DNA from: Actinomycetota bacterium
GTDB taxonomy: Bacteria > Actinomycetota > Actinomycetes > Mycobacteriales > Mycobacteriaceae
Assembly (NCBI GenBank): GCA_018268465.1
Contig: JAFDWN010000007.1
Span: forward strand, 210,258 to 274,257
Length of the DNA: 64,000 nucleotides
Reading direction: 5' to 3'
In this document: positions 1 to 64,000 of the stretch, in pieces
Layout: each line of letters opens with the position of its first letter
Numbering within the stretch: position 1 is the first letter of the stretch
The notes under the pieces: generated by a model
The model's database searches: none
What the model saw: only the letters and a program-made list of their open reading frames with translations
What the model was told of the DNA's origin: nothing
Program-made: the position numbers and the translations under genes

Positions 1-117
1 GCGGCACCTGTGGCCGCGGGCGGTGCGCAGCACCGCCGGGGAGGGGTGGTGCGAGAACAATCGCACCGCCGCCGAACATCGGCGGCGCTTCGCGCCGCCC
101 GCGGCCACAGGTGCCGC
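1..117. repeat. Structured inverted repeat downstream of purE
   Basis: Positions 1-27 and 91-117 are reverse complements with one mismatch. The 63 bases between them hold further hairpins: 20-26 with 30-36 (7 bp), 45-54 with 61-70 (10 bp, one mismatch, loop gaacaa), 67-75 with 79-87 (9 bp) and 81-88 with 92-99 (8 bp). Several of these exclude each other. The block ends two bases before the purE stop codon. It may work as a strong purE terminator, or be part of a repeat continuing left of the window. There is no T tract on either side. Confidence 0.6.
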
Positions 118-119
118 GG

Positions 120-611
120 CTACAACTTCTGTTGCAGCTTCGCATCTTTCTCCGTCACCTTCGCCGCCATGTCGGCCTTGAACTGCTCCAGCCTCTTGGC
201 CAGCTCCGCGTCTCCCACCGCGAGGATCTGCGCCGCCAGGATGCCGGCGTTCTCGGCGCCGCCGACGGCGACGGTGGCCACCGGGATGCCGCTCGGCATC
301 TGCACCGTCGAGAGCAGCGCGTCGAAGCCGTTGAGGCTGGTGGCGTTCATCGGCACGCCGATCACCGGCCGCGTGGTGTGCGCGGCGACGACGCCGGCCA
401 GGTGCGCGGCGGCGCCGGCGGCGGCGATGAACACCGCGATGCCGCGACCCGGCGCGGCGGCGACGTACTCCATCACCCGCGCCGGCGTGCGATGCGCCGA
501 CATCACGTGCACCTCGCAACCGACGCCGAATCCCTTGAGGCGCTCGACCGCCCCCTTCATCACTTCCCAGTCGCTGTCGCTGCCCATGAGGATCGCCACT
601 CGTGCCGTCAT
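120..611 (-). CDS. purE: N5-carboxyaminoimidazole ribonucleotide mutase PurE
   Basis: This 163-residue cytosolic enzyme rearranges N5-CAIR to CAIR in de novo purine synthesis. The PurE signature is plain: an N-terminal [15 protein letters not shown] segment, then VMSAHRTP around residue 40 with the catalytic histidine, then GVPMN and a [16 protein letters not shown] core. Length fits class I PurE. The ATG at 611 overlaps the purD stop as ATGA, so the two are translationally coupled and this start is preferred over longer in-frame extensions. In Mtb purE sits with purK and purD lies elsewhere. Here purD and purE form an operon and purK is not in the window. Confidence 0.95.
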
Positions 612-1882
612 CGTTCCCGCTCCATGGCGCGATGACCGATGTCGCGCCGGCAATGCATTCCGTCCCAGCTGATGCGGTCCACCGCGCGGTAGGCCTCGGC
701 CACCGCGGCGGTCACGTCCTTCCCCAGCGCGGTGACGCCCAGCACGCGGCCACCGTTGGTCACCACCTGGCCGTCGCGTTTCGTCGTGCCGGCGTGGAAG
801 ACCATGCCATCGCGCCAGTCGCGCAACCCGTCGAGGCCGCTGATCGGCTTGCCGCGCTCGTAGTTGCCCGGGTAGCCGCCGGCCGCCAGCACGACGCACA
901 CCGCCGGGCGCGGATCCCAGCTCAGCGCGGTGCCGGCCAGGCGGCCGTCGGCGACCGCCGCCATCACCGCGGCCAGGTCACCGGTGAAGCGCATGAGCAG
1001 CGCCTGGCACTCGGGATCGCCGAAGCGGCAGTTGAATTCCACCACCGCGGGTCCGTCCTCGGTGATCGCCAAACCCGCGTACAGCAGCCCCGAGAACGAA
1101 CTTCCGCGTCGAACCAGCTCGGCGGCAACGGGTTTGACGACGTCGTCGACGATCTGGGCGGTCACCGCGTCGGGCAGCCACGGCAACGGCGCGTAGGCGC
1201 CCATGCCGCCGGTGTTGGGTCCGGTGTCGTTGTCCCCGACGCGTTTGAAGTCCTGCGCCGGCAGCAGTGGCACCACCGTGGCGCCGTCGACCACGCAGAA
1301 CAGCGACACCTCCGGCCCGTCGAGAAACGACTCCAGCAATACCGGGTGCCCGGAGTCGAGCAGCCCGGCTGCGTGCGCCCGCGCGGCGTCGCGGTCGGCG
1401 GTGACGACCACACCCTTGCCCGCCGCCAGACCGTCGTCCTTGACCACCCACGCCCGCTGGCCCGCGGGCGGGCCGAACCGGTCGAGGGCGGTGTCGAGGT
1501 GACCGGGGTTGTCGACGGTTTCGCTGGTCGCGGTGCGCACACCCGCGGCGTCCATCACGTCCTTGGCGAACGACTTGGAACCTTCGATGCGGGCGGCATC
1601 CTTGGTCGGCCCGAAACACGCGATCCCGGCGGCCCGCACCGCGTCGGCGACACCGAGCACCAGGGGGACCTCGGGTCCGATGACGACGAGGTCGGCACCG
1701 ATGCGCTGGGCCAGCCGGACCACTGCCTCGCCCGAGGTGGCGTCGACGTCGTACTGGTCGGCGATGATCTCGGTGCCGGCGTTGCCGGGTGCCACCGCGA
1801 CCTCCTCCACCTCGGGATCCCGACGCAGGGCCAACAGCAGGGCATGTTCACGGGCTCCGGAGCCGATCACGAGGACGCGCAC
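608..1882 (-). CDS. purD: Phosphoribosylamine-glycine ligase PurD
   Basis: PurD joins phosphoribosylamine and glycine using ATP, the second step of de novo purine synthesis. The 424-residue protein opens with [14 protein letters not shown], typical of the N domain, and carries the ATP-grasp elements [14 protein letters not shown] and [10 protein letters not shown], plus the conserved [10 protein letters not shown] motif. The GTG start at 1882 is chosen because an AGGGTGGG ribosome-binding site lies five bases upstream and family members begin here; a longer in-frame extension has no family similarity. It overlaps purE at its 3' end and is separated from the divergent TetR gene by about 350 bases. 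Confidence 0.95.
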
Positions 1883-2233
1883 GATTGCCCACCCTAATCG
1901 CACTCGGATTCGGTGTGCGCGGATCGTCGGGACCATGCAGATCCGGCTCGGCATATGACCGGGGTAGGGAGTGCGCCACGTCACACCCGACGCCCACGAG
2001 GGCGCCCGCGTCGCGGTGACCACGACCGAGAACCGCGCGCCACGGTCCGCGGCACCGTCGCCGAGCACGTCGCAGCGAACCCGACGCCGCGGCGATGATG
2101 CCGATCGGATTTCCGAAGATCACCAAACTTTCCGAGCCCCAACGGCTTCGGTCGGGTACAGCAACGGCGACCAGCATCTCGGGCACGGGTTGCGGGCCCG
2201 CGACGCGGCCACGCCCACGAGTACGATGCCGCC
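1883..2233. other. Intergenic region between purD and a divergent tetR gene
   Basis: This 351-base stretch separates two divergent genes. Open frames crossing it have no recognisable family motif and look like GC-rich coincidence. It must hold the promoters of purD (left) and of the TetR gene (right). I see no clear operator palindrome, small gene or riboswitch. Confidence 0.5.
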
Positions 2234-2836
2234 ATGCGCACCCATGGCTGGTCCGGTTCGGCGCCCGCGTCCGACGAGGAGGCGGTGGCACGCATCCTGG
2301 CGGCCGCGGGGAAAGCCATCGACCAGCACGGCGCCGACATCAGCATCGCCCACGTCGCTCGCACGCTGGGGGTCACCCGTCAGACGGTCTACCGCTATTT
2401 CCCCAGCACCGAGGCATTGCTCGTCGAGGCGGCCGTCCACGCCGCGGCCGATTTCCGCGATCGGCTCGCCGACCACCTCGTCGGCGTCACCGATCCGGTC
2501 GAGGCCGTCACCGAGGCGATCGCGACCTCGTTGGAGTGGTTGCCGAAGGATAAGCACATCGGCCTGCTCCTCGCGCCCGGGCGGGCCCACACCCACACCC
2601 AGTCGGTCACGTCCGACGTCGCGCTGCGGTTCGCCCATTCGATGATGCGCCGGTTCGACGTCGATTGGGCCGCACACGGGTTGGGCGACGCCGACCTCGA
2701 CGAGCTCGCCGAGCACCTGCTGCGCATCATCCAGTCGTTCGTCATCGACCCCGGCAGGCCACCCAGAACGGGTGCGGCGCTGCGGGATTACCTGCGCCGC
2801 TGGGTGGGTGTGGCGGTGGCGCGACCGCCCGGGTGA
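2234..2836 (+). CDS. TetR/AcrR-family transcriptional regulator
   Basis: A 200-residue one-component repressor. The N-terminal helix-turn-helix is visible at about residues 35-60, in a segment reading ISIAHVARTLGVTRQTVYRY, followed by the usual alpha-helical ligand and dimer domain. Its ligand is unknown. The position next to purD and the aldA operon recalls Rv0775 of Mtb, but I cannot confirm orthology. Its 3' end overlaps the convergent gene at 2788-4071 by 49 bases, so the two transcripts would be antisense over their tails. Confidence 0.85.
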   Translation: MRTHGWSGSAPASDEEAVARILAAAGKAIDQHGADISIAHVARTLGVTRQTVYRYFPSTEALLVEAAVHAAADFRDRLADHLVGVTDPVEAVTEAIATSLEWLPKDKHIGLLLAPGRAHTHTQSVTSDVALRFAHSMMRRFDVDWAAHGLGDADLDELAEHLLRIIQSFVIDPGRPPRTGAALRDYLRRWVGVAVARPPG

Positions 2837-4071
2837 CCGGCGTCGCGCACCGTGAGCGGCAACGAGCGGCGCGGCTCGAATACGAAGGACGCTCCGCCAC
2901 TGACCTTGGCGACCGACACTTCAGGGAATTCCTTTGCGACAGTGTCTGTTTCGACAATTCGCGCGCTCCAGTCAGAATCAGTGCCTGTCACCTCGATGCG
3001 CAGCCGGGGGTCCACCGCGGCGGCGACGGCCTGCAGGGGACGCTCGGCTCCGGGTCCGCACAGCGAGATCCACGCGCCGTCCTCATGCGCCGGTGAGCGA
3101 GCCACGGACAACGCGCCCGCGCTCACGCCGGCCGTCACATAGGCGGCCGGGTTGAGTAGCGGATGCAGGGTGAGCACGTGCAGCGCACCCTCGGCGCCGC
3201 CGGGCAACGCCAGCGCGCGGTGGATCCGCTCGGCGGCCAGCCCCGCGAGCCCGACGAGCTGTTTGGTGCACACCGATTCCGCGACGCCGGCGTCGGCGCG
3301 GGCCCGCACGGCAATCGCGAACGACAGGTAAAGCAGGTGCATCTGCAGGCACACCTCGTCGGCGATGCGGACCAGCGCCGAATGCGAGTATGCGCCGAAG
3401 TCGACGTCGGAGAGCAGCGGTCCGGTGTAGTCGGCGAGACCGTCGCCGGTCGTGTCGATCGGGTCGAGCGTGACGGTGGCGGCGCGGCTGTTCCGCACGA
3501 TGTCCAGCGCGGGTATGCCTCGCACCGGCGGATGGGATTCGTCGATGATGACGGTCCAGGCACAGTGCGGCTGCCGGCCCGCAGGCACCCGCGGTGGCCG
3601 GTGGATCGGGCGCACCTGTGCCCTGGCGTTGGTCGCGACCGCGGTCGCGTCGAAGGTGGGGTCTTCGATGTCGTGGCACATACCCCGGACGTAGTCGTCG
3701 CCGAGCGGCTCGACGTCGAGCAGCGCACCGCAGTGCGCGAGGTGGAACTCGCCGTGCCACCGGTCGTGCACGGTGTAGCGGAAATCCATGAACTGTGGCG
3801 GCGCACCGATGTCGAGCTGCAGTCCCTTGAAAATGGTGATGACGTCGTCGCCCTCGAACGACAGTGCCCGCTGCATGCGTTTGGTATAGATCGGGCTGGC
3901 GCCGGCCCACTCCTCGATGGCGATCTGCACCATCTCCTCACGGCCGAATTGCTGGATGCACCAGGCCATTCCGGAGCGGTCGATAAGCTGGCCGATGAGC
4001 AGCAACTCGGGGACCAGCGCGGCGAGTTGCCCGCGGGTCAACCCGGCGTATCGGCTACTCGGCGCCGGCAT
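2788..4071 (-). CDS. Conserved hypothetical protein, last gene of the aldA operon
   Basis: I do not recognise this 427-residue protein. It has no signal peptide or obvious membrane segment. It contains a His/Cys/Asp-rich stretch at about residues 100-145, including HDRWHGEFHLAHCGALLD and CHDIEDPTFDATA, which could bind a metal or form an active site. Its ATG lies 17 bases inside the end of the carboxymuconolactone decarboxylase-like gene, so it is the fifth gene of a leftward operon with aldA, and probably acts in the same oxidative pathway. The last 20 or so residues are rich in Arg, Thr and Pro and are read through the antisense of the convergent tetR gene, so they may be a non-conserved tail. 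Confidence 0.75.
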   Translation of the reverse strand: MPAPSSRYAGLTRGQLAALVPELLLIGQLIDRSGMAWCIQQFGREEMVQIAIEEWAGASPIYTKRMQRALSFEGDDVITIFKGLQLDIGAPPQFMDFRYTVHDRWHGEFHLAHCGALLDVEPLGDDYVRGMCHDIEDPTFDATAVATNARAQVRPIHRPPRVPAGRQPHCAWTVIIDESHPPVRGIPALDIVRNSRAATVTLDPIDTTGDGLADYTGPLLSDVDFGAYSHSALVRIADEVCLQMHLLYLSFAIAVRARADAGVAESVCTKQLVGLAGLAAERIHRALALPGGAEGALHVLTLHPLLNPAAYVTAGVSAGALSVARSPAHEDGAWISLCGPGAERPLQAVAAAVDPRLRIEVTGTDSDWSARIVETDTVAKEFPEVSVAKVSGGASFVFEPRRSLPLTVRDAGHPGGRATATPTQRRR

Positions 4072-4438
4072 CGTCGCCGCCGTCCGTCGCGGCCTTCTTG
4101 GCGATCGCCTTCTCGGCGATCGTGTACACCTTCTGACCCAGCGGCCAGCCCACGTAATGGGTCAGGAACAGCGCCACCTCCCGCAGTTCGTCGTCGCTCA
4201 GCTCACCGTTGGCCAGCGCCGCCGTGATCTGGATCTGGAGGATGTCGTCGAGGCCCATCGCGCTGACCGCGCCGAGCAGCAACAGCCTGCGGTCGCGCTG
4301 GGTCAGTCCGGGTCGCGTCCAGATGGTGCCGAACAGGTGCTCGACGGTGTACTTGTAATAATCGCCGGGCACGTCGGGCATATCCCAGCCGTAGACCTCT
4401 TTCATCTTGGCCAGGCCGGTGCGCCGCAATTCGTCCAT
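4055..4438 (-). CDS. Carboxymuconolactone decarboxylase-family protein (Rv0771-like)
   Basis: A 127-residue all-helical protein of the CMD/AhpD superfamily. The conserved core, roughly residues 20-110, reads VEHLFGTIWTRPGLTQRDRR followed by a LLLLGAVSAMG helix and a HYVGWP segment, typical of the 4-carboxymuconolactone decarboxylase branch. It lacks the CxxC redox pair of AhpD, so a lyase or hydrolase role in aromatic or related catabolism fits better than peroxidase activity. It starts six bases after the upstream dehydrogenase gene and overlaps the downstream unknown gene. Gene order matches Rv0768-Rv0771 of Mtb. The true substrate is unknown. Confidence 0.85.
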   Translation of the reverse strand: MDELRRTGLAKMKEVYGWDMPDVPGDYYKYTVEHLFGTIWTRPGLTQRDRRLLLLGAVSAMGLDDILQIQITAALANGELSDDELREVALFLTHYVGWPLGQKVYTIAEKAIAKKAATDGGDDAGAE

Positions 4439-4444
4439 CGCCTG

Positions 4445-5314
4445 CTACTCCGTCGTCGTTGCCGTGGTGTGGGGTACGCCGAGACCTGCGGCGAGGTCGC
4501 GCAGCGCGATCTCGGCGAGCGGAAGATCCACGCCGCGTTCGGCACCCAGCGCCAGCGCCAGGCCGAGGTCCTTCTCGCCGAGCCCGCGGACATGGTTCAT
4601 GATCGGATACCAGAAGTCGTCCGGGTCGATGCGCGCGGTCTTGTCGCGCAACATGATCGCACCCGGGCCGCCGGTGATGGCGTCGGTGTGCCGCACCACC
4701 CTGCCCAGCGCGGTAATGTCCAGGCCGCAGGCTTCGGCCAGTCGTTGGGCCTCGGCCGCGGCGTTGAAGGCGATGAAATGCAGCAGATTCCGCGCGAGTT
4801 TCATTCGGGTGCCCGCCCCGGGCGGGCCGGCGTGCACGATGAGTGAGGCCCAGCACCCGAAGGGTTCGCGGATCCGCGCGAAGACGTCGTCGTCCGCGCC
4901 CACCATGGTGGCCAGCGCACCCCGGTCCGCCCCCGGGGCACCGCCGCTGACCGGTGCGTCGACGAGATGAAGTCCGTGGCCGCGTAGTTCGTCGGCCAGC
5001 TCGACGGCAGTGGTGTCGCTGATCGTGGAGTGGATGGCGATCACGGTGCCGGGCCTGGCGTGGGCCCGCAGTTCGCCGACGACCGCGCGCACCTGCGCGT
5101 CGTCGAGCACCGTCACGCTGATGAGGTCGGCCCCGGCGACGTCGGCGACACTGCCTGCCGGTATCGCACCGGCCCGGGCCAGTGCGGTCACGGTCTCCGC
5201 GCGGATGTCGAACACCGTGACGCCGCCGGGCCAGTCGGTCAGGCGTCTGGCCATCGGCGCACCCATCTTGCCGAGGCCGATGTAGCCCAGTGTGACGTGT
5301 TCGGGAGCAGTCAT
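4445..5314 (-). CDS. 3-hydroxyisobutyrate dehydrogenase-family oxidoreductase (Rv0770-like)
   Basis: A 289-residue beta-hydroxyacid dehydrogenase. The N-terminal Rossmann motif GYIGLGKMGAPMARRL binds NAD(P), DAPVSGGAPGA is the substrate-binding segment at about residue 120, and the catalytic lysine lies in the AGTRMKLARNLLHF helix. The family reversibly oxidises small 3-hydroxy acids to semialdehydes. The upstream aldehyde dehydrogenase AldA could consume such a semialdehyde, a reasonable pathway inference. It lies 12 bases after the SDR gene and six before the CMD gene. A paralog of the same family is at 27671-28579. Confidence 0.88.
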   Translation of the reverse strand: MTAPEHVTLGYIGLGKMGAPMARRLTDWPGGVTVFDIRAETVTALARAGAIPAGSVADVAGADLISVTVLDDAQVRAVVGELRAHARPGTVIAIHSTISDTTAVELADELRGHGLHLVDAPVSGGAPGADRGALATMVGADDDVFARIREPFGCWASLIVHAGPPGAGTRMKLARNLLHFIAFNAAAEAQRLAEACGLDITALGRVVRHTDAITGGPGAIMLRDKTARIDPDDFWYPIMNHVRGLGEKDLGLALALGAERGVDLPLAEIALRDLAAGLGVPHTTATTTE

Positions 5315-5326
5315 GCGGGCGCCCTT

Positions 5327-6079
5327 TCAGGATCGGATGATCTGGCCGCCGTCGACATTGAAGATCTGCCCGGTGATCCACGATGCCTGGTCCGACAACA
5401 GGAACAGGCACATCCCGACCAGATCGTCGGGCGTGCCGATGCGGGAGAGGGGCAATCCCCTGACGATGTCGGCGACGATCTCCTGCGGGGTGGTGGTCCG
5501 GTTGGCCTCGGTGTCGATCGGGCCGGGTGCGATCGCGTTGATCCGGATGTTCTGGCCGCCCAGCTCACGGGCCAGCTGCTGTGTCAGCCCGTTGACACCC
5601 ACCTTGGCCAGCCCGTAGAAATTGGCGTACAGCCATGCCGCGGTGGATGATTGGTTCACGATGGCGCCGCCGCCGCGTTTGGCCATCTTGCGGTACACCG
5701 CCCGGGTGCACCACAGCGCGCCGTCGAGGTTCACGCTCATGAACTTCTTGTAGTAGTCGGGGTCGACGGTCAGCAGGAAGTCGAGTTTCATCCCGCCGAA
5801 GATCGCGGCGTTGTTGACCAGGTAGTCGATCCCGCCGAACTCCGCGAGGGTCCGGTCTGCCATCTCCTTGGCCGACGCCGGGTCGGAGACGTCGACCGCA
5901 ACGCCGATCGCCGTCCCACCGTCGGCGACGATCTGCTTGGCCACCGCCTCGGCGGCGCCGGCGTTGATGTCGGCGACGGCGACCGCGGCGCCCTCCCGGG
6001 CGAGCGCCTCGGCGTACGCCTGCCCGATGCCTCCTCCGGAGCCGGTAACGATTGCCACCTTGCCGTCGAATCGTCCCAT
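5327..6079 (-). CDS. Short-chain dehydrogenase/reductase (Rv0769-like)
   Basis: A classical 250-residue SDR. It has the TGSGGGIGQAYA cofactor motif near residue 13, the NNAAIFGG motif, the catalytic Ser of NQSST and a Tyr-Lys pair in NFYGLAKVG, and ends with the common WITGQIFNVDGGQ segment. An Asp (ADINA) at the end of beta-2 suggests preference for NAD. AGGAGACGACG precedes the ATG. It lies ten bases after aldA and 12 before the dehydrogenase gene in the same operon. The substrate is unknown. Confidence 0.9.
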   Translation of the reverse strand: MGRFDGKVAIVTGSGGGIGQAYAEALAREGAAVAVADINAGAAEAVAKQIVADGGTAIGVAVDVSDPASAKEMADRTLAEFGGIDYLVNNAAIFGGMKLDFLLTVDPDYYKKFMSVNLDGALWCTRAVYRKMAKRGGGAIVNQSSTAAWLYANFYGLAKVGVNGLTQQLARELGGQNIRINAIAPGPIDTEANRTTTPQEIVADIVRGLPLSRIGTPDDLVGMCLFLLSDQASWITGQIFNVDGGQIIRS

Positions 6080-6089
6080 CGTCGTCTCC

Positions 6090-7559
6090 TCAGTGCGCGG
6101 CCGTCGCGATCAGCTTGATCTCGGTGTACTCCTCGAACCCGGCCAGTCCCATCTCCCGGCCGATGCCCGACTGTTTGTAGCCGCCGAAAGGCGCGTCCGC
6201 CGCGTACCAGACGCCGCCGTTGACGTTGACGGTGCCGACACGCAATCGGGTGGCGACCGCCGCGGCCCGGTCGGCGTCCGCGCCGAACACCGTGGCCGAC
6301 AGTCCGTACGGCGAGTCGTTGGCGATCCGGACGGCGTCGTCGTCACCGTCGTGAGCGATGACCGTGAGCACCGGACCGAAGATTTCCTCGCGGGCCACCC
6401 TGGCGTCGTTGGTCAGCCCCGCGATCACCGTCGGCTCGACGTAGAACCCCACCCGGCGGTCGGCGGGACGTCCTCCCCCGCAGGCGAAATGCCCGCCTTC
6501 CCGGGCGGCCAGGTCGAGATAGCCCAGTACCCGGTCACGCTGGCGCGCCGAGATCACCGGACCGCATACGGTGCGTTTGTCGGTCGGGTCACCGGGCCGG
6601 ATGGACGCCATCGTCGCCGCCGCGGCCTGGACCGCATCGTCGTAGCGCGACCGGGGCACCACCAGCCGGGTGGTGATCGCGCAGCCCTGGCCGGCGTGGA
6701 TCGCCGCGGTGAACGCCGCGACGGAACCCGCGGTGGCGATGTCGGCGTCGTCGAGCGCGATGAATGCCGACTTGCCGCCCAGTTCGAGAAACACCTTCTT
6801 GACCGTCGCCGCAGCGTCGGCCATCACGGCGCGGCCGGTGGCGGTGGAACCGGTGAACGAAATCATGTCCACCCGGGGATCTTCGGACAGCAGGGCACCC
6901 AGACCGGGATCCCCGGAGGTGACGATGTTGAGCACGCCCGGCGGGATGTCGGTGTGGTCGGCGACGATCTCGGCCAGCGCCGCGCCGCACCACGGCGTGT
7001 CCGGCGCGGGTTTGAGCACAACGGTGTTGCCGGCCGCCAGCGCGGGCCCCACCTTGGCGAGGTTGATCTGGTGCGGAAAGTTCCACGGAGTGATCGCACC
7101 GACCACCCCGACGGCCTCCCTGACGATCGTCCGGTTGGTCGGGATACCTTGCGGTGTGGCGTATCCCAGATCCTGCCGCCACGGGTAGCGCTCGGCGGTG
7201 TCGGCGGCGAACATCAGGTCCTCGATCGGCCCTTCCAGTTGTCCGCCCTTGGTGAGCATCCGCGGCGCCCCCACCTCCGCGATGGTCAGGTCCCGCAGCT
7301 CGTCGACGTGCGCACGCAGCGCGTCGCGCAGTTGACGCAGGCAGCGCACCCGCAGTGCGGTGTTGCGCGACCAGTCGCTGTCGTCGAATGCCCGCCTGGC
7401 GGCCTCGACCGCGGCGGCGACGTCGGCGGCGTCTCCGTCGGCGGCGACGCCGAGCACCTCCTCCGTGGCGGGGTTGACCGTCGGGAACGTGCCCGCGCCG
7501 CCGGCGACGAGCTTGCCGTCGATCAGCAGCCGGCCCTCACGATCGGCCAGTAACGACAT
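6090..7559 (-). CDS. aldA: NAD-dependent aldehyde dehydrogenase AldA
   Basis: A 489-residue aldehyde dehydrogenase, to my recollection the same length as Mtb AldA (Rv0768). Visible motifs are TPWNFPHQINL and the FTGSTATGRAV nucleotide loop, the general-base Glu in LELGGKSAF, and the catalytic Cys in HAGQGCAITTRL. It oxidises an aldehyde to a carboxylic acid in the cytosol. The ATG at 7559 is chosen because it follows a GGAG site and begins the family N-terminus; the longer in-frame extension runs into the promoter region. It heads a leftward operon of five genes and diverges from the tetR-cyp123-cyp51 operon. A palindrome at 7581-7594 lies just upstream of its start. Confidence 0.93.
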   Translation of the reverse strand: MSLLADREGRLLIDGKLVAGGAGTFPTVNPATEEVLGVAADGDAADVAAAVEAARRAFDDSDWSRNTALRVRCLRQLRDALRAHVDELRDLTIAEVGAPRMLTKGGQLEGPIEDLMFAADTAERYPWRQDLGYATPQGIPTNRTIVREAVGVVGAITPWNFPHQINLAKVGPALAAGNTVVLKPAPDTPWCGAALAEIVADHTDIPPGVLNIVTSGDPGLGALLSEDPRVDMISFTGSTATGRAVMADAAATVKKVFLELGGKSAFIALDDADIATAGSVAAFTAAIHAGQGCAITTRLVVPRSRYDDAVQAAAATMASIRPGDPTDKRTVCGPVISARQRDRVLGYLDLAAREGGHFACGGGRPADRRVGFYVEPTVIAGLTNDARVAREEIFGPVLTVIAHDGDDDAVRIANDSPYGLSATVFGADADRAAAVATRLRVGTVNVNGGVWYAADAPFGGYKQSGIGREMGLAGFEEYTEIKLIATAAH

Positions 7560-7580
7560 CCGAACTCCATCCCAGTTATC

Positions 7581-7594
7581 TGGACACTTGTCCG
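7581..7594. promoter_or_regulatory. Predicted TetR operator in front of aldA
   Basis: The sequence TGGACACTTGTCCG contains the palindrome GGACA-N2-TGTCC. The same TGGACA-N2-TGTCCA pattern recurs at 7737-7750 on the other side of this divergent promoter region. It lies 22 bases upstream of the aldA start, where a bound repressor would block transcription. The adjacent TetR gene at 7744 is the obvious candidate to bind it. Confidence 0.6.
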
Positions 7595-7736
7595 ACTCAG
7601 GTTCTTCGAACCATAGCGGCGGCGCCCATGACCCCGCAAGGCCGGGCCGCAGGCACGGGGATTTTGCAGCCAGTATCACTGGCGTAGTGGGCATTTGACA
7701 CGGATAGTTGCCGCCGATCGCCTGTGTCGGCTAACT

Positions 7737-7750
7737 TGGACATGTGTCCA
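7737..7750. promoter_or_regulatory. Predicted TetR operator over the tetR start codon
   Basis: A perfect 14-base palindrome, TGGACATGTGTCCA, spans the GTG start of the TetR gene. It matches the palindrome at 7581-7594 in half-site and spacing. Placement over the start suggests autorepression of the tetR-cyp123-SDR-cyp51 operon. Confidence 0.62.
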
Positions 7751-8376
7751 GTGAATCCGTGGCCACGGTCACAGATCGAGGTGGCGACCAACCGTCTGAC
7801 GCGCCGCGGAATCGTCGCCAGGAAGAGACGTTCCGCAAGGTGCTCGCGGCGGGTATCGAGATGCTGCGCGAATCGTCCTACGCGGATCTGACCGTGCGCG
7901 CGGTCGCGGCCCGCGCCAAGGTCGCGCCGGCGACGGCCTACACGTACTTCTCGTCGAAGAACCACCTCATCGCCGAGGTGTATCTGGATCTCGTCCGTCA
8001 GGTGCCGTACTTCACCGACGTCAACGAGCCCACCGTCACCCGGGTGGAGAAGGCGTTGCGCAGCCTCGCGCTCATGGTCGCCGACGAGCCGGAGGTCGCG
8101 GCGGCCTGTACCACGGCACTGTTGAGCAACGGCGACGCCGCCGTGCGCACGGCCCGTGACCGGATCGGCGCGGAGATTCACCGGCGCATCCGTTCGGCGG
8201 TCGGGCCGGGCGCCGACCCGCGCACCGTCTCCGCCCTGGAGATGACCTACTTCGGCGCCCTGGTGAATGCGGGCAGCGGCGCGTTCACCTACCACGAGAT
8301 CGCCGACCGCCTCGGTTACGTGGTCGGGCTCATGCTCGGGGAGGAACATCCTGCCGGGGACGGAGCGCAGGGATGA
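7744..8376 (+). CDS. TetR-family regulator of the cyp123-cyp51 operon (Rv0767c-like)
   Basis: A 210-residue TetR protein with the helix-turn-helix at about residues 45-70 (LTVRAVAARAKVAPATAYTY). Gene order (aldA divergent; cyp123, SDR and cyp51 following) matches Rv0767c of Mtb. The GTG at 7744 lies inside the palindrome at 7737-7750 with no clear Shine-Dalgarno sequence; GTG codons further in, such as 7759, are alternatives. It overlaps cyp123 by four bases (ATGA), so it is the first gene of the operon. The ligand is unknown; a sterol or sterol-like P450 substrate is a guess from its neighbours. Confidence 0.88.
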   Translation: MSSESVATVTDRGGDQPSDAPRNRRQEETFRKVLAAGIEMLRESSYADLTVRAVAARAKVAPATAYTYFSSKNHLIAEVYLDLVRQVPYFTDVNEPTVTRVEKALRSLALMVADEPEVAAACTTALLSNGDAAVRTARDRIGAEIHRRIRSAVGPGADPRTVSALEMTYFGALVNAGSGAFTYHEIADRLGYVVGLMLGEEHPAGDGAQG

Positions 8377-9596
8377 GCGCAGGACACGGGCCGTCGACCG
8401 TGGCGGCCCCCGGGCCCGTCCTCGACCCGTACGACTACGACTTCCACGAGGACCCCTATCCGTACTACCGGCGGCTGCGCGACGAGGCGCCGCTGTACCG
8501 CAACGACGAGTTGGGTTTCTGGGCGCTGTCGCGCCACGCCGACGTCCTGCAGGGTTTCCGCAACAGCACCGCGCTGTCGAACAGGTTCGGCGTTTCCCTG
8601 GACCCCGTCTCCCGCAACGCCGAAGCGCACCGTGTGATGTCGTTCCTGGCATTGGACGATCCCGGTCACCTCCGATTGCGCACCCTGGTGTCCAGGGGTT
8701 TCACGCCGCGGCGCATCCGCGAACTGGAACCACGGGTCACCGCGATCGCCAATCGACATCTCGACGTCGCGCTGGAGCGCGAGAGTTTCGACTATGTGGC
8801 CGAATTCGCCGGCAAACTGCCCATGGACGTGATCTCGGAGCTGATGGGGGTACCCGAACAGGATCGCGGGCGCCTGCGCGAGCTGGCCGACGGCGTGATG
8901 CACCGCGAGGACGGTGTGGCCGACGTCCCGGCGTCGGCGCTACAGGCCTCGGCCGAACTGATGGTCTACTACGCCGACATGGTCGCGCGGCGCCGCCGGG
9001 AGCCGACCGCCGACCTGACGACGGCCCTGCTCGAGGCCGAGATCGACGGGGATCGCCTCACCGACGCCGAGGTGATGGCCTTCTTGTTCCTGATGGTGGT
9101 CGCGGGCAATGAGACCACCACCAAATTGCTTGCCAATGCCATGTATTGGGGCCATCGCAACCCCGACCAGCTCGCCGCGGTCTTCGCCGACCACGCGTTG
9201 ATCACGCCGTGGATCGAAGAGACACTGCGCTACGACACATCCAGTCAGATCCTCGCGCGCCACGTGGCCGAAGACGTGGCGCTCCACGGCACCACCGTCG
9301 CCCGGGGCGACGTGTTGTTGCTGCTGCCCGGGTCGGCCAACCGCGACGACCGGGTGTTCGAGGATCCCGACGAGTACCGGATCGGACGCGACATCGGTTC
9401 GAAGCTGGTGAGTTTCGGCAGCGGCGCGCATTTCTGCCTGGGTGCGCACCTGGCCCGGATGGAGGCCAGGGTGGCCCTCACCGCATTGTTCACGCGGATC
9501 CGCGGTGTCGAAGTCGACGAGGACAACGCTGTTCGCGTGCATTCGAGCAACGTCCGGGGATTCGCCCACCTTCCGATCACCGTGGAGTTCGCCTGA
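8373..9596 (+). CDS. cyp123: Cytochrome P450, CYP123-like
   Basis: A 407-residue soluble bacterial P450. The I-helix oxygen-activation motif AGNETTTK is near residue 247, the K-helix ExxR pair is in WIEETLRYD, and the haem-binding loop FGSGAHFCLG provides the thiolate cysteine. Synteny with cyp51 and the TetR gene identifies it as the CYP123 counterpart (Rv0766c in Mtb), whose natural substrate is not established to my knowledge. It probably takes electrons from the small ferredoxin encoded three genes downstream. It starts within the tetR stop (ATGA) and its own stop overlaps the next start by one base (TGATG). Confidence 0.9.
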   Translation: MSAGHGPSTVAAPGPVLDPYDYDFHEDPYPYYRRLRDEAPLYRNDELGFWALSRHADVLQGFRNSTALSNRFGVSLDPVSRNAEAHRVMSFLALDDPGHLRLRTLVSRGFTPRRIRELEPRVTAIANRHLDVALERESFDYVAEFAGKLPMDVISELMGVPEQDRGRLRELADGVMHREDGVADVPASALQASAELMVYYADMVARRRREPTADLTTALLEAEIDGDRLTDAEVMAFLFLMVVAGNETTTKLLANAMYWGHRNPDQLAAVFADHALITPWIEETLRYDTSSQILARHVAEDVALHGTTVARGDVLLLLPGSANRDDRVFEDPDEYRIGRDIGSKLVSFGSGAHFCLGAHLARMEARVALTALFTRIRGVEVDEDNAVRVHSSNVRGFAHLPITVEFA

Positions 9597-10410
9597 TGCC
9601 CCGTTTCGACCCGCACCCCGACCGCCGACCCGTCGTCGTGGCGGGCGCTTCGAGCGGTATCGGCGCCGCGACGGCCCTGGAACTGGCCGAGCGCGGGTTC
9701 CCGGTCGCCCTCGGCGCCCGCCGGGTGGACCAATGCGGCGAGCTTGCCGACCAGATCCGCTCCGCCGGAGGCGAAGCCGTCGCCTTGCCGTTGGACGTGA
9801 CCGACGCCGATTCGGTCAAGGAATTCGTGCATCGCGCCACCGACGCCCTCGGCGAGATCGAACTGCTGGTGGCCGGTGCCGGTGACACGTTCTTCGGCCG
9901 GCTGCACGAGATCAGCACCGACACGTTCGAGTCGCAGATCCAGATCCACCTCGTCGGAGCCAACCGGCTGGCCGCCGCCGTGCTGCCCGGGATGCTGCAG
10001 CGCAGACGCGGCGACCTGATCTTCGTCGGATCCGACGTCGCCCTGCGCCAGCGGCCCCACATGGGCGCCTACGGCGCCGCCAAAGCTGCGCTGGTCGCGA
10101 TGGTCACCAATCTGCAGATGGAGCTGGAGGGCACCGGTGTCCGCGCGTCGATCGTGCATCCCGGCCCGACCAGGACCGGTATGGGCTGGAGCCTTCCGCC
10201 GGAATCGATCGGGCCGATGCTCGAGGATTGGGCCAGATGGGGCCAGGCACGGCACGACTATTTCCTGCGCGCATCCGATCTCGCCCGTGCCATCGCCTTC
10301 GTGGCCGAGACACCGCGCGGCGGCTTCGTGGTGAGCATGGAGATCCAGCCCGAAGCGCCGCTGTCGTCGGCACCGTCGGAACGCCGGCGGCTGAGTTATC
10401 CGGAGGATTC

Positions 10411-10414
<4 letters not shown>
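9596..10414 (+). CDS. Short-chain dehydrogenase/reductase (Rv0765c-like)
   Basis: A 272-residue SDR encoded between two P450 genes. The cofactor motif is AGASSGIGAAT, an Arg pair (GARRVD) after beta-2 favours NADP, and the active site is the Ser of VGSDVALRQR with the Tyr and Lys of YGAAKAAL. The ATG at 9596 overlaps the cyp123 stop by one base, and its own stop overlaps the GTG of cyp51. The operon position suggests oxidation or reduction of a sterol-type hydroxyl or ketone, but no substrate is proven. Confidence 0.88.
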
Positions 10415-12595
<2,181 letters not shown>

Positions 12596-12667
12596 ACATG
12601 TCTCGGCCTGCGAATTCGTGCCCCGCCGCTCGTCGGGACGTGACGAGGGTCATAATGCAACCAGAAC

Positions 12668-12681
12668 AGGAACACGTTCTA
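12668..12681. promoter_or_regulatory. KstR-like palindrome upstream of adhB
   Basis: The sequence AGGAACACGTTCTA matches the KstR consensus TnnAACnnGTTnnA at all but the first base. It lies 66 bases upstream of the adhB start, in the only sizeable gap (151 bases) between the cyp51 operon and adhB. KstR is the cholesterol-catabolism repressor in mycobacteria. Control of adhB by it would be inference. Confidence 0.5.
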
Positions 12682-12746
12682 GATCGGTATCGGTCGTCAG
12701 CAGGCCGCCTCGCCGTCGGGGCCGGTCCAGTGAGTGGAGGTACTCG

Positions 12747-13874
12747 GTGAAGACAAAGGGCGCTTTGCTCTGGGAGTTCAACAAGCCGTGGTCGGTCGAG
12801 GAGATCGAAATCGGTGACCCCCGCAGGCACGAGGTGAAGATCCAGATGGAAGCGGCGGGCATGTGCCACTCCGATCACCACCTGGTCACCGGTGGCATAC
12901 CGATGGCGGGATTCCCTGTGCTGGGCGGCCACGAAGGTGCGGGCATCATCACCGAAGTCGGCGATGGCGTCGAGCACCTTGCCCCCGGCGACCACGTGGT
13001 GCTGTCGTTCATCCCGTCCTGCGGCGCCTGCCCGTCGTGTCAGGCCGGGCTGCGCAACCTGTGCGACCTGGGGATGGGCCTGCTGTCCGGCGCGTCGGTG
13101 AGCGACGGTTCCTTCCGGATCCAGGCCCGCGGCCGCGACGTGTACCCGATGACGTTGCTCGGCACGTTCTCGCCCTACATGGTGGTCCACGAGAGTTCGG
13201 TGGTGAAGATCGATCCGTCGGTGCCGTTCGAGGTGGCCTGCCTGGTGGGGTGCGGGGTCACCACCGGATACGGTTCCGCGGTCCGCAGCGCGAACATCCG
13301 GCCCGGTCAGGACGTCGCGATCGTCGGCGTCGGCGGTGTCGGCATGTCGGCACTGCAGGGCGCGGTGAACGCCGGCGCCCGCCACATCTTCGTGGTGGAG
13401 CCCGTCGAGTGGAAGCGCGACCAGGCCCTCAAATTCGGTGCCACTCACGTCTACGCCGACATCTACGCCGCGATGGCGGGCATCGCCGAGGCCACGGTCG
13501 GTTTCATGGCCCACAAAGTCATCGTGACCGTCGGCGAGGTGCACGGAGCCGACATCGACAGCTACATGACCATCACCGCCAAGTCGGGCACCTGTGTGCT
13601 GACCGCGATGGGCAGCATGATGGAGAACCAGGTGACCCTCAACCTGTCACTGCTCACCCTCATGCAGAAGAACCTGCAGGGCACCCTGTTCGGCGGCGGC
13701 AACCCGCACTACGACATCCCGCAACTGCTGTCGATGTACAAGTCCGGCAAACTCAACCTCGACGACATGGTGACCCGGCAGTACACGCTCGAGCAGATCA
13801 ACGACGGGTACCAGGACATGCTGGACGGCAAGAACATCCGCGGCATCATCCGGTACGGCGCCGCCGACCGTTAG
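12747..13874 (+). CDS. adhB: Zinc-dependent alcohol dehydrogenase AdhB
   Basis: A 375-residue medium-chain dehydrogenase, to my recollection the same length as Mtb AdhB (Rv0761c). Catalytic zinc ligands are in GMCHSDHH and GGHEGAG. The structural zinc lobe is the Cys cluster CGACPSCQAGLRNLC. The Rossmann motif is VGVGGVGMSALQG, and it binds NAD. GTG at 12747 follows GGAGG by six bases; the longer reading has no family similarity. It oxidises an alcohol whose identity is unknown; synteny with cyp51 has been kept but this gene probably has its own promoter, with a KstR-like site in it. Confidence 0.9.
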   Translation: MKTKGALLWEFNKPWSVEEIEIGDPRRHEVKIQMEAAGMCHSDHHLVTGGIPMAGFPVLGGHEGAGIITEVGDGVEHLAPGDHVVLSFIPSCGACPSCQAGLRNLCDLGMGLLSGASVSDGSFRIQARGRDVYPMTLLGTFSPYMVVHESSVVKIDPSVPFEVACLVGCGVTTGYGSAVRSANIRPGQDVAIVGVGGVGMSALQGAVNAGARHIFVVEPVEWKRDQALKFGATHVYADIYAAMAGIAEATVGFMAHKVIVTVGEVHGADIDSYMTITAKSGTCVLTAMGSMMENQVTLNLSLLTLMQKNLQGTLFGGGNPHYDIPQLLSMYKSGKLNLDDMVTRQYTLEQINDGYQDMLDGKNIRGIIRYGAADR

Positions 13875-13954
13875 CCGGGATGCCCACATCGGCAGGCAGC
13901 CGCCGACCACGGCGCGCGAGCCGCGTGCGCCCTATGTGTGAGGAGTGAAACACC

Positions 13955-14389
13955 TTGTCCCAGAATACGGTCGAGAAGACTCCGGCGCTGGCCGCGTCAC
14001 ACAACTCGTGGCGCTGCGTGCATGCCCACGACAAGGAGGGCTGGCTGGCACTCATGGCCGACGATATCGTCGTCGAGGACCCGATCGGCCAGTCCTACAC
14101 CAATCCCGACGGTGCGGGCGTGCGCGGCAAGGATGCGGTCGCGGCGTTCTACGACAAGGTGATCGCACCGAACGATCTGCGGGTCACCTGCGAGGAGACG
14201 TTTCCGTCCAGTTCCTCCACCGAGATCGCCCATATCCTGGTGCTGCGCAGCCGATTCGACAACGGGATGACCAGCACCGTTCGCGGGGTGTTCACCTACC
14301 GCGTCGACGACGCCGGGCTGATCACCAATCTGCGCGGCTACTGGAACCTGGACACCATGGAATTCGGCAAGGCGCAGACGGGGCGCTAG
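13955..14389 (+). CDS. Steroid isomerase-like NTF2-fold protein (Rv0760c-like)
   Basis: A 144-residue protein resembling ketosteroid isomerases and Rv0760c of Mtb, which has that fold. The pattern shows HAHDKEGWLALMADDIVVED, an Asp-rich strand in the usual KSI position, then RGKDAVAAFYDKVI, and ends with LITNLRGYWNLD. I cannot confirm catalytic activity. The start is a TTG at 13955, nine bases after GAGGAG. It ends convergent with the glycosyltransferase gene with a four-base overlap. Confidence 0.82.
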   Translation: MSQNTVEKTPALAASHNSWRCVHAHDKEGWLALMADDIVVEDPIGQSYTNPDGAGVRGKDAVAAFYDKVIAPNDLRVTCEETFPSSSSTEIAHILVLRSRFDNGMTSTVRGVFTYRVDDAGLITNLRGYWNLDTMEFGKAQTGR

Positions 14390-15651
14390 CGAGCGCCAGA
14401 CCGGAGAGGTCTGTCGATTGCCCTGCGACCGAAGAAGACTCGCCGCAGGGCGACGAACCGGATCAGTGTGGCGACCAGATTGGCAACGACCAGGACGCCC
14501 AATTCGGTCGTCTTGCCGACCTGCGGGTCGACGCCGTGCAGCGCGACCAGCGATCCGCTGGTGATCGCCAGGCAGACGGCGAACACCGCCAGCCCGTGCA
14601 CCTGATGGCGCGCGACGCCGGCGCGCCCCCGCACACCGAATGTGTAGGCACGGTTGGCCGCCGTGTTGGCGATCGCGGTCAGCAGCAGCGCGGTGAAGTT
14701 GGCCGCCTGCGCACCCATCGCCGAGTGCAACACCAGATAGAGCAGCGCGTAGCCGACGGTGCTTGCGACGCCGACCATGCCGAACCGGACCATCTGGCCG
14801 ACCATGCCGTGGGGAACACCCGGCACCAGGGGATCGCGCCCCAGGCTGCGCCGCAGTTCCCCGACGGGCAGCGCACCGGTGGCCAGTGCGCGGCCGACCC
14901 GCCAGCATCCCTTGAGATCGTCGACGGCGGTACGCATGACGTCGACCCGTGAGTCGGGATCGTCTACCCAGTCGACCGGCACCTCATGGATGCGCAGGCC
15001 CGCACGTTCGGCGATGACGAGAAGCTCCGTGTCGAAGAACCATCCGGTGTCGGCGACCAGGGGCAGCAGGCTGCGGACGACGTCGGCCCGCACCGCCTTG
15101 AATCCGCATTGGGCATCGGAGAACCGGGCCCCGAGCATGCCACGCAACAGCACGTTGTAACTGCGCGAGACGAATTCCCGCCGGGGTCCGCGGACCACCC
15201 GCGACGACGCCGCCAGTCGGGACCCGATGGCCACATCGGAATGGCCCGACACCAGCGGCGCGACCAAGGGCAGCAATGCCGACAGGTCGGTGGACAGATC
15301 GACGTCCATGTACGCGACGACCGTCGCCGGGGACGCCATCCACGCGGCGTACAGTGCGCCACCGCGCCCCTTGGCGTCGAGGTGGATCACGCCGACGTCG
15401 GGCAGCTCGGCGGCCAGTTGCGTGGCGAAGGCCAACGTGTTGTCGGTACTTCCGTTGTCCGCCACGGTGATTCGGGCGCGGTACGGCATCTCGGCACGCA
15501 GGAACCGGTGCAGTCTGCGCAGACTTCCCGGCAGCGCGCCCTGCTCGTTGTACACGGGGATGACGATGTCGAGCACGTAGCCGGCGGGCACTCCGCCCTC
15601 GAGCGGTGCGGACAGACAACCGGCCGAACTGGGGTCAGCCAGGCCGGTCAT
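14386..15651 (-). CDS. GT2 glycosyltransferase fused to a GtrA-like membrane domain
   Basis: A 421-residue inner-membrane enzyme. Residues about 25-250 are a dolichyl-phosphate-sugar-synthase-type GT2 domain: [20 protein letters not shown], the nucleotide-sugar motif [12 protein letters not shown] and a [10 protein letters not shown] segment. Residues about 285-405 hold four hydrophobic helices of the GtrA type, starting [19 protein letters not shown]. It should move a sugar from a nucleotide donor to polyprenyl phosphate for export. It lies between Rv0760c-like and HIT genes, where I recall no such gene in Mtb, so it is an insertion relative to that map. Confidence 0.87.
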
Positions 15652-15730
15652 GGCGTCAGCGTCGCCGACGACGCTGCCACCGCACTGCGGCGCCGCTGGG
15701 AGCTTGCTGCCAGCGGTTTATGCTCAGGTC

Positions 15731-16135
15731 ATGGCGAGCGTCTTCACCAAGATCATCAACGGCGAGCTGCCCGGCCGATTCGTGTACGAGGACGACGAGA
15801 TCGTCGCGTTCCTGACGATCGCGCCGATGACGCAGGGCCACACCCTCGTGGTTCCGCGAGCCGAGATCGATCAATGGCAGGACGTCGACCCCGCGGTGTT
15901 CGGCCGTGTCATGGCGGTGTCCCAGCGGATCGGCAAGGCCGTATGTGCGGCGTTCGGCGCCGAGCGGGCCGGGGTGATCATCGCTGGCCTGGAGGTGCCG
16001 CACCTGCACGTCCACGTCTTCCCGGCGTACAACCTGACCGACTTCGGCTTCGCCAACGTGGACAACAATCCGTCACCGGAGTCGCTGGACGAGGCCCAGG
16101 CCAAGATCAAGGCAGCGCTTGCCGAGGTGAGCTGA
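15731..16135 (+). CDS. HIT-family nucleotide-binding protein (Rv0759c-like)
   Basis: A 134-residue histidine-triad protein with the catalytic HLHVHVF motif near residue 98 and the N-terminal [18 protein letters not shown] block typical of HinT-type nucleoside phosphoramidases or Ap4A hydrolases. It cleaves nucleoside 5'-phosphate bonds in the cytosol; the cellular role is unclear. The ATG at 15731 begins the family N-terminus. Its 3' end overlaps the convergent phoR gene by 29 bases. Confidence 0.92.
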
Positions 16136-17588
16136 ACTCCATGGCGTGGTCGTCGCCCAACGGGTGGGCGGCGACGTCGGCGATGCGCGGCAGGCTGACG
16201 GTGAACCGGCACCCCTGACCCGGCGCGGTGGTCACCGACACGGTTCCGCCGTGGGCGTACACGAGCGAATCCACGATCGACAGCCCGAGGCCGGTGCCGC
16301 CACTGGCGCGGGCGCGCGACGAGTCCGCGCGGTAGAACCTCTCGAACACCCGGTGGGCGTCCTCCTGGCTCATACCGGGGCCTTGGTCGCATACCTCCAG
16401 GACGGCGTAGTCGCCCCCGGTTCCGACCCGCAACGTGATTCCGGCGCTCTCCGGTGTGTGCTGTAGAGCGTTGGCCACCAGGTTGCCGAGGACCTGACGC
16501 AGCCGCATCTCGTCGCCGAGCACTTCGGGGGTGCCCGGCCCGTCGATCACCTCCAGCCTGATGCGCCGCTTGGGGGCGATGGACTGTGCGTCGTGCACGG
16601 CGTCGCTGGCGAGAGTGAGCAGGTCGACCCGGTGCCGTTCCAGGGGCCGCTGCGCGTCCAGTCGGGCGAGCAGCAGTAGATCCTCCACGAGCAGGCCCAT
16701 CCGGCGCGATTCGCTTTCGATGCGGCCCATCAGCATTTCGACGTCGCGGGCGGCGCCCTGGCGGTAGAGCTCGGCAAAACCGCGGATGGTGGTCAGCGGG
16801 GTGCGCAGTTCGTGGCTGGCGTCGGTGATGAACCGGCGCATCCGCTCCTCGGAGCCGCGGGCCTGCTCGGCCGAGGCATCGGACGCTGCCACGGCGCGCT
16901 GGATCTGGGCCAGCATGCCGTTGAGTGCCAGCGACAGCCGGCCCACTTCGGTGCGCGGATCGCGCTCCGGGACGCGACGATCGAGCTGTCCTGCGGCGAT
17001 GGCGGCGGCGGTCTGTTCCACTTCCACCAGGGGACGCAGGCTGCGGTGCACGACGGCGTATCCCGCGATACCCAGCACCAGCAGGACCGCGGCGCCGATG
17101 CCGACCTGCGACCAGGTCAGCGCGCGCATCGTGGATTCGACGTTGGACAGGTCGATCGCCACGGTGGTCAGTTCGCCGTTGGGGCCGCGGACGGTCATCG
17201 CCCGCCACTCCGCGTGGGAGTTGTCCACCGAGGGGACGGTCACCGGGACGGGTCCCACATCGTTGTCGGCGGGCAGCGCGGGCTCACCCTCGCGGTCGTT
17301 GATCGCCAGCCAGATGCGCCCGTCGGGACCGACGCCACGCACGTAGAAGTCCGACGGCGGACGGGCCGGGTTCGGGCCTTCCAGGGGGATGGGGGGCATG
17401 CGGCGCGGCGCCTGGGCCCATCCCCGGGATGCGTCGAGCAGGGTCTGGTCGACCCTGCTGAACAGGGTGTGCTGCATGATCGACGTCACCGCGATACCGG
17501 ACGCGAGCAGCCCACAGGCCACCAGCACCAAGGTGGCGGCCACCAATGCGATACGCAGGGGCACGCCCCGTCCGCGAACTCCGGGCAC
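16107..17588 (-). CDS. phoR: Sensor histidine kinase PhoR
   Basis: A 493-residue membrane kinase, partner of PhoP. Transmembrane segments are at residues 11-35 and about 160-180, with a sensor loop of some 125 residues between. HAMP follows to about 235, then the phospho-acceptor His259 in [11 protein letters not shown], and the ATPase domain with [17 protein letters not shown] and GGTGLGLS. In Mtb PhoPR responds to acidic pH and controls virulence lipids and secretion. The GTG at 17588 aligns with the start of Mtb PhoR; only an AGAAGG directly abuts it. It lies 29 bases after phoP, in the same transcript. Confidence 0.93.
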
Positions 17589-17617
17589 CCTTCTATTGTT
17601 CGTCAGGTCCGGCCGCG

Positions 17618-18337
17618 CTAGCGCGGTTCGCGGAGAACGTAGCCGACGCCGCGCAGCGTGTGCAGCAGCCGCTTCTCCCCTGTGTCGATCTTGCGGCGCA
17701 GGTAGGAGACGTAGGACTCGACCACGTTCACGTCGCCACCGAAGTCGTAGCGCCAGACGTGGTCGAGGATCTTCGGCTTGGACAGCACCGTGCCCGCGTT
17801 GATGATGAAGTACCGCAGCAGGGTGAATTCGGTGGGCGATAGCGAGACCGGCTGGCCCGCCTTCCACACCTCATGGGTGTCCTCGTCGAGTTCGATGTCG
17901 GCGAAGATCAGCCGGGAGCTGCGCGGCTCCTCGACGCCGCGCCCGGTGCGACGCAGGATCACCCGCAGCCGGGCGACCACCTCTTCGAGGCTGAACGGTT
18001 TGGTGACGTAGTCGTCGCCGCCCAGGGTCAGCCCCGCGATCTTGTCCTGCAGGGAGTCGCGCGCGGTGAGGAACAACGCGGGTGCGTCGATACCGTCTGC
18101 GCGCAGCCGGCGCAGCAGGCCGAACCCGTCCATCCCGGGCATCATCACGTCGAGGATCACCGCGTCGGGCCGTACCTCGCGGGCTTTGTCCAGCGCCGCG
18201 GCCCCGTTGGAGGCGGTGTGGACCTCGAAGCCCTGGAATTTCAGGCTCACCGAGAGGAGCTCGACGATATTGGTCTCATCGTCCACGACGAGGACGCGCG
18301 CCTCGGGCGTGGACTCGGGCAGTGCAGCCATGGCCAT
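17618..18337 (-). CDS. phoP: Response regulator PhoP
   Basis: A 239-residue OmpR-type regulator, nearly identical in its core to Mtb PhoP. The receiver has acidic residues in VLVVDDE, phospho-accepting Asp63 in AVILDVMMPGMDG and the KPF lysine. The C-terminal winged helix reads LSPTEFTLLRYF and ends VESYVSYLRRKIDTGEKRLL. ATG at 18337 is chosen for the GGTGGAG nine bases upstream; an ATG at 18355 would add six residues and one at 18331 would remove two. A direct repeat of the PhoP-box type lies 44 bases upstream. Confidence 0.95.
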   Translation of the reverse strand: MAMAALPESTPEARVLVVDDETNIVELLSVSLKFQGFEVHTASNGAAALDKAREVRPDAVILDVMMPGMDGFGLLRRLRADGIDAPALFLTARDSLQDKIAGLTLGGDDYVTKPFSLEEVVARLRVILRRTGRGVEEPRSSRLIFADIELDEDTHEVWKAGQPVSLSPTEFTLLRYFIINAGTVLSKPKILDHVWRYDFGGDVNVVESYVSYLRRKIDTGEKRLLHTLRGVGYVLREPR

Positions 18338-18380
18338 CTGAACAATCTCCACCATTTCGTTGCGGACATCCTGCACGCCG

Positions 18381-18398
18381 CCTGTGGATGTCCTGTGA
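18381..18398. promoter_or_regulatory. Candidate PhoP box
   Basis: Two seven-base direct repeats, CCTGTGG and CCTGTGA, are separated by ATGT, giving an 11-base period. On the phoP-coding strand they read TCACAGG-N4-CCACAGG, close to the Mtb PhoP box TCACAGC-N4-TCACAGC. It lies between phoP and the divergent gene at 18462, so it could serve autoregulation, control of that gene, or both. Confidence 0.6.
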
Positions 18399-18461
18399 GT
18401 TTCCGCCCAGGCGTATCCGGGATCGGCGGGGGTGCCGCCAACCCACCCATAGACTGAGGTC

Positions 18462-19193
18462 ATGAACCTCGGCAACGCCCTGGTGCAGATCGCCACCGCG
18501 CCGGTCCGGGTCGGTCTCGCCGTCGCCGAGACCGGCCTCGACGTGGCCAACGGCGCGCTGAACGTGGCGCAGCGCACGCTGGGCGAGGCGAACGACCGAG
18601 CCAGGAGCCGACCCGGCTCGGTGGCCCACATCCTGGGTATCGAGGACACCGTCGAGCGGGCCAACCGCCTGGCCCGGCTGATGGACGACGACGCTCCGCT
18701 CGGCCGGGCCCTGGCCCCCGACGGTCCGCTGGACCGGCTGATGAAACCGGGCGGGGTGGTCGACCGGCTCACCGCCCCCGGCGGGGTGCTGGACCGGTTG
18801 ACCCAGGAGGACGGCGGACTGATGCGCGCCATCGAGCCGGGTGGGCTGGTGGACCAGCTGCTCGATGAGGACGGCCTGATCGAACGGCTGCTGGCCGAGG
18901 ACGGACTGGCCGATCGGCTGCTGGCCGAGGGCGGGCTGGTGGACAAGCTGACCGCCCGCAACGGCCCCCTCGAGCAGCTCGCCGACGTCGCGGACACCCT
19001 CAACCGGCTCGCACCCGGGTTGGAGGCGCTGGCGCCGACGATCGACACACTGCGCGATGCGGTGAGCACGCTCAGCCAGGTCGTCAACCCGCTCAGCAAC
19101 ATCGCCGACCGGATCCCGCTGCCCCGGCGGGTGGCGCGCCGGTCGCCCCCGCGCACGGTCCCGTCGCAGCGCATCATCGACCACGAGGAGTAG
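18462..19193 (+). CDS. Decapeptide-repeat protein (probable Rv0756c counterpart)
   Basis: A 243-residue protein of unknown function, close in length to Rv0756c of Mtb and in the same place beside phoP. Residues 76-175 are ten consecutive decapeptide repeats in exact phase, for example PGGVVDRLTA, PGGVLDRLTQ, EDGLIERLLA and EGGLVDKLTA. The consensus is roughly x-[DG]-G-h-h-[DE]-[RQK]-L-h-x. Before them are 70 mostly helical residues; after them a hydrophobic heptad-like segment and a basic C-terminus (RRVARRSPPR). There is no signal peptide. Regular Gly turns and Leu/Val positions suggest a short repeating fold or an elongated scaffold. It diverges from phoP with a PhoP-type box between them. 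Confidence 0.85.
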   Translation: MNLGNALVQIATAPVRVGLAVAETGLDVANGALNVAQRTLGEANDRARSRPGSVAHILGIEDTVERANRLARLMDDDAPLGRALAPDGPLDRLMKPGGVVDRLTAPGGVLDRLTQEDGGLMRAIEPGGLVDQLLDEDGLIERLLAEDGLADRLLAEGGLVDKLTARNGPLEQLADVADTLNRLAPGLEALAPTIDTLRDAVSTLSQVVNPLSNIADRIPLPRRVARRSPPRTVPSQRIIDHEE

Positions 19194-19230
19194 ACGGCGC
19201 GCGACCCGATAAACTCGGGCGCGCCACACC

Positions 19231-19305
19231 GCCTCCTTAGCTCAGTGGTAGAGCACTCGCCTTGTAAGCGAGCGGTCGTCAGTTCAATCCTGACAGGGGG
19301 CTCCA
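19231..19305 (+). tRNA. tRNA-Thr (anticodon UGU)
   Basis: A full cloverleaf is visible. The acceptor GCCTCCT pairs with AGGGGGC (one G-U pair), the D arm is GCTC/GAGC, and the anticodon stem CTCGC/GCGAG encloses CTTGTAA with anticodon TGT. The T arm GTCAG/CTGAC encloses TTCAATC. The discriminator is T and CCA is encoded at 19303-19305. It reads ACA codons. An accessory region follows its 3' end, but I found no direct repeat of that end elsewhere that would mark an integrated element. Confidence 0.96.
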
Positions 19306-19333
19306 CGTCTCATCGGAACACGCACCGGCCGTC

Positions 19334-19368
19334 CTGGTCTGGTCTGGTCTGGTCTGGTCTGGTCTGGT
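19334..19368. repeat. Seven tandem copies of the pentamer CTGGT
   Basis: Exactly seven uninterrupted CTGGT units (35 bases) lie between tRNA-Thr and the ABC exporter gene, about 110 bases upstream of its start. A perfect short repeat of this kind is prone to slippage. It is outside any credible coding frame, so length changes would alter promoter or leader spacing rather than a protein. Confidence 0.92.
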
Positions 19369-19478
19369 GAGTAGAACCCGCCGAAATCGCGCCGAATGGC
19401 AGTAGCGTGCTACTGCGCCCGCCGCAGCCCATGCGACTGACGATTGATCGGTCACCGCATATGGGGAGGCGCGATTCG

Positions 19479-20183
19479 ATGGTTCGAAACGTGACACCGG
19501 TGCTGGAGCTCACGGGTGTCGACAAAACCTACCGTCGCGGCGACGAACAGGTGCGCGTGCTCAATGGCTTCGACTTCACCTTGGACGCAGGCGAATTCGT
19601 CGTCGTGACCGGACCGTCCGGGGCCGGCAAGTCGACCCTCCTGCATATCGCCGGCGGGCTGGACGCTCCCGACGCCGGGACGGTGGCGGTGAACGGTCAG
19701 GACGTGTGGTCGATGAGCACCGGCGCGCGAGCCGCGTTCCGGCGGCGCAACCTCGGATTCGTGTTCCAGTTCTTCAACCTGGTGCCGATGCTGACCGCGG
19801 TGGAGAACGTGTCGTTGCCGCTGGTCCTGGACGGGATGGCGGCCCGCACGGCGGACGCGCGTGCCGCGGAGCTGCTGGCGCGGGTCGGGCTCGGTGACCG
19901 CGCGCGGCACCGGCCGGCCGAGCTGTCGGGCGGACAGATGCAGCGGGTGGCGGTGGCGCGGGCGCTGGTGGCCCGGCCGTCGCTCGTCCTCGCCGACGAG
20001 CCGACCGGAAACCTGGACAGCCATTCGTCGGCCGAGGTCTGGGAGCTGCTGCGATCGCTCTCCGACGAAGACGGTGCGGCGGTCGTCATCGTCACGCACG
20101 ACCGTGCCGCGGCGAGTTACGGGTCCCGCGAGTTGCGCCTCGTCGACGGCGCAACCGACGCGGCACCGGCCGCGGAGCGGTGA
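19479..20183 (+). CDS. ABC transporter ATP-binding protein, MacB/LolD type
   Basis: A 234-residue ATPase subunit with Walker A GPSGAGKST, the Q-loop in FVFQFFNLVP, signature LSGGQMQR, Walker B LVLADEPTGNLD and the switch VIVTHD. The FFNLVPMLTAVENV and NLDSHSSAEV sequences are typical of the LolD/MacB group that works with FtsX-like permeases in export or envelope remodelling. The ATG at 19479 follows GGGGAGG by about nine bases. It overlaps the permease gene by four bases (GTGA), so the two form one transporter operon. Confidence 0.92.
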   Translation: MVRNVTPVLELTGVDKTYRRGDEQVRVLNGFDFTLDAGEFVVVTGPSGAGKSTLLHIAGGLDAPDAGTVAVNGQDVWSMSTGARAAFRRRNLGFVFQFFNLVPMLTAVENVSLPLVLDGMAARTADARAAELLARVGLGDRARHRPAELSGGQMQRVAVARALVARPSLVLADEPTGNLDSHSSAEVWELLRSLSDEDGAAVVIVTHDRAAASYGSRELRLVDGATDAAPAAER

Positions 20184-22771
20184 CACCCGGGCTGCGCGCC
20201 GGTTGGACGTGTTTCCGGCGCATCCACCTCGCCGCGTTGATCGCCGATTGGCACCGGACACTGCTCAGCGTGATCGGCGTCGCGCTCGGGGTGACGGTGG
20301 TGCTGGGGACGCTGATTCTCAAATCCGAGCTTGTGCGGCCGTTCGACTCGTTCGGCCCCGCACTGACCCACGCGGCCGACATCGGGGTGGTCGAGGTCGT
20401 CCCGAACGTCAGCGGCCGGTTGCCGATCGACACGGTCGACCGGCTACGCGCCGAGGTGGCCGGGGCGCGCGCGGTGATCCCGGTTGTCGCCGCCCTGACA
20501 CCGGTGGAGGTCACCGGCGGGCGACCACATCCGGTCCGCCCGACCCAGGGTTTCTTTCTGCTCGGCGGGTCGTGCCAGATCGAACTGCTCGTCGGCGCGT
20601 TCGACTGTGAACGGCGCGCTCGCGAGGTCGAACCCGTTCCCGGTCCCGGCATGCCGTTGCAGATTCCGGCCGTCATCGCCGCACGGCACGGCCTACAGCT
20701 CGGAGACGAGGTGCGCATCCCGGGCCTGCCGCCAGGGTCGGCCCACCTGGGATGGACGTTCCCGGAGTTCGACCGCGTCGCGGGCGTCAACGGCGGCTAC
20801 GTCCTGTTCGCCCCCTCCGCCGATCTCGCCGCGAGTCTGGTCGGTATCCCCGGATACGCGACGGCCGCATTCGTCCTCCCGGAACAGGGAACTGACGGAT
20901 CACGCGTCGCCGCCGACGTCGACCGTGTCATCGCCGGTGTCGCGACGGCGGGTGCGCCACGGACGCACCTGCCGGCCATATTGGTAGGAGCCGCACAGAA
21001 CCTCAACCTGACCGCGCTGGCCGGCATCATCATCGGCGTCCTCATCGCCGTGAACACGGTCCTGCTGGCCGTGGAGGACCGGCGCGCGGTGATGGGAACG
21101 ATCGGCGCGATCGGCGCCAAGCCGGTCGGGTTGTTCGGCGGGATGCTCGGCGAAGGCGCGGCGGTGGGTCTCCTCGGGGGATTGTTGGGTGTCCCCAGCG
21201 GTTTCCTGTTCGGGACGTATCTGCTGGACCGATTCGGGCGATCCATGCTGGCCGGGTCCGGTGGCACAGTCACGGCGCACTTCACGCCGGCGTTGGTCGG
21301 GATCGGAGCGGCCGCGGGGATCGTCTGCGGAATCATCGCGATGCTGGGGCCCAGCACCAGACTGCTGCGCGACGGGCCGTTGGCGTCCATGGCGAGCGTG
21401 GCCGGGGTGCAGCACGCCAGGAAGATCCCGACGTGGCCGCTGGGCGCCGGGGTGATCCTGCTTGCCGGGGCCGTCGTCGTGATGAAGATATTCGAGCGCG
21501 GGTCACTGCCACTGGGCATGGGCATCAACGGCTTGACGCTGGCGCTGTGCGGGGTGGTGTTGGTCACGGTGTGGTTCGCCCCGCGTGGCGCCCGGATGCT
21601 GATCGAGCTGCTGACGTTCGCGCGACCCGCGGTGGGCCGTCTGCTCGGCGCCGACACTCGGCGTTACGCGGTGCTTTTCGCGTTGTGCGCCGCGCTGCTC
21701 GCGGAGAGCGCCAGCTTGGTCATCGGCTCGTACGGCATGCAGCTGCTCGGCACGCAGCAGGTCGCCGCGCAGAAAGCCGACCGACTGCCCACCGCGTTGT
21801 TGATATCCGCCCAATCGGTGTTCGATCAGCGGGCCGGCCGGATCTCCGACTCCACATTCGAGTTGGTGGCCGGCGCCGCCCGAGGGCGGCAGGTGTCGTC
21901 GCACTGGCGGTCGACGATCTCGTCGGGGACCTCGTCGCGCCTTGTCGATGGCGTCACGCCGGGCGATTGGTATAGCCAGGCGCTGTATGAGCCGGCCGGC
22001 AACGGTGACCGGTTCTGGCGGGGACTGCGGGACGGCGAGGTTGGGCTCAGCACGATTGCCGCGAGCCGTCTCGGCGTCGCCGCCGGCGGCACCGTCGAGC
22101 TGCCGACCGTCGGTGGGCTCAAGCGCTACCTGGTGGCGGGAATCTTTCGACCCCGAATGGTCAACGATGCCGCCGTAGGCGACATCGTCGTGGTGGCGGA
22201 CGAACTGGCGCGTTCCGACTGGGCTGCCGTACGCGACCAGGTCGCGGTGGCCTACCCGTCTGCCGCCGACGCAAGCGCCCACCGTGACGATTTCCTGAGG
22301 CTCGGTGCCGGATTGTCGGTGTACGACGACGACGAGTGGCGCACGGTTGCCAGCGCTGGGATCACCCGTTTCTTGGAGCCGTTGACGATCGCGGGGTATG
22401 TGGTGATGGCGGCCGCCGGCCTGAGCGTGCTGAATGTGTTCGTGCTGGGACTCGTGCAGCGCAGGCGTGAGCGGGCCGCATTGCGGGCGATCGGGGTGAC
22501 CCCCGGGCAGGAACGGGCCGTGATCATCGCCAACGCCGCCCTGCTCGGCGTGATCGTCTCCGGCATAGCGGTCTTCGGCGGTGTGGGTCTCACATACCTC
22601 TGGTCACTGGGCTCACCGGTGTTCTATGGCACCGAGATCGATTGGGGTGTCGCGCCGTTGGCGCTGCGAACCGGAGTGGCGGCGGTATTCGTGCTCGTCG
22701 TGGCCGCCGCGGTGTATCCGGTGGCCCATTCGGGGCGACTGGAGACCGCCGAGGTACTGCGTAGCAGTTAG
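20180..22771 (+). CDS. FtsX/MacB-like ABC transporter permease, two-domain
   Basis: An 863-residue membrane protein with about ten hydrophobic segments. They are arranged as two FtsX-like halves, each with a periplasm-side domain. One helix is near residue 30 (LLSVIGVALGVTVVLGTLIL) before a roughly 220-residue extracytoplasmic part. A group of helices spans about 270-440, then 485-520, then a second external domain (about 540-720), then the final three helices from about 735 to the end. Such permeases do not move substrate through a channel but use the outer domains to extrude or extract lipids, peptides or antibiotics. The substrate is unknown. The gene ends convergent with the acyltransferase gene (four-base overlap). 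Confidence 0.88.
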   Translation: MTPGLRAGWTCFRRIHLAALIADWHRTLLSVIGVALGVTVVLGTLILKSELVRPFDSFGPALTHAADIGVVEVVPNVSGRLPIDTVDRLRAEVAGARAVIPVVAALTPVEVTGGRPHPVRPTQGFFLLGGSCQIELLVGAFDCERRAREVEPVPGPGMPLQIPAVIAARHGLQLGDEVRIPGLPPGSAHLGWTFPEFDRVAGVNGGYVLFAPSADLAASLVGIPGYATAAFVLPEQGTDGSRVAADVDRVIAGVATAGAPRTHLPAILVGAAQNLNLTALAGIIIGVLIAVNTVLLAVEDRRAVMGTIGAIGAKPVGLFGGMLGEGAAVGLLGGLLGVPSGFLFGTYLLDRFGRSMLAGSGGTVTAHFTPALVGIGAAAGIVCGIIAMLGPSTRLLRDGPLASMASVAGVQHARKIPTWPLGAGVILLAGAVVVMKIFERGSLPLGMGINGLTLALCGVVLVTVWFAPRGARMLIELLTFARPAVGRLLGADTRRYAVLFALCAALLAESASLVIGSYGMQLLGTQQVAAQKADRLPTALLISAQSVFDQRAGRISDSTFELVAGAARGRQVSSHWRSTISSGTSSRLVDGVTPGDWYSQALYEPAGNGDRFWRGLRDGEVGLSTIAASRLGVAAGGTVELPTVGGLKRYLVAGIFRPRMVNDAAVGDIVVVADELARSDWAAVRDQVAVAYPSAADASAHRDDFLRLGAGLSVYDDDEWRTVASAGITRFLEPLTIAGYVVMAAAGLSVLNVFVLGLVQRRRERAALRAIGVTPGQERAVIIANAALLGVIVSGIAVFGGVGLTYLWSLGSPVFYGTEIDWGVAPLALRTGVAAVFVLVVAAAVYPVAHSGRLETAEVLRSS

Positions 22772-24087
22772 CCGTGAACCTCACGGTGCAGTCGGGGTAT
22801 GTCGTCGCCCGCCCACCGGAAGCGGTGCATGTGCGCCCGGATCACCGGATGTGACATGGCCTCGAAGTCCCTGGGCGGCAAGGCCATCTGGAAAAGCAGC
22901 CCCCGGCCGCCCGCCCCTTCCATCAGGTTGCCGAGTCCTGCAACCGGAAGTTTCATCAATGCCGTGCAGTAGGCCGTCGCGGTGTCCTGGAACTGGATGC
23001 GATAGACGCCGAAGCCGGTCTGATTCGAGATGAGCGGGTTCCACCGGGCCGGATCGAAGGACTTGGATACGCAGCGCGCCGCCCGCCATGGCCCCGCGGT
23101 ATCCAGGAGCTGTTGGTTGGTCCGCATGTCGCGGTGTTGCTCGGCGAATCGGTCCACATGGTGACGGATGCGTTCGGCGATCTCCCCGGCGTCCTCGCCG
23201 CGGCGCAGGTCGAGATTCAGCGTCGTGATGATATTCCCGACGAGCATCGGATCAAGGCCGCACCGATTCCGCGCGTTCACGGCGATCGCGAGGGTACGGC
23301 GGTCCACGGCGGGATCCGCCTTCAAGAGCGCTTCGGATACATGGGCGCACACAACGTCGTTCGCCGACAAGCTGATCCGGACGGCGTAGGCGTCGCGCAT
23401 GCGGGCGATTTCGTCGTCCCCGAAGTAGACACCCAGAGTCCGCTGCTTGGGCGCGTCCTTGACCAGATAGAGCGCGCTGTGCGCGACTTCGGCGAGCCCG
23501 AGGAAGCGCACCCCTGGCTCGCCGGCGCTGTCGGCGGGGAGATGCTCGTCGAGGTAGGCGACGCGGTCTTCGACGACCAGCGGCTCGGTGAGTGGCGTGC
23601 CCGACGCGGCTGCGGCCCACGCGCGCATGAAATGCATCGCGGATTGCATGTCGCCGATCGCGTGGTGCCATGAGAAACCGATCGCGGTCGCATCGTCGGC
23701 AAGTTGGGTGACACGGACCTTACACAGCGGGCCCACACCCCACCGCGCCGCGGCGCCGTTGACCGGGTCGATGAGCCACCGCCCGTCATCCTGGGAGGCA
23801 GAACGGACCGCCTCGCGCAGGGTGCGCGGCGATGACGACGAGGTGAAGGGTACCCCCTGTCCCGCGCAGCGGATTCGCATGGTGCCGTTGGCAAGTCCCA
23901 TTCGTCCCGCGAACAGCGGCAGAGTCGTGAGCGCCTGCCCGAATGCGAGGGCCAGGGCTCTCACGTCGAGACGCCGCCCGAAGAAGAACACGAGGTGGAT
24001 CGCGAGGTTGGCGACCATGGCGTCGCCGACAGTGCAGCGGATGTCGATCCGTTGCGTTCCTGCCGGTTTGATCAGTTGGGTGGACAT
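22768..24087 (-). CDS. BAHD/PapA-like acyltransferase
   Basis: A 439-residue enzyme of the condensation-domain/BAHD acyltransferase superfamily. The catalytic HHxxxD motif is in GFSWHHAIGDMQ, near residue 155. A second BAHD-like signature, here TGFGVY in place of DFGWG, lies near residue 365, and the C-terminus (GRGLLFQMALPPRDFEAM) resembles the end of the plant-type transferase family. It should transfer an acyl group from CoA to a hydroxyl or amine; donor and acceptor are unknown. ATG at 24087 (GTG at 24090 possible) lies six bases after the stop of the P450 gene, so the two are co-transcribed and may act on the same molecule. Confidence 0.78.
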   Translation of the reverse strand: MSTQLIKPAGTQRIDIRCTVGDAMVANLAIHLVFFFGRRLDVRALALAFGQALTTLPLFAGRMGLANGTMRIRCAGQGVPFTSSSSPRTLREAVRSASQDDGRWLIDPVNGAAARWGVGPLCKVRVTQLADDATAIGFSWHHAIGDMQSAMHFMRAWAAAASGTPLTEPLVVEDRVAYLDEHLPADSAGEPGVRFLGLAEVAHSALYLVKDAPKQRTLGVYFGDDEIARMRDAYAVRISLSANDVVCAHVSEALLKADPAVDRRTLAIAVNARNRCGLDPMLVGNIITTLNLDLRRGEDAGEIAERIRHHVDRFAEQHRDMRTNQQLLDTAGPWRAARCVSKSFDPARWNPLISNQTGFGVYRIQFQDTATAYCTALMKLPVAGLGNLMEGAGGRGLLFQMALPPRDFEAMSHPVIRAHMHRFRWAGDDIPRLHREVHG

Positions 24088-24093
24088 CACGGG

Positions 24094-25440
24094 CTACCGT
24101 CGGCGGTTCACGACGATGAGGCCGCCGAGTTTCGGGGTGTGGGCGACTCCGCGGAAGTGCGCCTTCTCATCGGCGGCAGCATCGGTATGGATCCGGAAGT
24201 TCTGCAGGACCGTCCGCAGCACGACATCCATTTCGGTGATCGCGAAGTCGGCGCCGATGCACCTGCGGGTGCCGGCGCCGAACGGCAGCCAGGCCGGTGT
24301 CGGTGGCTTGCTGTCGCGGAAGCGACACGGATCGAACCGTTCGGGGTGAGGGAAACTCTGCGGATCCTCGTGCATGTCGGCGATCCGCACGAGCACCGTG
24401 CGATCGCGCGGAATGCTCCAGTCGCCGAGGCGGACATTCGATGCCCCGACTCGGCGACCGGCGACGTCGATGACGGTGCGCACCCGCAGCGACTCCAGAA
24501 TGGTGGCCCGCCGGAAGTCGCTGCCGCCCTCGTCGACCTCCCTGACCAATTCGGCGAGCACGTCCGGGTGACGCCGCAGCCGCTCAAAGGCCCAACTCAG
24601 CGCCGTCGCCGTGGTCTCGTGGCCGGCGCCGATCAGGGTCAGTATCTCGTCGCAGATCTCCCGCCGCGACAACGCGGTTCCGTCGGGCCGCCTGCTGCGC
24701 CGCAGCACCGCCACGATGTCCGACCGGTCGCACAGACGCGGATCGGCATCGGCCCGGTCGATCGAGGTGAACGCGATTCGTTCGAAGGCGTTGCGGAATT
24801 CGTCGAGTGTGCCCCACGGGCTGTGGCGTCGGGCCCACGACGGCGGGGCCGGCACGAACGCCAGCAGCGATCCCAGTCGCATATAGGGCGGGACGATCGT
24901 ACGCAGCTCGTCGAGCACGTCGGATTCCGACCGATCGGCACCGAAGATGGTCCGCAGAATCACGTTCAGGGTGATTCTGTTCATCGGTTCGAGGATCCGG
25001 AATTCGCTGCCCTCGGGCCAGTTCGCGCTTTCGCGCAACGTCTCGTCCTCGATGACTTTCTCGTGGCGTCTGAGGCTCTGACCGTGAAACACCGGTGCCA
25101 GCAGTCGGCGCCGGTCACGATGCCGACTCCCGTCGAGCCCGAACATCGACTCGGGCCCGAACCAGTTGCTCAGATTGGGCTGCACGTTGACCAACTCGTC
25201 GGCGCTGGCGGTGCACACCGCCCTGACCAGAGCCGGATCGGACACGATGACGGACCGACCGAAGAACGGCACATTGATTTCGAAGATGTGCCCGTGCCGT
25301 GTGATCCAATGCCGCATCGAGCGCCGGCGAACGAAGGCGAATGCCGCACCCTGCACGAGCTTGGGTAGGCGCACCCGCGGCGGGTCCACTCGGTTCGGCG
25401 TCGACGCCGCGCACGGACCGGTCGTGGCCGGATCGGTCAT
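24094..25440 (-). CDS. Cytochrome P450 (CYP135/137/138-like)
   Basis: A 448-residue P450. The I-helix reads IGAGHETTATALSW, ExxR is in LESLRVRT and the haem loop is LPFGAGTRRCIGADF. The form FGAGTRRCIG and the N-terminus with a short proline-rich stretch before QGAAFAFVRRR fit the CYP135-138 type group of mycobacteria better than CYP51 or CYP125; exact family assignment needs alignment. ATG at 25440 follows a GGGG stretch by four bases. No ferredoxin gene is adjacent. With the acyltransferase gene six bases downstream it suggests hydroxylation followed by acylation. Two inverted repeats lie upstream. Confidence 0.85.
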   Translation of the reverse strand: MTDPATTGPCAASTPNRVDPPRVRLPKLVQGAAFAFVRRRSMRHWITRHGHIFEINVPFFGRSVIVSDPALVRAVCTASADELVNVQPNLSNWFGPESMFGLDGSRHRDRRRLLAPVFHGQSLRRHEKVIEDETLRESANWPEGSEFRILEPMNRITLNVILRTIFGADRSESDVLDELRTIVPPYMRLGSLLAFVPAPPSWARRHSPWGTLDEFRNAFERIAFTSIDRADADPRLCDRSDIVAVLRRSRRPDGTALSRREICDEILTLIGAGHETTATALSWAFERLRRHPDVLAELVREVDEGGSDFRRATILESLRVRTVIDVAGRRVGASNVRLGDWSIPRDRTVLVRIADMHEDPQSFPHPERFDPCRFRDSKPPTPAWLPFGAGTRRCIGADFAITEMDVVLRTVLQNFRIHTDAAADEKAHFRGVAHTPKLGGLIVVNRRR

Positions 25441-25510
25441 GCGGTCCCCCAAACTGCGTTGTCGGTACCGGCGGGTGGGGACACATCGTCGCCGATATCA
25501 CCGCCCGCGT

Positions 25511-25545
25511 CCATGGCAGTCGAGCGCTGTCGCACGCTGCCATGG
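25511..25545. repeat. Inverted repeat CCATGGCAG / CTGCCATGG
   Basis: Perfect nine-base arms (25511-25519 and 25537-25545) with a 17-base loop, about 70 bases upstream of the P450 start. It could be a hairpin in the P450 leader, an operator, or the terminator of the upstream tetR transcript. Confidence 0.6.
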
Positions 25546-25642
25546 GGATCGTCACTCGCGCGGGTTAGGGCGCGCTCGGTAATGCACTACTGCGATCCCG
25601 GCGGGATCCGGCGCGGTGGTACTCGGGTTTCGGGCCGGCGAC

Positions 25643-25692
25643 TGTGGGGCCTGTGTACGCATATCGGCGGCGATCGGTACACAGCCCCCACA
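25643..25692. repeat. Inverted repeat with 16-base arms
   Basis: Arms TGTGGGGCCTGTGTAC (25643-25658) and GTACACAGCCCCCACA (25677-25692) pair at 15 of 16 positions around an 18-base loop. It lies about 100 bases beyond the end of the leftward tetR gene and could be its rho-independent-type terminator, although there is no T tract. Confidence 0.65.
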
Positions 25693-25793
25693 CTCGGGGC
25701 CGCCCGCATGGCCCCGGACCTACTGGAGGAGTTCCCAGCTGTCGTTGTCCCCCCACGCCGCCCGCCGTGAGCCGAACGGTGCGGGTGTCGCCG

Positions 25794-26405
25794 TCAGTCG
25801 TCGGCATCCGTGCGCGCCGCCTCGACGAGGGCGCGGATCGCCCACCTCCGGACGTTCTGCGCGTCGTTATCGGTCATCTGCAGAACGTCTTTGAACACCA
25901 CCATGGCCTCGGTACCCATGACCAGTGCCAGGGCCGCGGTGAGTGACTTGAGATCGTCCGCGGCGAACCGCGTGCGCGCGGGCGCCAATGCAGCGTCGAT
26001 CAGGGCGGTGCGGCGGTTCTGCCGGACGGGCAGGTCCCCGTCGGATTCACCGTCGAGGCTGCGCTGCAGCGACAGCGCCAGCATCAGCCGCAGGGGGACT
26101 TCGTTGTCGGAGATCATTTCGTGCAGGGCGGTTTCGACGAGGACCAGACGTTCGACGGGATCGTCGGGCGAGGTGTCACCGAACAGGTCGGCCGCGTCGG
26201 GCACCGCCACGTCGATCGGTGCTTCGACGAGTAACGCGTCGATACTCGAGAAGTAACGGTAGGCGGTGGCGCGCGACACCCGGGCCTCCTCGGCCACCTC
26301 CTCGAGCGAGGGCCGGCGACCCTGTTTGATCATCCGGGATGCCGCCTGCAGCAGGTCTTTTCGTGTGCGACCTGTCTGGTTGGGGCGTCCATTCCGCTCG
26401 GCCAC
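25794..26405 (-). CDS. TetR-family regulator of the SnoaL-tetR unit
   Basis: A 203-residue TetR protein. The helix-turn-helix is at about residues 33-55 (LEEVAEEARVSRATAYRYFS), followed by a helical ligand domain ending AIRALVEAARTDADD. The GTG at 26405 lies four bases after the stop of the SnoaL-like gene, which fixes the start; a longer in-frame reading runs through that gene in another frame. The pair form a two-gene operon with a clear palindrome at 26876-26893 upstream, so autorepression together with the SnoaL-like protein is likely. The inducer may be the substrate or ligand of that protein. Confidence 0.88.
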   Translation of the reverse strand: MAERNGRPNQTGRTRKDLLQAASRMIKQGRRPSLEEVAEEARVSRATAYRYFSSIDALLVEAPIDVAVPDAADLFGDTSPDDPVERLVLVETALHEMISDNEVPLRLMLALSLQRSLDGESDGDLPVRQNRRTALIDAALAPARTRFAADDLKSLTAALALVMGTEAMVVFKDVLQMTDNDAQNVRRWAIRALVEAARTDADD

Positions 26406-26409
26406 GACC

Positions 26410-26832
26410 TCAGTCCTGGGGTAGCTGGTCGCGAATCGCCGCCAGGTCGATCCACACGTTCTCGCGCGTGATGTCGCCGTTGTCGGCGAACTGGACGACA
26501 TGCAGCAGCCGGAACTCGAGCGGCCTGCCCCGGCCCTGCAGACCGAACGGCCGACCGGGGGCGCGGCCCCGCCACAGCGATTCGTCGACGACGAAATCCT
26601 CGCCGTAGAGGCGGCGGATCGTTTCGACATCGCTCTCCGCGAGGTCGGAGAACATGGCCTCGTAGAACGGCCGCGCACCCTCGCGGCCGCGGGTCGCTCC
26701 GAACGGCGAACCGACGACGTCATGTTCGGCATCGGGGGCGAGTGTCGCCAGCACCCCCTCGACGTCGTCGCGGGCCTCGAACCCGAAATGCTCGTCGATC
26801 TTCTTGTCCATCTCTGCGTGGCTGAGCGCCAT
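26410..26832 (-). CDS. SnoaL/NTF2-like protein
   Basis: A 140-residue protein with the SnoaL-like polyketide-cyclase fold: an N-terminal helix starting MDKKIDEHFGFEARDD, then TLAPDAEHDVVGSPFGATRG, PFYEAMFSDL and a strand set ending HVVQFADNGDITRENVWID. The family binds or cyclises small hydrophobic ligands; no enzyme activity can be assigned. ATG at 26832 follows AAGGGA by eight bases and is preferred over an upstream in-frame start at 26871. It is the first gene of the operon with the TetR gene. Confidence 0.85.
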   Translation of the reverse strand: MALSHAEMDKKIDEHFGFEARDDVEGVLATLAPDAEHDVVGSPFGATRGREGARPFYEAMFSDLAESDVETIRRLYGEDFVVDESLWRGRAPGRPFGLQGRGRPLEFRLLHVVQFADNGDITRENVWIDLAAIRDQLPQD

Positions 26833-26875
26833 GATCGGTCCCTTCGTCCAGTCGGCGTCCTGGCGTCCCACTCTA

Positions 26876-26893
26876 ATGAGACAACAATCTCAT
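26876..26893. promoter_or_regulatory. Predicted TetR operator, ATGAGA-N6-TCTCAT
   Basis: A perfect 18-base palindrome, ATGAGACAACAATCTCAT, stands out in an AT-rich patch 44 bases upstream of the SnoaL-like gene. A third half-site TCTCAT follows at 26907-26912, so on the minus strand GATGAGATT occurs twice as a direct repeat. The position and form fit an operator for the TetR protein encoded by the second gene of this operon. Confidence 0.68.
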
Positions 26894-26956
26894 CGCAAGA
26901 CTAAAATCTCATCAGCACCGACGCGTTGAACCCAGGGCAATCCAGATCGGGCGAAC

Positions 26957-27610
26957 TCAGCTCGCGGAGTTCACCGGCACGTCGAGAATCGGGCGGGGTT
27001 CACCGGCACCCGGTCCGTCGAAATGCCACCACTCGCCCACGTACACCGTGAACCCGCCGGACTCCATCGCGTCGCGGAGCAACGCCCGATTGGCCTGCGC
27101 CACAGCGCTCACGCCCTCGGTCGCATACGCCAGGCTGCGCGGGGTGAAATCGTCGAAATCGGTGCCCATGTCGAGGAGTTGCCCCCGACGGGCGACCGTC
27201 ACGTCGACCGACCGCCCCGCCTCGTGATTGCGCGCGTACGGGCCGGGCTGCGCCACCCACGCCGGGTTGGGCACCGCCTCGAACAGCTCGATCTGCACGT
27301 CGTGCGGGCGATAGCAGTCCCAGAAGACAAGCACATCGGGCCGCAGCGCCGCCGCGGCGGTCGCCAGCCCCGCCGCCAGCGATTCATGCACCAGGCACCG
27401 GGCGTCGGCCGGATACAACGGCCTGCCCACGAAGTTGTTCGCCGTCGCGTACCGCAAGTCGATCACGGCGTCGGGCACGACGGTGCGGACGTCGACCAGA
27501 CCCGCCGAGGATGCCGGCGACGCCGGCGATGCCGCGCCGATGCCGGGGGTCGCCCACAGCGCGCCGCAGGTCAATGCACAACACCCGATGAGACCGCCCA
27601 GTATCCGCAC
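26957..27610 (-). CDS. Exported VanX-type D-Ala-D-Ala dipeptidase
   Basis: A 217-residue zinc dipeptidase of the VanX/DdpX family, which hydrolyses D-alanyl-D-alanine. The zinc and catalytic motifs are seen: RNHEAGRSVDVTV (His and Asp ligands) and GEWWHFDG (catalytic Glu and third His ligand), with the usual FWDCYRPHDVQ before them. Unlike cytoplasmic VanX it has an N-terminal signal-like segment (VRILGGLIGCCALTCGALWA) followed by a small-residue cleavage region, so it probably works outside the membrane in peptidoglycan recycling. GTG at 27610 begins this segment; no strong ribosome-binding site is visible. It is divergent from the dehydrogenase gene at 27671. Confidence 0.85.
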   Translation of the reverse strand: MRILGGLIGCCALTCGALWATPGIGAASPASPASSAGLVDVRTVVPDAVIDLRYATANNFVGRPLYPADARCLVHESLAAGLATAAAALRPDVLVFWDCYRPHDVQIELFEAVPNPAWVAQPGPYARNHEAGRSVDVTVARRGQLLDMGTDFDDFTPRSLAYATEGVSAVAQANRALLRDAMESGGFTVYVGEWWHFDGPGAGEPRPILDVPVNSAS

Positions 27611-27670
27611 GAACGCATCATCGCCGAGGGCGAACCGTCGCGCACCGCAATCCCGGAGTAGAAGTGGGGT

Positions 27671-28579
27671 ATGCGTATCGGATTCGTCGGGCTGGGCAAG
27701 ATGGGCGCGGCCATGGCTGCCAACCTCGTCAAGGCCGGCCACGATGTGCACGTCTACAACCGGTCACCCGAACCGGTGCAGGTGCTCGCGGCCCAGGGTG
27801 CCCGACCGGCGGCCACCGTGGCCGACGCCTGCCGCGGCGAGGTCGTCGTCACGATGCTGGCCGACGACCGCGCGGCCGAGGCCGTGACCTTCGGCGACGG
27901 GGGCATTCTGGCGTCGCTTCCCGCCGGAGCGGTGCACGTGTCGTCCTCGACGATCAGCATCGCCCTGGCCGAGCGGATGACCGCGGCGCACGCCGGGGCC
28001 GGACAGGGGTTCGTCGCCGCCCCCGTCTTCGGGCGGCCCGAGGCGGCGGCCGCGGCCAAACTGTTCGTCGTGGCGGCGGGCGCAGACCCGGCGGTGGCCG
28101 TCGCCTCCGCGGTGTTCGACGCGGTCGGCCAGCGCACGTTCATGGTCGGGGACGAACCGCGGGCGGCCAACCTCGTCAAACTCAGCGGGAACTTCCTCAT
28201 CGCGTCGGTGATCGAAGCTCTCGGAGAGGCGATGGCGCTGGTCGGCAAGGCCGGTGTGGACAAGGCGCAATACCTCGACCTGCTGACGTCGACGCTCTTC
28301 GACGCACCGGTGTACCGGACCTACGGCGGGTTGATCGCGCACGAGCAGTTCGAGCCGCCAGGCTTCGCCGCACCGCTCGGGTTCAAAGATGTGCGGTTGG
28401 TGCTGGCGGCCGGCGAGGCCCTGGAAGTCCCGCTGCCGATCGCCAGCCTCCTGCGCGACCGCTTCCTGACGTTGCTCGCCACCGGCGGAGGCCACCTGGA
28501 CTGGTCGGCGGTCGCCGGCATCACCGCATGGGAGGCCGGTGCGGCGCTGCCCGGCGCCGGTTCACACGACCCCGCGTAA
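27671..28579 (+). CDS. 3-hydroxyisobutyrate dehydrogenase-family oxidoreductase
   Basis: A 302-residue beta-hydroxyacid dehydrogenase. It has the N-terminal RIGFVGLGKMGAAMAANL Rossmann motif, APVFGRPEAAAA in the substrate loop position and the catalytic lysine of NLVKLSGNFL, followed by the all-helical C-terminal domain (GFKDVRLVL). In the loop GRPEAA replaces the usual SGG, as in the glyoxylate/succinic semialdehyde reductase-like branch, so the substrate may differ from 3-hydroxyisobutyrate. It is related to but distinct from the protein at 4445-5314. Its 3' end overlaps the convergent SDR gene by 18 bases. Confidence 0.87.
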   Translation: MRIGFVGLGKMGAAMAANLVKAGHDVHVYNRSPEPVQVLAAQGARPAATVADACRGEVVVTMLADDRAAEAVTFGDGGILASLPAGAVHVSSSTISIALAERMTAAHAGAGQGFVAAPVFGRPEAAAAAKLFVVAAGADPAVAVASAVFDAVGQRTFMVGDEPRAANLVKLSGNFLIASVIEALGEAMALVGKAGVDKAQYLDLLTSTLFDAPVYRTYGGLIAHEQFEPPGFAAPLGFKDVRLVLAAGEALEVPLPIASLLRDRFLTLLATGGGHLDWSAVAGITAWEAGAALPGAGSHDPA

Positions 28580-29398
28580 TCCTTCGGCGCCGAAGGCCGG
28601 TTCGAGCATCGCCGACATGTCGGGTCCGCGTCGCAGCCCATGGCCGCCGTCGACATTGACGATCTGGCCCGTGATCCAGGTCGAGGCATCGCTGAGCAGG
28701 AACAACGCCAGGTTCGCGATATCGTCGACCTCACCGAAACGCGGCAGCGGCGTGCACGCACGATAGTCCGCCGACACGTCCGGCGAGCCGATGATCGGGG
28801 CCACCAGATCCGTGCGCGTCAATCCGGGCCGGATCCCGTTGACCCGCACCCACGACGGCCCCAACTCGTCGGCGGCCAGCAGTAACAGGTGGTCCAGTGC
28901 CGCCTTGCTGACCCCGTACGCCCCGAACCACCGGTGGGTGTTGCTCGATGCGATGGACGATATGCCGACGAACGATCCGCCGCCGCCGCGGACGAGTTCC
29001 CGCGCGCCGTGTTTGAGCAGGTAAATGCTGCCGTTGACATTGAGGTCGACGGTGCGGCGCCACGCCGCCGAGTCCGTCTGGGTCAGCGGCCCGATCGTCT
29101 CGGATCCACCAGCGCTGTGCACGATGCCGTGCAACCGGCCGTTCCACGAGGTGGCTGCGGCGACGATCCGGCCGACCTCGTCCTCGTCGGTGATGTCGGC
29201 GGGCGCATAGCGCACGACCCCCGCATGCGCGCCGGCCGCCTCGGCGATCTCCTCCGCGGCGGCGGCCAGGCGGTCCGGATTGCGGCCGACGATCATCACG
29301 TCGCCGCCGGCGGCCGCGACGGTCGCGGCAACGCCCTTTCCGATGCCGCTACCGCCGCCGGTGATGAGGACCGTCCGATTGGTCATCGACAGGTGCAC
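28562..29398 (-). CDS. Short-chain dehydrogenase/reductase with a KstR-like site
   Basis: A 278-residue classical SDR with cofactor motif TGGGSGIGKGVA, active-site Ser in VGISSIASSN, YGVSK with Tyr and Lys, and the C-terminal TWITGQIVNVDGGHG. The GTG at 29398 is preferred because GAGGAG lies five bases upstream; ATG at 29386 is the alternative. A KstR-type palindrome lies 21 bases upstream of the start, which suggests a role in sterol catabolism such as oxidation of a steroid or side-chain hydroxyl. I cannot assign it to a known sterol gene. Confidence 0.85.
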   Translation of the reverse strand: MHLSMTNRTVLITGGGSGIGKGVAATVAAAGGDVMIVGRNPDRLAAAAEEIAEAAGAHAGVVRYAPADITDEDEVGRIVAAATSWNGRLHGIVHSAGGSETIGPLTQTDSAAWRRTVDLNVNGSIYLLKHGARELVRGGGGSFVGISSIASSNTHRWFGAYGVSKAALDHLLLLAADELGPSWVRVNGIRPGLTRTDLVAPIIGSPDVSADYRACTPLPRFGEVDDIANLALFLLSDASTWITGQIVNVDGGHGLRRGPDMSAMLEPAFGAEGLRGVV

Positions 29399-29418
29399 AA
29401 CCACTCCTCGGCAAAAAC

Positions 29419-29432
29419 TAGAACACGTTCTC
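29419..29432. promoter_or_regulatory. KstR-like site upstream of the SDR gene
   Basis: TAGAACACGTTCTC matches TnnAACnnGTTnnA at every defined base except the last. It lies in the promoter position of the leftward SDR gene, about 20 bases before its start. Confidence 0.6.
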
Positions 29433-29599
29433 GCCATCGAACCATGGCCGTCACGATGCGCGCACCGGTTTCGGATACCGCGACGCCCTGCGTCCAGAAA
29501 CGGCACGGCACACACCCGACCGCCGGCACGCCCGCGAACACGGCTCCGAAGACCTTGAATTACCCTTCAGCGCTTGATATTTAGCCGACATCCGGCGAA

Positions 29600-29737
29600 T
29601 TACAGCCCTTTCCAACCGAATTCGGGCACAGGCGATCCATCACCGGGGCACCGGACCGCGCACTGCGCCCCACACCGCGGACAGGGAGGCCACAGCAACT
29701 CATCAGCAGCTCCACAGCGAAGACACCGACGCCGCAC
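29600..29737 (-). CDS. 45-residue zinc-ribbon protein
   Basis: This short frame reads MRRRCLRCGAADELLWPPCP and continues RCGAQCAVRCPGDGSPVPEF to a GWKGL terminus. Two CxxC knuckles (Cys5/Cys8 and Cys19/Cys22) ten residues apart form a rubredoxin-like zinc ribbon; Cys26 and Cys30 follow. The GTG at 29737 is preceded by AAGGGTG at good spacing, which supports real translation. There is no membrane segment. Tiny zinc ribbons of this sort often bind nucleic acid or ribosomes, but no function can be assigned. It is divergent from the first of the three small secreted-protein genes. Confidence 0.65.
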   Translation of the reverse strand: MRRRCLRCGAADELLWPPCPRCGAQCAVRCPGDGSPVPEFGWKGL

Positions 29738-29861
29738 ATTAATCACCCTTGAACACCGTCATCCGTTGCAGGCGAGTATTCTTGAGTTGGGTAGATAGCG
29801 CTTCGGAAAATCCAGGCGGCTCCCATAAGTTAGTTACAGCAAACACACAGAAAGCGTGACG

Positions 29862-30206
29862 ATGGCGAACTTCCAGTTCTCAGCACGACGGCTGATCCTT
29901 GCCTGTGGATTCGCCGTCGCCGCGGCGGCGGCGCCGGTGGCCGCCGCGTTTGCCACCCCCGCATCAGTCGGCCCGGTACCGTCGATCGCCTCCTGCCCGA
30001 GCGGCGAGACCGAAGACATGTTCACCGGCATCTGCGTCCCCGACGTCGTGCCGAACTCCCCGGAGATCCAACCTGCCCAGGGCCCGTTGCCCGAAGTCAG
30101 CGGCGTCCCCTGCACCGGGGCCAATACCGGGCAGTGCATCGGCCTCTCCGAAGAGCAGCAGGGGCCGGTCGTGACACCGCATTCGTCGGTCAGTTCCAGC
30201 CCGTAG
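29862..30206 (+). CDS. Small secreted four-cysteine protein, copy 1
   Basis: A 114-residue exported protein, first of three tandem paralogs. The signal peptide starts MANFQFSARRLILACGFAVA and is likely cleaved after AAAFA. The mature part has two cysteine pairs: CPSGETEDMFTGICVP and VPCTGANTGQCIGL, separated by a proline-rich stretch with a VPNSP motif. It resembles a mycobacterial family often annotated as intersectin-EH-binding protein Ibp1, a label I recall but cannot check. ATG at 29862 is chosen because the three copies share ACAGAAAGCGTGAC directly before their ATG; AGAAAG can pair with the 16S rRNA tail. Confidence 0.78.
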   Translation: MANFQFSARRLILACGFAVAAAAAPVAAAFATPASVGPVPSIASCPSGETEDMFTGICVPDVVPNSPEIQPAQGPLPEVSGVPCTGANTGQCIGLSEEQQGPVVTPHSSVSSSP

Positions 30207-30384
30207 TCCTCCGTAGCCAACCCACCACCAGCCGAGGCGTCCCGAACGGGGCGCCTCGGCTGTGTATTGTCTGGAAGTCGGCAGTTCAAGGCCGTTTTGC
30301 TGCCAGCGGGTGCACGGAAGCTGTGCAGATTGCTGCCAGCATTCCTAGAATGCAGACGACGGGTACACCTACAGAAAGCGTGAC

Positions 30385-30735
30385 ATGGCGACCTACCGGT
30401 TCTCGGTACGACGACTGATCCTTGCCGGCGGGTTCGCGGTCGCGGTGACCGCCGCACCGGTGATCGCCGCATTCGCTACGCCGATCGGGGACACCCAGGT
30501 GCCGCTGGCCTCGTGCACCAACGGTGAAGAGGAAGACGTGTACACCACCACCTGCACGCCGTTCATGGTGCCCAATTCGCCGTTCTCGACACCGCTGGGC
30601 AATCCGGACGTTCCGGAGGTCGACGGCGTCCCGTGCATGGGCAACAACGCCGGGCAGTGCATCGGCTTGGCGGAGTCGGCAGAGGCAGACGGCCCTGAGG
30701 CCGTGCCGCGGACCTCCATCAGCGCCAGCCCGTAA
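30385..30735 (+). CDS. Small secreted four-cysteine protein, copy 2
   Basis: A 116-residue paralog with signal peptide MATYRFSVRRLILAGGFAVA. The mature motifs are SCTNGEEEDVYTTTC, VPNSPF, and VDGVPCMGNNAGQCIGL. The spacing and cysteines are as in copies 1 and 3, so two conserved disulfides are likely. An upstream gap of 178 bases contains a possible -10 element TAGAAT about 35 bases before the start and the shared leader ACAGAAAGCGTGAC, suggesting its own promoter. Confidence 0.8.
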   Translation: MATYRFSVRRLILAGGFAVAVTAAPVIAAFATPIGDTQVPLASCTNGEEEDVYTTTCTPFMVPNSPFSTPLGNPDVPEVDGVPCMGNNAGQCIGLAESAEADGPEAVPRTSISASP

Positions 30736-30870
30736 ACCAGATCCACCACAGGCCCGATTACGCAACTCCCATGGGACCATTCCCAGGGAAGTAGTAGAAC
30801 GTGTGCAGAACTCGTTCAGCTTCCATAGAATTCATGCCGACGCATCAACAAGACGACAGAAAGCGTGACG

Positions 30871-31248
30871 ATGGCGACCTTCCCGTTCTCAGTTCGACGA
30901 CTGATCCTCGCCGGCGGATTCGCAGCTGCTGCAGTCGCCGCACCGGCGATCGTCGCCGTCAGCGCTCCCGCGGCGACGTTCGCCCCGCTGGCCCAGACGT
31001 GCCCGGCTGGTGAGGAAGAGGATCTGTACACGGGCGTGTGCGTCCCGCACACCGTCCCCAACTCGGGCTCGGTACCCAACTCCAGCGGCGGTTCGTTCCA
31101 GTCCATCCCGGGCAACCCGAACCTGCCTGCCGTCGACGGCATCCCCTGCACCGGCGCCAACACCGGCCAGTGCATCGGCCTGTCCGAGGAGAACCAAGCG
31201 ATGGGCCCCGCGCCGACGTCAACGTTTGGCGACGGCCGCAACGGCTAG
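30871..31248 (+). CDS. Small secreted four-cysteine protein, copy 3
   Basis: A 125-residue paralog, longest of the three, with signal peptide MATFPFSVRRLILAGGFAAA. It has TCPAGEEEDLYTGVC, then an expanded Ser/Asn/Pro linker (VPNSGSVPNSSGGS), then VDGIPCTGANTGQCIGL. The leader ACAGAAAGCGTGACG before the ATG is the same as in copy 1, and a TAGAAT element lies about 40 bases upstream. Divergence between copies at third positions but conserved motifs points to old duplications kept by selection. Confidence 0.8.
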   Translation: MATFPFSVRRLILAGGFAAAAVAAPAIVAVSAPAATFAPLAQTCPAGEEEDLYTGVCVPHTVPNSGSVPNSSGGSFQSIPGNPNLPAVDGIPCTGANTGQCIGLSEENQAMGPAPTSTFGDGRNG

Positions 31249-31295
31249 TCACAGGCGGCGGCCGCGCACCTCGCCGCGTCGCCTAGAGTTGTCGT

Positions 31296-31460
31296 ATGCC
31301 TGCAAAATCTGATCCCGCCGAACTCGGCGACGTGGAACCGCTCGCCGACAGCACCGCAAGCCAGGCCAGGCGAGTCGTGGCGGCGTATGCGACCGATGCC
31401 GACGAGTGCCGGATCTTCCTGTCCATGCTCGGCATCGGACCGGCGAAACTCGAGGTGTAG
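31296..31460 (+). CDS. Small conserved protein upstream of otsA (Rv3489-like)
   Basis: A 54-residue protein starting MPAKSDPAELGDVEPLADST and ending MLGIGPAKLEV. It has a helical middle part (QARRVVAAYATDADECRIFL) and no signal peptide. The stop codon is followed at once by the GTG of otsA, so the two are cotranscribed and coupled. Mtb has a small gene of this size, Rv3489, directly before otsA, which supports reality. A role in trehalose synthesis or OtsA control is plausible but unproven. It is not on any long open-frame list because of its size. Confidence 0.75.
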   Translation: MPAKSDPAELGDVEPLADSTASQARRVVAAYATDADECRIFLSMLGIGPAKLEV

Positions 31461-32945
31461 GTGAGTCCGGGAGACGGCCAGGCAATGGCCGGCTCCGGGA
31501 ACTCCGACTTCGTCGTGGTGGCCAACCGGCTGCCGATCGACTTGGAGCGGCTGCCCGACGGCAGTACGAGATGGAAACGTAGCCCCGGCGGCCTGGTCAC
31601 CGCGCTGGAGCCGCTGCTGCGGCGCCGGCGCGGAGCCTGGATCGGCTGGGCAGGCGTACCCGACAGCGACGAAGATCCCATTGTCGAGGACGGCCTGCAC
31701 CTCTACCCGGTCAGGCTGTCCTCGGATGAGGTGTCCGACTACTACGAGGGCTTCTCCAACGCCACCCTCTGGCCGCTCTACCACGACTTGATCGTCAAGC
31801 CGATCTACCACCGGGCGTGGTGGGAGGCCTACGTGCGGGTCAATCGGCGCTTCGCCGAGGCCACGGCGCGGGCAGCGGCCCCCGGCGCCACCGTCTGGAT
31901 ACAGGACTACCAGCTGCAGCTGGTACCCAAGATGCTGCGTATGTTGCGACCCGACCTCACCATCGGGTTCTTCCTGCACATTCCGTTCCCGCCGGTCGAA
32001 CTGTTCATGCAGATGCCGTGGCGCCGCGAGATCGTCGACGGCCTGCTCGGCGCCGATCTGGTGGGGTTCCATCTGCCCGGTGGTGCGCAGAACTTTCTGA
32101 TCCTCGCCCGCCGCCTGGCCGGCGCGAACACCTCGCGCGGCACCGTGGGCGTGCGGTCCCGCTACGGCGAGGTCTACGTCGGATTCCGCGGCGTGAAGGT
32201 CGGCGCCTTTCCGATCTCGATCGACTCGGCCGAACTCGACAGCATGGCGCGCAACCGCGGCATCCGCCAGCGCGCCAAACAGATTCGCGCCGAACTCGGC
32301 AATCCGCGCAAGATCCTGCTCGGCGTGGACCGTCTGGACTACACGAAAGGGATTGACGTTCGGCTGCACGCCTTTTCCGAGCTCCTCGAAGAACAGCGGG
32401 TCGACCGCGAGGACACCGTGCTCATTCAGTTGGCCACGCCGAGCCGGGAACGCGTCGAGAGTTACAAACAGATGCGCGAAGACATCGAGCGCCAAGTCGG
32501 GCATATCAACGGCGAATTCGGCGAGGTGGGCCACCCGATCGTGCACTACCTGCACCGTCCGGTACCGCGGGACGAACTGATCGCCTTCTATGTCGCCGCC
32601 GACGTCATGCTCGTCACCCCGCTGCGGGACGGCATGAATCTGGTGGCCAAGGAGTACGTGGCCTGCCGCAGCGATCTCGGCGGCGCGCTCGTCCTCAGCG
32701 AATTCACCGGCGCGGCAGCAGAACTCCGTCAGGCCTACCTCATCAATCCGCATCACCTGGAGGGGGTCAAAGACGCCATCGGCGACGCCCTGACACAGAC
32801 GCCCGACGAAGGACGCCGGCGTATGCGTGCCCTGCGGCGTCAGGTGCTGGCGCACGACGTCGACCGCTGGGCCAGGTCGTTCCTGGACGCACTGGCGGCG
32901 ACGCCAGCCGCGGAGCCGCCCCACAGCAATCCAGACACCCGCTAG
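31461..32945 (+). CDS. otsA: Trehalose-6-phosphate synthase OtsA
   Basis: A 494-residue GT20 enzyme that joins UDP- or ADP-glucose and glucose-6-phosphate to trehalose-6-phosphate. Motifs: [13 protein letters not shown] at the N-terminus, [24 protein letters not shown] and [17 protein letters not shown]. Trehalose is a stress solute and the sugar core of cell-wall lipids in mycobacteria. GTG at 31461 directly follows the stop of the small gene, with GAGG inside that gene's end. In Mtb the next genes are Rv3491 and then the mce4 operon; here hsd4A follows within 80 bases. Confidence 0.95.
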
Positions 32946-32973
32946 CAGAGGGCGTTGCGGTTGCGGCACAAAG

Positions 32974-32991
32974 GGTTTGAACCGACGACCG
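32974..32991 (-). other. tRNA T-arm-like fragment at the otsA-hsd4A junction
   Basis: Read on the minus strand these 18 bases match the T-arm of tRNA-Thr at 19273-19290 at 16 positions, including GGTCGTC and GTTCAA. No paired acceptor, D or anticodon stem can be formed around it, so it is not a tRNA gene. It may be chance, because GTTCAA is common to all tRNAs, or a relic of an attachment site. Confidence 0.3.
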
Positions 32992-33021
32992 TTGTGGTCT
33001 CGGTGCACCGCCCGCAGGAGT

Positions 33022-33942
33022 TCAGTCGCGCGAGGCCATCAGCGCCGACGCGGAGAACCCCACCTCGGGGTCACGGCCGGCGAAGTAGTCACCCAACGTC
33101 GCACTGAGTTCGGCGGGATCCCAGGCGCCGGAGACGGCACTGAAGTGGCATTCGGCCGTCGGTGCGGCCACCAGGGTGACGGTGGGTCCGTACACGATGA
33201 ACAGCTGGCCGTTCACCTCATCGGAGGCGGGTGACGCCAGGAACCGCACCAGCGTGACCACGTGGTCCGGAGACAGTCCGTCGATCTCGCCGTCGGCGAG
33301 TTCGGGCGCATCGCCGAACACATCGGCGGTCATGGCCGTGCGGGCGCGTGGGCAGATGGCGTTGGAACGGACACCGTAGCGTTCGAGCGCACGCGCGGCG
33401 GACAGCGTGAGCGACGTGATACCGGCTTTCGCGGCACCGTAGTTCGCCTGCCCCACCGGCCCGGACAGCCCAGCCTCCGAGGAGGTGTTGACGATCCGTC
33501 CGTACACCGTGCCGTCACCCTGTTTGGCCTTGGCGCGCCAGTACGTCGCGGCGTTGCGGGTCAGCAGGAAATGCCCTCGCAGATGCACCGCGATGACTGC
33601 GTCCCAGTCCTCGTCGCTCATGTTGAAGAGCATCCGGTCCCGGGTGATCCCGGCGTTGTTCACCACGATGTTCAGTCCGCCGAGGCCCTCGGCCGCCAGG
33701 ATCAGTTCGTCGGCCGTCGCACGCCGGCTGATGTCACCGGCGACCGCGATCCCCTTCGATCCGGCGGCACCGATCTCGTCGAGCACATCCGAGGCGTTCA
33801 GCGCCGTATCGATGTCGTTGACCACCACCGTCGCACCGGCCTGCGCCAGTCCGATCGCCTCGGCCCGGCCCAGTCCCGCCGCCGCACCGGTGACGACCGC
33901 CACCAGTCCGGAAAGATCGTTCGCGCTCTGCAATGACGTCAA
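33022..33942 (-). CDS. hsd4A: Hydroxysteroid/3-hydroxyacyl-CoA dehydrogenase Hsd4A
   Basis: A 306-residue SDR, counterpart of Rv3502c. Cofactor motif TGAAAGLGRAEA, NNAGITRDRM, active-site Ser in NTSSEAG and Tyr-Lys in YGAAKAG. In mycobacteria Hsd4A is a dual 17-beta-hydroxysteroid and beta-hydroxyacyl-CoA dehydrogenase in cholesterol side-chain degradation. The C-terminal region past residue 230 is longer than in simple SDRs, as in the MaoC-linked 17-beta-HSD type 4 group. The start is a TTG at 33942, ten bases after AGAGG and 13 after the fdxD stop. Transcription should come from the KstR-controlled promoter before fdxD. Confidence 0.88.
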   Translation of the reverse strand: MTSLQSANDLSGLVAVVTGAAAGLGRAEAIGLAQAGATVVVNDIDTALNASDVLDEIGAAGSKGIAVAGDISRRATADELILAAEGLGGLNIVVNNAGITRDRMLFNMSDEDWDAVIAVHLRGHFLLTRNAATYWRAKAKQGDGTVYGRIVNTSSEAGLSGPVGQANYGAAKAGITSLTLSAARALERYGVRSNAICPRARTAMTADVFGDAPELADGEIDGLSPDHVVTLVRFLASPASDEVNGQLFIVYGPTVTLVAAPTAECHFSAVSGAWDPAELSATLGDYFAGRDPEVGFSASALMASRD

Positions 33943-33955
33943 TGTACGAATACCT

Positions 33956-34147
33956 CTAGTCTCGGCGGATCAGGGCGGCGCGGGGGCACTCCGCGACGGA
34001 TTGCTCGGCCAGGTCCTCCTGGCCGGAGGGCACCGGGTCGGCGATCACGACGGCGTAGTCCTCGTCATCGAGATCGAACAGTTCCGGCGCGATTCCCACG
34101 CATACCGCGTTACCTTCACAACGGTCGCGGTCGACTTCCACTCGCAT
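33956..34147 (-). CDS. fdxD: 3Fe-4S ferredoxin FdxD
   Basis: A 63-residue ferredoxin, counterpart of Rv3503c. The cluster motif CEGNAVCVGIAPELF and later SVAECPRAAL give three cysteine ligands, the third followed by Pro. It may supply electrons to P450s of cholesterol side-chain oxidation such as CYP142 in this cluster. ATG at 34147 follows GAGGAGG; longer readings cover the promoter. It is followed by hsd4A. Confidence 0.92.
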   Translation of the reverse strand: MRVEVDRDRCEGNAVCVGIAPELFDLDDEDYAVVIADPVPSGQEDLAEQSVAECPRAALIRRD

Positions 34148-34239
34148 CTCGGCCTCCTCGCACGTGTCCGGCCACCGCTCGGGCGTCCTGCCCGGAGTAC
34201 GTTCCACCTGGAACGCGGCCCGGGCCTGGACCCCAAGAC

Positions 34240-34253
34240 TAGAACGTGTTACA
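34240..34253. promoter_or_regulatory. KstR operator between fdxD and fadE26
   Basis: TAGAACGTGTTACA matches TnnAACnnGTTnnA at all defined positions. It lies in the divergent promoter region, 92 bases before fdxD and 44 before fadE26, so one site can repress both transcripts until a cholesterol-derived CoA ester releases KstR. Confidence 0.85.
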
Positions 34254-34297
34254 ACCGGGAGAGTTCAAGGGTACCCCGCGACAGTGAGGACGTGGTG

Positions 34298-35479
34298 ATG
34301 CGGATCGGTTACACACCCGAGCAGGAGGAGCTACGCCGCGATCTGCGGTCGTACTTCTCCCGGCTGATGACGCCGGACCGGGTCGAGGCGCTGGCCTCCG
34401 TCGACGGTGAGTACGGCAGGGGCAACGCCTACCGCGACACGGTGGCACGGATGGGCCGCGACGGGTGGCTCGCACTCGGCTGGCCGACGGAGTACGGCGG
34501 TCAGGCCCGCTCGGCGATGGACCAGCTGATCTTCACCGACGAGGCGGCGATCGCCGGCGCACCGGTCCCCTTCCTCACCATCAACAGCGTCGCGCCGACC
34601 ATCATGGCGTTCGGCACCGAAGAGCAGAAGCGGTTCTACCTGCCCAGAATCGCCCTCGGCGAGCTGCACTTCGCCATCGGCTACTCCGAGCCGGGCGCCG
34701 GCACCGACCTCGCGGCGCTGCGCACGACCGCGGTCCGCGACGGTGAGGACTACGTGATCAACGGTCAGAAGATGTGGACCAGCCTGATCGCCTACGCCGA
34801 CTACGTCTGGCTGGCAGCGCGGACGGATCCGAACGCCAGGAAGCACCGCAGCATCTCCATGCTGATCGTGCCGACCACCGCACCCGGCTTCTCCTGGACG
34901 CCGGTGCACACGATGGCCGGCCCGGACACCAGCGCGACCTACTACCAGGATGTCCGGGTCCCGGCCGCCAACCTGGTCGGCGAGGAGAACAGCGGCTGGA
35001 AGCTGGTAACCAACCAGCTCAACCACGAACGCGTCGCACTGGTGTCGGCTCAGCCGATCTTCCTGGCACTCAACGGTGTTCGGGAGTGGGCCCAGAACAC
35101 CAAGGACGCCGCGGGTGCGCGGCTGATCGACGCGGAATGGGTTCAGCTCAATCTGGCCCGGGTGCACGCCAAGGCCGAGGTACTCAAGCTGGTCAACTGG
35201 GAGCTGGCGTCGGCGGAGGGCAGCGCGCCTTCCCCGGCCGACGCTTCGGCGGCGAAGGTGTTCGGAACGGAGCTGGCCACCGAGGCCTACCGGTTGCTGA
35301 TGGAGGTGCTGGGTACGGCGGCAACGCTGCGTCCCGACTCTCCGGGCGCCCTGCTGCGCGGACGCGTCGAGCGAATGCACCGCGCGTGCCTGATCCTCAC
35401 CTTCGGCGGCGGAACCAACGAGGTGCAACGCGACATCATCGGCATGGTTGCCCTCGGGTTGCCCAGGGCCAACCGCTGA
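34298..35479 (+). CDS. fadE26: Acyl-CoA dehydrogenase FadE26 (ChsE4 subunit)
   Basis: A 393-residue acyl-CoA dehydrogenase, counterpart of Rv3504. It shows the FAD-binding and family motifs IGYSEPGAGTDLAAL, NGQKMWTS and the C-terminal LTFGGGTNEVQRDIIG. In Mtb FadE26 and FadE27 (ChsE4-ChsE5) form an alpha2-beta2 enzyme that dehydrogenates the C26-CoA side chain of cholestenone. The ATG at 34298 has GAGGA seven bases upstream; a far longer in-frame reading overlaps fdxD antisense and is not real. It is followed by fadE27 after 15 bases. Confidence 0.94.
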   Translation: MRIGYTPEQEELRRDLRSYFSRLMTPDRVEALASVDGEYGRGNAYRDTVARMGRDGWLALGWPTEYGGQARSAMDQLIFTDEAAIAGAPVPFLTINSVAPTIMAFGTEEQKRFYLPRIALGELHFAIGYSEPGAGTDLAALRTTAVRDGEDYVINGQKMWTSLIAYADYVWLAARTDPNARKHRSISMLIVPTTAPGFSWTPVHTMAGPDTSATYYQDVRVPAANLVGEENSGWKLVTNQLNHERVALVSAQPIFLALNGVREWAQNTKDAAGARLIDAEWVQLNLARVHAKAEVLKLVNWELASAEGSAPSPADASAAKVFGTELATEAYRLLMEVLGTAATLRPDSPGALLRGRVERMHRACLILTFGGGTNEVQRDIIGMVALGLPRANR

Positions 35480-35494
35480 AAGGGCGAGAAATCC

Positions 35495-36604
35495 ATGGAC
35501 TTCACCACATCCGAAGCGGCGACCGATCTCGGTGGCCTGGTACGCACCATCACCGAATCCGTCTGCACACCAGACCATCAGCGTGACCTCGACAAGCTCG
35601 GCCAGCGTTTCGATCGGCAACTGTGGCGCACACTCACCGATGCCGACGTGTTGTCGGCCGCCGCGCCGGAAGGGCTCGGGGGCGGCGGTTTCGGCGTGCT
35701 CGAGCAGGTCGCGGTGCTCACCGCGCTCGGCAGGCAGCTCGCCGCCGTCCCGTACCTGGAATCGATCGTCCTTGGCGCGGGCGCGCTCGGCCGATTCGGG
35801 TCCGGCGATCTCCAGCGGGACTGGGCGGCACCGGCGTTGACCGGGCAGAAGATCCTCACGGTGGCACTCGACGGCGACATGGGGCAGGGACCCGTGCAGG
35901 CCGCAGTCGTGGACGGCGGGTTCCGGCTCACGGGTGCGCGCACCATGATCGGATACGGTCCGGCGGCTGACGCCTTCCTGGTGTCTGCGGAAACACCCAC
36001 CGGTACCGCGGTTTTCGTGGTCAGCACCAGCGATCCCGGCGTCGCGGTCACCGTGCTCGACACCACCGGCAACGGCAGTGTCGGGCATCTGGAACTGGAG
36101 GGGACCGACGTCGGCGCGGACCGGCTGGTCGGCGGGAGCGAATCCGGCGAGTCGGTTCTCACCTGGCTGACCACTCTGGCCACCCTGGGCCGCAGCGCCT
36201 TTCAGCTCGGAGTGCTCGAACGGGCACTGGAGGTCACCGCGGCGTACGCGAGTGAACGCGAACAGTTCGGGCGGCCGATCGGCAGCTTCCAGGCGGTCGC
36301 GCAGCGGCTCGCCGACGGTTACATCGACGTCAAGGGTCTGCGCCTGACGCTGACCCAGGCGGCTTGGCGGGTATCCGAAGACCTGCCCGCCGACCTCGAG
36401 GTCGGCACCGCGGCCTTCTGGGCGGCCGACGCGGGGCACCGAATCGCCCACACCGCCGTGCATGTGCACGGCGGAGTCGGCGTCGACAAGGACCATCCGG
36501 TGCACCGCTACTTCCTGGCGGCCAAGCAGACGGAGTTCGCCGTCGGCGGCGCGACAGGGCAGCTGTTGCGGATCGGCCGGGAACTGGCCGGCACACCGGT
36601 GTGA
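35495..36604 (+). CDS. fadE27: Acyl-CoA dehydrogenase FadE27 (ChsE5 subunit)
   Basis: A 369-residue acyl-CoA dehydrogenase-like subunit, counterpart of Rv3505. The N-terminal half is shortened and divergent, as expected of the partner subunit, while the C-terminal helical domain (SEREQFGRPIGSFQAVAQRL) and HVHGGVGVDKDHPVHRY are kept. The heteromeric enzyme has one FAD per pair, with catalytic Glu provided by one subunit. It lies 15 bases after fadE26 and 36 before fadD17. Confidence 0.93.
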   Translation: MDFTTSEAATDLGGLVRTITESVCTPDHQRDLDKLGQRFDRQLWRTLTDADVLSAAAPEGLGGGGFGVLEQVAVLTALGRQLAAVPYLESIVLGAGALGRFGSGDLQRDWAAPALTGQKILTVALDGDMGQGPVQAAVVDGGFRLTGARTMIGYGPAADAFLVSAETPTGTAVFVVSTSDPGVAVTVLDTTGNGSVGHLELEGTDVGADRLVGGSESGESVLTWLTTLATLGRSAFQLGVLERALEVTAAYASEREQFGRPIGSFQAVAQRLADGYIDVKGLRLTLTQAAWRVSEDLPADLEVGTAAFWAADAGHRIAHTAVHVHGGVGVDKDHPVHRYFLAAKQTEFAVGGATGQLLRIGRELAGTPV

Positions 36605-36640
36605 TCGAAGCGGGCTCCACCGAGGAGGACACTGTCGGGC

Positions 36641-38197
36641 ATGGACCCTGATCCGGAATCGACGGTCACGGGGCTGCTCGCGCCGCTGACCGATGCCGAC
36701 GACCGGGGCGTGCACGATGAGTCCGGAGAGTTCACGTGCTGGCGCGCCCACCTGGCGGCCGCGGCCGAACTCGCCTCGGCGCTGGCCGCCCGGTGCGAAC
36801 CCACACTGCCGCCGCACATCGGGGTCCTGCTGGGCAACACGCCGGTGTTCTCGACCGTCCTCGTGGCCGCCGCGCTGACCGGACTGGTGCCGGTGGGTCT
36901 CAACCCCACCCGGCGCGGGGACGCGCTCGCGCGCGATATCGCCCGCGCCGACTGCCAGCTCGTGCTCACCGACGGTTCCGCCGAGCCCGCCGGAAATACC
37001 TCTGAGACAACCGATCACATCGACGTTCGGACGCCGCAGTGGGCAGGTGAACTCGCGGCGCACCGCGGCGCGGCGGTGCGATTCGACCGGGACGTCCGGC
37101 CCGACGATTTATTCATGCTGATCTTCACCTCGGGCACCAGCGGTGAGCCCAAGGCGGTCCGGGTGACCCATGAGAAGGTCGCCTACCCGGGCCGGATGCT
37201 CGCCCGGCGATTCGGCCTGGGGCCTGAGGACACCTGTTACCTCTCCATGCCGCTGTTCCATTCCAATGCGGTGATGGCGGGCTGGGCGGTCGCCGTGGCC
37301 GCGGGCGGGTCGATCGCCCTGCGCCGAAAGTTCTCCGCGTCGCAGTTCATCCCCGATGTGCGCCGCTTCGGTGCGACCTACGCCAACTACGTCGGCAAGC
37401 CGTTGTCCTACATCCTGGCCACGCCGCCCCGCGCCGACGACGCGGACAATCCCCTACGGGTTCTGTACGGCAACGAGGGCGCCCCCCGAGACTTGGACCG
37501 GTTCGCCCGCCGTTTCGACGTGGTCGTGGTCGACGGCTTCGGATCCACCGAGGGCGGGGTGTCGCTGGCGCGAACACCCGACACACCCGCCGGCTCCCTC
37601 GGCCCCCTGACCGACGAGGTTGCCATCGTCGACGTCGACACCGGACTGGCCTGTGCGCCGGGCCAGGTCGGCGAGTTGATCAATCCGCGTGGGCGGGGGT
37701 GGTTCCGCGGTTACTACAACGACTCGGCGGCCGAATCGGAACGTCTCGCCGGCGGCGTCTACCATTCCGGCGACCTCGCCTATTCCGACGAAGCGGGATT
37801 TGTGTACTTCGCCGGACGGCTCGGCGACTGGATGCGTGTCGACGGCGAGAACCTGGGTACCGCACCGATCGAACGGATTCTGTTGCGCCATCCCGACGTC
37901 ATCGAGGCGGCGGTGTATCCGGTGCCCGATCCCGCCGTCGGCGATCAGGTGATGGCCGCTCTGGTGCTGGCCCCCGACACCGACCTCGACGCCGCACGGC
38001 TGCACACCTTCCTGGCCGAACAGCCCGACCTCGGCCCGAAGCAGTGGCCTTCGTTCGTCAGGATCAGCTCGGGCCTGCCGCGCACCGAGACGTTCAAAGT
38101 CCTCAAACGGCAACTCTCCACCGAGGGAACCGACTGCGCCGACTCGGTGTGGACGATCGAACACCGCCGGGCGGAAACCCGTTCGGCCGGCGGTTAG
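36641..38197 (+). CDS. fadD17: Acyl-CoA synthetase FadD17
   Basis: A 518-residue AMP-forming acyl-CoA ligase, counterpart of Rv3506. P-loop motif is LIFTSGTSGEPKAVRVTHEK, the adenylate motif is DGFGSTEGG, the hinge reads FAGRLGDWMRVDGENLG, and the C-terminal lysine is in PRTETFKVLKR. In Mtb FadD17 activates shortened (C24 type) steroid side-chain acids. It is the third gene of the operon from the KstR site at 34240. A short GGGGT/ACCCC palindrome follows the stop and may act as weak terminator. Confidence 0.92.
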   Translation: MDPDPESTVTGLLAPLTDADDRGVHDESGEFTCWRAHLAAAAELASALAARCEPTLPPHIGVLLGNTPVFSTVLVAAALTGLVPVGLNPTRRGDALARDIARADCQLVLTDGSAEPAGNTSETTDHIDVRTPQWAGELAAHRGAAVRFDRDVRPDDLFMLIFTSGTSGEPKAVRVTHEKVAYPGRMLARRFGLGPEDTCYLSMPLFHSNAVMAGWAVAVAAGGSIALRRKFSASQFIPDVRRFGATYANYVGKPLSYILATPPRADDADNPLRVLYGNEGAPRDLDRFARRFDVVVVDGFGSTEGGVSLARTPDTPAGSLGPLTDEVAIVDVDTGLACAPGQVGELINPRGRGWFRGYYNDSAAESERLAGGVYHSGDLAYSDEAGFVYFAGRLGDWMRVDGENLGTAPIERILLRHPDVIEAAVYPVPDPAVGDQVMAALVLAPDTDLDAARLHTFLAEQPDLGPKQWPSFVRISSGLPRTETFKVLKRQLSTEGTDCADSVWTIEHRRAETRSAGG

Positions 38198-38247
38198 GCT
38201 CACCGCCTGGGGTGTTCCGGAACCCCGTGGCTGACAGGAGCGAACGC

Positions 38248-38910
38248 GTGAAGTCCACGGTGATCGGCAGCGCAGCCGTCCTCGCGGCGGCGCTCGGCAT
38301 CGGCCTGTGCGGGTGCGGTGCTGACGCGGGCCCACCCGGCGTGACCCCCACCGCGAATGTCTCGGCGCCCGCCCCCGACAATTCCGCGCTGAATGCGACG
38401 ATCGCCGGGTACATCCAGCGCAACGGGATCGTCGAGACGAGGGTCCGGCGGGGTGACCCCGGGTCGCCGACCGTCACCCTGCCGGTGCCGGAGGGGTGGC
38501 GGCCCGCGGGCGACGAGTCGCCGGAATGGGCCTACGACGCGATCGTGTACGCAGGCCCCGACGCCGGCGGCTACAAACCCAGCGTGGTGGCGGTGATGTC
38601 CAAACTGACGGGCAACGTCGACCCGGCCACGATCATCGCCCTCGCCCCCGGCGAACTGCAGAACCTACCCGGATACCAGGCCGTCGAGTCCGGTGCGGCG
38701 GGAACCTTCGCGGGCTATCAGGACTACCTGCTGGGCGGCACCTGGGTGCAGGACGCCAGGACGAAGGTCGTCACACAACGGACCGTGGTGATCCCCGGCA
38801 GCGACGGCCTCTACGTGCTGCAACTCAACGGCGACGCGCTCGCCCAACAGGCCGCCCTTATCGACGCGGCCACCGCGATGATCGATCAGCAGACCACCAT
38901 CACTCCGTGA
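38248..38910 (+). CDS. Lipoprotein of the LpqN/LpqT type
   Basis: A 220-residue lipoprotein. A signal peptide (VIGSAAVLAAALGIG) ends in a lipobox LCGC with modified Cys23. The mature protein resembles the LpqN/LpqT/LprG-neighbour family: LPVPEGWRPAGDESPEWAYD, an even mix of beta strands, and TFAGYQDYLLGGTWVQDAR. It would be anchored outside the membrane. The GTG at 38248 follows CAGGAG by seven bases. In Mtb this place between fadD17 and fadD19 is held by PE_PGRS and ilvX genes, so this is a local difference. A link to sterol uptake is only suggested by position. Confidence 0.8.
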   Translation: MKSTVIGSAAVLAAALGIGLCGCGADAGPPGVTPTANVSAPAPDNSALNATIAGYIQRNGIVETRVRRGDPGSPTVTLPVPEGWRPAGDESPEWAYDAIVYAGPDAGGYKPSVVAVMSKLTGNVDPATIIALAPGELQNLPGYQAVESGAAGTFAGYQDYLLGGTWVQDARTKVVTQRTVVIPGSDGLYVLQLNGDALAQQAALIDAATAMIDQQTTITP

Positions 38911-38916
38911 CGGCGT

Positions 38917-40038
38917 TCAGCCCTCGCGAATGTCGTCGAGCCGGCGGGTGGCCTCGTCGAAACCGCCGACCAGATCGGCGACGATGTCGGCAACCGGACG
39001 TATCTCGTTCATCCGGCCGACGATCTGACCCACCGGCATCGACACCGTCCGCGGGTCGCCGGATTCGTTCATCCGCTGGTGTGCCTCGCTGACGAGGATG
39101 TTCTGCAGCGGCATCGGCAGCGGTTCCGGGGCTCCGGGGGCATCCCAGGCATCGGTCCACCGCGTCTTCAGCAGGCGCGCCGGTTTGCCGGTGTAGATGC
39201 GGCGCCGCACTGTGTCGGCGGACGTGGCATCAAGCAGCGCCTCCTGGATCACCGACATACCGGACTCCCGGGGCACTCCGAGGTCGTACTCGGCCGCGGT
39301 CAGGAACGCCGACCCCATCCACACGCCCTGCGCGCCCAGCGCCAGGGCCGCCGCGACCTGCCTGCCGGTGCCGATCCCGCCCGCCGCCAGCACCGGGGCC
39401 GCGCCGTCCAGCGCGTCGACGATCTCCGGCCAGAGCACCATGGACCCGATCTCACCGGTGTGCCCACCGGCTTCGTGGCCCTGCGCGACGACGATGTCGA
39501 CGCCGTTGTCGACATGCCGCCGCGCATGCTTGGCACTGCCGGCCAGCGCAGCGACCGGGACCCCCGCCTCGTGCACCTGGTCGATGACGTCCTTGGGCGG
39601 CGAGCCAAGGGCGTTGGCGATCAGCTTGATCGGATGTTTGAGGGCGACCTCGACGTGGCTGCGGGCCACCGAATGCAGCCAGCCCAGTACACCTTCCGAT
39701 CTGGCCTCGTCCTCGGGGAGCGGGGGTACGCCGAGATCGGCCAGCGTCTTGGCGACGAAATCGCGGTGGCTCTGCGGAATCAGGTTGGCGATGTCGACGG
39801 CGCTGCCCTCCTGGGGCACCTTCGCCGGCATGACGACGTCGACGCCGTAGGGCAGCCCGCCGGTGTTCTCGTCCATCCACTGCAGGACATTCTCGAGATC
39901 GTCGGCGTCGTTGAATCGCACACAGCCGAGCACTCCCAGTCCCCCGGCGCGGCTCACCGCCGCCGCCACCTTCTCCGACGGGGTGAACACGAATATCGGG
40001 TACCGGATGCCGAAGCGTTCGCACAGTGGCGTGCGCAT
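38917..40038 (-). CDS. Nitronate monooxygenase-family FMN protein
   Basis: A 373-residue TIM-barrel flavoprotein of the NMO/2-nitropropane dioxygenase family. FMN-phosphate motifs are seen in VLAAGGIGTGRQVAAAL and GAQGVWMGSAFL, and the active-site His in VVAQGHEAGGHTG. Enzymes of this family in KstR regulons (such as Rv3553) belong to sterol degradation; actual reaction is unknown. Its ATG overlaps the fadD19 stop (ATGA), so it is the second gene of the fadD19 operon and expressed from the KstR site at 41720. Confidence 0.85.
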   Translation of the reverse strand: MRTPLCERFGIRYPIFVFTPSEKVAAAVSRAGGLGVLGCVRFNDADDLENVLQWMDENTGGLPYGVDVVMPAKVPQEGSAVDIANLIPQSHRDFVAKTLADLGVPPLPEDEARSEGVLGWLHSVARSHVEVALKHPIKLIANALGSPPKDVIDQVHEAGVPVAALAGSAKHARRHVDNGVDIVVAQGHEAGGHTGEIGSMVLWPEIVDALDGAAPVLAAGGIGTGRQVAAALALGAQGVWMGSAFLTAAEYDLGVPRESGMSVIQEALLDATSADTVRRRIYTGKPARLLKTRWTDAWDAPGAPEPLPMPLQNILVSEAHQRMNESGDPRTVSMPVGQIVGRMNEIRPVADIVADLVGGFDEATRRLDDIREG

Positions 40039-41708
40039 CAGACACTCGCCCCCTGCGAACCGGCATGGTTGGCGTGCACGTCGTCGGCGGGCCGCAGTTC
40101 GGTCTGTTCCTTGGCCCAACGGTAGTCCGGTTTGCCCGCCGGTGACCGCTTCAGATCGCCGACGAGCCAAAGGCTGCGCGGCACTTTGTATCCGGCGATC
40201 TCACCACGCACGTGGCCGTCGAGATCGGACAGCGTCAGGTGGGCGCCTTCGCGCGGTTGCACGACGGCGGCGACGTGCTGTCCATAGCGCGGATCGGGCA
40301 CACCGACCACCAGTGCGTCGAAGACGTCGGGGTGGCCCTTGAGCGCGGCCTCGACCTCTTCGGGGTAGATCTTCTCGCCGCCGCTGTTGATCGACACCGA
40401 ACCCCGGCCGAGCATCGTCACGGTGCCGTCGGCCTCGACCTGGGCGTAGTCACCGGGTATCGCGTAACGCACCCCGTTGATGACGCGGAAGGTCTGACGC
40501 GTTTTCTCCTCGTCCTTGTAGTAGCCGACCGGGATGTGGCCGCGTTTGGCGATGATGCCGCGGACCCCTGAACCGGGCTGGACATGGTTGCCGTCGTCGT
40601 CGAGCACCACCGTGTTCGTATCGATCTTCACGCGGGGACCACCGGTATGCGATTCGCCCTTGGCCACGATGCTGGTCCCGCCGAATCCTGTCTCCGAGGA
40701 CCCGATCGAATCGGTGATGATGCGGTTGGGCAGCAGTTCCAGCAGTGCGTCCTTGATGCTCGGCGAGAACAGCGCCGCGGTGCTGGCCAGTAGGAACAGC
40801 GATGACAGCTCGTATTCGACACCGGATTCCCTGGCGGCGAGCAGCGCGTCGAGCAACGGCCTGCCCATCGCGTCGCCGGTGAAGAACAGCAGGTTCACCT
40901 TGTGGTCGTGAATGGACCGCCACACCAGGTCGGCGTCGAATTCCGGTGCCAGAACCACCGTTTGGCCCGAGAACAGTGCCATCCACGTCGCGGACTGGGT
41001 GGCGCCGTGGATCATCGGCGGAATCGGGTAGCGGATCATCGGCGTGTTCGCGACGGCCTGCTTGGCCAGGTCGTATTCGTCGGCCAGCGGCTCACCCGTG
41101 GCGAAGTCGATGCCACCCAACAGCACACGGTAGATGTCCTCGTGGCGCCACATCACACCCTTGGGAAAGCCGGTGGTGCCACCGGTGTAGAGCAGATAGA
41201 TGTCGTCGGCGCTGCGTTCGCCGAAATCCCGTTCCGGCGAACCCTGTTCGAGCGCCGAATAGAATTCGACACCGCCGTAGGCGCGGTAGGTCTGTTCGTC
41301 GACGTCACTGCCGTCGTCGACCACCAGGACGGTCTGCACATCGGGGGTGTCGGTCAGGACGGCGGCGACCCGGTCCGAGTACTGACGCTCGTGCACCAGC
41401 GCGACCATGTCGGAATTCTCGAACAGGTAGCGCAACTCCGCTTCGACGTAGCGGAAGTTGACGTTGACGAGGATCGCGCCGGCCTTGACGATGCCGAGCA
41501 TCGCGATCACGATCTCGATCCGATTGCGGCAGTAGAGCCCGACCTTGTCGTCCTTCTTCACCCCACGGTCGATGAGGTAGTGGGCGAGCCGGTTGGCCTT
41601 GTCCTCCAACTGTGCGTAGGTCAGGTGCTCGTCGCCGCAGATGAGGGCGACACGGTCAGGCACGGCATCGATGGCGTGCTCGGCGAGATCGGCGATGTTG
41701 AGGGCCAC
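40038..41708 (-). CDS. fadD19: Steroid-side-chain acyl-CoA synthetase FadD19
   Basis: A 556-residue AMP-forming ligase, close to Mtb FadD19 (Rv3515c) throughout. P-loop LLYTGGTTGFPKGVMWRHED, DSIGSSETGFGG, and the C-terminal KRSPAGKPDYRW containing the catalytic lysine. FadD19 activates the C26 (and C24-branched) side-chain acid of cholestenone. GTG at 41708 begins the conserved ALNIADLAEHAIDAVPDR sequence; TTG at 41717 is an alternative. The KstR site lies only 12 bases upstream, so the transcript leader must be very short or absent. Confidence 0.94.
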   Translation of the reverse strand: MALNIADLAEHAIDAVPDRVALICGDEHLTYAQLEDKANRLAHYLIDRGVKKDDKVGLYCRNRIEIVIAMLGIVKAGAILVNVNFRYVEAELRYLFENSDMVALVHERQYSDRVAAVLTDTPDVQTVLVVDDGSDVDEQTYRAYGGVEFYSALEQGSPERDFGERSADDIYLLYTGGTTGFPKGVMWRHEDIYRVLLGGIDFATGEPLADEYDLAKQAVANTPMIRYPIPPMIHGATQSATWMALFSGQTVVLAPEFDADLVWRSIHDHKVNLLFFTGDAMGRPLLDALLAARESGVEYELSSLFLLASTAALFSPSIKDALLELLPNRIITDSIGSSETGFGGTSIVAKGESHTGGPRVKIDTNTVVLDDDGNHVQPGSGVRGIIAKRGHIPVGYYKDEEKTRQTFRVINGVRYAIPGDYAQVEADGTVTMLGRGSVSINSGGEKIYPEEVEAALKGHPDVFDALVVGVPDPRYGQHVAAVVQPREGAHLTLSDLDGHVRGEIAGYKVPRSLWLVGDLKRSPAGKPDYRWAKEQTELRPADDVHANHAGSQGASV

Positions 41709-41719
41709 AGAACCCAAAC

Positions 41720-41733
41720 TAGAACGTGTTACA
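41720..41733. promoter_or_regulatory. KstR operator between fadD19 and echA19
   Basis: TAGAACGTGTTACA, identical to the site at 34240-34253, is placed between the divergent fadD19 and echA19 starts and fits the consensus at all defined bases. Confidence 0.87.
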
Positions 41734-41767
41734 GTTCATGACAAGTCTGTGGAAAGGTGGACATCAG

Positions 41768-42568
41768 GTGAGCGAGTCGGAATCGCAGCCTCACGCCCTG
41801 GTCGAGCAGCGCGGACACACCCTCGTCGTCACCCTCAACCGGCCGCACGCACGCAACGCCTTGTCCGGCGAGATGCTCTCCATCATGGTCGGGGCGTGGG
41901 ACCGTGTCGACGGCGATCCCGACATCCGCACCTGCATTCTCACCGGGGCCGGTGGCTACTTCTGCGCGGGTATGGATCTCAAGGCGGCTACCAAGAAGCC
42001 GCCTGGCGACTCGTTCCGGGACGGCAGCTACGACCCGTCGCGCATCGACGGCCTGCTCAAGGGCCGGCGGCTGACCAAACCGCTGATCGCCGCCGTCGAA
42101 GGACCCGCGATCGCGGGCGGCACCGAGATCCTGCAGGGCACCGACATCCGCGTCGCGGGCCAGAGCGCCAAGTTCGGCATCTCCGAGGCCAAGTGGAGTC
42201 TGTACCCGATGGGTGGGTCGGCGGTGCGCCTGGTGCGGCAGGTCCCCTACACCGTCGCCTGCGATCTGCTGCTCACAGGCCGCCACATCAGCGCGGCCGA
42301 GGCGCTGGAGTTCGGGCTGATCGGCCATGTGGTGCCAGACGGTCAGGCGCTCGACAAGGCCCTGGAGATCGCCGAGACGATCAACGCCAACGGTCCGCTG
42401 GCGGTGCAGGCGATTCTGCGGTCGATCCGGGAGACCGAGGGCCTCAACGAGAACGACGCCTTCAAGATCGACACGCAGATCGGGATCGAGGTGTTTCTCT
42501 CCGAGGACGCCAAGGAGGGCCCGCTCGCTTTCAAGGAGAAGCGCACGCCGGTGTTCAAGAACCGCTAG
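41768..42568 (+). CDS. echA19: Enoyl-CoA hydratase EchA19
   Basis: A 266-residue crotonase, counterpart of Rv3516. Oxyanion-hole motifs are [10 protein letters not shown] and [11 protein letters not shown]; the catalytic Glu region reads [12 protein letters not shown]. EchA19 hydrates steroid enoyl-CoA side chains in cholesterol beta-oxidation. GTG at 41768 follows AAAGGTGG by eight bases; the longer frame covers the operator. It ends two bases from the convergent cyp142. Confidence 0.93.
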
Positions 42569-42570
42569 TC

Positions 42571-43824
42571 CTACCGATGCCCATTGGCGTCCGTGGGGCC
42601 GGTCCGTCGTCGGTCCCCTACGGGCGCGGTCGGGGTGAACACCACCGGCATCGACTCCAGACCGCTGACGAAGTTGGCCGGCCGCAGGGGCAGCGCGGAC
42701 TCGTCGGCAAGCCGTAGATCAGGCAGTCGCCGCAGCACCCGGCGGGTCATCAGGGACAGCTCCAGCCGTGCCAGCTGGTTGCCGAGACAGAAGTGGGTAC
42801 CGAAGCCGAACGCCAGGTGGCTGTTGGGATTTCGACCGATCCGGAAGTTGTGTGGGTCGCCGAAGACCTGCTCGTCGAAGTTCGCCGACTCGAACAGCAG
42901 CATGATCTTCTCGCCCTCGCGCAACGCGGCGCCGTGGAATTCGGTGTCCGCGGTCAGCGTGCGGCACATGTTCTTCACCGGCGACGTCCAGCGCAGCATC
43001 TCCTCGATCGCGCCGGGCAGATACGTGTCGACGTCGCCGGCCAGGCGTTCCCACTGCGCCGGGTGGCGCAACAACTGTTCGGTGCCGCCCGAGAGCGTAT
43101 GCCGGGTCGTTTCGTCGCCGCCGATCAGGATGAGCAGGCTTTCCATGACGATTTCGTCGTCCGACAGGCGCTGGCCGTCGACCTCCGCGTGCACCAGCAC
43201 ACTGATCAGGTCGTCGTTCGGCTCGGCGCGGCGCGCGTCGATGGTGGCGCGGGTGTAGTCGTTGTAGGAGGCGAAGGCGCCCATCATGGACGCGGCCATC
43301 TCCTCGGTGACTTTCGAGCTCAGCCCCTTGACGAGGTCATCGGACCAGGCGAGGAACATCTCTCGCTCGTGCGGCGCCACGCCGAGCATGTCGCCGATCA
43401 CGGCCATCGGCAACGGCGCCGCGACATCCTTGACGAAATCGCACTCGCCGTTCTCACAGACGGCGTCGATCAGCATGTCGCACAGCTGACCGATCGATTC
43501 TTCCTTGTCCCGCACTCTTTTTCGGGTGAAACCGGCGTTGACGAGTTTGCGCCGCAGCACATGCGCGGGGTCGTCCATGTCGATCATCATCAGCATGCCG
43601 GGCTGATCGGGCCGGATGCCGCCGGCGTTGGAGAACAGGTCCGGGTTCCGCTCGGCATCGATGACCGCCTCGTGGGTGGCGGCGGCGGCGAGGCCGTTGC
43701 GGTCCCGGAACACCGGCTGATGGACCCGCATCCAGCGGTAGGCGTCCCGGGCGCTGCCGTCGGCGTAGAAGGTGCCGTCGGCCAGATCGACGTCCGGCCG
43801 CAGCCCGGGAAGCACCTGGGTCAT
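42571..43824 (-). CDS. cyp142: Cholesterol C26-hydroxylase CYP142
   Basis: A 417-residue P450, counterpart of Rv3518c. The I-helix is LIGGDETTRHTLSG, ExxR is in IEEMLRWTSP, and the haem loop is FGFGTHFCLGNQLARLE. CYP142 oxidises the terminal methyl of cholesterol or cholestenone to the C26 acid, parallel to CYP125. It starts in the stop of the acetoacetate decarboxylase-like gene (ATGA) and so should be transcribed from the KstR site at 44566. Confidence 0.93.
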   Translation of the reverse strand: MTQVLPGLRPDVDLADGTFYADGSARDAYRWMRVHQPVFRDRNGLAAAATHEAVIDAERNPDLFSNAGGIRPDQPGMLMMIDMDDPAHVLRRKLVNAGFTRKRVRDKEESIGQLCDMLIDAVCENGECDFVKDVAAPLPMAVIGDMLGVAPHEREMFLAWSDDLVKGLSSKVTEEMAASMMGAFASYNDYTRATIDARRAEPNDDLISVLVHAEVDGQRLSDDEIVMESLLILIGGDETTRHTLSGGTEQLLRHPAQWERLAGDVDTYLPGAIEEMLRWTSPVKNMCRTLTADTEFHGAALREGEKIMLLFESANFDEQVFGDPHNFRIGRNPNSHLAFGFGTHFCLGNQLARLELSLMTRRVLRRLPDLRLADESALPLRPANFVSGLESMPVVFTPTAPVGDRRRTGPTDANGHR

Positions 43825-44555
43825 CGGATCTCCTCGGCCTCGTCGAAGGACATCTGCACGTCGGTGGCCGAACCCGACAGGACGGCACGTCTGGGCAGGC
43901 CCAGCGACGCGAGTTCGCGGGCGTAGGGATGGTCGCCGAGTCGCAGCCGCGCGCCGCCGGGCCGGTATCGGACCCCGCGCAGAGTCATCGTGCCGGCGGT
44001 CTCGCGGGTCACCCCGTCGAGATGGGAGTAGGTGCGGTGGACCCGCGCGCCGGAGGTGAACCGTGACGGGACGGCCAGCCCCGGCCGGAACTCCATGCTC
44101 ACCGCCATCCGCCCGTCGATACCGACGTCGAATCCGAACTGGCGACCGTCACGAACGGTGAAGTCCGCCATCACTTTCGGGTATCCCCAGATGGTCCGGC
44201 CCGCTTCCAGGGTGAACGCCTGATCGACAGGCAGGTGGTGGACGAACGCGCCGGCGGACCGCAGCGCAGCCAGACCGCGGTCGCCGGAACCCGGCGGGTT
44301 GACCATGACGTTCGAGCCGTATTCCAGGTACTCACCCAGGTCGCTGTCGAGATAGCGCATCAGCATCAGCACCACCATGGCGCGGCCGGGGCGGTAGCGG
44401 CATACCTGCAGGCCGCTGTAGTCGATCATGCGCTGCGCGGCGTCGGCGTCCACGGAGAACATCGCCATGTGCTGGCGAGCCCGGCGGACCACCACGGGCA
44501 TCGTCACCTGCCGTTCGGCGACGGTGTGTGTGGAGACGGGGGTGGCGTCGGTCAC
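43821..44555 (-). CDS. Acetoacetate decarboxylase-family protein in the sterol cluster
   Basis: A 244-residue protein of the acetoacetate decarboxylase-like beta-barrel fold. The family Schiff-base Lys can be placed in TIWGYPKVMADFTV at about residue 125, preceded by EYGSNVMVNPP and LEAGRT. Whether it decarboxylates a steroid intermediate or only binds it is unknown. GTG at 44555 lies ten bases from the KstR site, pointing to a leaderless or nearly leaderless transcript. It overlaps cyp142 by four bases. Confidence 0.85.
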   Translation of the reverse strand: MTDATPVSTHTVAERQVTMPVVVRRARQHMAMFSVDADAAQRMIDYSGLQVCRYRPGRAMVVLMLMRYLDSDLGEYLEYGSNVMVNPPGSGDRGLAALRSAGAFVHHLPVDQAFTLEAGRTIWGYPKVMADFTVRDGRQFGFDVGIDGRMAVSMEFRPGLAVPSRFTSGARVHRTYSHLDGVTRETAGTMTLRGVRYRPGGARLRLGDHPYARELASLGLPRRAVLSGSATDVQMSFDEAEEIR

Positions 44556-44565
44556 ACGCCAAATC

Positions 44566-44579
44566 TAGAACGTGTTCTA
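44566..44579. promoter_or_regulatory. KstR operator upstream of the decarboxylase-cyp142 operon
   Basis: TAGAACGTGTTCTA fits the consensus at all defined bases and extends as a 16-base inverted repeat CTAGAAC-GT-GTTCTAG. It lies between two leftward genes, right at the start of the decarboxylase-like gene. Confidence 0.87.
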
Positions 44580-44598
44580 GACAGATCGCAACAAGTGT

Positions 44599-45630
44599 CT
44601 ACACCAGCGTGGCGAGTTCGCGGATCTGCTGCGCCGAGCGCGCCCCGACCACCATCATCGTGACACCCGCGGCCTCCCACACCTTGACCTGTTCGCGGAC
44701 GTGGTCCACGTCCCCGACGATCGCGGCGTCGTCGACGAGTTCATCGGGGACGACCCGGGCGGCCTCGTCCTTACGGCCGCTGCGGAACAACCTCGTCACG
44801 TCGTCGACCACCTCGGCGTATCCCATCCGCCGGTACACGTCGGCATGGAAATTGGTGCCTTCCGAACCCATTCCGCCCATATAGAGCGCGAGGTGGGGCT
44901 TCATCAGTTCGAAGGTGCCCGCCCGGTCGTCGGTGATCACCACCTGCGCCGTCGCGCAGATCTCGAAATCGTCGCGGTCGCACCGCGCACCCGGCCGCGC
45001 AAAACCCTCGTCGAGCCATTCGTTGTACATCCCGGACAGCCGCGGGGTGTAGAAGATCGGCAACCACCCGTCGCAGATCTCAGCCGCCAGCGCAATGTTC
45101 TTGGGCCCCTCCGCACCCAGCATGACGGGTATGTCGGCACGCAGCGGATGCACGATCGACTTGAGCGGCTTACCGAGGCCGGACGTGCCCTCGCCGGCGA
45201 TCGGCAAGGGGTAGTGCGGACCCGCGCTGGCCACGGGCGCCTCCCTGGCCCACACCTGCCGCAGGATGTCGATGTACTCACGCGTTCTGGCCAGCGGCTT
45301 ACCGAAACTCTGGCCGTACCAGCCCTCCACCACCTGTGGACCCGACACCCCGAGACCGAGGATGTGCCGACCGCCCGAGAGGTGGTCGAGCGTCAGCGAT
45401 GCCATCGCACACGCGGTCGGCGTACGTGCGGACAGTTGCACCACCGAGGTGCCCAGCCGCATCCGGGTGGTCGCCGAACCCCACCACGCCAGCGGGGTGT
45501 ACGCATCCGAGCCCCATGCCTCCGCGGTGAACACCGTGTCGAATCCCGCCGCCTCGGCGGCCGCCACCAATTCGGCATGGTCGGTGGGCGGTGTCGCGCC
45601 CCAATACCCGAGCTGAAGTCCGAGCTTCAT
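44599..45630 (-). CDS. F420-dependent LLM-class oxidoreductase (Rv3520c-like)
   Basis: A 343-residue luciferase-like TIM barrel, counterpart of Rv3520c. Conserved blocks are KLGLQLGYWG, DTVFTAEAWGSDAYTPLAWW, LGLGVSGPQVVEGWYG and VMLGAEGPKNIALA. Such proteins use F420 or FMN; reaction in sterol catabolism is not known to me. ATG at 45630, after GGTGGA, matches the usual N-terminus; GTG at 45642 is an alternative. It faces the KstR site at 45666. Confidence 0.9.
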   Translation of the reverse strand: MKLGLQLGYWGATPPTDHAELVAAAEAAGFDTVFTAEAWGSDAYTPLAWWGSATTRMRLGTSVVQLSARTPTACAMASLTLDHLSGGRHILGLGVSGPQVVEGWYGQSFGKPLARTREYIDILRQVWAREAPVASAGPHYPLPIAGEGTSGLGKPLKSIVHPLRADIPVMLGAEGPKNIALAAEICDGWLPIFYTPRLSGMYNEWLDEGFARPGARCDRDDFEICATAQVVITDDRAGTFELMKPHLALYMGGMGSEGTNFHADVYRRMGYAEVVDDVTRLFRSGRKDEAARVVPDELVDDAAIVGDVDHVREQVKVWEAAGVTMMVVGARSAQQIRELATLV

Positions 45631-45665
45631 GAGTTCGTCCACCGACCCTTTCTTGCCACGATTGT

Positions 45666-45679
45666 TAGAACCTGTTCTA
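45666..45679. promoter_or_regulatory. KstR operator between the LLM gene and the ltp operon
   Basis: TAGAACCTGTTCTA fits TnnAACnnGTTnnA fully and is palindromic outside the central CT. It lies nine bases before the rightward GTG at 45689 and 35 before the leftward LLM gene. Confidence 0.87.
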
Positions 45680-45688
45680 CTCGATGGC

Positions 45689-46714
45689 GTGACCGCCAGC
45701 CAGAGCAGCCCGGCGCTGATGGCCGAGCATGAGCCACCACTGTCCGCGCCGCTGAAACTGTCATTCGACTACACCCGTTCGGTAGGTCCGATCCTCGGCG
45801 CGTTCTTCACCGCGCTGCGCGGGCGCCGCATCGTGGGGACGCGCGGTTCGGATGGCCGGGTGTTCGTGCCACCCGCCGAGTATGACCCCGTGACCTACGC
45901 GCCACTGTCGGAGGTCGTTCCCGTTGCCAGTGTCGGCACGGTGACGGCGTGGGCGTGGCAGGCCCACCCGCTCGAAGGCCAGCCCCTGGATCGGCCGTTC
46001 GCATGGGCGTTGATCACTCTCGACGGCGCTGACACACCGCTGCTGCATGCCGTGGACGTCGGGGACGGCGGTCCGGGCGCCATCACCACGGGGGATCGGG
46101 TGCACGTCCGCTGGGTCGACGAGCCCGTCGGCGCGATCACCGACATCGCGTGCTTCGTGCCCGGCGAGGAACCAGAACCCGAGCCGGCACCATCGGTCTC
46201 CGGGGAGCGCGATCCGGTCACGCTGCTCGTCGTCCCAACCAGCATCGAAATCCAGCACACCGCATCGCATCCCGAGAGTGTGTACCTGCGCGGACTGCAG
46301 GAGGGCAAACTCGTCGGGGCGCGGGCCACCGGCCCCGGCGAGAACGGCACCGAAAAGGGCAAGGTGTACTTTCCCGCCCGCGAGACCGATCCGGCCACCG
46401 GCCAGTCCGCCACCGAGTTCGTGGAACTGCCCGACACCGGAACCGTGACGACATTCGCCATCATCAACATCCCCTTCGCCGGACAGCGGATCACACCGCC
46501 CTACGTCGCGGCCTACGTACTGCTCGACGGCGCGGATATCCCTTTCCTGCACCTGATCCAAGAGATCGACGCCGACCAGGTGCGCATGGGCATGCGGGTG
46601 CAGGCGGTGTGGAAGCCCCGGGATCAGTGGGGTCTGGGGATCGACAACATCGAGTACTTCCGGCCGACCGGGGAACCCGACGCCGAGTACGACACCTACA
46701 AGCATCACCTGTGA
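45689..46714 (+). CDS. Double DUF35-type OB-fold protein (Rv3521-like)
   Basis: A 341-residue protein made of two similar halves, each like the OB-fold part of DUF35. The first half reads GRRIVGTRGSDGRVFVPPAE then FAWALITLDGADTPLLHAVD; the second reads EGKLVGARATGPGENG then VAAYVLLDGADIPFLHLIQ. The rubredoxin-like zinc knuckle usual in DUF35 is missing in both. DUF35 proteins partner thiolase-like proteins, and here ltp4 and ltp3 follow at once, so a complex (like ChsH2 with Ltp2) is likely. GTG at 45689 is chosen; a longer frame crosses the KstR site. Confidence 0.85.
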   Translation: MTASQSSPALMAEHEPPLSAPLKLSFDYTRSVGPILGAFFTALRGRRIVGTRGSDGRVFVPPAEYDPVTYAPLSEVVPVASVGTVTAWAWQAHPLEGQPLDRPFAWALITLDGADTPLLHAVDVGDGGPGAITTGDRVHVRWVDEPVGAITDIACFVPGEEPEPEPAPSVSGERDPVTLLVVPTSIEIQHTASHPESVYLRGLQEGKLVGARATGPGENGTEKGKVYFPARETDPATGQSATEFVELPDTGTVTTFAIINIPFAGQRITPPYVAAYVLLDGADIPFLHLIQEIDADQVRMGMRVQAVWKPRDQWGLGIDNIEYFRPTGEPDAEYDTYKHHL

Positions 46715-46721
46715 GGCCGAG

Positions 46722-47783
46722 ATGACCGATCGTGAGATAGCCGTCGTGGGATTCGCCCACGCCCCACACGTGCGCCGCACCGACGGCACCACCAACGGCG
46801 TCGAGATGCTGATGCCGTGCTTCGCCGAACTGTACGCCGAACTGGGCATCACCCGGTCCGACATCGGCTTCTGGTGCTCCGGCTCCTCGGACTACCTAGC
46901 CGGACGGGCATTTTCGTTCATCTCCGCGATCGACTCGATCGGGGCAGTGCCGCCGATCAACGAGTCACACGTGGAGATGGACGCGGCATGGGCACTCTAC
47001 GAGGCGTACATCAAGCTGCTGACCGGTGAGGTCGATACCGCCCTGGTGTACGGATTCGGCAAATCCTCGGCGGGCACCCTGCGCCGGGTGCTGGCCTTGC
47101 AGACCGATCCGTACACCGTCGCACCGCTGTGGCCGGACTCGGTGTCGATCGCCGGACTGCAGGCCCGGCTGGGCCTCGACGCCGGTAGGTGGACCGCGGC
47201 GGCGATGGCCCAGGTGGCTCTCGACTCGTCCGCGGCGGCACAGCGCAACGATTCGGTGGAATCCGCGGCGAACGTCGAGGACCTGCTCGCGCGGCCGTTC
47301 TTCGCAGACCCGCTGCGCCGCCACGACATCGCCCCGATCACCGACGGCGCGTCGGCTGTCCTCCTCGCGGCGGGTGACCGCGCCCGTGAACTGCGGGAGC
47401 GACCCGCCTGGATCACCGGTTTCGAGCACCGGATCGAAACCCCGGTGCTCGGTGCCCGCGATCTGACCGTGTCCCCCTCGACCGCCGCCTCGGCAGCCGC
47501 GGCGACCGGGGGCGACACCGGTTCGATCGACGTCGCCGAGATCTGCGCGCCGTTCACCCATCAGCATCTGATCCTCACCGAGGCGATCGGGCTGCCGGCT
47601 TCGACGACGGTCAACCCGTCGGGGGGCGCGCTGGCCGCCAACCCGATGTTCTCGGCCGGACTGGAACGCATTGGCTTTGCCGCGCAACATATCTGGCATG
47701 GCACAGCACAACGCGCCCTGGCGCACGCGACAAGCGGACCCGCGCTGCAACAGAATCTCGTCGCCGTCATGGAAGGGCGGTAG
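46722..47783 (+). CDS. ltp4: Thiolase-like lipid-transfer protein Ltp4
   Basis: A 353-residue SCP-x-type thiolase-fold protein, counterpart of Rv3522. The N-terminus REIAVVGFAHAPHVRR and NPSGGALAANPMFSAGLERI are typical of the non-decarboxylating thiolase-like or retroaldolase (Ltp) group. A Cys lies in GFWCSGSSD, near the usual nucleophile position. It probably acts with the OB-fold protein and Ltp3 in steroid side-chain removal. It begins seven bases after the OB-fold gene and ends four bases before ltp3. Confidence 0.9.
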   Translation: MTDREIAVVGFAHAPHVRRTDGTTNGVEMLMPCFAELYAELGITRSDIGFWCSGSSDYLAGRAFSFISAIDSIGAVPPINESHVEMDAAWALYEAYIKLLTGEVDTALVYGFGKSSAGTLRRVLALQTDPYTVAPLWPDSVSIAGLQARLGLDAGRWTAAAMAQVALDSSAAAQRNDSVESAANVEDLLARPFFADPLRRHDIAPITDGASAVLLAAGDRARELRERPAWITGFEHRIETPVLGARDLTVSPSTAASAAAATGGDTGSIDVAEICAPFTHQHLILTEAIGLPASTTVNPSGGALAANPMFSAGLERIGFAAQHIWHGTAQRALAHATSGPALQQNLVAVMEGR

Positions 47784-47787
47784 GACC

Positions 47788-48981
47788 GTGGCCGCGAACT
47801 CCGGGAAGAAACTGGCTGCCGTCCTGGGCACGGGTCAGACCAGATACGTCGCCAAACGCCAGGACGTGTCCATGAACGGTCTGGTGCGCGAGGCCATCGA
47901 CCGGGCGCTGGCCGATTCCGGATCGACCTTCGCCGACATCGACGCGGTGGTGGTCGGCAAGGCGCCGGACTTCTTCGAAGGCGTCATGATGCCCGAGCTA
48001 TTCATGGCCGACGCCATGGGCGCCACGGGCAAACCTCTCATCCGGGTGCACACGGCGGGATCCGTCGGCGGCTCCACCGGCGTCGTGGCGGCCAGCCTGG
48101 TCCAGTCCGGCAAGTACCGCAGGGTGCTGGCGGTGGCGTGGGAGAAGCAATCCGAATCCAACGCGATGTGGGCGCTGAGCGTTCCCGTTCCGTTCACCAA
48201 ACCCGTCGGGGCGGGCGCGGGGGGATACTTCGCCCCGCACGTCCGGGCCTACATCCGCCGTTCCGGCGCGCCGACGCACATCGGTGCGATGGTGGCGGTC
48301 AAGGACCGGCTCAACGGGGCCCGCAATCCGCTGGCCCACCTGCACCAGCCCGACATCACCCTGGAGAAGGTGCTGGCCTCCCAGATGCTGTGGGACCCGA
48401 TACGTTTCGACGAGACGTGTCCGTCCTCGGACGGCGCCTGCGCGATCGTGATCGGTGACGAGGACGCCGCCGACGCCGCGGTGGCCGGTGGTTCACCGGT
48501 GGCGTGGATCCACGCCACCGCGCTACGCACCGAACCCCTGGCCTTCTCCGGCCGCGACCAGGTCAACCCGCAGGCCGGCCGCGACGCCGCGGCGGCGCTG
48601 TGGAAGGCCGCCGGGATCACCAGCCCGATCGACGAGATCGACGCCGCCGAGATCTACGTGCCGTTCTCGTGGTTCGAACCGATGTGGCTGGAGAATCTGG
48701 GCTTCGCCGCCGAGGGCGAGGGCTGGAAGCTGACTGAGGCCGGCGAGACCGCGGTCGACGGCCGCATCCCGGTCAACGCCTCCGGTGGTGTGCTGTCCTC
48801 CAACCCGATCGGCGCGTCGGGGCTGATCCGGTTCGCCGAGGCCGCCATCCAGGTGACCGGCAAGGCGGGCGATCACCAGGTGCCCGGTGCACGCAAGGCG
48901 CTGGGCCACGCCTACGGCGGGGGCTCGCAGTACTACTCGATGTGGGTCGTCGCCGCCGACAAGCCGGGGGTGCCCGCATGA
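47788..48981 (+). CDS. ltp3: Thiolase-like lipid-transfer protein Ltp3
   Basis: A 397-residue thiolase-like protein, counterpart of Rv3523. It starts LAAVLGTGQTRYVAKRQDV and includes RVHTAGSVGGSTGVVAASLV, PSSDGACAIVIGDED, and NASGGVLSSNPIGASGLIRF. In the thiolase nucleophile position, Ala or Gly of HTAGSVGG takes the place of Cys, typical of SCP-x aldolase-like members. GTG at 47788 is chosen since the longer frame lies inside ltp4. The stop overlaps the next gene's ATG. Confidence 0.9.
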   Translation: MAANSGKKLAAVLGTGQTRYVAKRQDVSMNGLVREAIDRALADSGSTFADIDAVVVGKAPDFFEGVMMPELFMADAMGATGKPLIRVHTAGSVGGSTGVVAASLVQSGKYRRVLAVAWEKQSESNAMWALSVPVPFTKPVGAGAGGYFAPHVRAYIRRSGAPTHIGAMVAVKDRLNGARNPLAHLHQPDITLEKVLASQMLWDPIRFDETCPSSDGACAIVIGDEDAADAAVAGGSPVAWIHATALRTEPLAFSGRDQVNPQAGRDAAAALWKAAGITSPIDEIDAAEIYVPFSWFEPMWLENLGFAAEGEGWKLTEAGETAVDGRIPVNASGGVLSSNPIGASGLIRFAEAAIQVTGKAGDHQVPGARKALGHAYGGGSQYYSMWVVAADKPGVPA

Positions 48982-49859
48982 TGAAGTACACCTGCAGCAT
49001 CGCGATGGGCCCGGTCGACGAACTCGTCGAGATCGCCAGGACCGCCGAGGAAGTGGGCTTCGACGCGATAGCGCTGCCCGACTCGCTGTTCTACATGGAG
49101 CAGCAGTCCGCCGCCTACCCGTACACCCCGGACGGCTCACGCATGTGGAATGCCGACACACCGTGGGTGGATCCGTTGATCGCCGCCGCGGCGATGGGCG
49201 CGGTCACCTCGACGCTGCGGTTCTACACCAACGTCCTGAAGCTGGGCTCGCGCCATCCGCTGCTGCTGGCCAGGCAGGTCGGATCGGTCGCCACCCTCAC
49301 CGGCAACAGATTCGGACTGGGGGTCGGGATCGGTTGGGCTCCAGAGGAATTCGAATGGTGCGGCCAGCCCTACGCTCGTCGTGGCGCTCGTGTGGACGAG
49401 ATGATCGAGGTGATCAGGCTGGTCCTCGACGGCGGAATGGTCGAATTCCACGGCGAATTCTACGATTTCGACAAGCTGCAGATGAGCCCTGCGCCGTCCG
49501 AACCGGTGCCGTTCTACGTCGGCGGCCATACCGACGTCGCCCTGCGGCGTGCGGCACGGGTTGCCGACGGCTGGACGAGCGCGATGATGACGTGCGCGCA
49601 GCTGGCCGACACCATCGCCACGATCAACGCGCTGCGCGCCGAATCGGGCCGCACGGACGAATCGTTCGAATTCCAGGCGGTCTGTATCGACAAGTTCGGT
49701 GTGGACGGGCACCGCGAACTGGCCGATGCCGGTGTCACCGACAACATCGTGATTCCCTGGATATTCGACGGGCTGGGATTCGACGCACCGTTGCCGAAGA
49801 AGAAGGACTCGCTCAAGCGCTTCGCCGACACCTACATCCACTCGGGCTGGCAGCGGTGA
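48978..49859 (+). CDS. LLM-class F420-dependent oxidoreductase
   Basis: A 293-residue luciferase-like barrel. Motifs are GFDAIALPDSLFYMEQQS, TNVLKLGSRHPLLLARQVG, GVGIGWAPEEFEWCGQPY and VPFYVGGHTDVALRRAARV. The ATG at 48978 overlaps the ltp3 stop (ATGA), with a second ATG directly after it. Being the fourth gene of the KstR-controlled ltp operon suggests a sterol substrate. I recall no such gene after Rv3523 in Mtb. The two LLM proteins of this cluster are not close copies. Confidence 0.88.
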   Translation: MMKYTCSIAMGPVDELVEIARTAEEVGFDAIALPDSLFYMEQQSAAYPYTPDGSRMWNADTPWVDPLIAAAAMGAVTSTLRFYTNVLKLGSRHPLLLARQVGSVATLTGNRFGLGVGIGWAPEEFEWCGQPYARRGARVDEMIEVIRLVLDGGMVEFHGEFYDFDKLQMSPAPSEPVPFYVGGHTDVALRRAARVADGWTSAMMTCAQLADTIATINALRAESGRTDESFEFQAVCIDKFGVDGHRELADAGVTDNIVIPWIFDGLGFDAPLPKKKDSLKRFADTYIHSGWQR

Positions 49860-49873
49860 CGGCCGGACGCTGA

Positions 49874-50479
49874 TCACCCGCCGCACCCGCGCCACACGGC
49901 GGTGGTGAGCCGCTCCACCTGGGCGTCGCCCAGCGGCGGCAGTCCGAGCACCAGCCGGTAGTACGGCGGGGACACCAGCGCGTCGACCACGGTTTCGACA
50001 TCGGTGTCCGCCGATATCTCCGCGCGCTCGACGGCGTCGCGCAGGATCACCGCGGCCGCCTCCCGCCGCGGTGCGATCCATTCGTCGATCACCGCCCGTT
50101 CGATGGCCGGATCCGACGACGACGCGGCGATCACGTTGCGCAGCAGGGGCCCCACCGCGGGGTCGGCGAGGATCCCGTTCAGCGACCGGACGTGGTGGAT
50201 CAGCGCCTCCAGTGACGAACTGCCGGGCGGGCGCCGGATCGACGCGCGCACGGAGTCGAGCAGCCCCTCCAGCACGATCGCCGCGGCCGACGGCCACCAT
50301 TTGTAGATCGTGGTGCGACTGACCTCGGCGCGCCGGGCGATGGCGTCCACCGTCGCTGCTGCCGGGCCACCGGCGAGGGCCAGCTCGGCGGCGGCGGCCA
50401 GCACCGCGTCACGTACCGCGGCGCTGCGTGGCCGTCCGCGCCGGCCGCCGGCACCTTCGGTGAGCACACCGCCGAGCAT
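49874..50479 (-). CDS. TetR-family regulator of an MFS exporter
   Basis: A 201-residue TetR protein with the helix-turn-helix at about residues 43-65 (VDAIARRAEVSRTTIYKWWP). Tryptophan pair WW at the recognition end and a C-terminal TetR_C-type domain (ILRDAVERAEISADTDVET) put it in the AcrR-like group. It lies 14 bases after the MFS gene on the same strand, so the pair form an operon; palindromes upstream of the MFS gene may be its operator. Confidence 0.87.
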   Translation of the reverse strand: MLGGVLTEGAGGRRGRPRSAAVRDAVLAAAAELALAGGPAAATVDAIARRAEVSRTTIYKWWPSAAAIVLEGLLDSVRASIRRPPGSSSLEALIHHVRSLNGILADPAVGPLLRNVIAASSSDPAIERAVIDEWIAPRREAAAVILRDAVERAEISADTDVETVVDALVSPPYYRLVLGLPPLGDAQVERLTTAVWRGCGG

Positions 50480-50493
50480 ATGGGGCGCGACCC

Positions 50494-51750
50494 TCAGCGG
50501 GGCCTATGCCGGGATACGCGGTGACCGGCCGCGACGATCGCCAGACTCACCATGGCGGCCGCCGCCCCGACTCCGAACATCACCGGATAGGTGAGGATGC
50601 CCGGCCAGCGCAAGGACAGCGTGGCCAGCACCGCGGGCACCCCGAATCCCAGGTAGCTCAGGCCGTAGAACACCGCAGTCAGTCCGGCGAGGTCGTCAGG
50701 GCCCGCGATGCGCTGCACCTCGTGCAGGCCGGTGATGAGCGCCATACCGTAGCCACAGCCCAGGATCGCCGCCGCCAGCAGCGACAACCACACGGTCAGG
50801 CTCGCCGCCGCCATGGCCGCGGCGAGCATCCCGGCCACGAGGAGCGACAGCGCGACGGTCACGCCGCGGACACCGCCCGGCACGTCGATGCGCCTGCCCA
50901 CCGACTGGATGGCCAACCCGGAGCCGAGGGTCACCACGCAGAGCAGCGCCGAGAAGGCGATCGGCGCGCCGCCCGCACGGTCGGACATCAGCGCGGGCAG
51001 CACCGCGTATGCCGAGGCCGCCGCCCCGAACACCCAAGGTGCGACCGGGGCCACCACCAGCAGGAATCGCCGGTGCGCGGCGGCGGGGACCGCCAGATCC
51101 GCCCACAGCGGGCGGACCGTGAGCTGACGGGCCCTGGTCTCGGGTGCGGCCAGCAGCAGGGCGCCCGCGGCCAGACACAGCGCGGTGTTGAGCGCGTAGG
51201 GCAACGCCATGGGCCATGGGGCCCACTGGGCGAGGACCCCGGCCGTGCCGGCGCCCACCCCGAAACCGGCCGTCAGGCTCATCGCGGCACGCCGCGCGCC
51301 GGCGTCGCCGATATCCCAGGGCGGGCTGGACAATTCCTTGATCCAACTGCCGCCGACCGCCATCGCCAGACCGAGCGCCAGACCGCTGAGCACCCGGCCG
51401 GTCGCCAGCATTACCGCGGAATCCGCCCCGGCGGCCAGGATCAGCGAGCCGAGCGCGCCGAGGCCCGGTGCCGGCAGCATCACGGGCCGCCGTCCCAGCC
51501 GGTCGGACAGCGCGCCGCCGATGAGCAGCGCGGGGACGATGCCGAGCACGTACGCGAACAGCAGGATGTCCACGGTCACCGCAGAGAGACCGTTCTGGGT
51601 GCGATACATCACCAGCAGCGGTGTGAATTCGTTTCCACCCCAAGCGATGGCAAATGTGGCGGCGGCCACGGTCAGCCACCGCCTGCCGTCATGGACGGCC
51701 GAGGGCCGCACCTGCGGCGGCGTCGCGGTGATCGTCACGTCAGAACCCAT
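50494..51750 (-). CDS. Major facilitator superfamily transporter
   Basis: A 418-residue inner-membrane transporter with about twelve hydrophobic segments. The A-like motif GGALSDRLGRRPVM follows the second segment at about residue 75. The VLSGLALGLAMAVGG segment and a central break near residue 210 divide the two halves. Probably a proton-driven exporter of drugs or metabolites. ATG at 51750 is chosen; no Shine-Dalgarno sequence is evident and a TATATATA box lies about 23 bases upstream. The following tetR gene suggests substrate-induced efflux. Confidence 0.87.
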   Translation of the reverse strand: MGSDVTITATPPQVRPSAVHDGRRWLTVAAATFAIAWGGNEFTPLLVMYRTQNGLSAVTVDILLFAYVLGIVPALLIGGALSDRLGRRPVMLPAPGLGALGSLILAAGADSAVMLATGRVLSGLALGLAMAVGGSWIKELSSPPWDIGDAGARRAAMSLTAGFGVGAGTAGVLAQWAPWPMALPYALNTALCLAAGALLLAAPETRARQLTVRPLWADLAVPAAAHRRFLLVVAPVAPWVFGAAASAYAVLPALMSDRAGGAPIAFSALLCVVTLGSGLAIQSVGRRIDVPGGVRGVTVALSLLVAGMLAAAMAAASLTVWLSLLAAAILGCGYGMALITGLHEVQRIAGPDDLAGLTAVFYGLSYLGFGVPAVLATLSLRWPGILTYPVMFGVGAAAAMVSLAIVAAGHRVSRHRPR

Positions 51751-51757
51751 GAATAAC

Positions 51758-51772
51758 TGGACATTCTGTTCA
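51758..51772. promoter_or_regulatory. Candidate operator TGGACA-TTC-TGTTCA
   Basis: A 15-base inverted repeat with one mismatch between arms lies seven bases upstream of the MFS start and next to the TATATATA box, a good site for blocking transcription. The TetR protein of this operon is the likely binder. Confidence 0.45.
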
Positions 51773-51895
51773 CTATATATATTCCCGGGCCCGAATGCGC
51801 CTGCATACGATTCGCCAGCCCCCGCACGACTCACGTACTGTGGTTGCCGGACGCCTCGTCCACCAAGCCAGCGCCACCAGAAGCCCGGTAAGTTT

Positions 51896-52534
51896 GTGTC
51901 TCGCATCCGTCTCAGCCGCCCCACGTCCCGTCGCATCGCCGCACTGGCCCTGATCGTCGCCCTCGGCACCGCCGCCTGCGATTCCCCGCAGCCCACGCCT
52001 TCCTCGCGAGCCGGCACCCTGGCACCGACGACGTCCAGCGCCGCTGCTGCCACACCGACCGTCCAACCGGAATCCGTCGACTACAGTCGCCTACTCCTGA
52101 CGGCGGGCGACCTCAGCGACGCCGAAGACACCTTCTCGGTGCGTTCGCAGAGTCAGAACCCCAACGGAATGCCCGGCGCCAGTGCGCTGTTCGTCAACGC
52201 CGACGACACCCGGGCGATCGCCGACACCTTCGTGGTCTATCCGGACGGGGCGACGGCGACCGCGACCCTGCGTCAGGCCGCGGCCACCATCAACACGATC
52301 GTCGCCGGCGGCGAGCCGCGCCCCTCATCGGTGGGTACCGACGGCACCGTGATCTCCGGCACCTCGCCCGACGGCACCAAGGCCGTCACCCTGCTGCTGT
52401 TCACCCAGGGACCCGCGCTGGTCCGCCTGGAATTCGACAGCGCCCCCGGCGATACCACGACCGACCAGTTCGTCACCGCGATCGGCACGATGCAGAAGGT
52501 CGCGCTGCGGATCGGCCTACCCGACACCGAATGA
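51896..52534 (+). CDS. Lipoprotein of unknown function
   Basis: A 212-residue lipoprotein with a basic N-terminus (SRIRLSRPTSRR), hydrophobic core (IAALALIVALG) and lipobox TAAC with Cys28. A Ser/Thr/Ala/Pro-rich linker follows, then a domain starting VDYSRLLLTAGDLSDAEDTF and ending DQFVTAIGTMQKVALRIGLP. It resembles general mycobacterial Lpq-type lipoproteins with a PknH-sensor-like or DUF-type outer domain; I do not recognise a specific family. GTG at 51896 is supported by the signal peptide. It is divergent from the MFS gene and convergent with the Lrp gene. Confidence 0.8.
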   Translation: MSRIRLSRPTSRRIAALALIVALGTAACDSPQPTPSSRAGTLAPTTSSAAAATPTVQPESVDYSRLLLTAGDLSDAEDTFSVRSQSQNPNGMPGASALFVNADDTRAIADTFVVYPDGATATATLRQAAATINTIVAGGEPRPSSVGTDGTVISGTSPDGTKAVTLLLFTQGPALVRLEFDSAPGDTTTDQFVTAIGTMQKVALRIGLPDTE

Positions 52535-52544
52535 GGTCAAGTCA

Positions 52545-53021
52545 TCACCGCCCACCCGCGGTATCGATGAGCTGACCGACCCGATAGTCGACGAGACCTC
52601 GCATCACCAGCGCCGTGCGGGTACGGCGCACACCTTTGATCTCGAGGATCTGACCGGCCACCCGGTACAGGTCGTCGGCGTCGCGTGCCACCACCCGGAC
52701 CAGGAGGTCGACGGTTCCGCTCAGGCCCTGGACCTCGATGACCTCGCGCACCTGCTCCAGGGAGGCGGCGACCTCGTCGAGCATCCGCTGTTTCACCCGG
52801 GTGAGCACCACCGCCTGCATCGGATAGCCGACGAACGCGGGGTCGACACGCCGGTCGAACGGCCGCAGGGCACCACGCTGCTGCAACCGGGCCAGCCGCG
52901 CCTGGACGGTGTTGCGACTCACGTTGATCTCGTCGGCGAGCGCAATCGTCGTGGCTCGGGGGTCGCGGATCAGCGCGCGCAGAAGTCGCGCATCGATGGC
53001 GTCGGCGACTGGGCTTGTCAT
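52545..53021 (-). CDS. Lrp/AsnC-family transcriptional regulator
   Basis: A 158-residue regulator with an N-terminal winged helix (DARLLRALIRDPRATTIALA and then NVSRNTVQARLARLQQRG) and a C-terminal RAM ligand domain (VVLTRVKQRMLDEVAASLEQ to GVRRTRTALVM). Such proteins bind amino or keto acids. It is divergent from the E1-like gene with 135 bases between, so it very likely controls that gene and itself. Confidence 0.9.
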   Translation of the reverse strand: MTSPVADAIDARLLRALIRDPRATTIALADEINVSRNTVQARLARLQQRGALRPFDRRVDPAFVGYPMQAVVLTRVKQRMLDEVAASLEQVREVIEVQGLSGTVDLLVRVVARDADDLYRVAGQILEIKGVRRTRTALVMRGLVDYRVGQLIDTAGGR

Positions 53022-53114
53022 AGTGGTGACCTTTCCGCACGGTTCGCCGCGGCGAACTGATCATATTGCTCATAATCAGCATAGGCACTTGCGCGAAAAT
53101 CCCATCGGTGGTGC

Positions 53115-53148
53115 CCTTGATCAACTGTTATGCGCAAATCGATCAAGG
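53115..53148 (+). promoter_or_regulatory. Inverted repeat covering the E1 ribosome-binding site
   Basis: CCTTGATC (53115-53122) and GATCAAGG (53141-53148) are perfect eight-base arms around an 18-base loop. The right arm includes most of AAGGA (53145-53149), the Shine-Dalgarno sequence of the E1-like gene. The hairpin could hide it in mRNA, or the palindrome could be an Lrp binding site in DNA. Confidence 0.6.
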
Positions 53149-53156
53149 ACTGCACG

Positions 53157-55478
53157 ATGCTGACCCGCCATCCGGACATCCCCGAGTCCTCCCTCGCGAC
53201 CGCGGCGCTACAAGACGTCGCCGATCAGGTGCTGTGGCTGGCGACCGCGATGATCCACCACGCCAATCACGTCCGGCCCAATCTCAGCGGGCTGAAGGTC
53301 GGCGGTCATCAGGCCTCGTGCGCCTCGATCGCCACGATCATGACATCGTTGTTCTTCGAACAGTTGCGGGCCGGCGACCGGGTTTCGGTGAAGCCACACG
53401 CCTCGCCCGTCCTTCATGCGATCAACTACCTGCTCGGCGAACTCGACGAGAGCTATCTGACGCGCCTGCGCGAATTCGGCGGTCTGCAGAGCTATCCGAG
53501 CCGCACCAAGGACCCCGATCCCGTCGACTACTCGACCGGATCGGTGGGAATCGGTGCCACCGCACCGATCTGGGGTGCCATCGCGCGCCGCTACGTGCAC
53601 ACCGCCTTCGGCGGCGCGGGTTCGGGCAGGCAGTACTCACTGGTCGGCGACGCGGAACTGGACGAAGGCGCGGTGTGGGAAGCGATTCTCGACCCGTCGG
53701 TCGCCGAACTCGGCGAAATCGTCTGGGTCATCGACATGAACCGGCAGTCCCTGGACCGCGTGGTGCCCAACATCGCCGCGGGCCGCCTCGCCTCGATGTT
53801 CTCGGCGGCGGGCTGGCAGGTCATCGACGTCAAATTCGGCACGCTCCTCGAAGCGCTGTTCAGGCGCCAGGGCGGCGGATCGCTTCGGCAGCGGATCCTC
53901 GACATGCCCAACCCCGAGTACCAACGCCTCCTGCGATGCGACGCAGGGGAACTGCGCTCCCGGTTGCCCGGCGACGGTCCGGGCGCCGCCGAAATCGCGT
54001 CCCTGATACGTGAACTCGACGACGACACGCTGGTGCGGGCGATCAGCAACCTCGGCGGGCACGACCTCGACGCGCTGCGGGAAGCCTTCGCGCAGATCGA
54101 CGACCGCCGGCCCACCGTCATCATCGCCTACACCGTCAAGGGCTACGGCCTGCCGATCCAGGGACACCCCCAGAACCACTCGTCGCTGCTGAGCATCGAG
54201 CAGTTCGGAGAATTGGCCGACCGGGTGGGCAAGGACGCTGCCGCGCCGTGGGGCCGGTTCGATCCGCAATCCGCGGCGGGCCGGATCTGCGCGGAAGCCG
54301 GCGACCGGCTACACCGAGGTGCATCCGCACCCGTCGCGCCTCCCGCCGTGCCCACCGAAATCGGACGAAATCCGTTGGCCGTCACCACCACCCAGGCAGC
54401 GCTCGGCCGTGTGCTGCTGGACCTCACGCGCGAAGCGCCCGACGTCGCCCGCCGGGTGGTCACGGTCAGTCCCGACGTCAGTTCGACTACCAACCTGGCC
54501 GGTTGGCTGAACAAGGTCGGGGTGTGGTCGCCCACCGAACGCCGCGACTGGTTCGCTGACGACGCCGAGACCATCATGCACTGGCGTGAACGTCCAACGG
54601 GCCAGCACATCGAACTGGGCATAGCCGAGACGAACCTGGTCGGCCTGATCGGGGAACTCGGGGCGACCTGGAGCCGTTGGGGTGAGCCGCTGCTGCCCAT
54701 CGGTGTCCTCTACGATCCGTTCGTCGAACGGGCGCTGGAACCATGGTCTTTCGGCATCTACGCCGGAGGGCAGTCGATTCTCGTCGGCACCCCGGCCGGC
54801 GTCACACTCGCCGCGGAGGGCGGTGCGCACCAGTCGATCAAGACCCCGTCCATCGGCATCGAACAGCCCGGTTGTGTCTCCTACGAACCGGCGTTCGCCG
54901 TCGAGGTGGAATGGATCCTGCTGCACTGCATGGCACAACTGGGCCGGCCCAGTGGGCGGTCAGCCTATCTGCGGTTGTCCACCCGGCCGGTGCACCAGGA
55001 TCTGGCCGCTCTGCCCGGCGACCCGGCCGCGCGGGAGCGGCGCCGCCGCCAGGTCGTCGCCGGCGCATACACCCTGCGCCCGAAAACCCATCCGGCCGTG
55101 CGTATCGTCACGATGGGCGCGGTGGCGACCGAAGCACTTTCAGCATCGGATCGGTTGGCGCACAACGGTATCGACGCAGAGGTGGTGTGCGTCACCAGTC
55201 CCGGCCTGCTCTTCGACGCGACGCTGGCGCGGCAGGGTAAGGGTGACGCCCCGTCGTGGATTCTCGACCAGGTCTTCCCCGCCGATCGTCCGGCACCGAT
55301 GGTCACCGTCCTCGACGGCCATCCGCACGCGCTGGCGTTCCTGCCGGCGGTGACCGGGGCCGCGCATCGGTCGCTGGGCGTCACCGAGTTCGGCCGGGCC
55401 GGCGCGCTGGACGACGTCTACCGCTGGCATGGCATCGACGCCGACGCCATCGTGCGCGCGGCGCTGGACCTGGTGTGA
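53157..55478 (+). CDS. Pyruvate dehydrogenase E1-like/transketolase-family enzyme
   Basis: A 773-residue thiamine-diphosphate enzyme of the homodimeric E1 (AceE)/transketolase superfamily, shorter than the roughly 930 residues of mycobacterial AceE. The ThDP/Mg motif begins SLVGDAELDEGAVWE and ends WVIDMNRQS; the N-terminal HANHVRPNLSGLKVGGHQAS and YTVKGYGLPIQGHPQNHS are typical; the pyrimidine domain reads QHIELGIAETNLVGLIGELG. It should decarboxylate a 2-oxo acid; pyruvate or a branched-chain 2-oxo acid is possible. ATG at 53157 is preferred to 53130 because AAGGA lies seven bases upstream. Divergent Lrp regulation points to control by an amino acid or 2-oxo acid. No E2 or E3 gene is adjacent. 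Confidence 0.85.
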   Translation: MLTRHPDIPESSLATAALQDVADQVLWLATAMIHHANHVRPNLSGLKVGGHQASCASIATIMTSLFFEQLRAGDRVSVKPHASPVLHAINYLLGELDESYLTRLREFGGLQSYPSRTKDPDPVDYSTGSVGIGATAPIWGAIARRYVHTAFGGAGSGRQYSLVGDAELDEGAVWEAILDPSVAELGEIVWVIDMNRQSLDRVVPNIAAGRLASMFSAAGWQVIDVKFGTLLEALFRRQGGGSLRQRILDMPNPEYQRLLRCDAGELRSRLPGDGPGAAEIASLIRELDDDTLVRAISNLGGHDLDALREAFAQIDDRRPTVIIAYTVKGYGLPIQGHPQNHSSLLSIEQFGELADRVGKDAAAPWGRFDPQSAAGRICAEAGDRLHRGASAPVAPPAVPTEIGRNPLAVTTTQAALGRVLLDLTREAPDVARRVVTVSPDVSSTTNLAGWLNKVGVWSPTERRDWFADDAETIMHWRERPTGQHIELGIAETNLVGLIGELGATWSRWGEPLLPIGVLYDPFVERALEPWSFGIYAGGQSILVGTPAGVTLAAEGGAHQSIKTPSIGIEQPGCVSYEPAFAVEVEWILLHCMAQLGRPSGRSAYLRLSTRPVHQDLAALPGDPAARERRRRQVVAGAYTLRPKTHPAVRIVTMGAVATEALSASDRLAHNGIDAEVVCVTSPGLLFDATLARQGKGDAPSWILDQVFPADRPAPMVTVLDGHPHALAFLPAVTGAAHRSLGVTEFGRAGALDDVYRWHGIDADAIVRAALDLV

Positions 55479-55517
55479 CGCTTGGATTTCCACGCATCGT
55501 CCGGATGCACCGACATG

Positions 55518-56345
55518 TCAGCGACGGTGCGGAACAGACTCGTCGGGGGCCTCCCGAAGCGCCCGCCACAGCTGTGCGGCGGTGATCCGGGCGTGGCCGT
55601 CGGGCACGATTCTCGAGCCGCTCGCGGGCTGATCGGCGGGTACGCCGCCGATGTGTTCGATCAGCGCGACGGCCAGCGCCCGCACCTTGAGGTTGGCCCG
55701 CTGACTGGTGTCCCGCAGCGTCTTCCACGCGGTGTCGGCGTCACAGCCCAACTGCCCCATGACGGCGCCCTTGGCCTGTTCGATACAGCCACGGGACTGG
55801 ACGATCGCAAGCGCCTGATCGATGGCGGTGGTGGCGGTGGCGGCCACCAGCGCCGACGCCACCAGCTGTTCGTAGCCGATCAGCGTCGTCACCGTCGTGG
55901 CGTCGGCGGGACCGCTCAGCGTCGACGAGAGCACCACGGTGGTTTCGTCGCCCCACGAACCGGGTACGGCGGCCGCGCCCACCACCGGGTGCACGTCGGC
56001 GACACCGGCGTCGGCGATCGCAGCGGCGCCGAGAGCGGGCCAGCGGTCGTCGCGGGTGACGGCCAGGCTGATCACCGGCAGCTGATGGCGCACCGCGTCG
56101 GGTACCGGACCGCCGCAGCGCACCTGAGCCGCGATCACGCCGTTCTCGATACCCCGGTGCGCCAGGACATGGACACCCGAGCCGTCGCCGGCGCTGACGG
56201 CCAGACCGAGCGCCTCGGGCAGATCGGCGGCCACGCGTTCCAGGATGCGGTCGAGCAGCTCCCCGAGTTGGGTGTTGCGCCGAAGTTGGTCCAACGTTAT
56301 GGGCAAAGGCCGCTCCTGCGCCGGTGATCGGTGGTCAGTCGACAC
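55518..56345 (-). CDS. GAF-ANTAR RNA-binding antitermination regulator
   Basis: A 275-residue protein with a GAF sensor domain (about 20-165, LGELLDRILERVAADLPEAL) and an ANTAR domain (about 175-235: DQALAIVQSRGCIEQAKGAV then MGQLGCDADTAWKTLRDTSQ and NLKVRALAVALIEHIGG). ANTAR domains bind paired hairpins in mRNA leaders and prevent termination. The GTG at 56345 overlaps the STAS gene by 11 bases; TTG at 56306, six bases after CAGGAG, is a good alternative. It is the last gene of the module with the hybrid kinase, which could link stress signals to RNA-level control. Confidence 0.87.
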   Translation of the reverse strand: MSTDHRSPAQERPLPITLDQLRRNTQLGELLDRILERVAADLPEALGLAVSAGDGSGVHVLAHRGIENGVIAAQVRCGGPVPDAVRHQLPVISLAVTRDDRWPALGAAAIADAGVADVHPVVGAAAVPGSWGDETTVVLSSTLSGPADATTVTTLIGYEQLVASALVAATATTAIDQALAIVQSRGCIEQAKGAVMGQLGCDADTAWKTLRDTSQRANLKVRALAVALIEHIGGVPADQPASGSRIVPDGHARITAAQLWRALREAPDESVPHRR

Positions 56346-56646
56346 GTCTGACGGTCGTGATGCGGTCGAGTCCGGAGATCCGCAACAGCGCCGTCACCGG
56401 TCCGCGGTCGCGAATGCTCACCGTCAGTTTGGTGTGGGCGGCGACGGTGAACAGCGCCCGCATCGCGGCACTGTCGCAGTACGTCACCTCGCGCAGATCC
56501 ACCTCGACGGTGTCCGCCGCGGACGCGGCCTCGTCGAGGACGACGCGGAACTGGTCGACGTTGGACAGGTCGATCTCACCTCGCGCCGTGACCAGGGGTG
56601 CGCACGCGTCATCGCCGGACGCCACCACGAACTGCGGCTCGGTCAA
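56335..56646 (-). CDS. STAS-domain anti-sigma-factor antagonist
   Basis: A 103-residue single STAS domain, like RsbV/SpoIIAA. The N-terminal GEIDLSNVDQFRVVLDEA, VEVDLREVTYCDSAAMRAL with the phospho-acceptor Ser at about residue 59 (DSAA in place of DSSG), and VSIRDRGPVTALLRISGLD are visible. An RsbW-type kinase would phosphorylate that Ser and a PP2C phosphatase would remove it; both activities are encoded in the protein just upstream. The TTG at 56646 follows AAGGAGG by nine bases. Confidence 0.9.
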   Translation of the reverse strand: MTEPQFVVASGDDACAPLVTARGEIDLSNVDQFRVVLDEAASAADTVEVDLREVTYCDSAAMRALFTVAAHTKLTVSIRDRGPVTALLRISGLDRITTVRRVD

Positions 56647-56764
56647 CGGTCACGCCTCCTTAGACGAGTGCGGGACGGGCGCTGTCGTACGGCAATTGTC
56701 GCGCGTTCGACGCCGCACGTGCAGCGCTGCGAGGGTGCGGACGGCGGGTCCCGCCCCGGGGCCG

Positions 56765-59700
56765 TCACCGGGTCACACTCGCACACAGCCGAACGGTGGT
56801 GCCCGCGGCGTCGGAGTGAAAGGACACGTCGTTCATCAACGCCCGCATCAGCGTCACGCCCCGGCCACGGTGCAGGCCGGTGTCCGTCCGTGGGGTCTTC
56901 CACGAGCCGCAATCGCTGATGGTGAGCCGGAGCTGGTCGACGAGGGCGGTCGCGTGCAGGGTGATGGCGCCGTCCGGTTCGTCGCGGTGGCCGTGTTCGA
57001 TGGCGTTGGCCAGGGCTTCACCCGCGGCGATCAGGACGTCATAGGCCTGTTCGGTGTCGATCCCCGCACGCGTCAGCCAGCTCCGCAGCGCGGCACGCGT
57101 CGCCGCGAGGTGACCCGCGTCGGCGGATATGCGCACTTCCAGGGGCGGCGGTTGTCGGTAGAGCAGCAGTGCGACGTCGTCCTGGTAGCCGCCACCGGGC
57201 ACCAACCGGGTCATGATCTCGCTCGCGAGATCATCGAGAACCCTGGCGCCGCCCCCCTCGACGAGGCCGGCCGCGCGCGCGATGCCGTCGTCGAGCGACT
57301 GGCGACGCCGTTCGACCAGGCCGTCGGTGTAGAGCAGCAGGGTGGCGCGGGGCGGCATGGTGACCCGGGCTTCTGCCCGGGACGGCTGCGGAGTGAGGCC
57401 CAGCGGGACCGCACGAACCTCGTCGAGCATCTGCGTGGTGTGGTCCGCGTGGACGAGGATGGGCGGCGGGTGACCGGCGGTGGAATACACCAGCTCACCG
57501 GTCTCGGGGTCGAGTACCGCACACAGCGCCGTGGTGCACTGCGCGCCGGGCAGGCGGGCGGCGAACCGGTCCAGTCCCTCCAAGGCGGCGCGGGGACTGG
57601 GATGCTCGAGCAGCAGCGCGCGGCAGGCGCTGCGCAGCTGCCCCATGACGCTGGCGGCGGCCAGGCCGTGGCCGACGCAGTCGCCGACGACCAGCGCGAT
57701 GCGCCCGTCGTCGAGTTCGACGACGTCGTACCAGTCGCCGCCGACCTGCAGCGGGCGCGTCGCGGGCTGGTAGCGCACCTCGAATCCGTCGGGCAGGCGG
57801 GCCGGACCCAGGATCGCGTGCTGCAGCGCCAACGCCGTCTCCCGTTGCTGGTCGAGTTGATGCACGCGCTGCAGACCCTGATCCAGGCGGCCGGCGAGCA
57901 CGGTCAGCAGTTCGTGGTCCGCGGGGGTGAACGGATGGCGATCCTCAAGCTCGATCGACACGACCACCACACCCCGCGGATGGCGCAGCGCGATGCCGAC
58001 CACGCCGGTTTCGTCCTGCTGCGGGGTGAGCAGGCCACCGTCGCGCGAGGCCTCGATGATCCGGCGGCTGCGCTCGGGCAGGTCTGCCCAGTGCGCGGGC
58101 GGCCCGACCACCACGAGTTCCGGCGGGCGGGCCGCGGCGCCGGCGGTTTGGTCGCGAGCGGGGAAGGTGGTGGCCACGACGCGGCGCGCGTGCCACAGGT
58201 GCCGCAGCGCGGTGCCCGCCGCCCGCAGCGCATCCTCGACGGTGTCCGCCTGGGCGAGTTGCTGATTGACGGCGGCGAGCGCGGTGGTGCGTTGCACGAC
58301 GTAGTGCTCGTCGGTGGTGTCCCGGAAGGTACCGACGATGACACGCCCGCCGGTGTCGGGATCGGCGGCATGGCTGAAGCTGATGGTGATCCACAGCCGG
58401 GGGCCGTCCCGGTGGGACACCGGGATCGTGAACGTGCCGCGGGGGCGACTGAGCAGCTCGTCGTGGGCGGCAACGATCAGACTGTGGGCCTCGGGATCCT
58501 CCGTGGCGTCGGGCCACCACGGCGCGGCCGGTGGGTAGGGCAGGCCGTCGGCGCCGTAGCCGAGGATATCGGTGAACGCCGCATTGATCTCCACCACGGC
58601 GCCGTGCTCGTCGCAGACGAAGAACGCCTCCTGCAACGAGTCGATGAGCGCGGCGCGCCACCGGGTGTGGTGGCCGCGCATGCGCGCGAGTTCGATGTTG
58701 GCCCGCACCCGCGCCACCAGATCGGCCGCCGCGAACGGTTTGGCCAGATAGTCGTCGGCGCCGGCCCGCAGACCTTCGATGGAATCGTCCTGGCCGGCAC
58801 GCGCCGACAGCAGCAGTACGGGCAGTGCGGCGGTACGCGGATCGGACCGGAGCGCGGCGAGCAGCTCGAAGCCGTCCATCCCCGGCATCATGACATCGCT
58901 GATCACCAGGTCGGGGAGGTCGGCGCGGGCGGCCTGCAGGGCCAGCACGCCGTCGGCGACGGTGTCGACGCGGTACCCCGCGGCGCACAGCAGCCGGTCC
59001 AGGTATTCGCGCATGTCGGCGTTGTCGTCGACGACCAGCACACGCGCTCCTGCCGCCGATCCCGCCGCGCCGCCGGTCGGCCCCGCGACGCCGTCGTCGG
59101 GTAACCACTGCAGCGCTTCGGTCACGTACGGGTCGGCGATGCGGGCGATGTCGCGCGTACCCGCGGTGGCGTCGTGGCGCTCGGCGGGCAGGTGGGCGGT
59201 GCCGAAGGGCAGCCGGACCGTGAACGCCGAGCCCCGCCCCTCGGTGCTGTCGGCGGCGATGCTGCCGCCGTGCATCCCCACCAGTTCCCTGACCAGCGCC
59301 AGACCGATACCGCTGCCCTCGATGGAACGCGCTCGCGCGGTCTCGACGCGGTAGAAGCGCTCGAACAGCCGGGGCATCTCGTCGGCGGGCACGCCGATCC
59401 CCGTGTCGGAGACCGTGATCACCGCGTCGTCACCGTCGCGGGCGCACACCAGGCTGACCGAACCCGTGAACGTGTACTTCAGCGCGTTGGACAGCAGGTT
59501 CAGGATCACCTTCTCCCACATGTCCCGGTCCAGGTGGACCGGCTCCCCCAGCGGGGGACAGTTCACGGTGAACGTCAGTCCCGCGCGTTCGATGGCCGAA
59601 CGGAAGACGCTGGCCAGCTCGGCGGTGACGGCGGCGATGTCGACGGGCTCGTAGTGGGCCTGCATGCGGCCCGCTTCGATGCGGGAGAAATCCAGCAGTG

Positions 59701-60922
59701 CGGTGACGAGTTTGTTCAGTCGCAGCGCGTTTCGGTGGACGAGGTCGAGTTCGCCGCGGGTGTGCTCGTCGATGCCGGCCGGATGGGCGCGCAGTTCGGC
59801 GACGGGTCCCAGGATAAGCCCCAGCGGTGTGCGGAACTCGTGGCTGATGTTGGCGAAGAATGTGGTCTTCGCCCGATCCAATTCGGCCAGTTCGGCAGCG
59901 CGCCGCTGTTGGGCCTGATAACTGCGGACGCTGGCGATCGCCGCCGCGAGGTGGCCGGCCACCAGGGTGACGAAACCGCGGTACTCGTCGTCCAGTGGCC
60001 GGTAGCGGTTGAGCGCCGCGACCAGGAAGCCGCACGGCACGCCGCCCCGCTGGGGGATGGGGACCACCAGGGCCCGGGTGGGCGGTTCGGGCCAGGCGCC
60101 CGCCGGCAGGTCGCCGAACCGCGCCGGGTCGAGGTCGACCACGACCGTCACACCCCGCGCCGGCTGTTCGGCGGGCCAGACGTCGGCACCATCGGCGGGA
60201 AACACGAGTGGCGCAGCGCGATGCCCGCGGTCGATGCCGCTCGTGGCCGCCAGGCGGGCCGAACCGTCCGCGGTCAGCAGGTAGGTCAGGGTGAATGGCA
60301 GGTCGCGTGTGTTACCCCCGAGTTGGAGGGCCGCGAAAGCCAGGGTCTCCTCTTCGGAACGGCTGAGGCTGGGATCCGAACCCAGATCCCGCAACGTGGC
60401 GATGCGCCGCTCCGCGATCACCCGGTTGGTGTCCTCGCTGACCACACAGAGCATGCCGACGACCTGCCCGCCGTCGTCGCGCAGCGGACTGTACGAGAAC
60501 GTGTGGTAGGACTCCTCGGGATAGCCCGACCGCTCCAGGAACAGGAGCAGTCCCTCGTCCCACGTCGCCTCACCCGTGGCGAGGACGTGCTCGATGCGGG
60601 GGCCGACGTCGTCCCAGATCTCCGCCCAGACCTCCCCGGCGGGACGGCCGAGCGCCCACGGGTACTTGCGGCCCAGCGTGTCCCGGCGGTAGGCGGCGTT
60701 GCAGAAGAACGTGCGATCCGGACCCCACGCCATCCACATCGCGAACCGCGACGACAGCAGGATGTCCACCGCCGTCTGCAGACTCTGCGGCCACGTATCC
60801 GGCGTCCCCAGGGCGGTCGCCGCCCAGTCCACCTTCGCCAGGTCGCCACCGACAGCGGGGTCGGACGCGAATGTCGTTGTCGCCCAGTTATTCGCGGGTT
60901 GTTCCGCGTCGTCAACGCCCAA
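56765..60922 (-). CDS. Hybrid histidine kinase-receiver-PP2C-RsbW signalling protein
   Basis: A 1385-residue cytosolic protein with no membrane segment. Domains in order: PAS-like (about 30-170), GAF (180-335), HisKA with His361 (ISHEFRTP), HATPase (460-575: NLLSNALKYT, DTGIGVP, GSGIGLALV), receiver (625-745) with Asp676 and Lys728, PAS (755-875), GAF (885-1020), PP2C/SpoIIE phosphatase (1040-1255: GGDWYDV, GDCVGHG, YTDG, QDDV), and RsbW-like ATPase (1260-1385: GEALANAIEHGH, DCGSW, GRG). All key residues of the two kinases, receiver and phosphatase are kept. It can join a phosphorelay with the partner-switch that controls stress sigma factors. The TTG at 60922 follows GGGAGGG by about seven bases. 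STAS and ANTAR genes follow. Confidence 0.9.
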   Translation of the reverse strand: MGVDDAEQPANNWATTTFASDPAVGGDLAKVDWAATALGTPDTWPQSLQTAVDILLSSRFAMWMAWGPDRTFFCNAAYRRDTLGRKYPWALGRPAGEVWAEIWDDVGPRIEHVLATGEATWDEGLLLFLERSGYPEESYHTFSYSPLRDDGGQVVGMLCVVSEDTNRVIAERRIATLRDLGSDPSLSRSEEETLAFAALQLGGNTRDLPFTLTYLLTADGSARLAATSGIDRGHRAAPLVFPADGADVWPAEQPARGVTVVVDLDPARFGDLPAGAWPEPPTRALVVPIPQRGGVPCGFLVAALNRYRPLDDEYRGFVTLVAGHLAAAIASVRSYQAQQRRAAELAELDRAKTTFFANISHEFRTPLGLILGPVAELRAHPAGIDEHTRGELDLVHRNALRLNKLVTALLDFSRIEAGRMQAHYEPVDIAAVTAELASVFRSAIERAGLTFTVNCPPLGEPVHLDRDMWEKVILNLLSNALKYTFTGSVSLVCARDGDDAVITVSDTGIGVPADEMPRLFERFYRVETARARSIEGSGIGLALVRELVGMHGGSIAADSTEGRGSAFTVRLPFGTAHLPAERHDATAGTRDIARIADPYVTEALQWLPDDGVAGPTGGAAGSAAGARVLVVDDNADMREYLDRLLCAAGYRVDTVADGVLALQAARADLPDLVISDVMMPGMDGFELLAALRSDPRTAALPVLLLSARAGQDDSIEGLRAGADDYLAKPFAAADLVARVRANIELARMRGHHTRWRAALIDSLQEAFFVCDEHGAVVEINAAFTDILGYGADGLPYPPAAPWWPDATEDPEAHSLIVAAHDELLSRPRGTFTIPVSHRDGPRLWITISFSHAADPDTGGRVIVGTFRDTTDEHYVVQRTTALAAVNQQLAQADTVEDALRAAGTALRHLWHARRVVATTFPARDQTAGAAARPPELVVVGPPAHWADLPERSRRIIEASRDGGLLTPQQDETGVVGIALRHPRGVVVVSIELEDRHPFTPADHELLTVLAGRLDQGLQRVHQLDQQRETALALQHAILGPARLPDGFEVRYQPATRPLQVGGDWYDVVELDDGRIALVVGDCVGHGLAAASVMGQLRSACRALLLEHPSPRAALEGLDRFAARLPGAQCTTALCAVLDPETGELVYSTAGHPPPILVHADHTTQMLDEVRAVPLGLTPQPSRAEARVTMPPRATLLLYTDGLVERRRQSLDDGIARAAGLVEGGGARVLDDLASEIMTRLVPGGGYQDDVALLLYRQPPPLEVRISADAGHLAATRAALRSWLTRAGIDTEQAYDVLIAAGEALANAIEHGHRDEPDGAITLHATALVDQLRLTISDCGSWKTPRTDTGLHRGRGVTLMRALMNDVSFHSDAAGTTVRLCASVTR

Positions 60923-61035
60923 CCGGCAGCCCTCCCGTTCAGCCTGACCGGGTCTGCTGCCGCGGATCGTCTCACTGCGGGGTATCCGCCCCGACCCTAC
61001 CGCACCGGGGCCGGCTCACGACGCGGTCGACGGCG

Positions 61036-61371
61036 CTAGGTGGCGACCTCCTCGATCTGCAACTCGCCCATCTCCGACCAGCCGTCGGCGTCGATGACGG
61101 TGTGCAGGATCTGCGGTGTTCTGGTCAGTGCGGGCCGCATCGCATCCAGTCCGGCCTGGAAATGGGGTGCGGTGACGTGGGCGACCCCGGCGTCCTGATC
61201 CCGAAACGCTTCGACCAGAACGAATTCGGACGGGTTGTCGACGCTGCGGGACCACTCGTACCAGAGGTTTCCCGGCTCGGCCCGGGTGGCCTCGGTGAAG
61301 GCCTTGGTCCTGGCGATCCAGCCGTCGGCGTGTTCGGGCTGGACGGTGAACTTGACCACGATGAAGATCAT
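61036..61371 (-). CDS. ABM-fold monooxygenase-like protein
   Basis: A 111-residue dimeric alpha-beta-barrel protein of the antibiotic-biosynthesis-monooxygenase (YgiN-like) family. It begins MIFIVVKFTVQPEHADGWIA, with EPGNLWYEWSRSVDNPSEFV and a HVTAPHFQAGLDAM segment, typical of the fold. Members oxidise quinol- or anthrone-type compounds without cofactor. The ATG at 61371 follows GGAGTACCGAC. It lies 17 bases after the alcohol dehydrogenase gene and is thus in its operon; role with that enzyme is unclear. Confidence 0.85.
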   Translation of the reverse strand: MIFIVVKFTVQPEHADGWIARTKAFTEATRAEPGNLWYEWSRSVDNPSEFVLVEAFRDQDAGVAHVTAPHFQAGLDAMRPALTRTPQILHTVIDADGWSEMGELQIEEVAT

Positions 61372-61388
61372 GTCGGTACTCCTTTGAG

Positions 61389-62429
61389 TCAGGCGCTCAC
61401 GAGCACTTTGAGCGCACCCGTGTCACCCGCGCGAGAGAACACGTCGTAGGCGGCTTCGAACTCGTCGAGCGCGAAGCGGTGGGTGATCATCGACGACGTG
61501 TCGAGCTGGCGGCTGGCGACCAGTTCGATCAGCGTGGGTGTCGAGTAGGTGTCGACGAGGCCGGTCGTCAGCGTCAGGTTCTTGATCCAGAGATCCTCGA
61601 GGTGCAGCGTGACGGGGGCGCCGTGCACGCCGATGTTGGCGACGTGTCCGCCGGGCCGGACCAGGGACACGGCGAGATCGAAGGTCTGCGGGATCCCGAC
61701 CGCCTCCATGGTCACGTCGGCACCCAATCCGCCGGTGAGGTCGGCGATCACCGCTGCGGCATCGTCGCGGTCGGGGTTCACCACGATGTCGGCCCCCATC
61801 TTGTGCGCCGCCTCGAGCCGGGATTCGGCGCGGTCGATCGCCACGATGTGGCTGGGGCTGAACAGCTTCGCCGTGAGGACCGCGGCCAGCCCGATCGGTC
61901 CGACACCGACGATCGCCACCACATCGGCCGGACGCACCGTCCCGTTGAGCACACCCACTTCGTAGGCGGTGGGCAGGATGTCGGCGAGCAGGATCATCTG
62001 CTCGTCGCCGACTCCGTCGGGAATCTTGTAGGTCGAGTTGTCCGCGAACGGGACCCTGACATATTCGGCCTGGGTGCCGTCGATCAGATGACCCAGGATC
62101 CAGCCTCCGCCGCCGCGGCATTGGCCGTAGGCGCGTTCGCGGCAGTAGCGGCAGCTGCCGCAGGAGCTGATGCAGGAGACCAGCACCCGATCACCCACCT
62201 TGACTCGTCCCACGGCGGATCCCACCTCGACGACCGTGCCGACCGCCTCGTGGCCCAGGATGCGACCCGGGGTGGTCTCTGGGACGTCGCCTTTGAGGAT
62301 GTGCAGGTCGGTGCCGCAGATGGTGACGGCGTCGACGCGCACCACCGCATCGGTGGGCGCCTGGATTGCCGCATCCGGTACCGAGTCCCACGATCGCTGT
62401 CCGCTGCCGTGGTACACAAGCGCTTTCAC
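61389..62429 (-). CDS. Zinc-dependent alcohol dehydrogenase
   Basis: A 346-residue medium-chain alcohol dehydrogenase. Catalytic zinc ligands are in TICGTDLHILKG and GHEAVG, the structural site is SCGSCRYCRERAYGQC, and the Rossmann motif is VGVGPIGLAAVL. The sequence GHLIDGTQAEYVRVPFADNS is typical of secondary alcohol dehydrogenases (isopropanol type). GTG at 62429 is nine bases after CGGAG and begins the family N-terminus. It follows the GroEL paralog after a strong hairpin, an arrangement like the propane-oxidation gene cluster of mycobacteria, in which 2-propanol would be the substrate. Confidence 0.9.
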   Translation of the reverse strand: MKALVYHGSGQRSWDSVPDAAIQAPTDAVVRVDAVTICGTDLHILKGDVPETTPGRILGHEAVGTVVEVGSAVGRVKVGDRVLVSCISSCGSCRYCRERAYGQCRGGGGWILGHLIDGTQAEYVRVPFADNSTYKIPDGVGDEQMILLADILPTAYEVGVLNGTVRPADVVAIVGVGPIGLAAVLTAKLFSPSHIVAIDRAESRLEAAHKMGADIVVNPDRDDAAAVIADLTGGLGADVTMEAVGIPQTFDLAVSLVRPGGHVANIGVHGAPVTLHLEDLWIKNLTLTTGLVDTYSTPTLIELVASRQLDTSSMITHRFALDEFEAAYDVFSRAGDTGALKVLVSA

Positions 62430-62467
62430 TGTCGATACTCCGATCGCCTGACGAAAAGGCAGTTGGG

Positions 62468-62523
62468 GAGTCACACCGATCGCCGCGGCCTGGCGGGGCC
62501 TCGTGCGGCGATCGGTGTGACTC
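62468..62523 (-). terminator. Strong hairpin between groEL paralog and alcohol dehydrogenase gene
   Basis: Perfect 19-base arms (62468-62486 GAGTCACACCGATCGCCGC and its complement at 62505-62523) enclose an 18-base loop. It begins 15 bases after the groEL stop. There is no T tract. It may be a mycobacterial terminator, an RNA-processing site setting different levels for the two genes, or an operator. Confidence 0.7.
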
Positions 62524-62538
62524 GGGTGGGCGAAACGA

Positions 62539-64000
62539 TCAGTAGATGTTGGACGGCCGGACCATGCCTTCGGCCAGGTCGCCGAAACCGGGCGCCATGA
62601 TCGCGCCCGGGTGACCGACGACCTGTTCGACGATGGCCGTCTCCGTCGTGATGAGAAGCGCGGCAATGGATGCAGCGCTCTCCAGCGCTGCCCGCGTCAC
62701 CTTGAGCGGGTCGATCACGCCTTCGTCGAACATATCGCCGTACTCACCGGTCAGTGCGTTGAAGCCGTGCCCCAGCGGCAGGTCCTCGACGATCTGCACG
62801 ACGTCGTCGCCCTCGAAACCGGCGTTGAGAGCAATCCACCGCAACGGTTCGGCGAGCGCGTTGCGCACCACCAGGGTGCCGACGGCCTCGTCACCGGGCA
62901 GGTTCAGATCGGCGAGCGCGCGGTGCGCCTGGGCCAGCGCGGTACCGCCGCCCGACACGATGCCGGCCTCCGCCGCGGCCCGGGTGGCGGCCAGTGCGTC
63001 CTCCACGCGCAGCATCCGTTCCTTGAGTTCGACGCTGGTCGCGCCGCCCACCCGGATTACCGCCACCCGGCCCGTCAACCGGGCGACACGCAGTTCGATG
63101 CTCTCCCGGTCGGCGTCGATGCGGGCCCGTTCGAGCTGGGCCTCCAGCTGCGACACCCTGGCGTCGACGAGGCGTTGCTCGCCGTGTGCGCCGACGATCG
63201 TCGTCTCGTTCTCGGTGACGGTGACGCGGTCGCAGGAGCCGAGGTGTTCCAGGCTCACCTCGTTGAGTTCGATACCGGTGTCCTTGGCGATCACGTGACC
63301 GCCGAGGGCGACGGCGAGGTCCTCCAGTTCGGCGACCCTGCGGTGCCCGAAGCCCGGTGCGCGCACCACCACCGACTGCATCGTCTTGTGCATGTTGCCG
63401 CCCACGAGGAGTTGCAGCGCGGGACCGTCGACGTCCTCGGCGAGCACGACCAGGGGGCGGTCGGCACGTTTGGCGGCCTCGATCGTCGGCATGATCTCCT
63501 GCACCGCGGTGATCTTCTTGTTCGTCAGGAGGATCACCGGGTTCTCCAGGACAGCTTCCATGCGCTCCGGGTTGGTGACCATGTACGCCGAGATGTAGCC
63601 GTGGTCGAACTCGATGCCGTCGACCACATCGATGCTCAGGCCCAGAGCGTCGCTCTCCTCGGTGGTGATCACCCCGGATTCGCCGACGTGCTCGACGGCG
63701 CGGGTGATCACCTCGCCGATCGCCTCGTCGTCGCTGGCCGCCAGGGACGCGATGCGCAGCAGGTCGCTGCGACCGCTGACGGCGACGGACTGTTCGGTGA
63801 GGGCCTGCAGCACGACCGGAACCGTGCGTTCGATACCCCTGCGCACCCGCATCGGGTTGGCGCCCGCCTCCACCGCCCGCAGCCCTTCGCGCACCATGGC
63901 CTGAGCCAGCACGGTCGCGGTCGTGGTGCCGTCGCCGACCACGCCGTTGGTCTTCATCGCGACTTCCTTGACCAGTTGCGCGCCCATATTGGCGAACGGG
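62539..64000 (-). CDS. GroEL-like chaperonin paralog (5' end beyond window)
   Basis: The 3' part of a 60-kDa chaperonin gene, about 487 residues, cut at the right window edge. The ATP-binding motif [17 protein letters not shown], the apical region [15 protein letters not shown] and [14 protein letters not shown] are kept. The C-terminus ends in MVRPSNIY, without the Gly-Gly-Met tail of GroEL2 or the His-rich tail of GroEL1, so it is a third, divergent type. In Mycobacterium smegmatis a chaperonin-like protein of this kind is encoded with the propane monooxygenase (mim) genes and is required for folding of its large subunit. The neighbouring alcohol dehydrogenase fits that. Monooxygenase genes would be to the right of the window. 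Confidence 0.88.

Follow-up and report, generated by a model that had tools for sequence, protein, structure and literature searches.

A single-chain signaling protein combining a histidine kinase, a receiver, a PP2C phosphatase, and an RsbW-type serine kinase is encoded directly upstream of a STAS-ANTAR gene pair in the window, the 64,000-nt stretch of Mycobacteriaceae DNA analyzed here. The preferred reading, with a probability of about 0.5, is that this fused protein is a stress switch acting on the adjoining STAS protein, that the STAS-ANTAR pair stands in place of its usual STAS gene, and that the likeliest output is the ANTAR protein, with possible cross-talk to UsfX-SigF. The features of the locus are as follows.

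60931..60936, minus strand: GGGAGG, probable ribosome-binding site for the fused gene, about 8 nt 5' of its start (sequence)
56765..60922, minus strand: fused histidine kinase-receiver-PP2C-RsbW gene, 1,385 aa (ORF and translation, Pfam, ortholog alignment)
59933..60295, minus strand: GAF domain, residues 210 to 330 of the fused protein (Pfam GAF_2, E 7e-11)
59669..59872, minus strand: HisKA with His361, residues 351 to 418 (Pfam, E 4e-14; His361 in 45/45 orthologs)
59204..59527, minus strand: HATPase_c of the histidine kinase, residues 466 to 573 (Pfam, E 5e-33)
58703..59041, minus strand: receiver (Response_reg) with Asp676, residues 628 to 740 (Pfam, E 2e-28)
58304..58642, minus strand: PAS domain between receiver and phosphatase, residues 761 to 873 (Pfam PAS_4, best of 2 stretches)
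57155..57712, minus strand: PP2C/SpoIIE phosphatase domain, residues 1071 to 1256 (Pfam, E 2e-47)
56783..57130, minus strand: RsbW-type Ser kinase domain with Asn1306, residues 1265 to 1380 (Pfam HATPase_c_2, E 9e-33)
56647..56764, minus strand: 118-nt gap separating the fused and STAS genes (ORF coordinates)
56655..56661, minus strand: AAGGAGG, probable ribosome-binding site for the STAS gene (sequence)
56335..56646, minus strand: STAS protein, 103 aa, ANTAR-linked lineage (Pfam STAS_2, E 3e-12; bit scores; tree)
56470..56472, minus strand: Ser59 codon of the STAS gene (sequence)
55518..56345, minus strand: ANTAR protein, 275 aa (Pfam ANTAR, E 1e-14)
55659..55802, minus strand: ANTAR domain (Pfam)

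Domains and key residues of the fused protein

The fused gene was read from a TTG start codon. Its domain matches and residue conservation support the view that one chain unites a complete histidine kinase-receiver unit with a PP2C phosphatase and an RsbW-type kinase. A preliminary description of the locus had proposed a 1,385-residue HisKA/HATPase/receiver/PAS/PP2C/RsbW protein followed by STAS and ANTAR genes; this was confirmed by the open reading frames and by Pfam, which recovered the main domain order. The residues that it singled out (His361, Asp676, Asp1063, Asp1081, Asp1249, and Asn1306) were correctly named and identical in 45/45 aligned orthologs (45 loci, with L003 left out), as were all 28 key residues checked. 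The receiver residues D632, D633, D676, S706, and K728 were likewise kept in all 45. Of the PAS-GAF input that had been proposed, the GAF domain stood, while the first PAS was weakly supported, as a PAS-like region N-terminal to the GAF domain. A second GAF domain was not called by Pfam at E 0.001. CHASE3 was also absent from the fused protein by Pfam; the genome encodes a CHASE3 kinase at another locus.

The closest solved relative of residues 1047 to 1381 was Rv1364c (3ke6, E 3e-53). Within the same genome, the RsbW part matched an RsbW2-like protein (37%, E 3e-18) and had no match at E values up to 1 to the UsfX-like protein; a UsfX-like role for the domain was rejected on the latter ground.

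Distribution of the fused architecture

The layout had been thought new, but it is not, because near-full-length copies occur in 117/297 genomes of the genus and also on named Streptomyces and Rhodococcus plasmids. A survey of mycobacteria, suggested in the preliminary description, thus found that the architecture is not rare, and a further 14 genomes outside the genus carried it (class sample, n = 246). Five further orthologs had the same Pfam order. Orthologs in Streptomyces fungicidicus and Rhodococcus ruber come with STAS partners of their own. In a tree, the PP2C-RsbW core of the window fell in a clade (support, 0.915) made up of 8 GAF variants and 31 fusions, of which 30 come from the genus and one comes from Amycolatopsis.

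Lineage of the STAS gene

All 117 other genus copies of the fusion were scored for the strand, distance, lineage, and D-S motif of the following STAS gene. In 116, a fusion-linked STAS gene with D-S lay on the same strand directly 3' of the fused gene, and the modelled STAS region overlapped the last 3 to 21 nt of the fused frame, a figure that includes some upstream padding carried by the STAS model. By gene order, the fusion and its own-type STAS gene are thus a stable unit in the genus. At one fusion locus, L246, the STAS frame was broken.

A fusion-linked STAS gene was not found directly downstream of the fused gene in the window. The window STAS protein scored 122.5 bits with the ANTAR-linked STAS model versus 75.6 bits with the fusion-linked model, and its mean scores against the individual lineages were 96 and 48 bits, respectively; two fusion-linked STAS examples scored about 140 bits. 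In the tree, it grouped with STAS proteins whose genes immediately precede orthologs of the window ANTAR gene (support, 0.999). No fusion-linked STAS was present elsewhere among the 5 STAS_2 matches of the genome: besides the window STAS, three scored at most 39.6 bits on the lineage models, and the fifth gave no score. Ser59 lies in D-S-A, with D58-S59 representing a phosphorylatable Ser after Asp, as in the RsbV type, and C-D-S was present in 40/40 ANTAR-linked STAS sequences.

The earlier proposal that kinase and phosphatase for the STAS protein share one chain therefore held for the chain itself, whereas the STAS protein as its dedicated target was not supported, because it comes from another STAS lineage. 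Since this STAS is of the ANTAR-linked lineage and is not the usual partner of the fusion, the window operon appears to combine two modules, the fused switch and the STAS-ANTAR pair. Judged from lineage and gene order, the pair has apparently taken the place of the STAS gene that usually accompanies the fused protein.

The STAS-ANTAR pair

The STAS and ANTAR genes overlap by 11 nt. Orthologs of the ANTAR gene were found in 46/297 genomes, including this one, and a STAS gene lay directly upstream in 44 of the 45 others (40/40 plus 4/5). The ANTAR link suspected in the preliminary description was thus strengthened in an unexpected way, through a pair that is conserved apart from the fused protein. 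One ANTAR locus, L335, was without a STAS gene. The Pfam match (E 1e-14) gives the window protein the RNA-binding domain that marks the ANTAR antiterminators, and by family it is likely an RNA-binding antiterminator. An ANTAR domain was called in 13/13 scanned family members and a GAF domain in the N-terminal part of 1/13 (GAF_2, E 9e-4). The GAF domain previously assigned to the window protein itself was not called in its N-terminal part at E values up to 0.1, and a single-sequence structure model (mean pLDDT, 37.5) was too poor to show a GAF fold.

The adjoining of the fused gene and the pair was seen once. Neither the window ANTAR gene nor its STAS type occurred directly downstream of the 117 other genus fusions, with about 1.5 kb or more examined at each, and with 0/117 an ANTAR gene beside the fusion was rejected as a general rule. 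Another ANTAR-domain gene lay upstream on the same strand in 7 of 29 genus fusion loci, which were the best scoring (besides the window's own) in the first neighborhood survey and not a random sample.

No RsbW gene was found adjacent to 19 of the 44 STAS-ANTAR pairs, and all 19 of these genomes carry the fused protein elsewhere, versus 11 of the 25 with an adjacent RsbW gene (Fisher, 4.5e-5, treating the genomes as unrelated). Ten of the 14 genomes counted as lacking the fusion were below 95% completeness, and one (G009) has a truncated fusion (residues 20 to 1129); among genomes at least 95% complete, the association gave a Fisher value of 0.03.

Partner switches are mainly known as controls of sigma factors, and ANTAR proteins are mainly known as controlled by sensor domains or kinases. 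We tentatively suggest that here the switch has an antiterminator and not a sigma factor as its output: phosphorylation of the STAS protein, set through a one-chain phosphorelay, may free or hold the ANTAR protein, and STAS-ANTAR may be a widespread mycobacterial module with pluggable front ends. These would be PP2C-RsbW, RsbW alone, or the histidine kinase fusion, beside the pair or away from it. If so, the swappable switch kinases would bring the same phosphorylation logic to bear after the start of transcription. An Rfam scan of the window at gathering cutoffs returned tRNA only.

Proposed mechanism and comparison with known systems

From the domains, residues, gene order, STAS lineage, and conservation of both modules, we infer the following course of phosphotransfer and binding. 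The N-terminal PAS-GAF region would sense a signal, and phosphate would pass from His361 of the histidine kinase to Asp676 of the receiver on the same chain. By way of the PAS domain and the region after it, the receiver would tip the balance between PP2C phosphatase and RsbW-type Ser kinase in one direction or the other, and the two activities would set the phosphorylation of STAS Ser59. With the STAS-ANTAR pair in place of the usual STAS gene, output through a predicted contact with the ANTAR protein is more likely than output to SigF, with possible cross-talk to UsfX-SigF. The fused protein would also be a compact system for studying how a receiver tilts phosphatase versus Ser kinase on one chain.

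The fused logic is already known in pieces, from RsfS-RsfR-RsfB-RsbW2, HsbR-HsbA, and SypE-SypA. For Mycobacterium smegmatis, the same relay is described in separate proteins, RsfS-RsfR-RsfB-RsbW2 (PMC10950880, PMC7693655): a histidine kinase acts through a receiver-PP2C protein on a STAS Ser, and an RsbW-type kinase that has no anti-sigma role works in opposition. The fused kinase domain was likewise most similar to the RsbW2-like protein of its own genome. That system is described as spread over four proteins, with CHASE3 as the sensor, whereas here one chain has a PAS-GAF input; receiver-PP2C, histidine kinase, RsbW-type kinase, and STAS were all found, and the separate CHASE3 kinase was not part of the set.

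For Pseudomonas aeruginosa HsbR-HsbA and Shewanella oneidensis CrsR-CrsA, a receiver-PP2C-kinase/anti-sigma chain acting on a STAS protein is described (PMC6482189). The same order was found in the fused protein by Pfam. As described there, those chains have no histidine kinase and their targets are FlgM/HsbD and RpoS, whereas here the kinase is fused and a PAS domain lies between receiver and PP2C; phosphate might also reach the receiver from outside the chain. SypE of Vibrio fischeri, with its STAS partner SypA, also combines a receiver and PP2C with an RsbW-type kinase in a single protein, but in the order RsbW-receiver-PP2C and with no histidine kinase in the account cited (PMC12826045). 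Rv1364c of M. tuberculosis, the closest solved relative of the PP2C-RsbW half, differs, as far as its cited description goes, in having PAS input only, STAS on the same chain, and no kinase-receiver half (PMC10950880); the window STAS is a separate gene.

SCO7327/OsaD of Streptomyces coelicolor is described as a hybrid kinase with a receiver, and its gene number is two from that of RsbV (SCO7325), a known anti-anti-sigma factor (PMC9739842, PMC9739823). By description and gene number, it is a possible ortholog of the fused protein. The signaling cascades of three S. coelicolor hybrid kinases, SCO7327 among them, are called unclear in the same source (PMC9739842), and the fused protein may offer an answer for SCO7327 if the two are orthologs. 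The ANTAR protein shares ANTAR domain similarity with NasR (4akk) and the ANTAR-matching chain 6hmj, from which it differs in the pairing of its gene with a STAS gene.

Alternative readings of the locus

A less likely alternative is an ordinary input to SigF, in which the fused protein sets STAS phosphorylation, the unphosphorylated STAS protein frees SigF from UsfX in the manner of RsfB, and the ANTAR gene is merely cotranscribed. Of 7 sigma matches in the genome, one exceeds the SigB/F/G cutoff, and a UsfX-like gene adjoins it. The STAS gene next to sigF encodes a protein with 33% identity to the window STAS (E 4e-9), and an M. gordonae plasmid carries a 43% homolog of the fused protein about 1.2 kb away from a sigma gene of the SigB/SigF/SigG family. 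An RsfSR-RsfB-SigF pathway is reported for M. smegmatis (PMC10950880). Gene pairs resembling RsfR-RsfS and RsfB-RsbW2, assigned by domains and gene order, are also present in the genome; they could do the SigF job and count against the preferred reading. However, the window STAS had no match to the RsfB-like protein at E values up to 1, and cotranscription alone explains poorly why its lineage keeps ANTAR directly downstream in 44/45 genomes. The SigF-type promoter pattern is GTTT-N14-18-GGGTA. None was found before the operon; its sole match in the window lay within the ANTAR gene, on the opposite strand, and at least one match occurred in 31/100 shuffles. Sigma-70 promoters and terminators were not found in 55300 to 61200.

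It is improbable that the kinase-receiver half is a separate signaling unit or phosphate sink and that the phosphatase/kinase half is controlled solely by the PAS domain and the sensor region after it. The halves do occur apart: in 3/3 scanned loci of other phyla (L006, L050, and L063), the kinase-receiver half is fused to a second histidine kinase, and at L149, a PP2C-RsbW core nested among the fusions (support, 0.874) follows two GAF domains, with neither a kinase nor a receiver present. Against this, the fusion is kept near full length in 117/297 genus genomes, its receiver and PP2C residues are invariant in the alignment, and control of PP2C by the receiver is reported for RsfR (PMC10950880).

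Adaptation of the PP2C and RsbW domains to the new STAS protein was sought as departures from positions conserved in genus orthologs, ranked among 32. The window departed at 1/115 positions in PP2C (rank 24) and 3/42 in RsbW (rank 5), less striking than the 7/77 in the receiver (rank 1), and coadaptation of the two domains was rejected, a result that counts against the preferred reading.

Least probable is that the join is an assembly error or a recent, functionless accident: the arrangement was seen once, no flanking genes were common to the window and the other compared loci, and genome contamination is 5.86%, but the junction is internal to a contig reaching at least 274 kb, the ribosome-binding sites are good, the STAS-ANTAR overlap is tight, and the fused protein keeps its key residues and the STAS protein its Ser.

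Architecture and conservation of the fused protein

The operon comprised the following genes:

56765-60922, minus strand, fused histidine kinase-receiver-PP2C-RsbW protein of 1385 residues, TTG start with GGGAGG upstream
56335-56646, minus strand, STAS gene, next after the fused gene, TTG start preceded by AAGGAGG
55518-56345, minus strand, ANTAR protein gene, after the STAS gene and overlapping it by 11 nt

Pfam detected, in order, GAF, HisKA, HATPase_c, receiver, PAS, SpoIIE-type PP2C, and RsbW-type HATPase_c_2 domains in the fused protein. The domain set in the preliminary description was largely borne out, with its first PAS weakly supported and its second GAF not detected by Pfam, and the key residues it named, including His361 and Asp676, were present in the sequence. 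Convergent with the operon, at 53130-55478, lay a gene resembling the pyruvate dehydrogenase E1/transketolase group that scored under the NCBIfam cut-off for aceE.

The preliminary description knew of no protein with this larger layout; it proved to be real and well conserved but not new. Matches at E 1e-60 were found in 202 of 297 genomes of the genus, and near-full-length copies with at least 60% identity in 117 of the 297, the source genome included, three such copies having one in-frame stop. Outside the genus, 14 genomes in a class sample of 246 carried a one-piece fusion with 55-66% identity. Plasmids of Streptomyces fungicidicus and Rhodococcus ruber carry copies under the annotation SpoIIE family protein phosphatase, and a STAS gene comes after each of them. 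An alignment of 45 orthologs (31 from the genus and 14 from other genera) showed identity at each of the 28 key residues examined, and a STAS gene with the D-S pair lay directly downstream of the fused gene. The STAS gene with D-S was likewise the next gene, and on the same strand, in 116/117 other genus copies; in the remaining one (L246, genome G079), the STAS reading frame was broken. By this comparison, the fused gene and its STAS gene therefore form a conserved two-gene unit rather than a curiosity of the window.

Several other gene neighborhoods were observed. Genome G079 also holds a PP2C-RsbW/STAS/ANTAR locus (L234). At 7/29 genus loci (L084, L086, L087, L090, L098, L101, and L108), and likewise on an R. 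ruber plasmid (L243), a different ANTAR-domain gene was located upstream of the fusion in the same orientation. M. gordonae plasmid p1 (L244) encodes a homolog (43%) of the fusion, with a sigma factor gene of the SigB/SigF/SigG family ~1.2 kb away.

The front ends of the PP2C-RsbW core have been swapped. The core recurred, with 61-70% identity to that of the window, in eight shorter proteins (L149, L010-L012, L014, and L120-L122; open frames of ~830-930 residues) that were nested among the fusions in a tree (support 0.874); the one scanned, L149, had two GAF domains without kinase or receiver. The kinase-receiver half was joined to a second histidine kinase at 3/3 scanned loci of other phyla (L006, L050, and L063).

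A hybrid operon with a STAS-ANTAR pair

Orthologs of the window ANTAR protein were found in 46/297 genus genomes, the source genome included (E 1e-20), and all 45 other loci were examined for upstream genes. In 44 of these, the ANTAR gene was immediately preceded by a STAS gene in the same orientation (40/40 in a first set and 4/5 later). Upstream of the first 40 pairs were PP2C-RsbW (16), RsbW alone (5), or neither (19), and RsbW was upstream of all four later pairs. Genomes whose pair had no adjacent RsbW carried the fused protein elsewhere in 19/19 cases, versus 11/25 of the others, a contrast that ignores kinship and is weakened by incomplete genomes (p 0.03 at completeness of at least 95%); in the latter group, one genome scored as fusion-negative has a truncated copy.

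The window STAS protein is assigned to this ANTAR-linked lineage by sequence similarity, averaging 96 bits to ANTAR-linked STAS versus 48 to fusion-linked STAS, scoring 122.5 versus 75.6 bits by profile, and grouping with the former in a tree (support 0.999). Neither the window-type ANTAR nor the window STAS type was directly downstream of the fusion in any of 117 other genus copies, and none of the five STAS_2 matches in the source genome was a fusion-type STAS. Together, these results indicate that the operon is a hybrid, in which the STAS-ANTAR pair has replaced the fused protein's own STAS. A 118-nt gap separates the fused gene from STAS in the window, where other copies overlap. The PP2C and RsbW domains of the window fusion showed no unusual change and the arrangement was observed once, and both findings speak against the chain being specially matched to the window STAS. 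Given the single occurrence, the join could also be an error of assembly or a recent chance event, which we consider improbable. The STAS-ANTAR pair is a new lead beside an already-known type of architecture. Among the best literature matches, seen in part and with thin coverage of subscription journals, neither the architecture nor a connection of ANTAR with STAS or partner switching was described, which is weak evidence of absence.

Relation to known switches and proposed mechanism

One-chain receiver-PP2C-kinase proteins are known in HsbR and CrsR (PMC6482189) and SypE (PMC12826045); relative to these, what is added here is a histidine kinase within the chain itself. The most similar solved structure to the PP2C-RsbW half was Rv1364c. 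In S. coelicolor, the hybrid kinase SCO7327/OsaD, whose gene number differs by two from that of SCO7325 (anti-anti-sigma), is a possible ortholog already described.

The source genome also encodes a version split over separate proteins. In it, a CHASE3 histidine kinase gene comes after a receiver-PP2C gene (L002; G000:C26, ~113-116 kb), <30 kb from a second pair in which an RsbW gene comes after a STAS gene (L152; ~142 kb). By domains and gene order alone, these pairs resemble M. smegmatis RsfR-RsfS and RsfB-RsbW2. According to PMC10950880, receiver phosphorylation reduces phosphatase activity toward RsfB in M. smegmatis and increases phosphatase activity in B. cereus RsbKY; RsbW2 is reported to be a kinase without SigF binding (PMC7693655). 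The RsbW domain of the fusion resembled the RsbW2-like protein of the source genome (37%) but not its UsfX-like protein, and is therefore probably not the anti-sigma factor but a kinase.

In the most likely reading, the histidine kinase would load the receiver of the fused protein, the receiver would tilt the balance of phosphatase versus Ser kinase, and STAS Ser59 would relay the outcome, with either the ANTAR protein or UsfX and SigF at the receiving end. SigF was the sole sigma factor of the genome over the SigB/F/G cut-off. A further STAS gene was convergent with sigF (L159, L171, and L240; G000:C71, ~26.4 kb); its usual Ser position apparently reads G-T by eye, so its product may escape phosphorylation of the usual kind.
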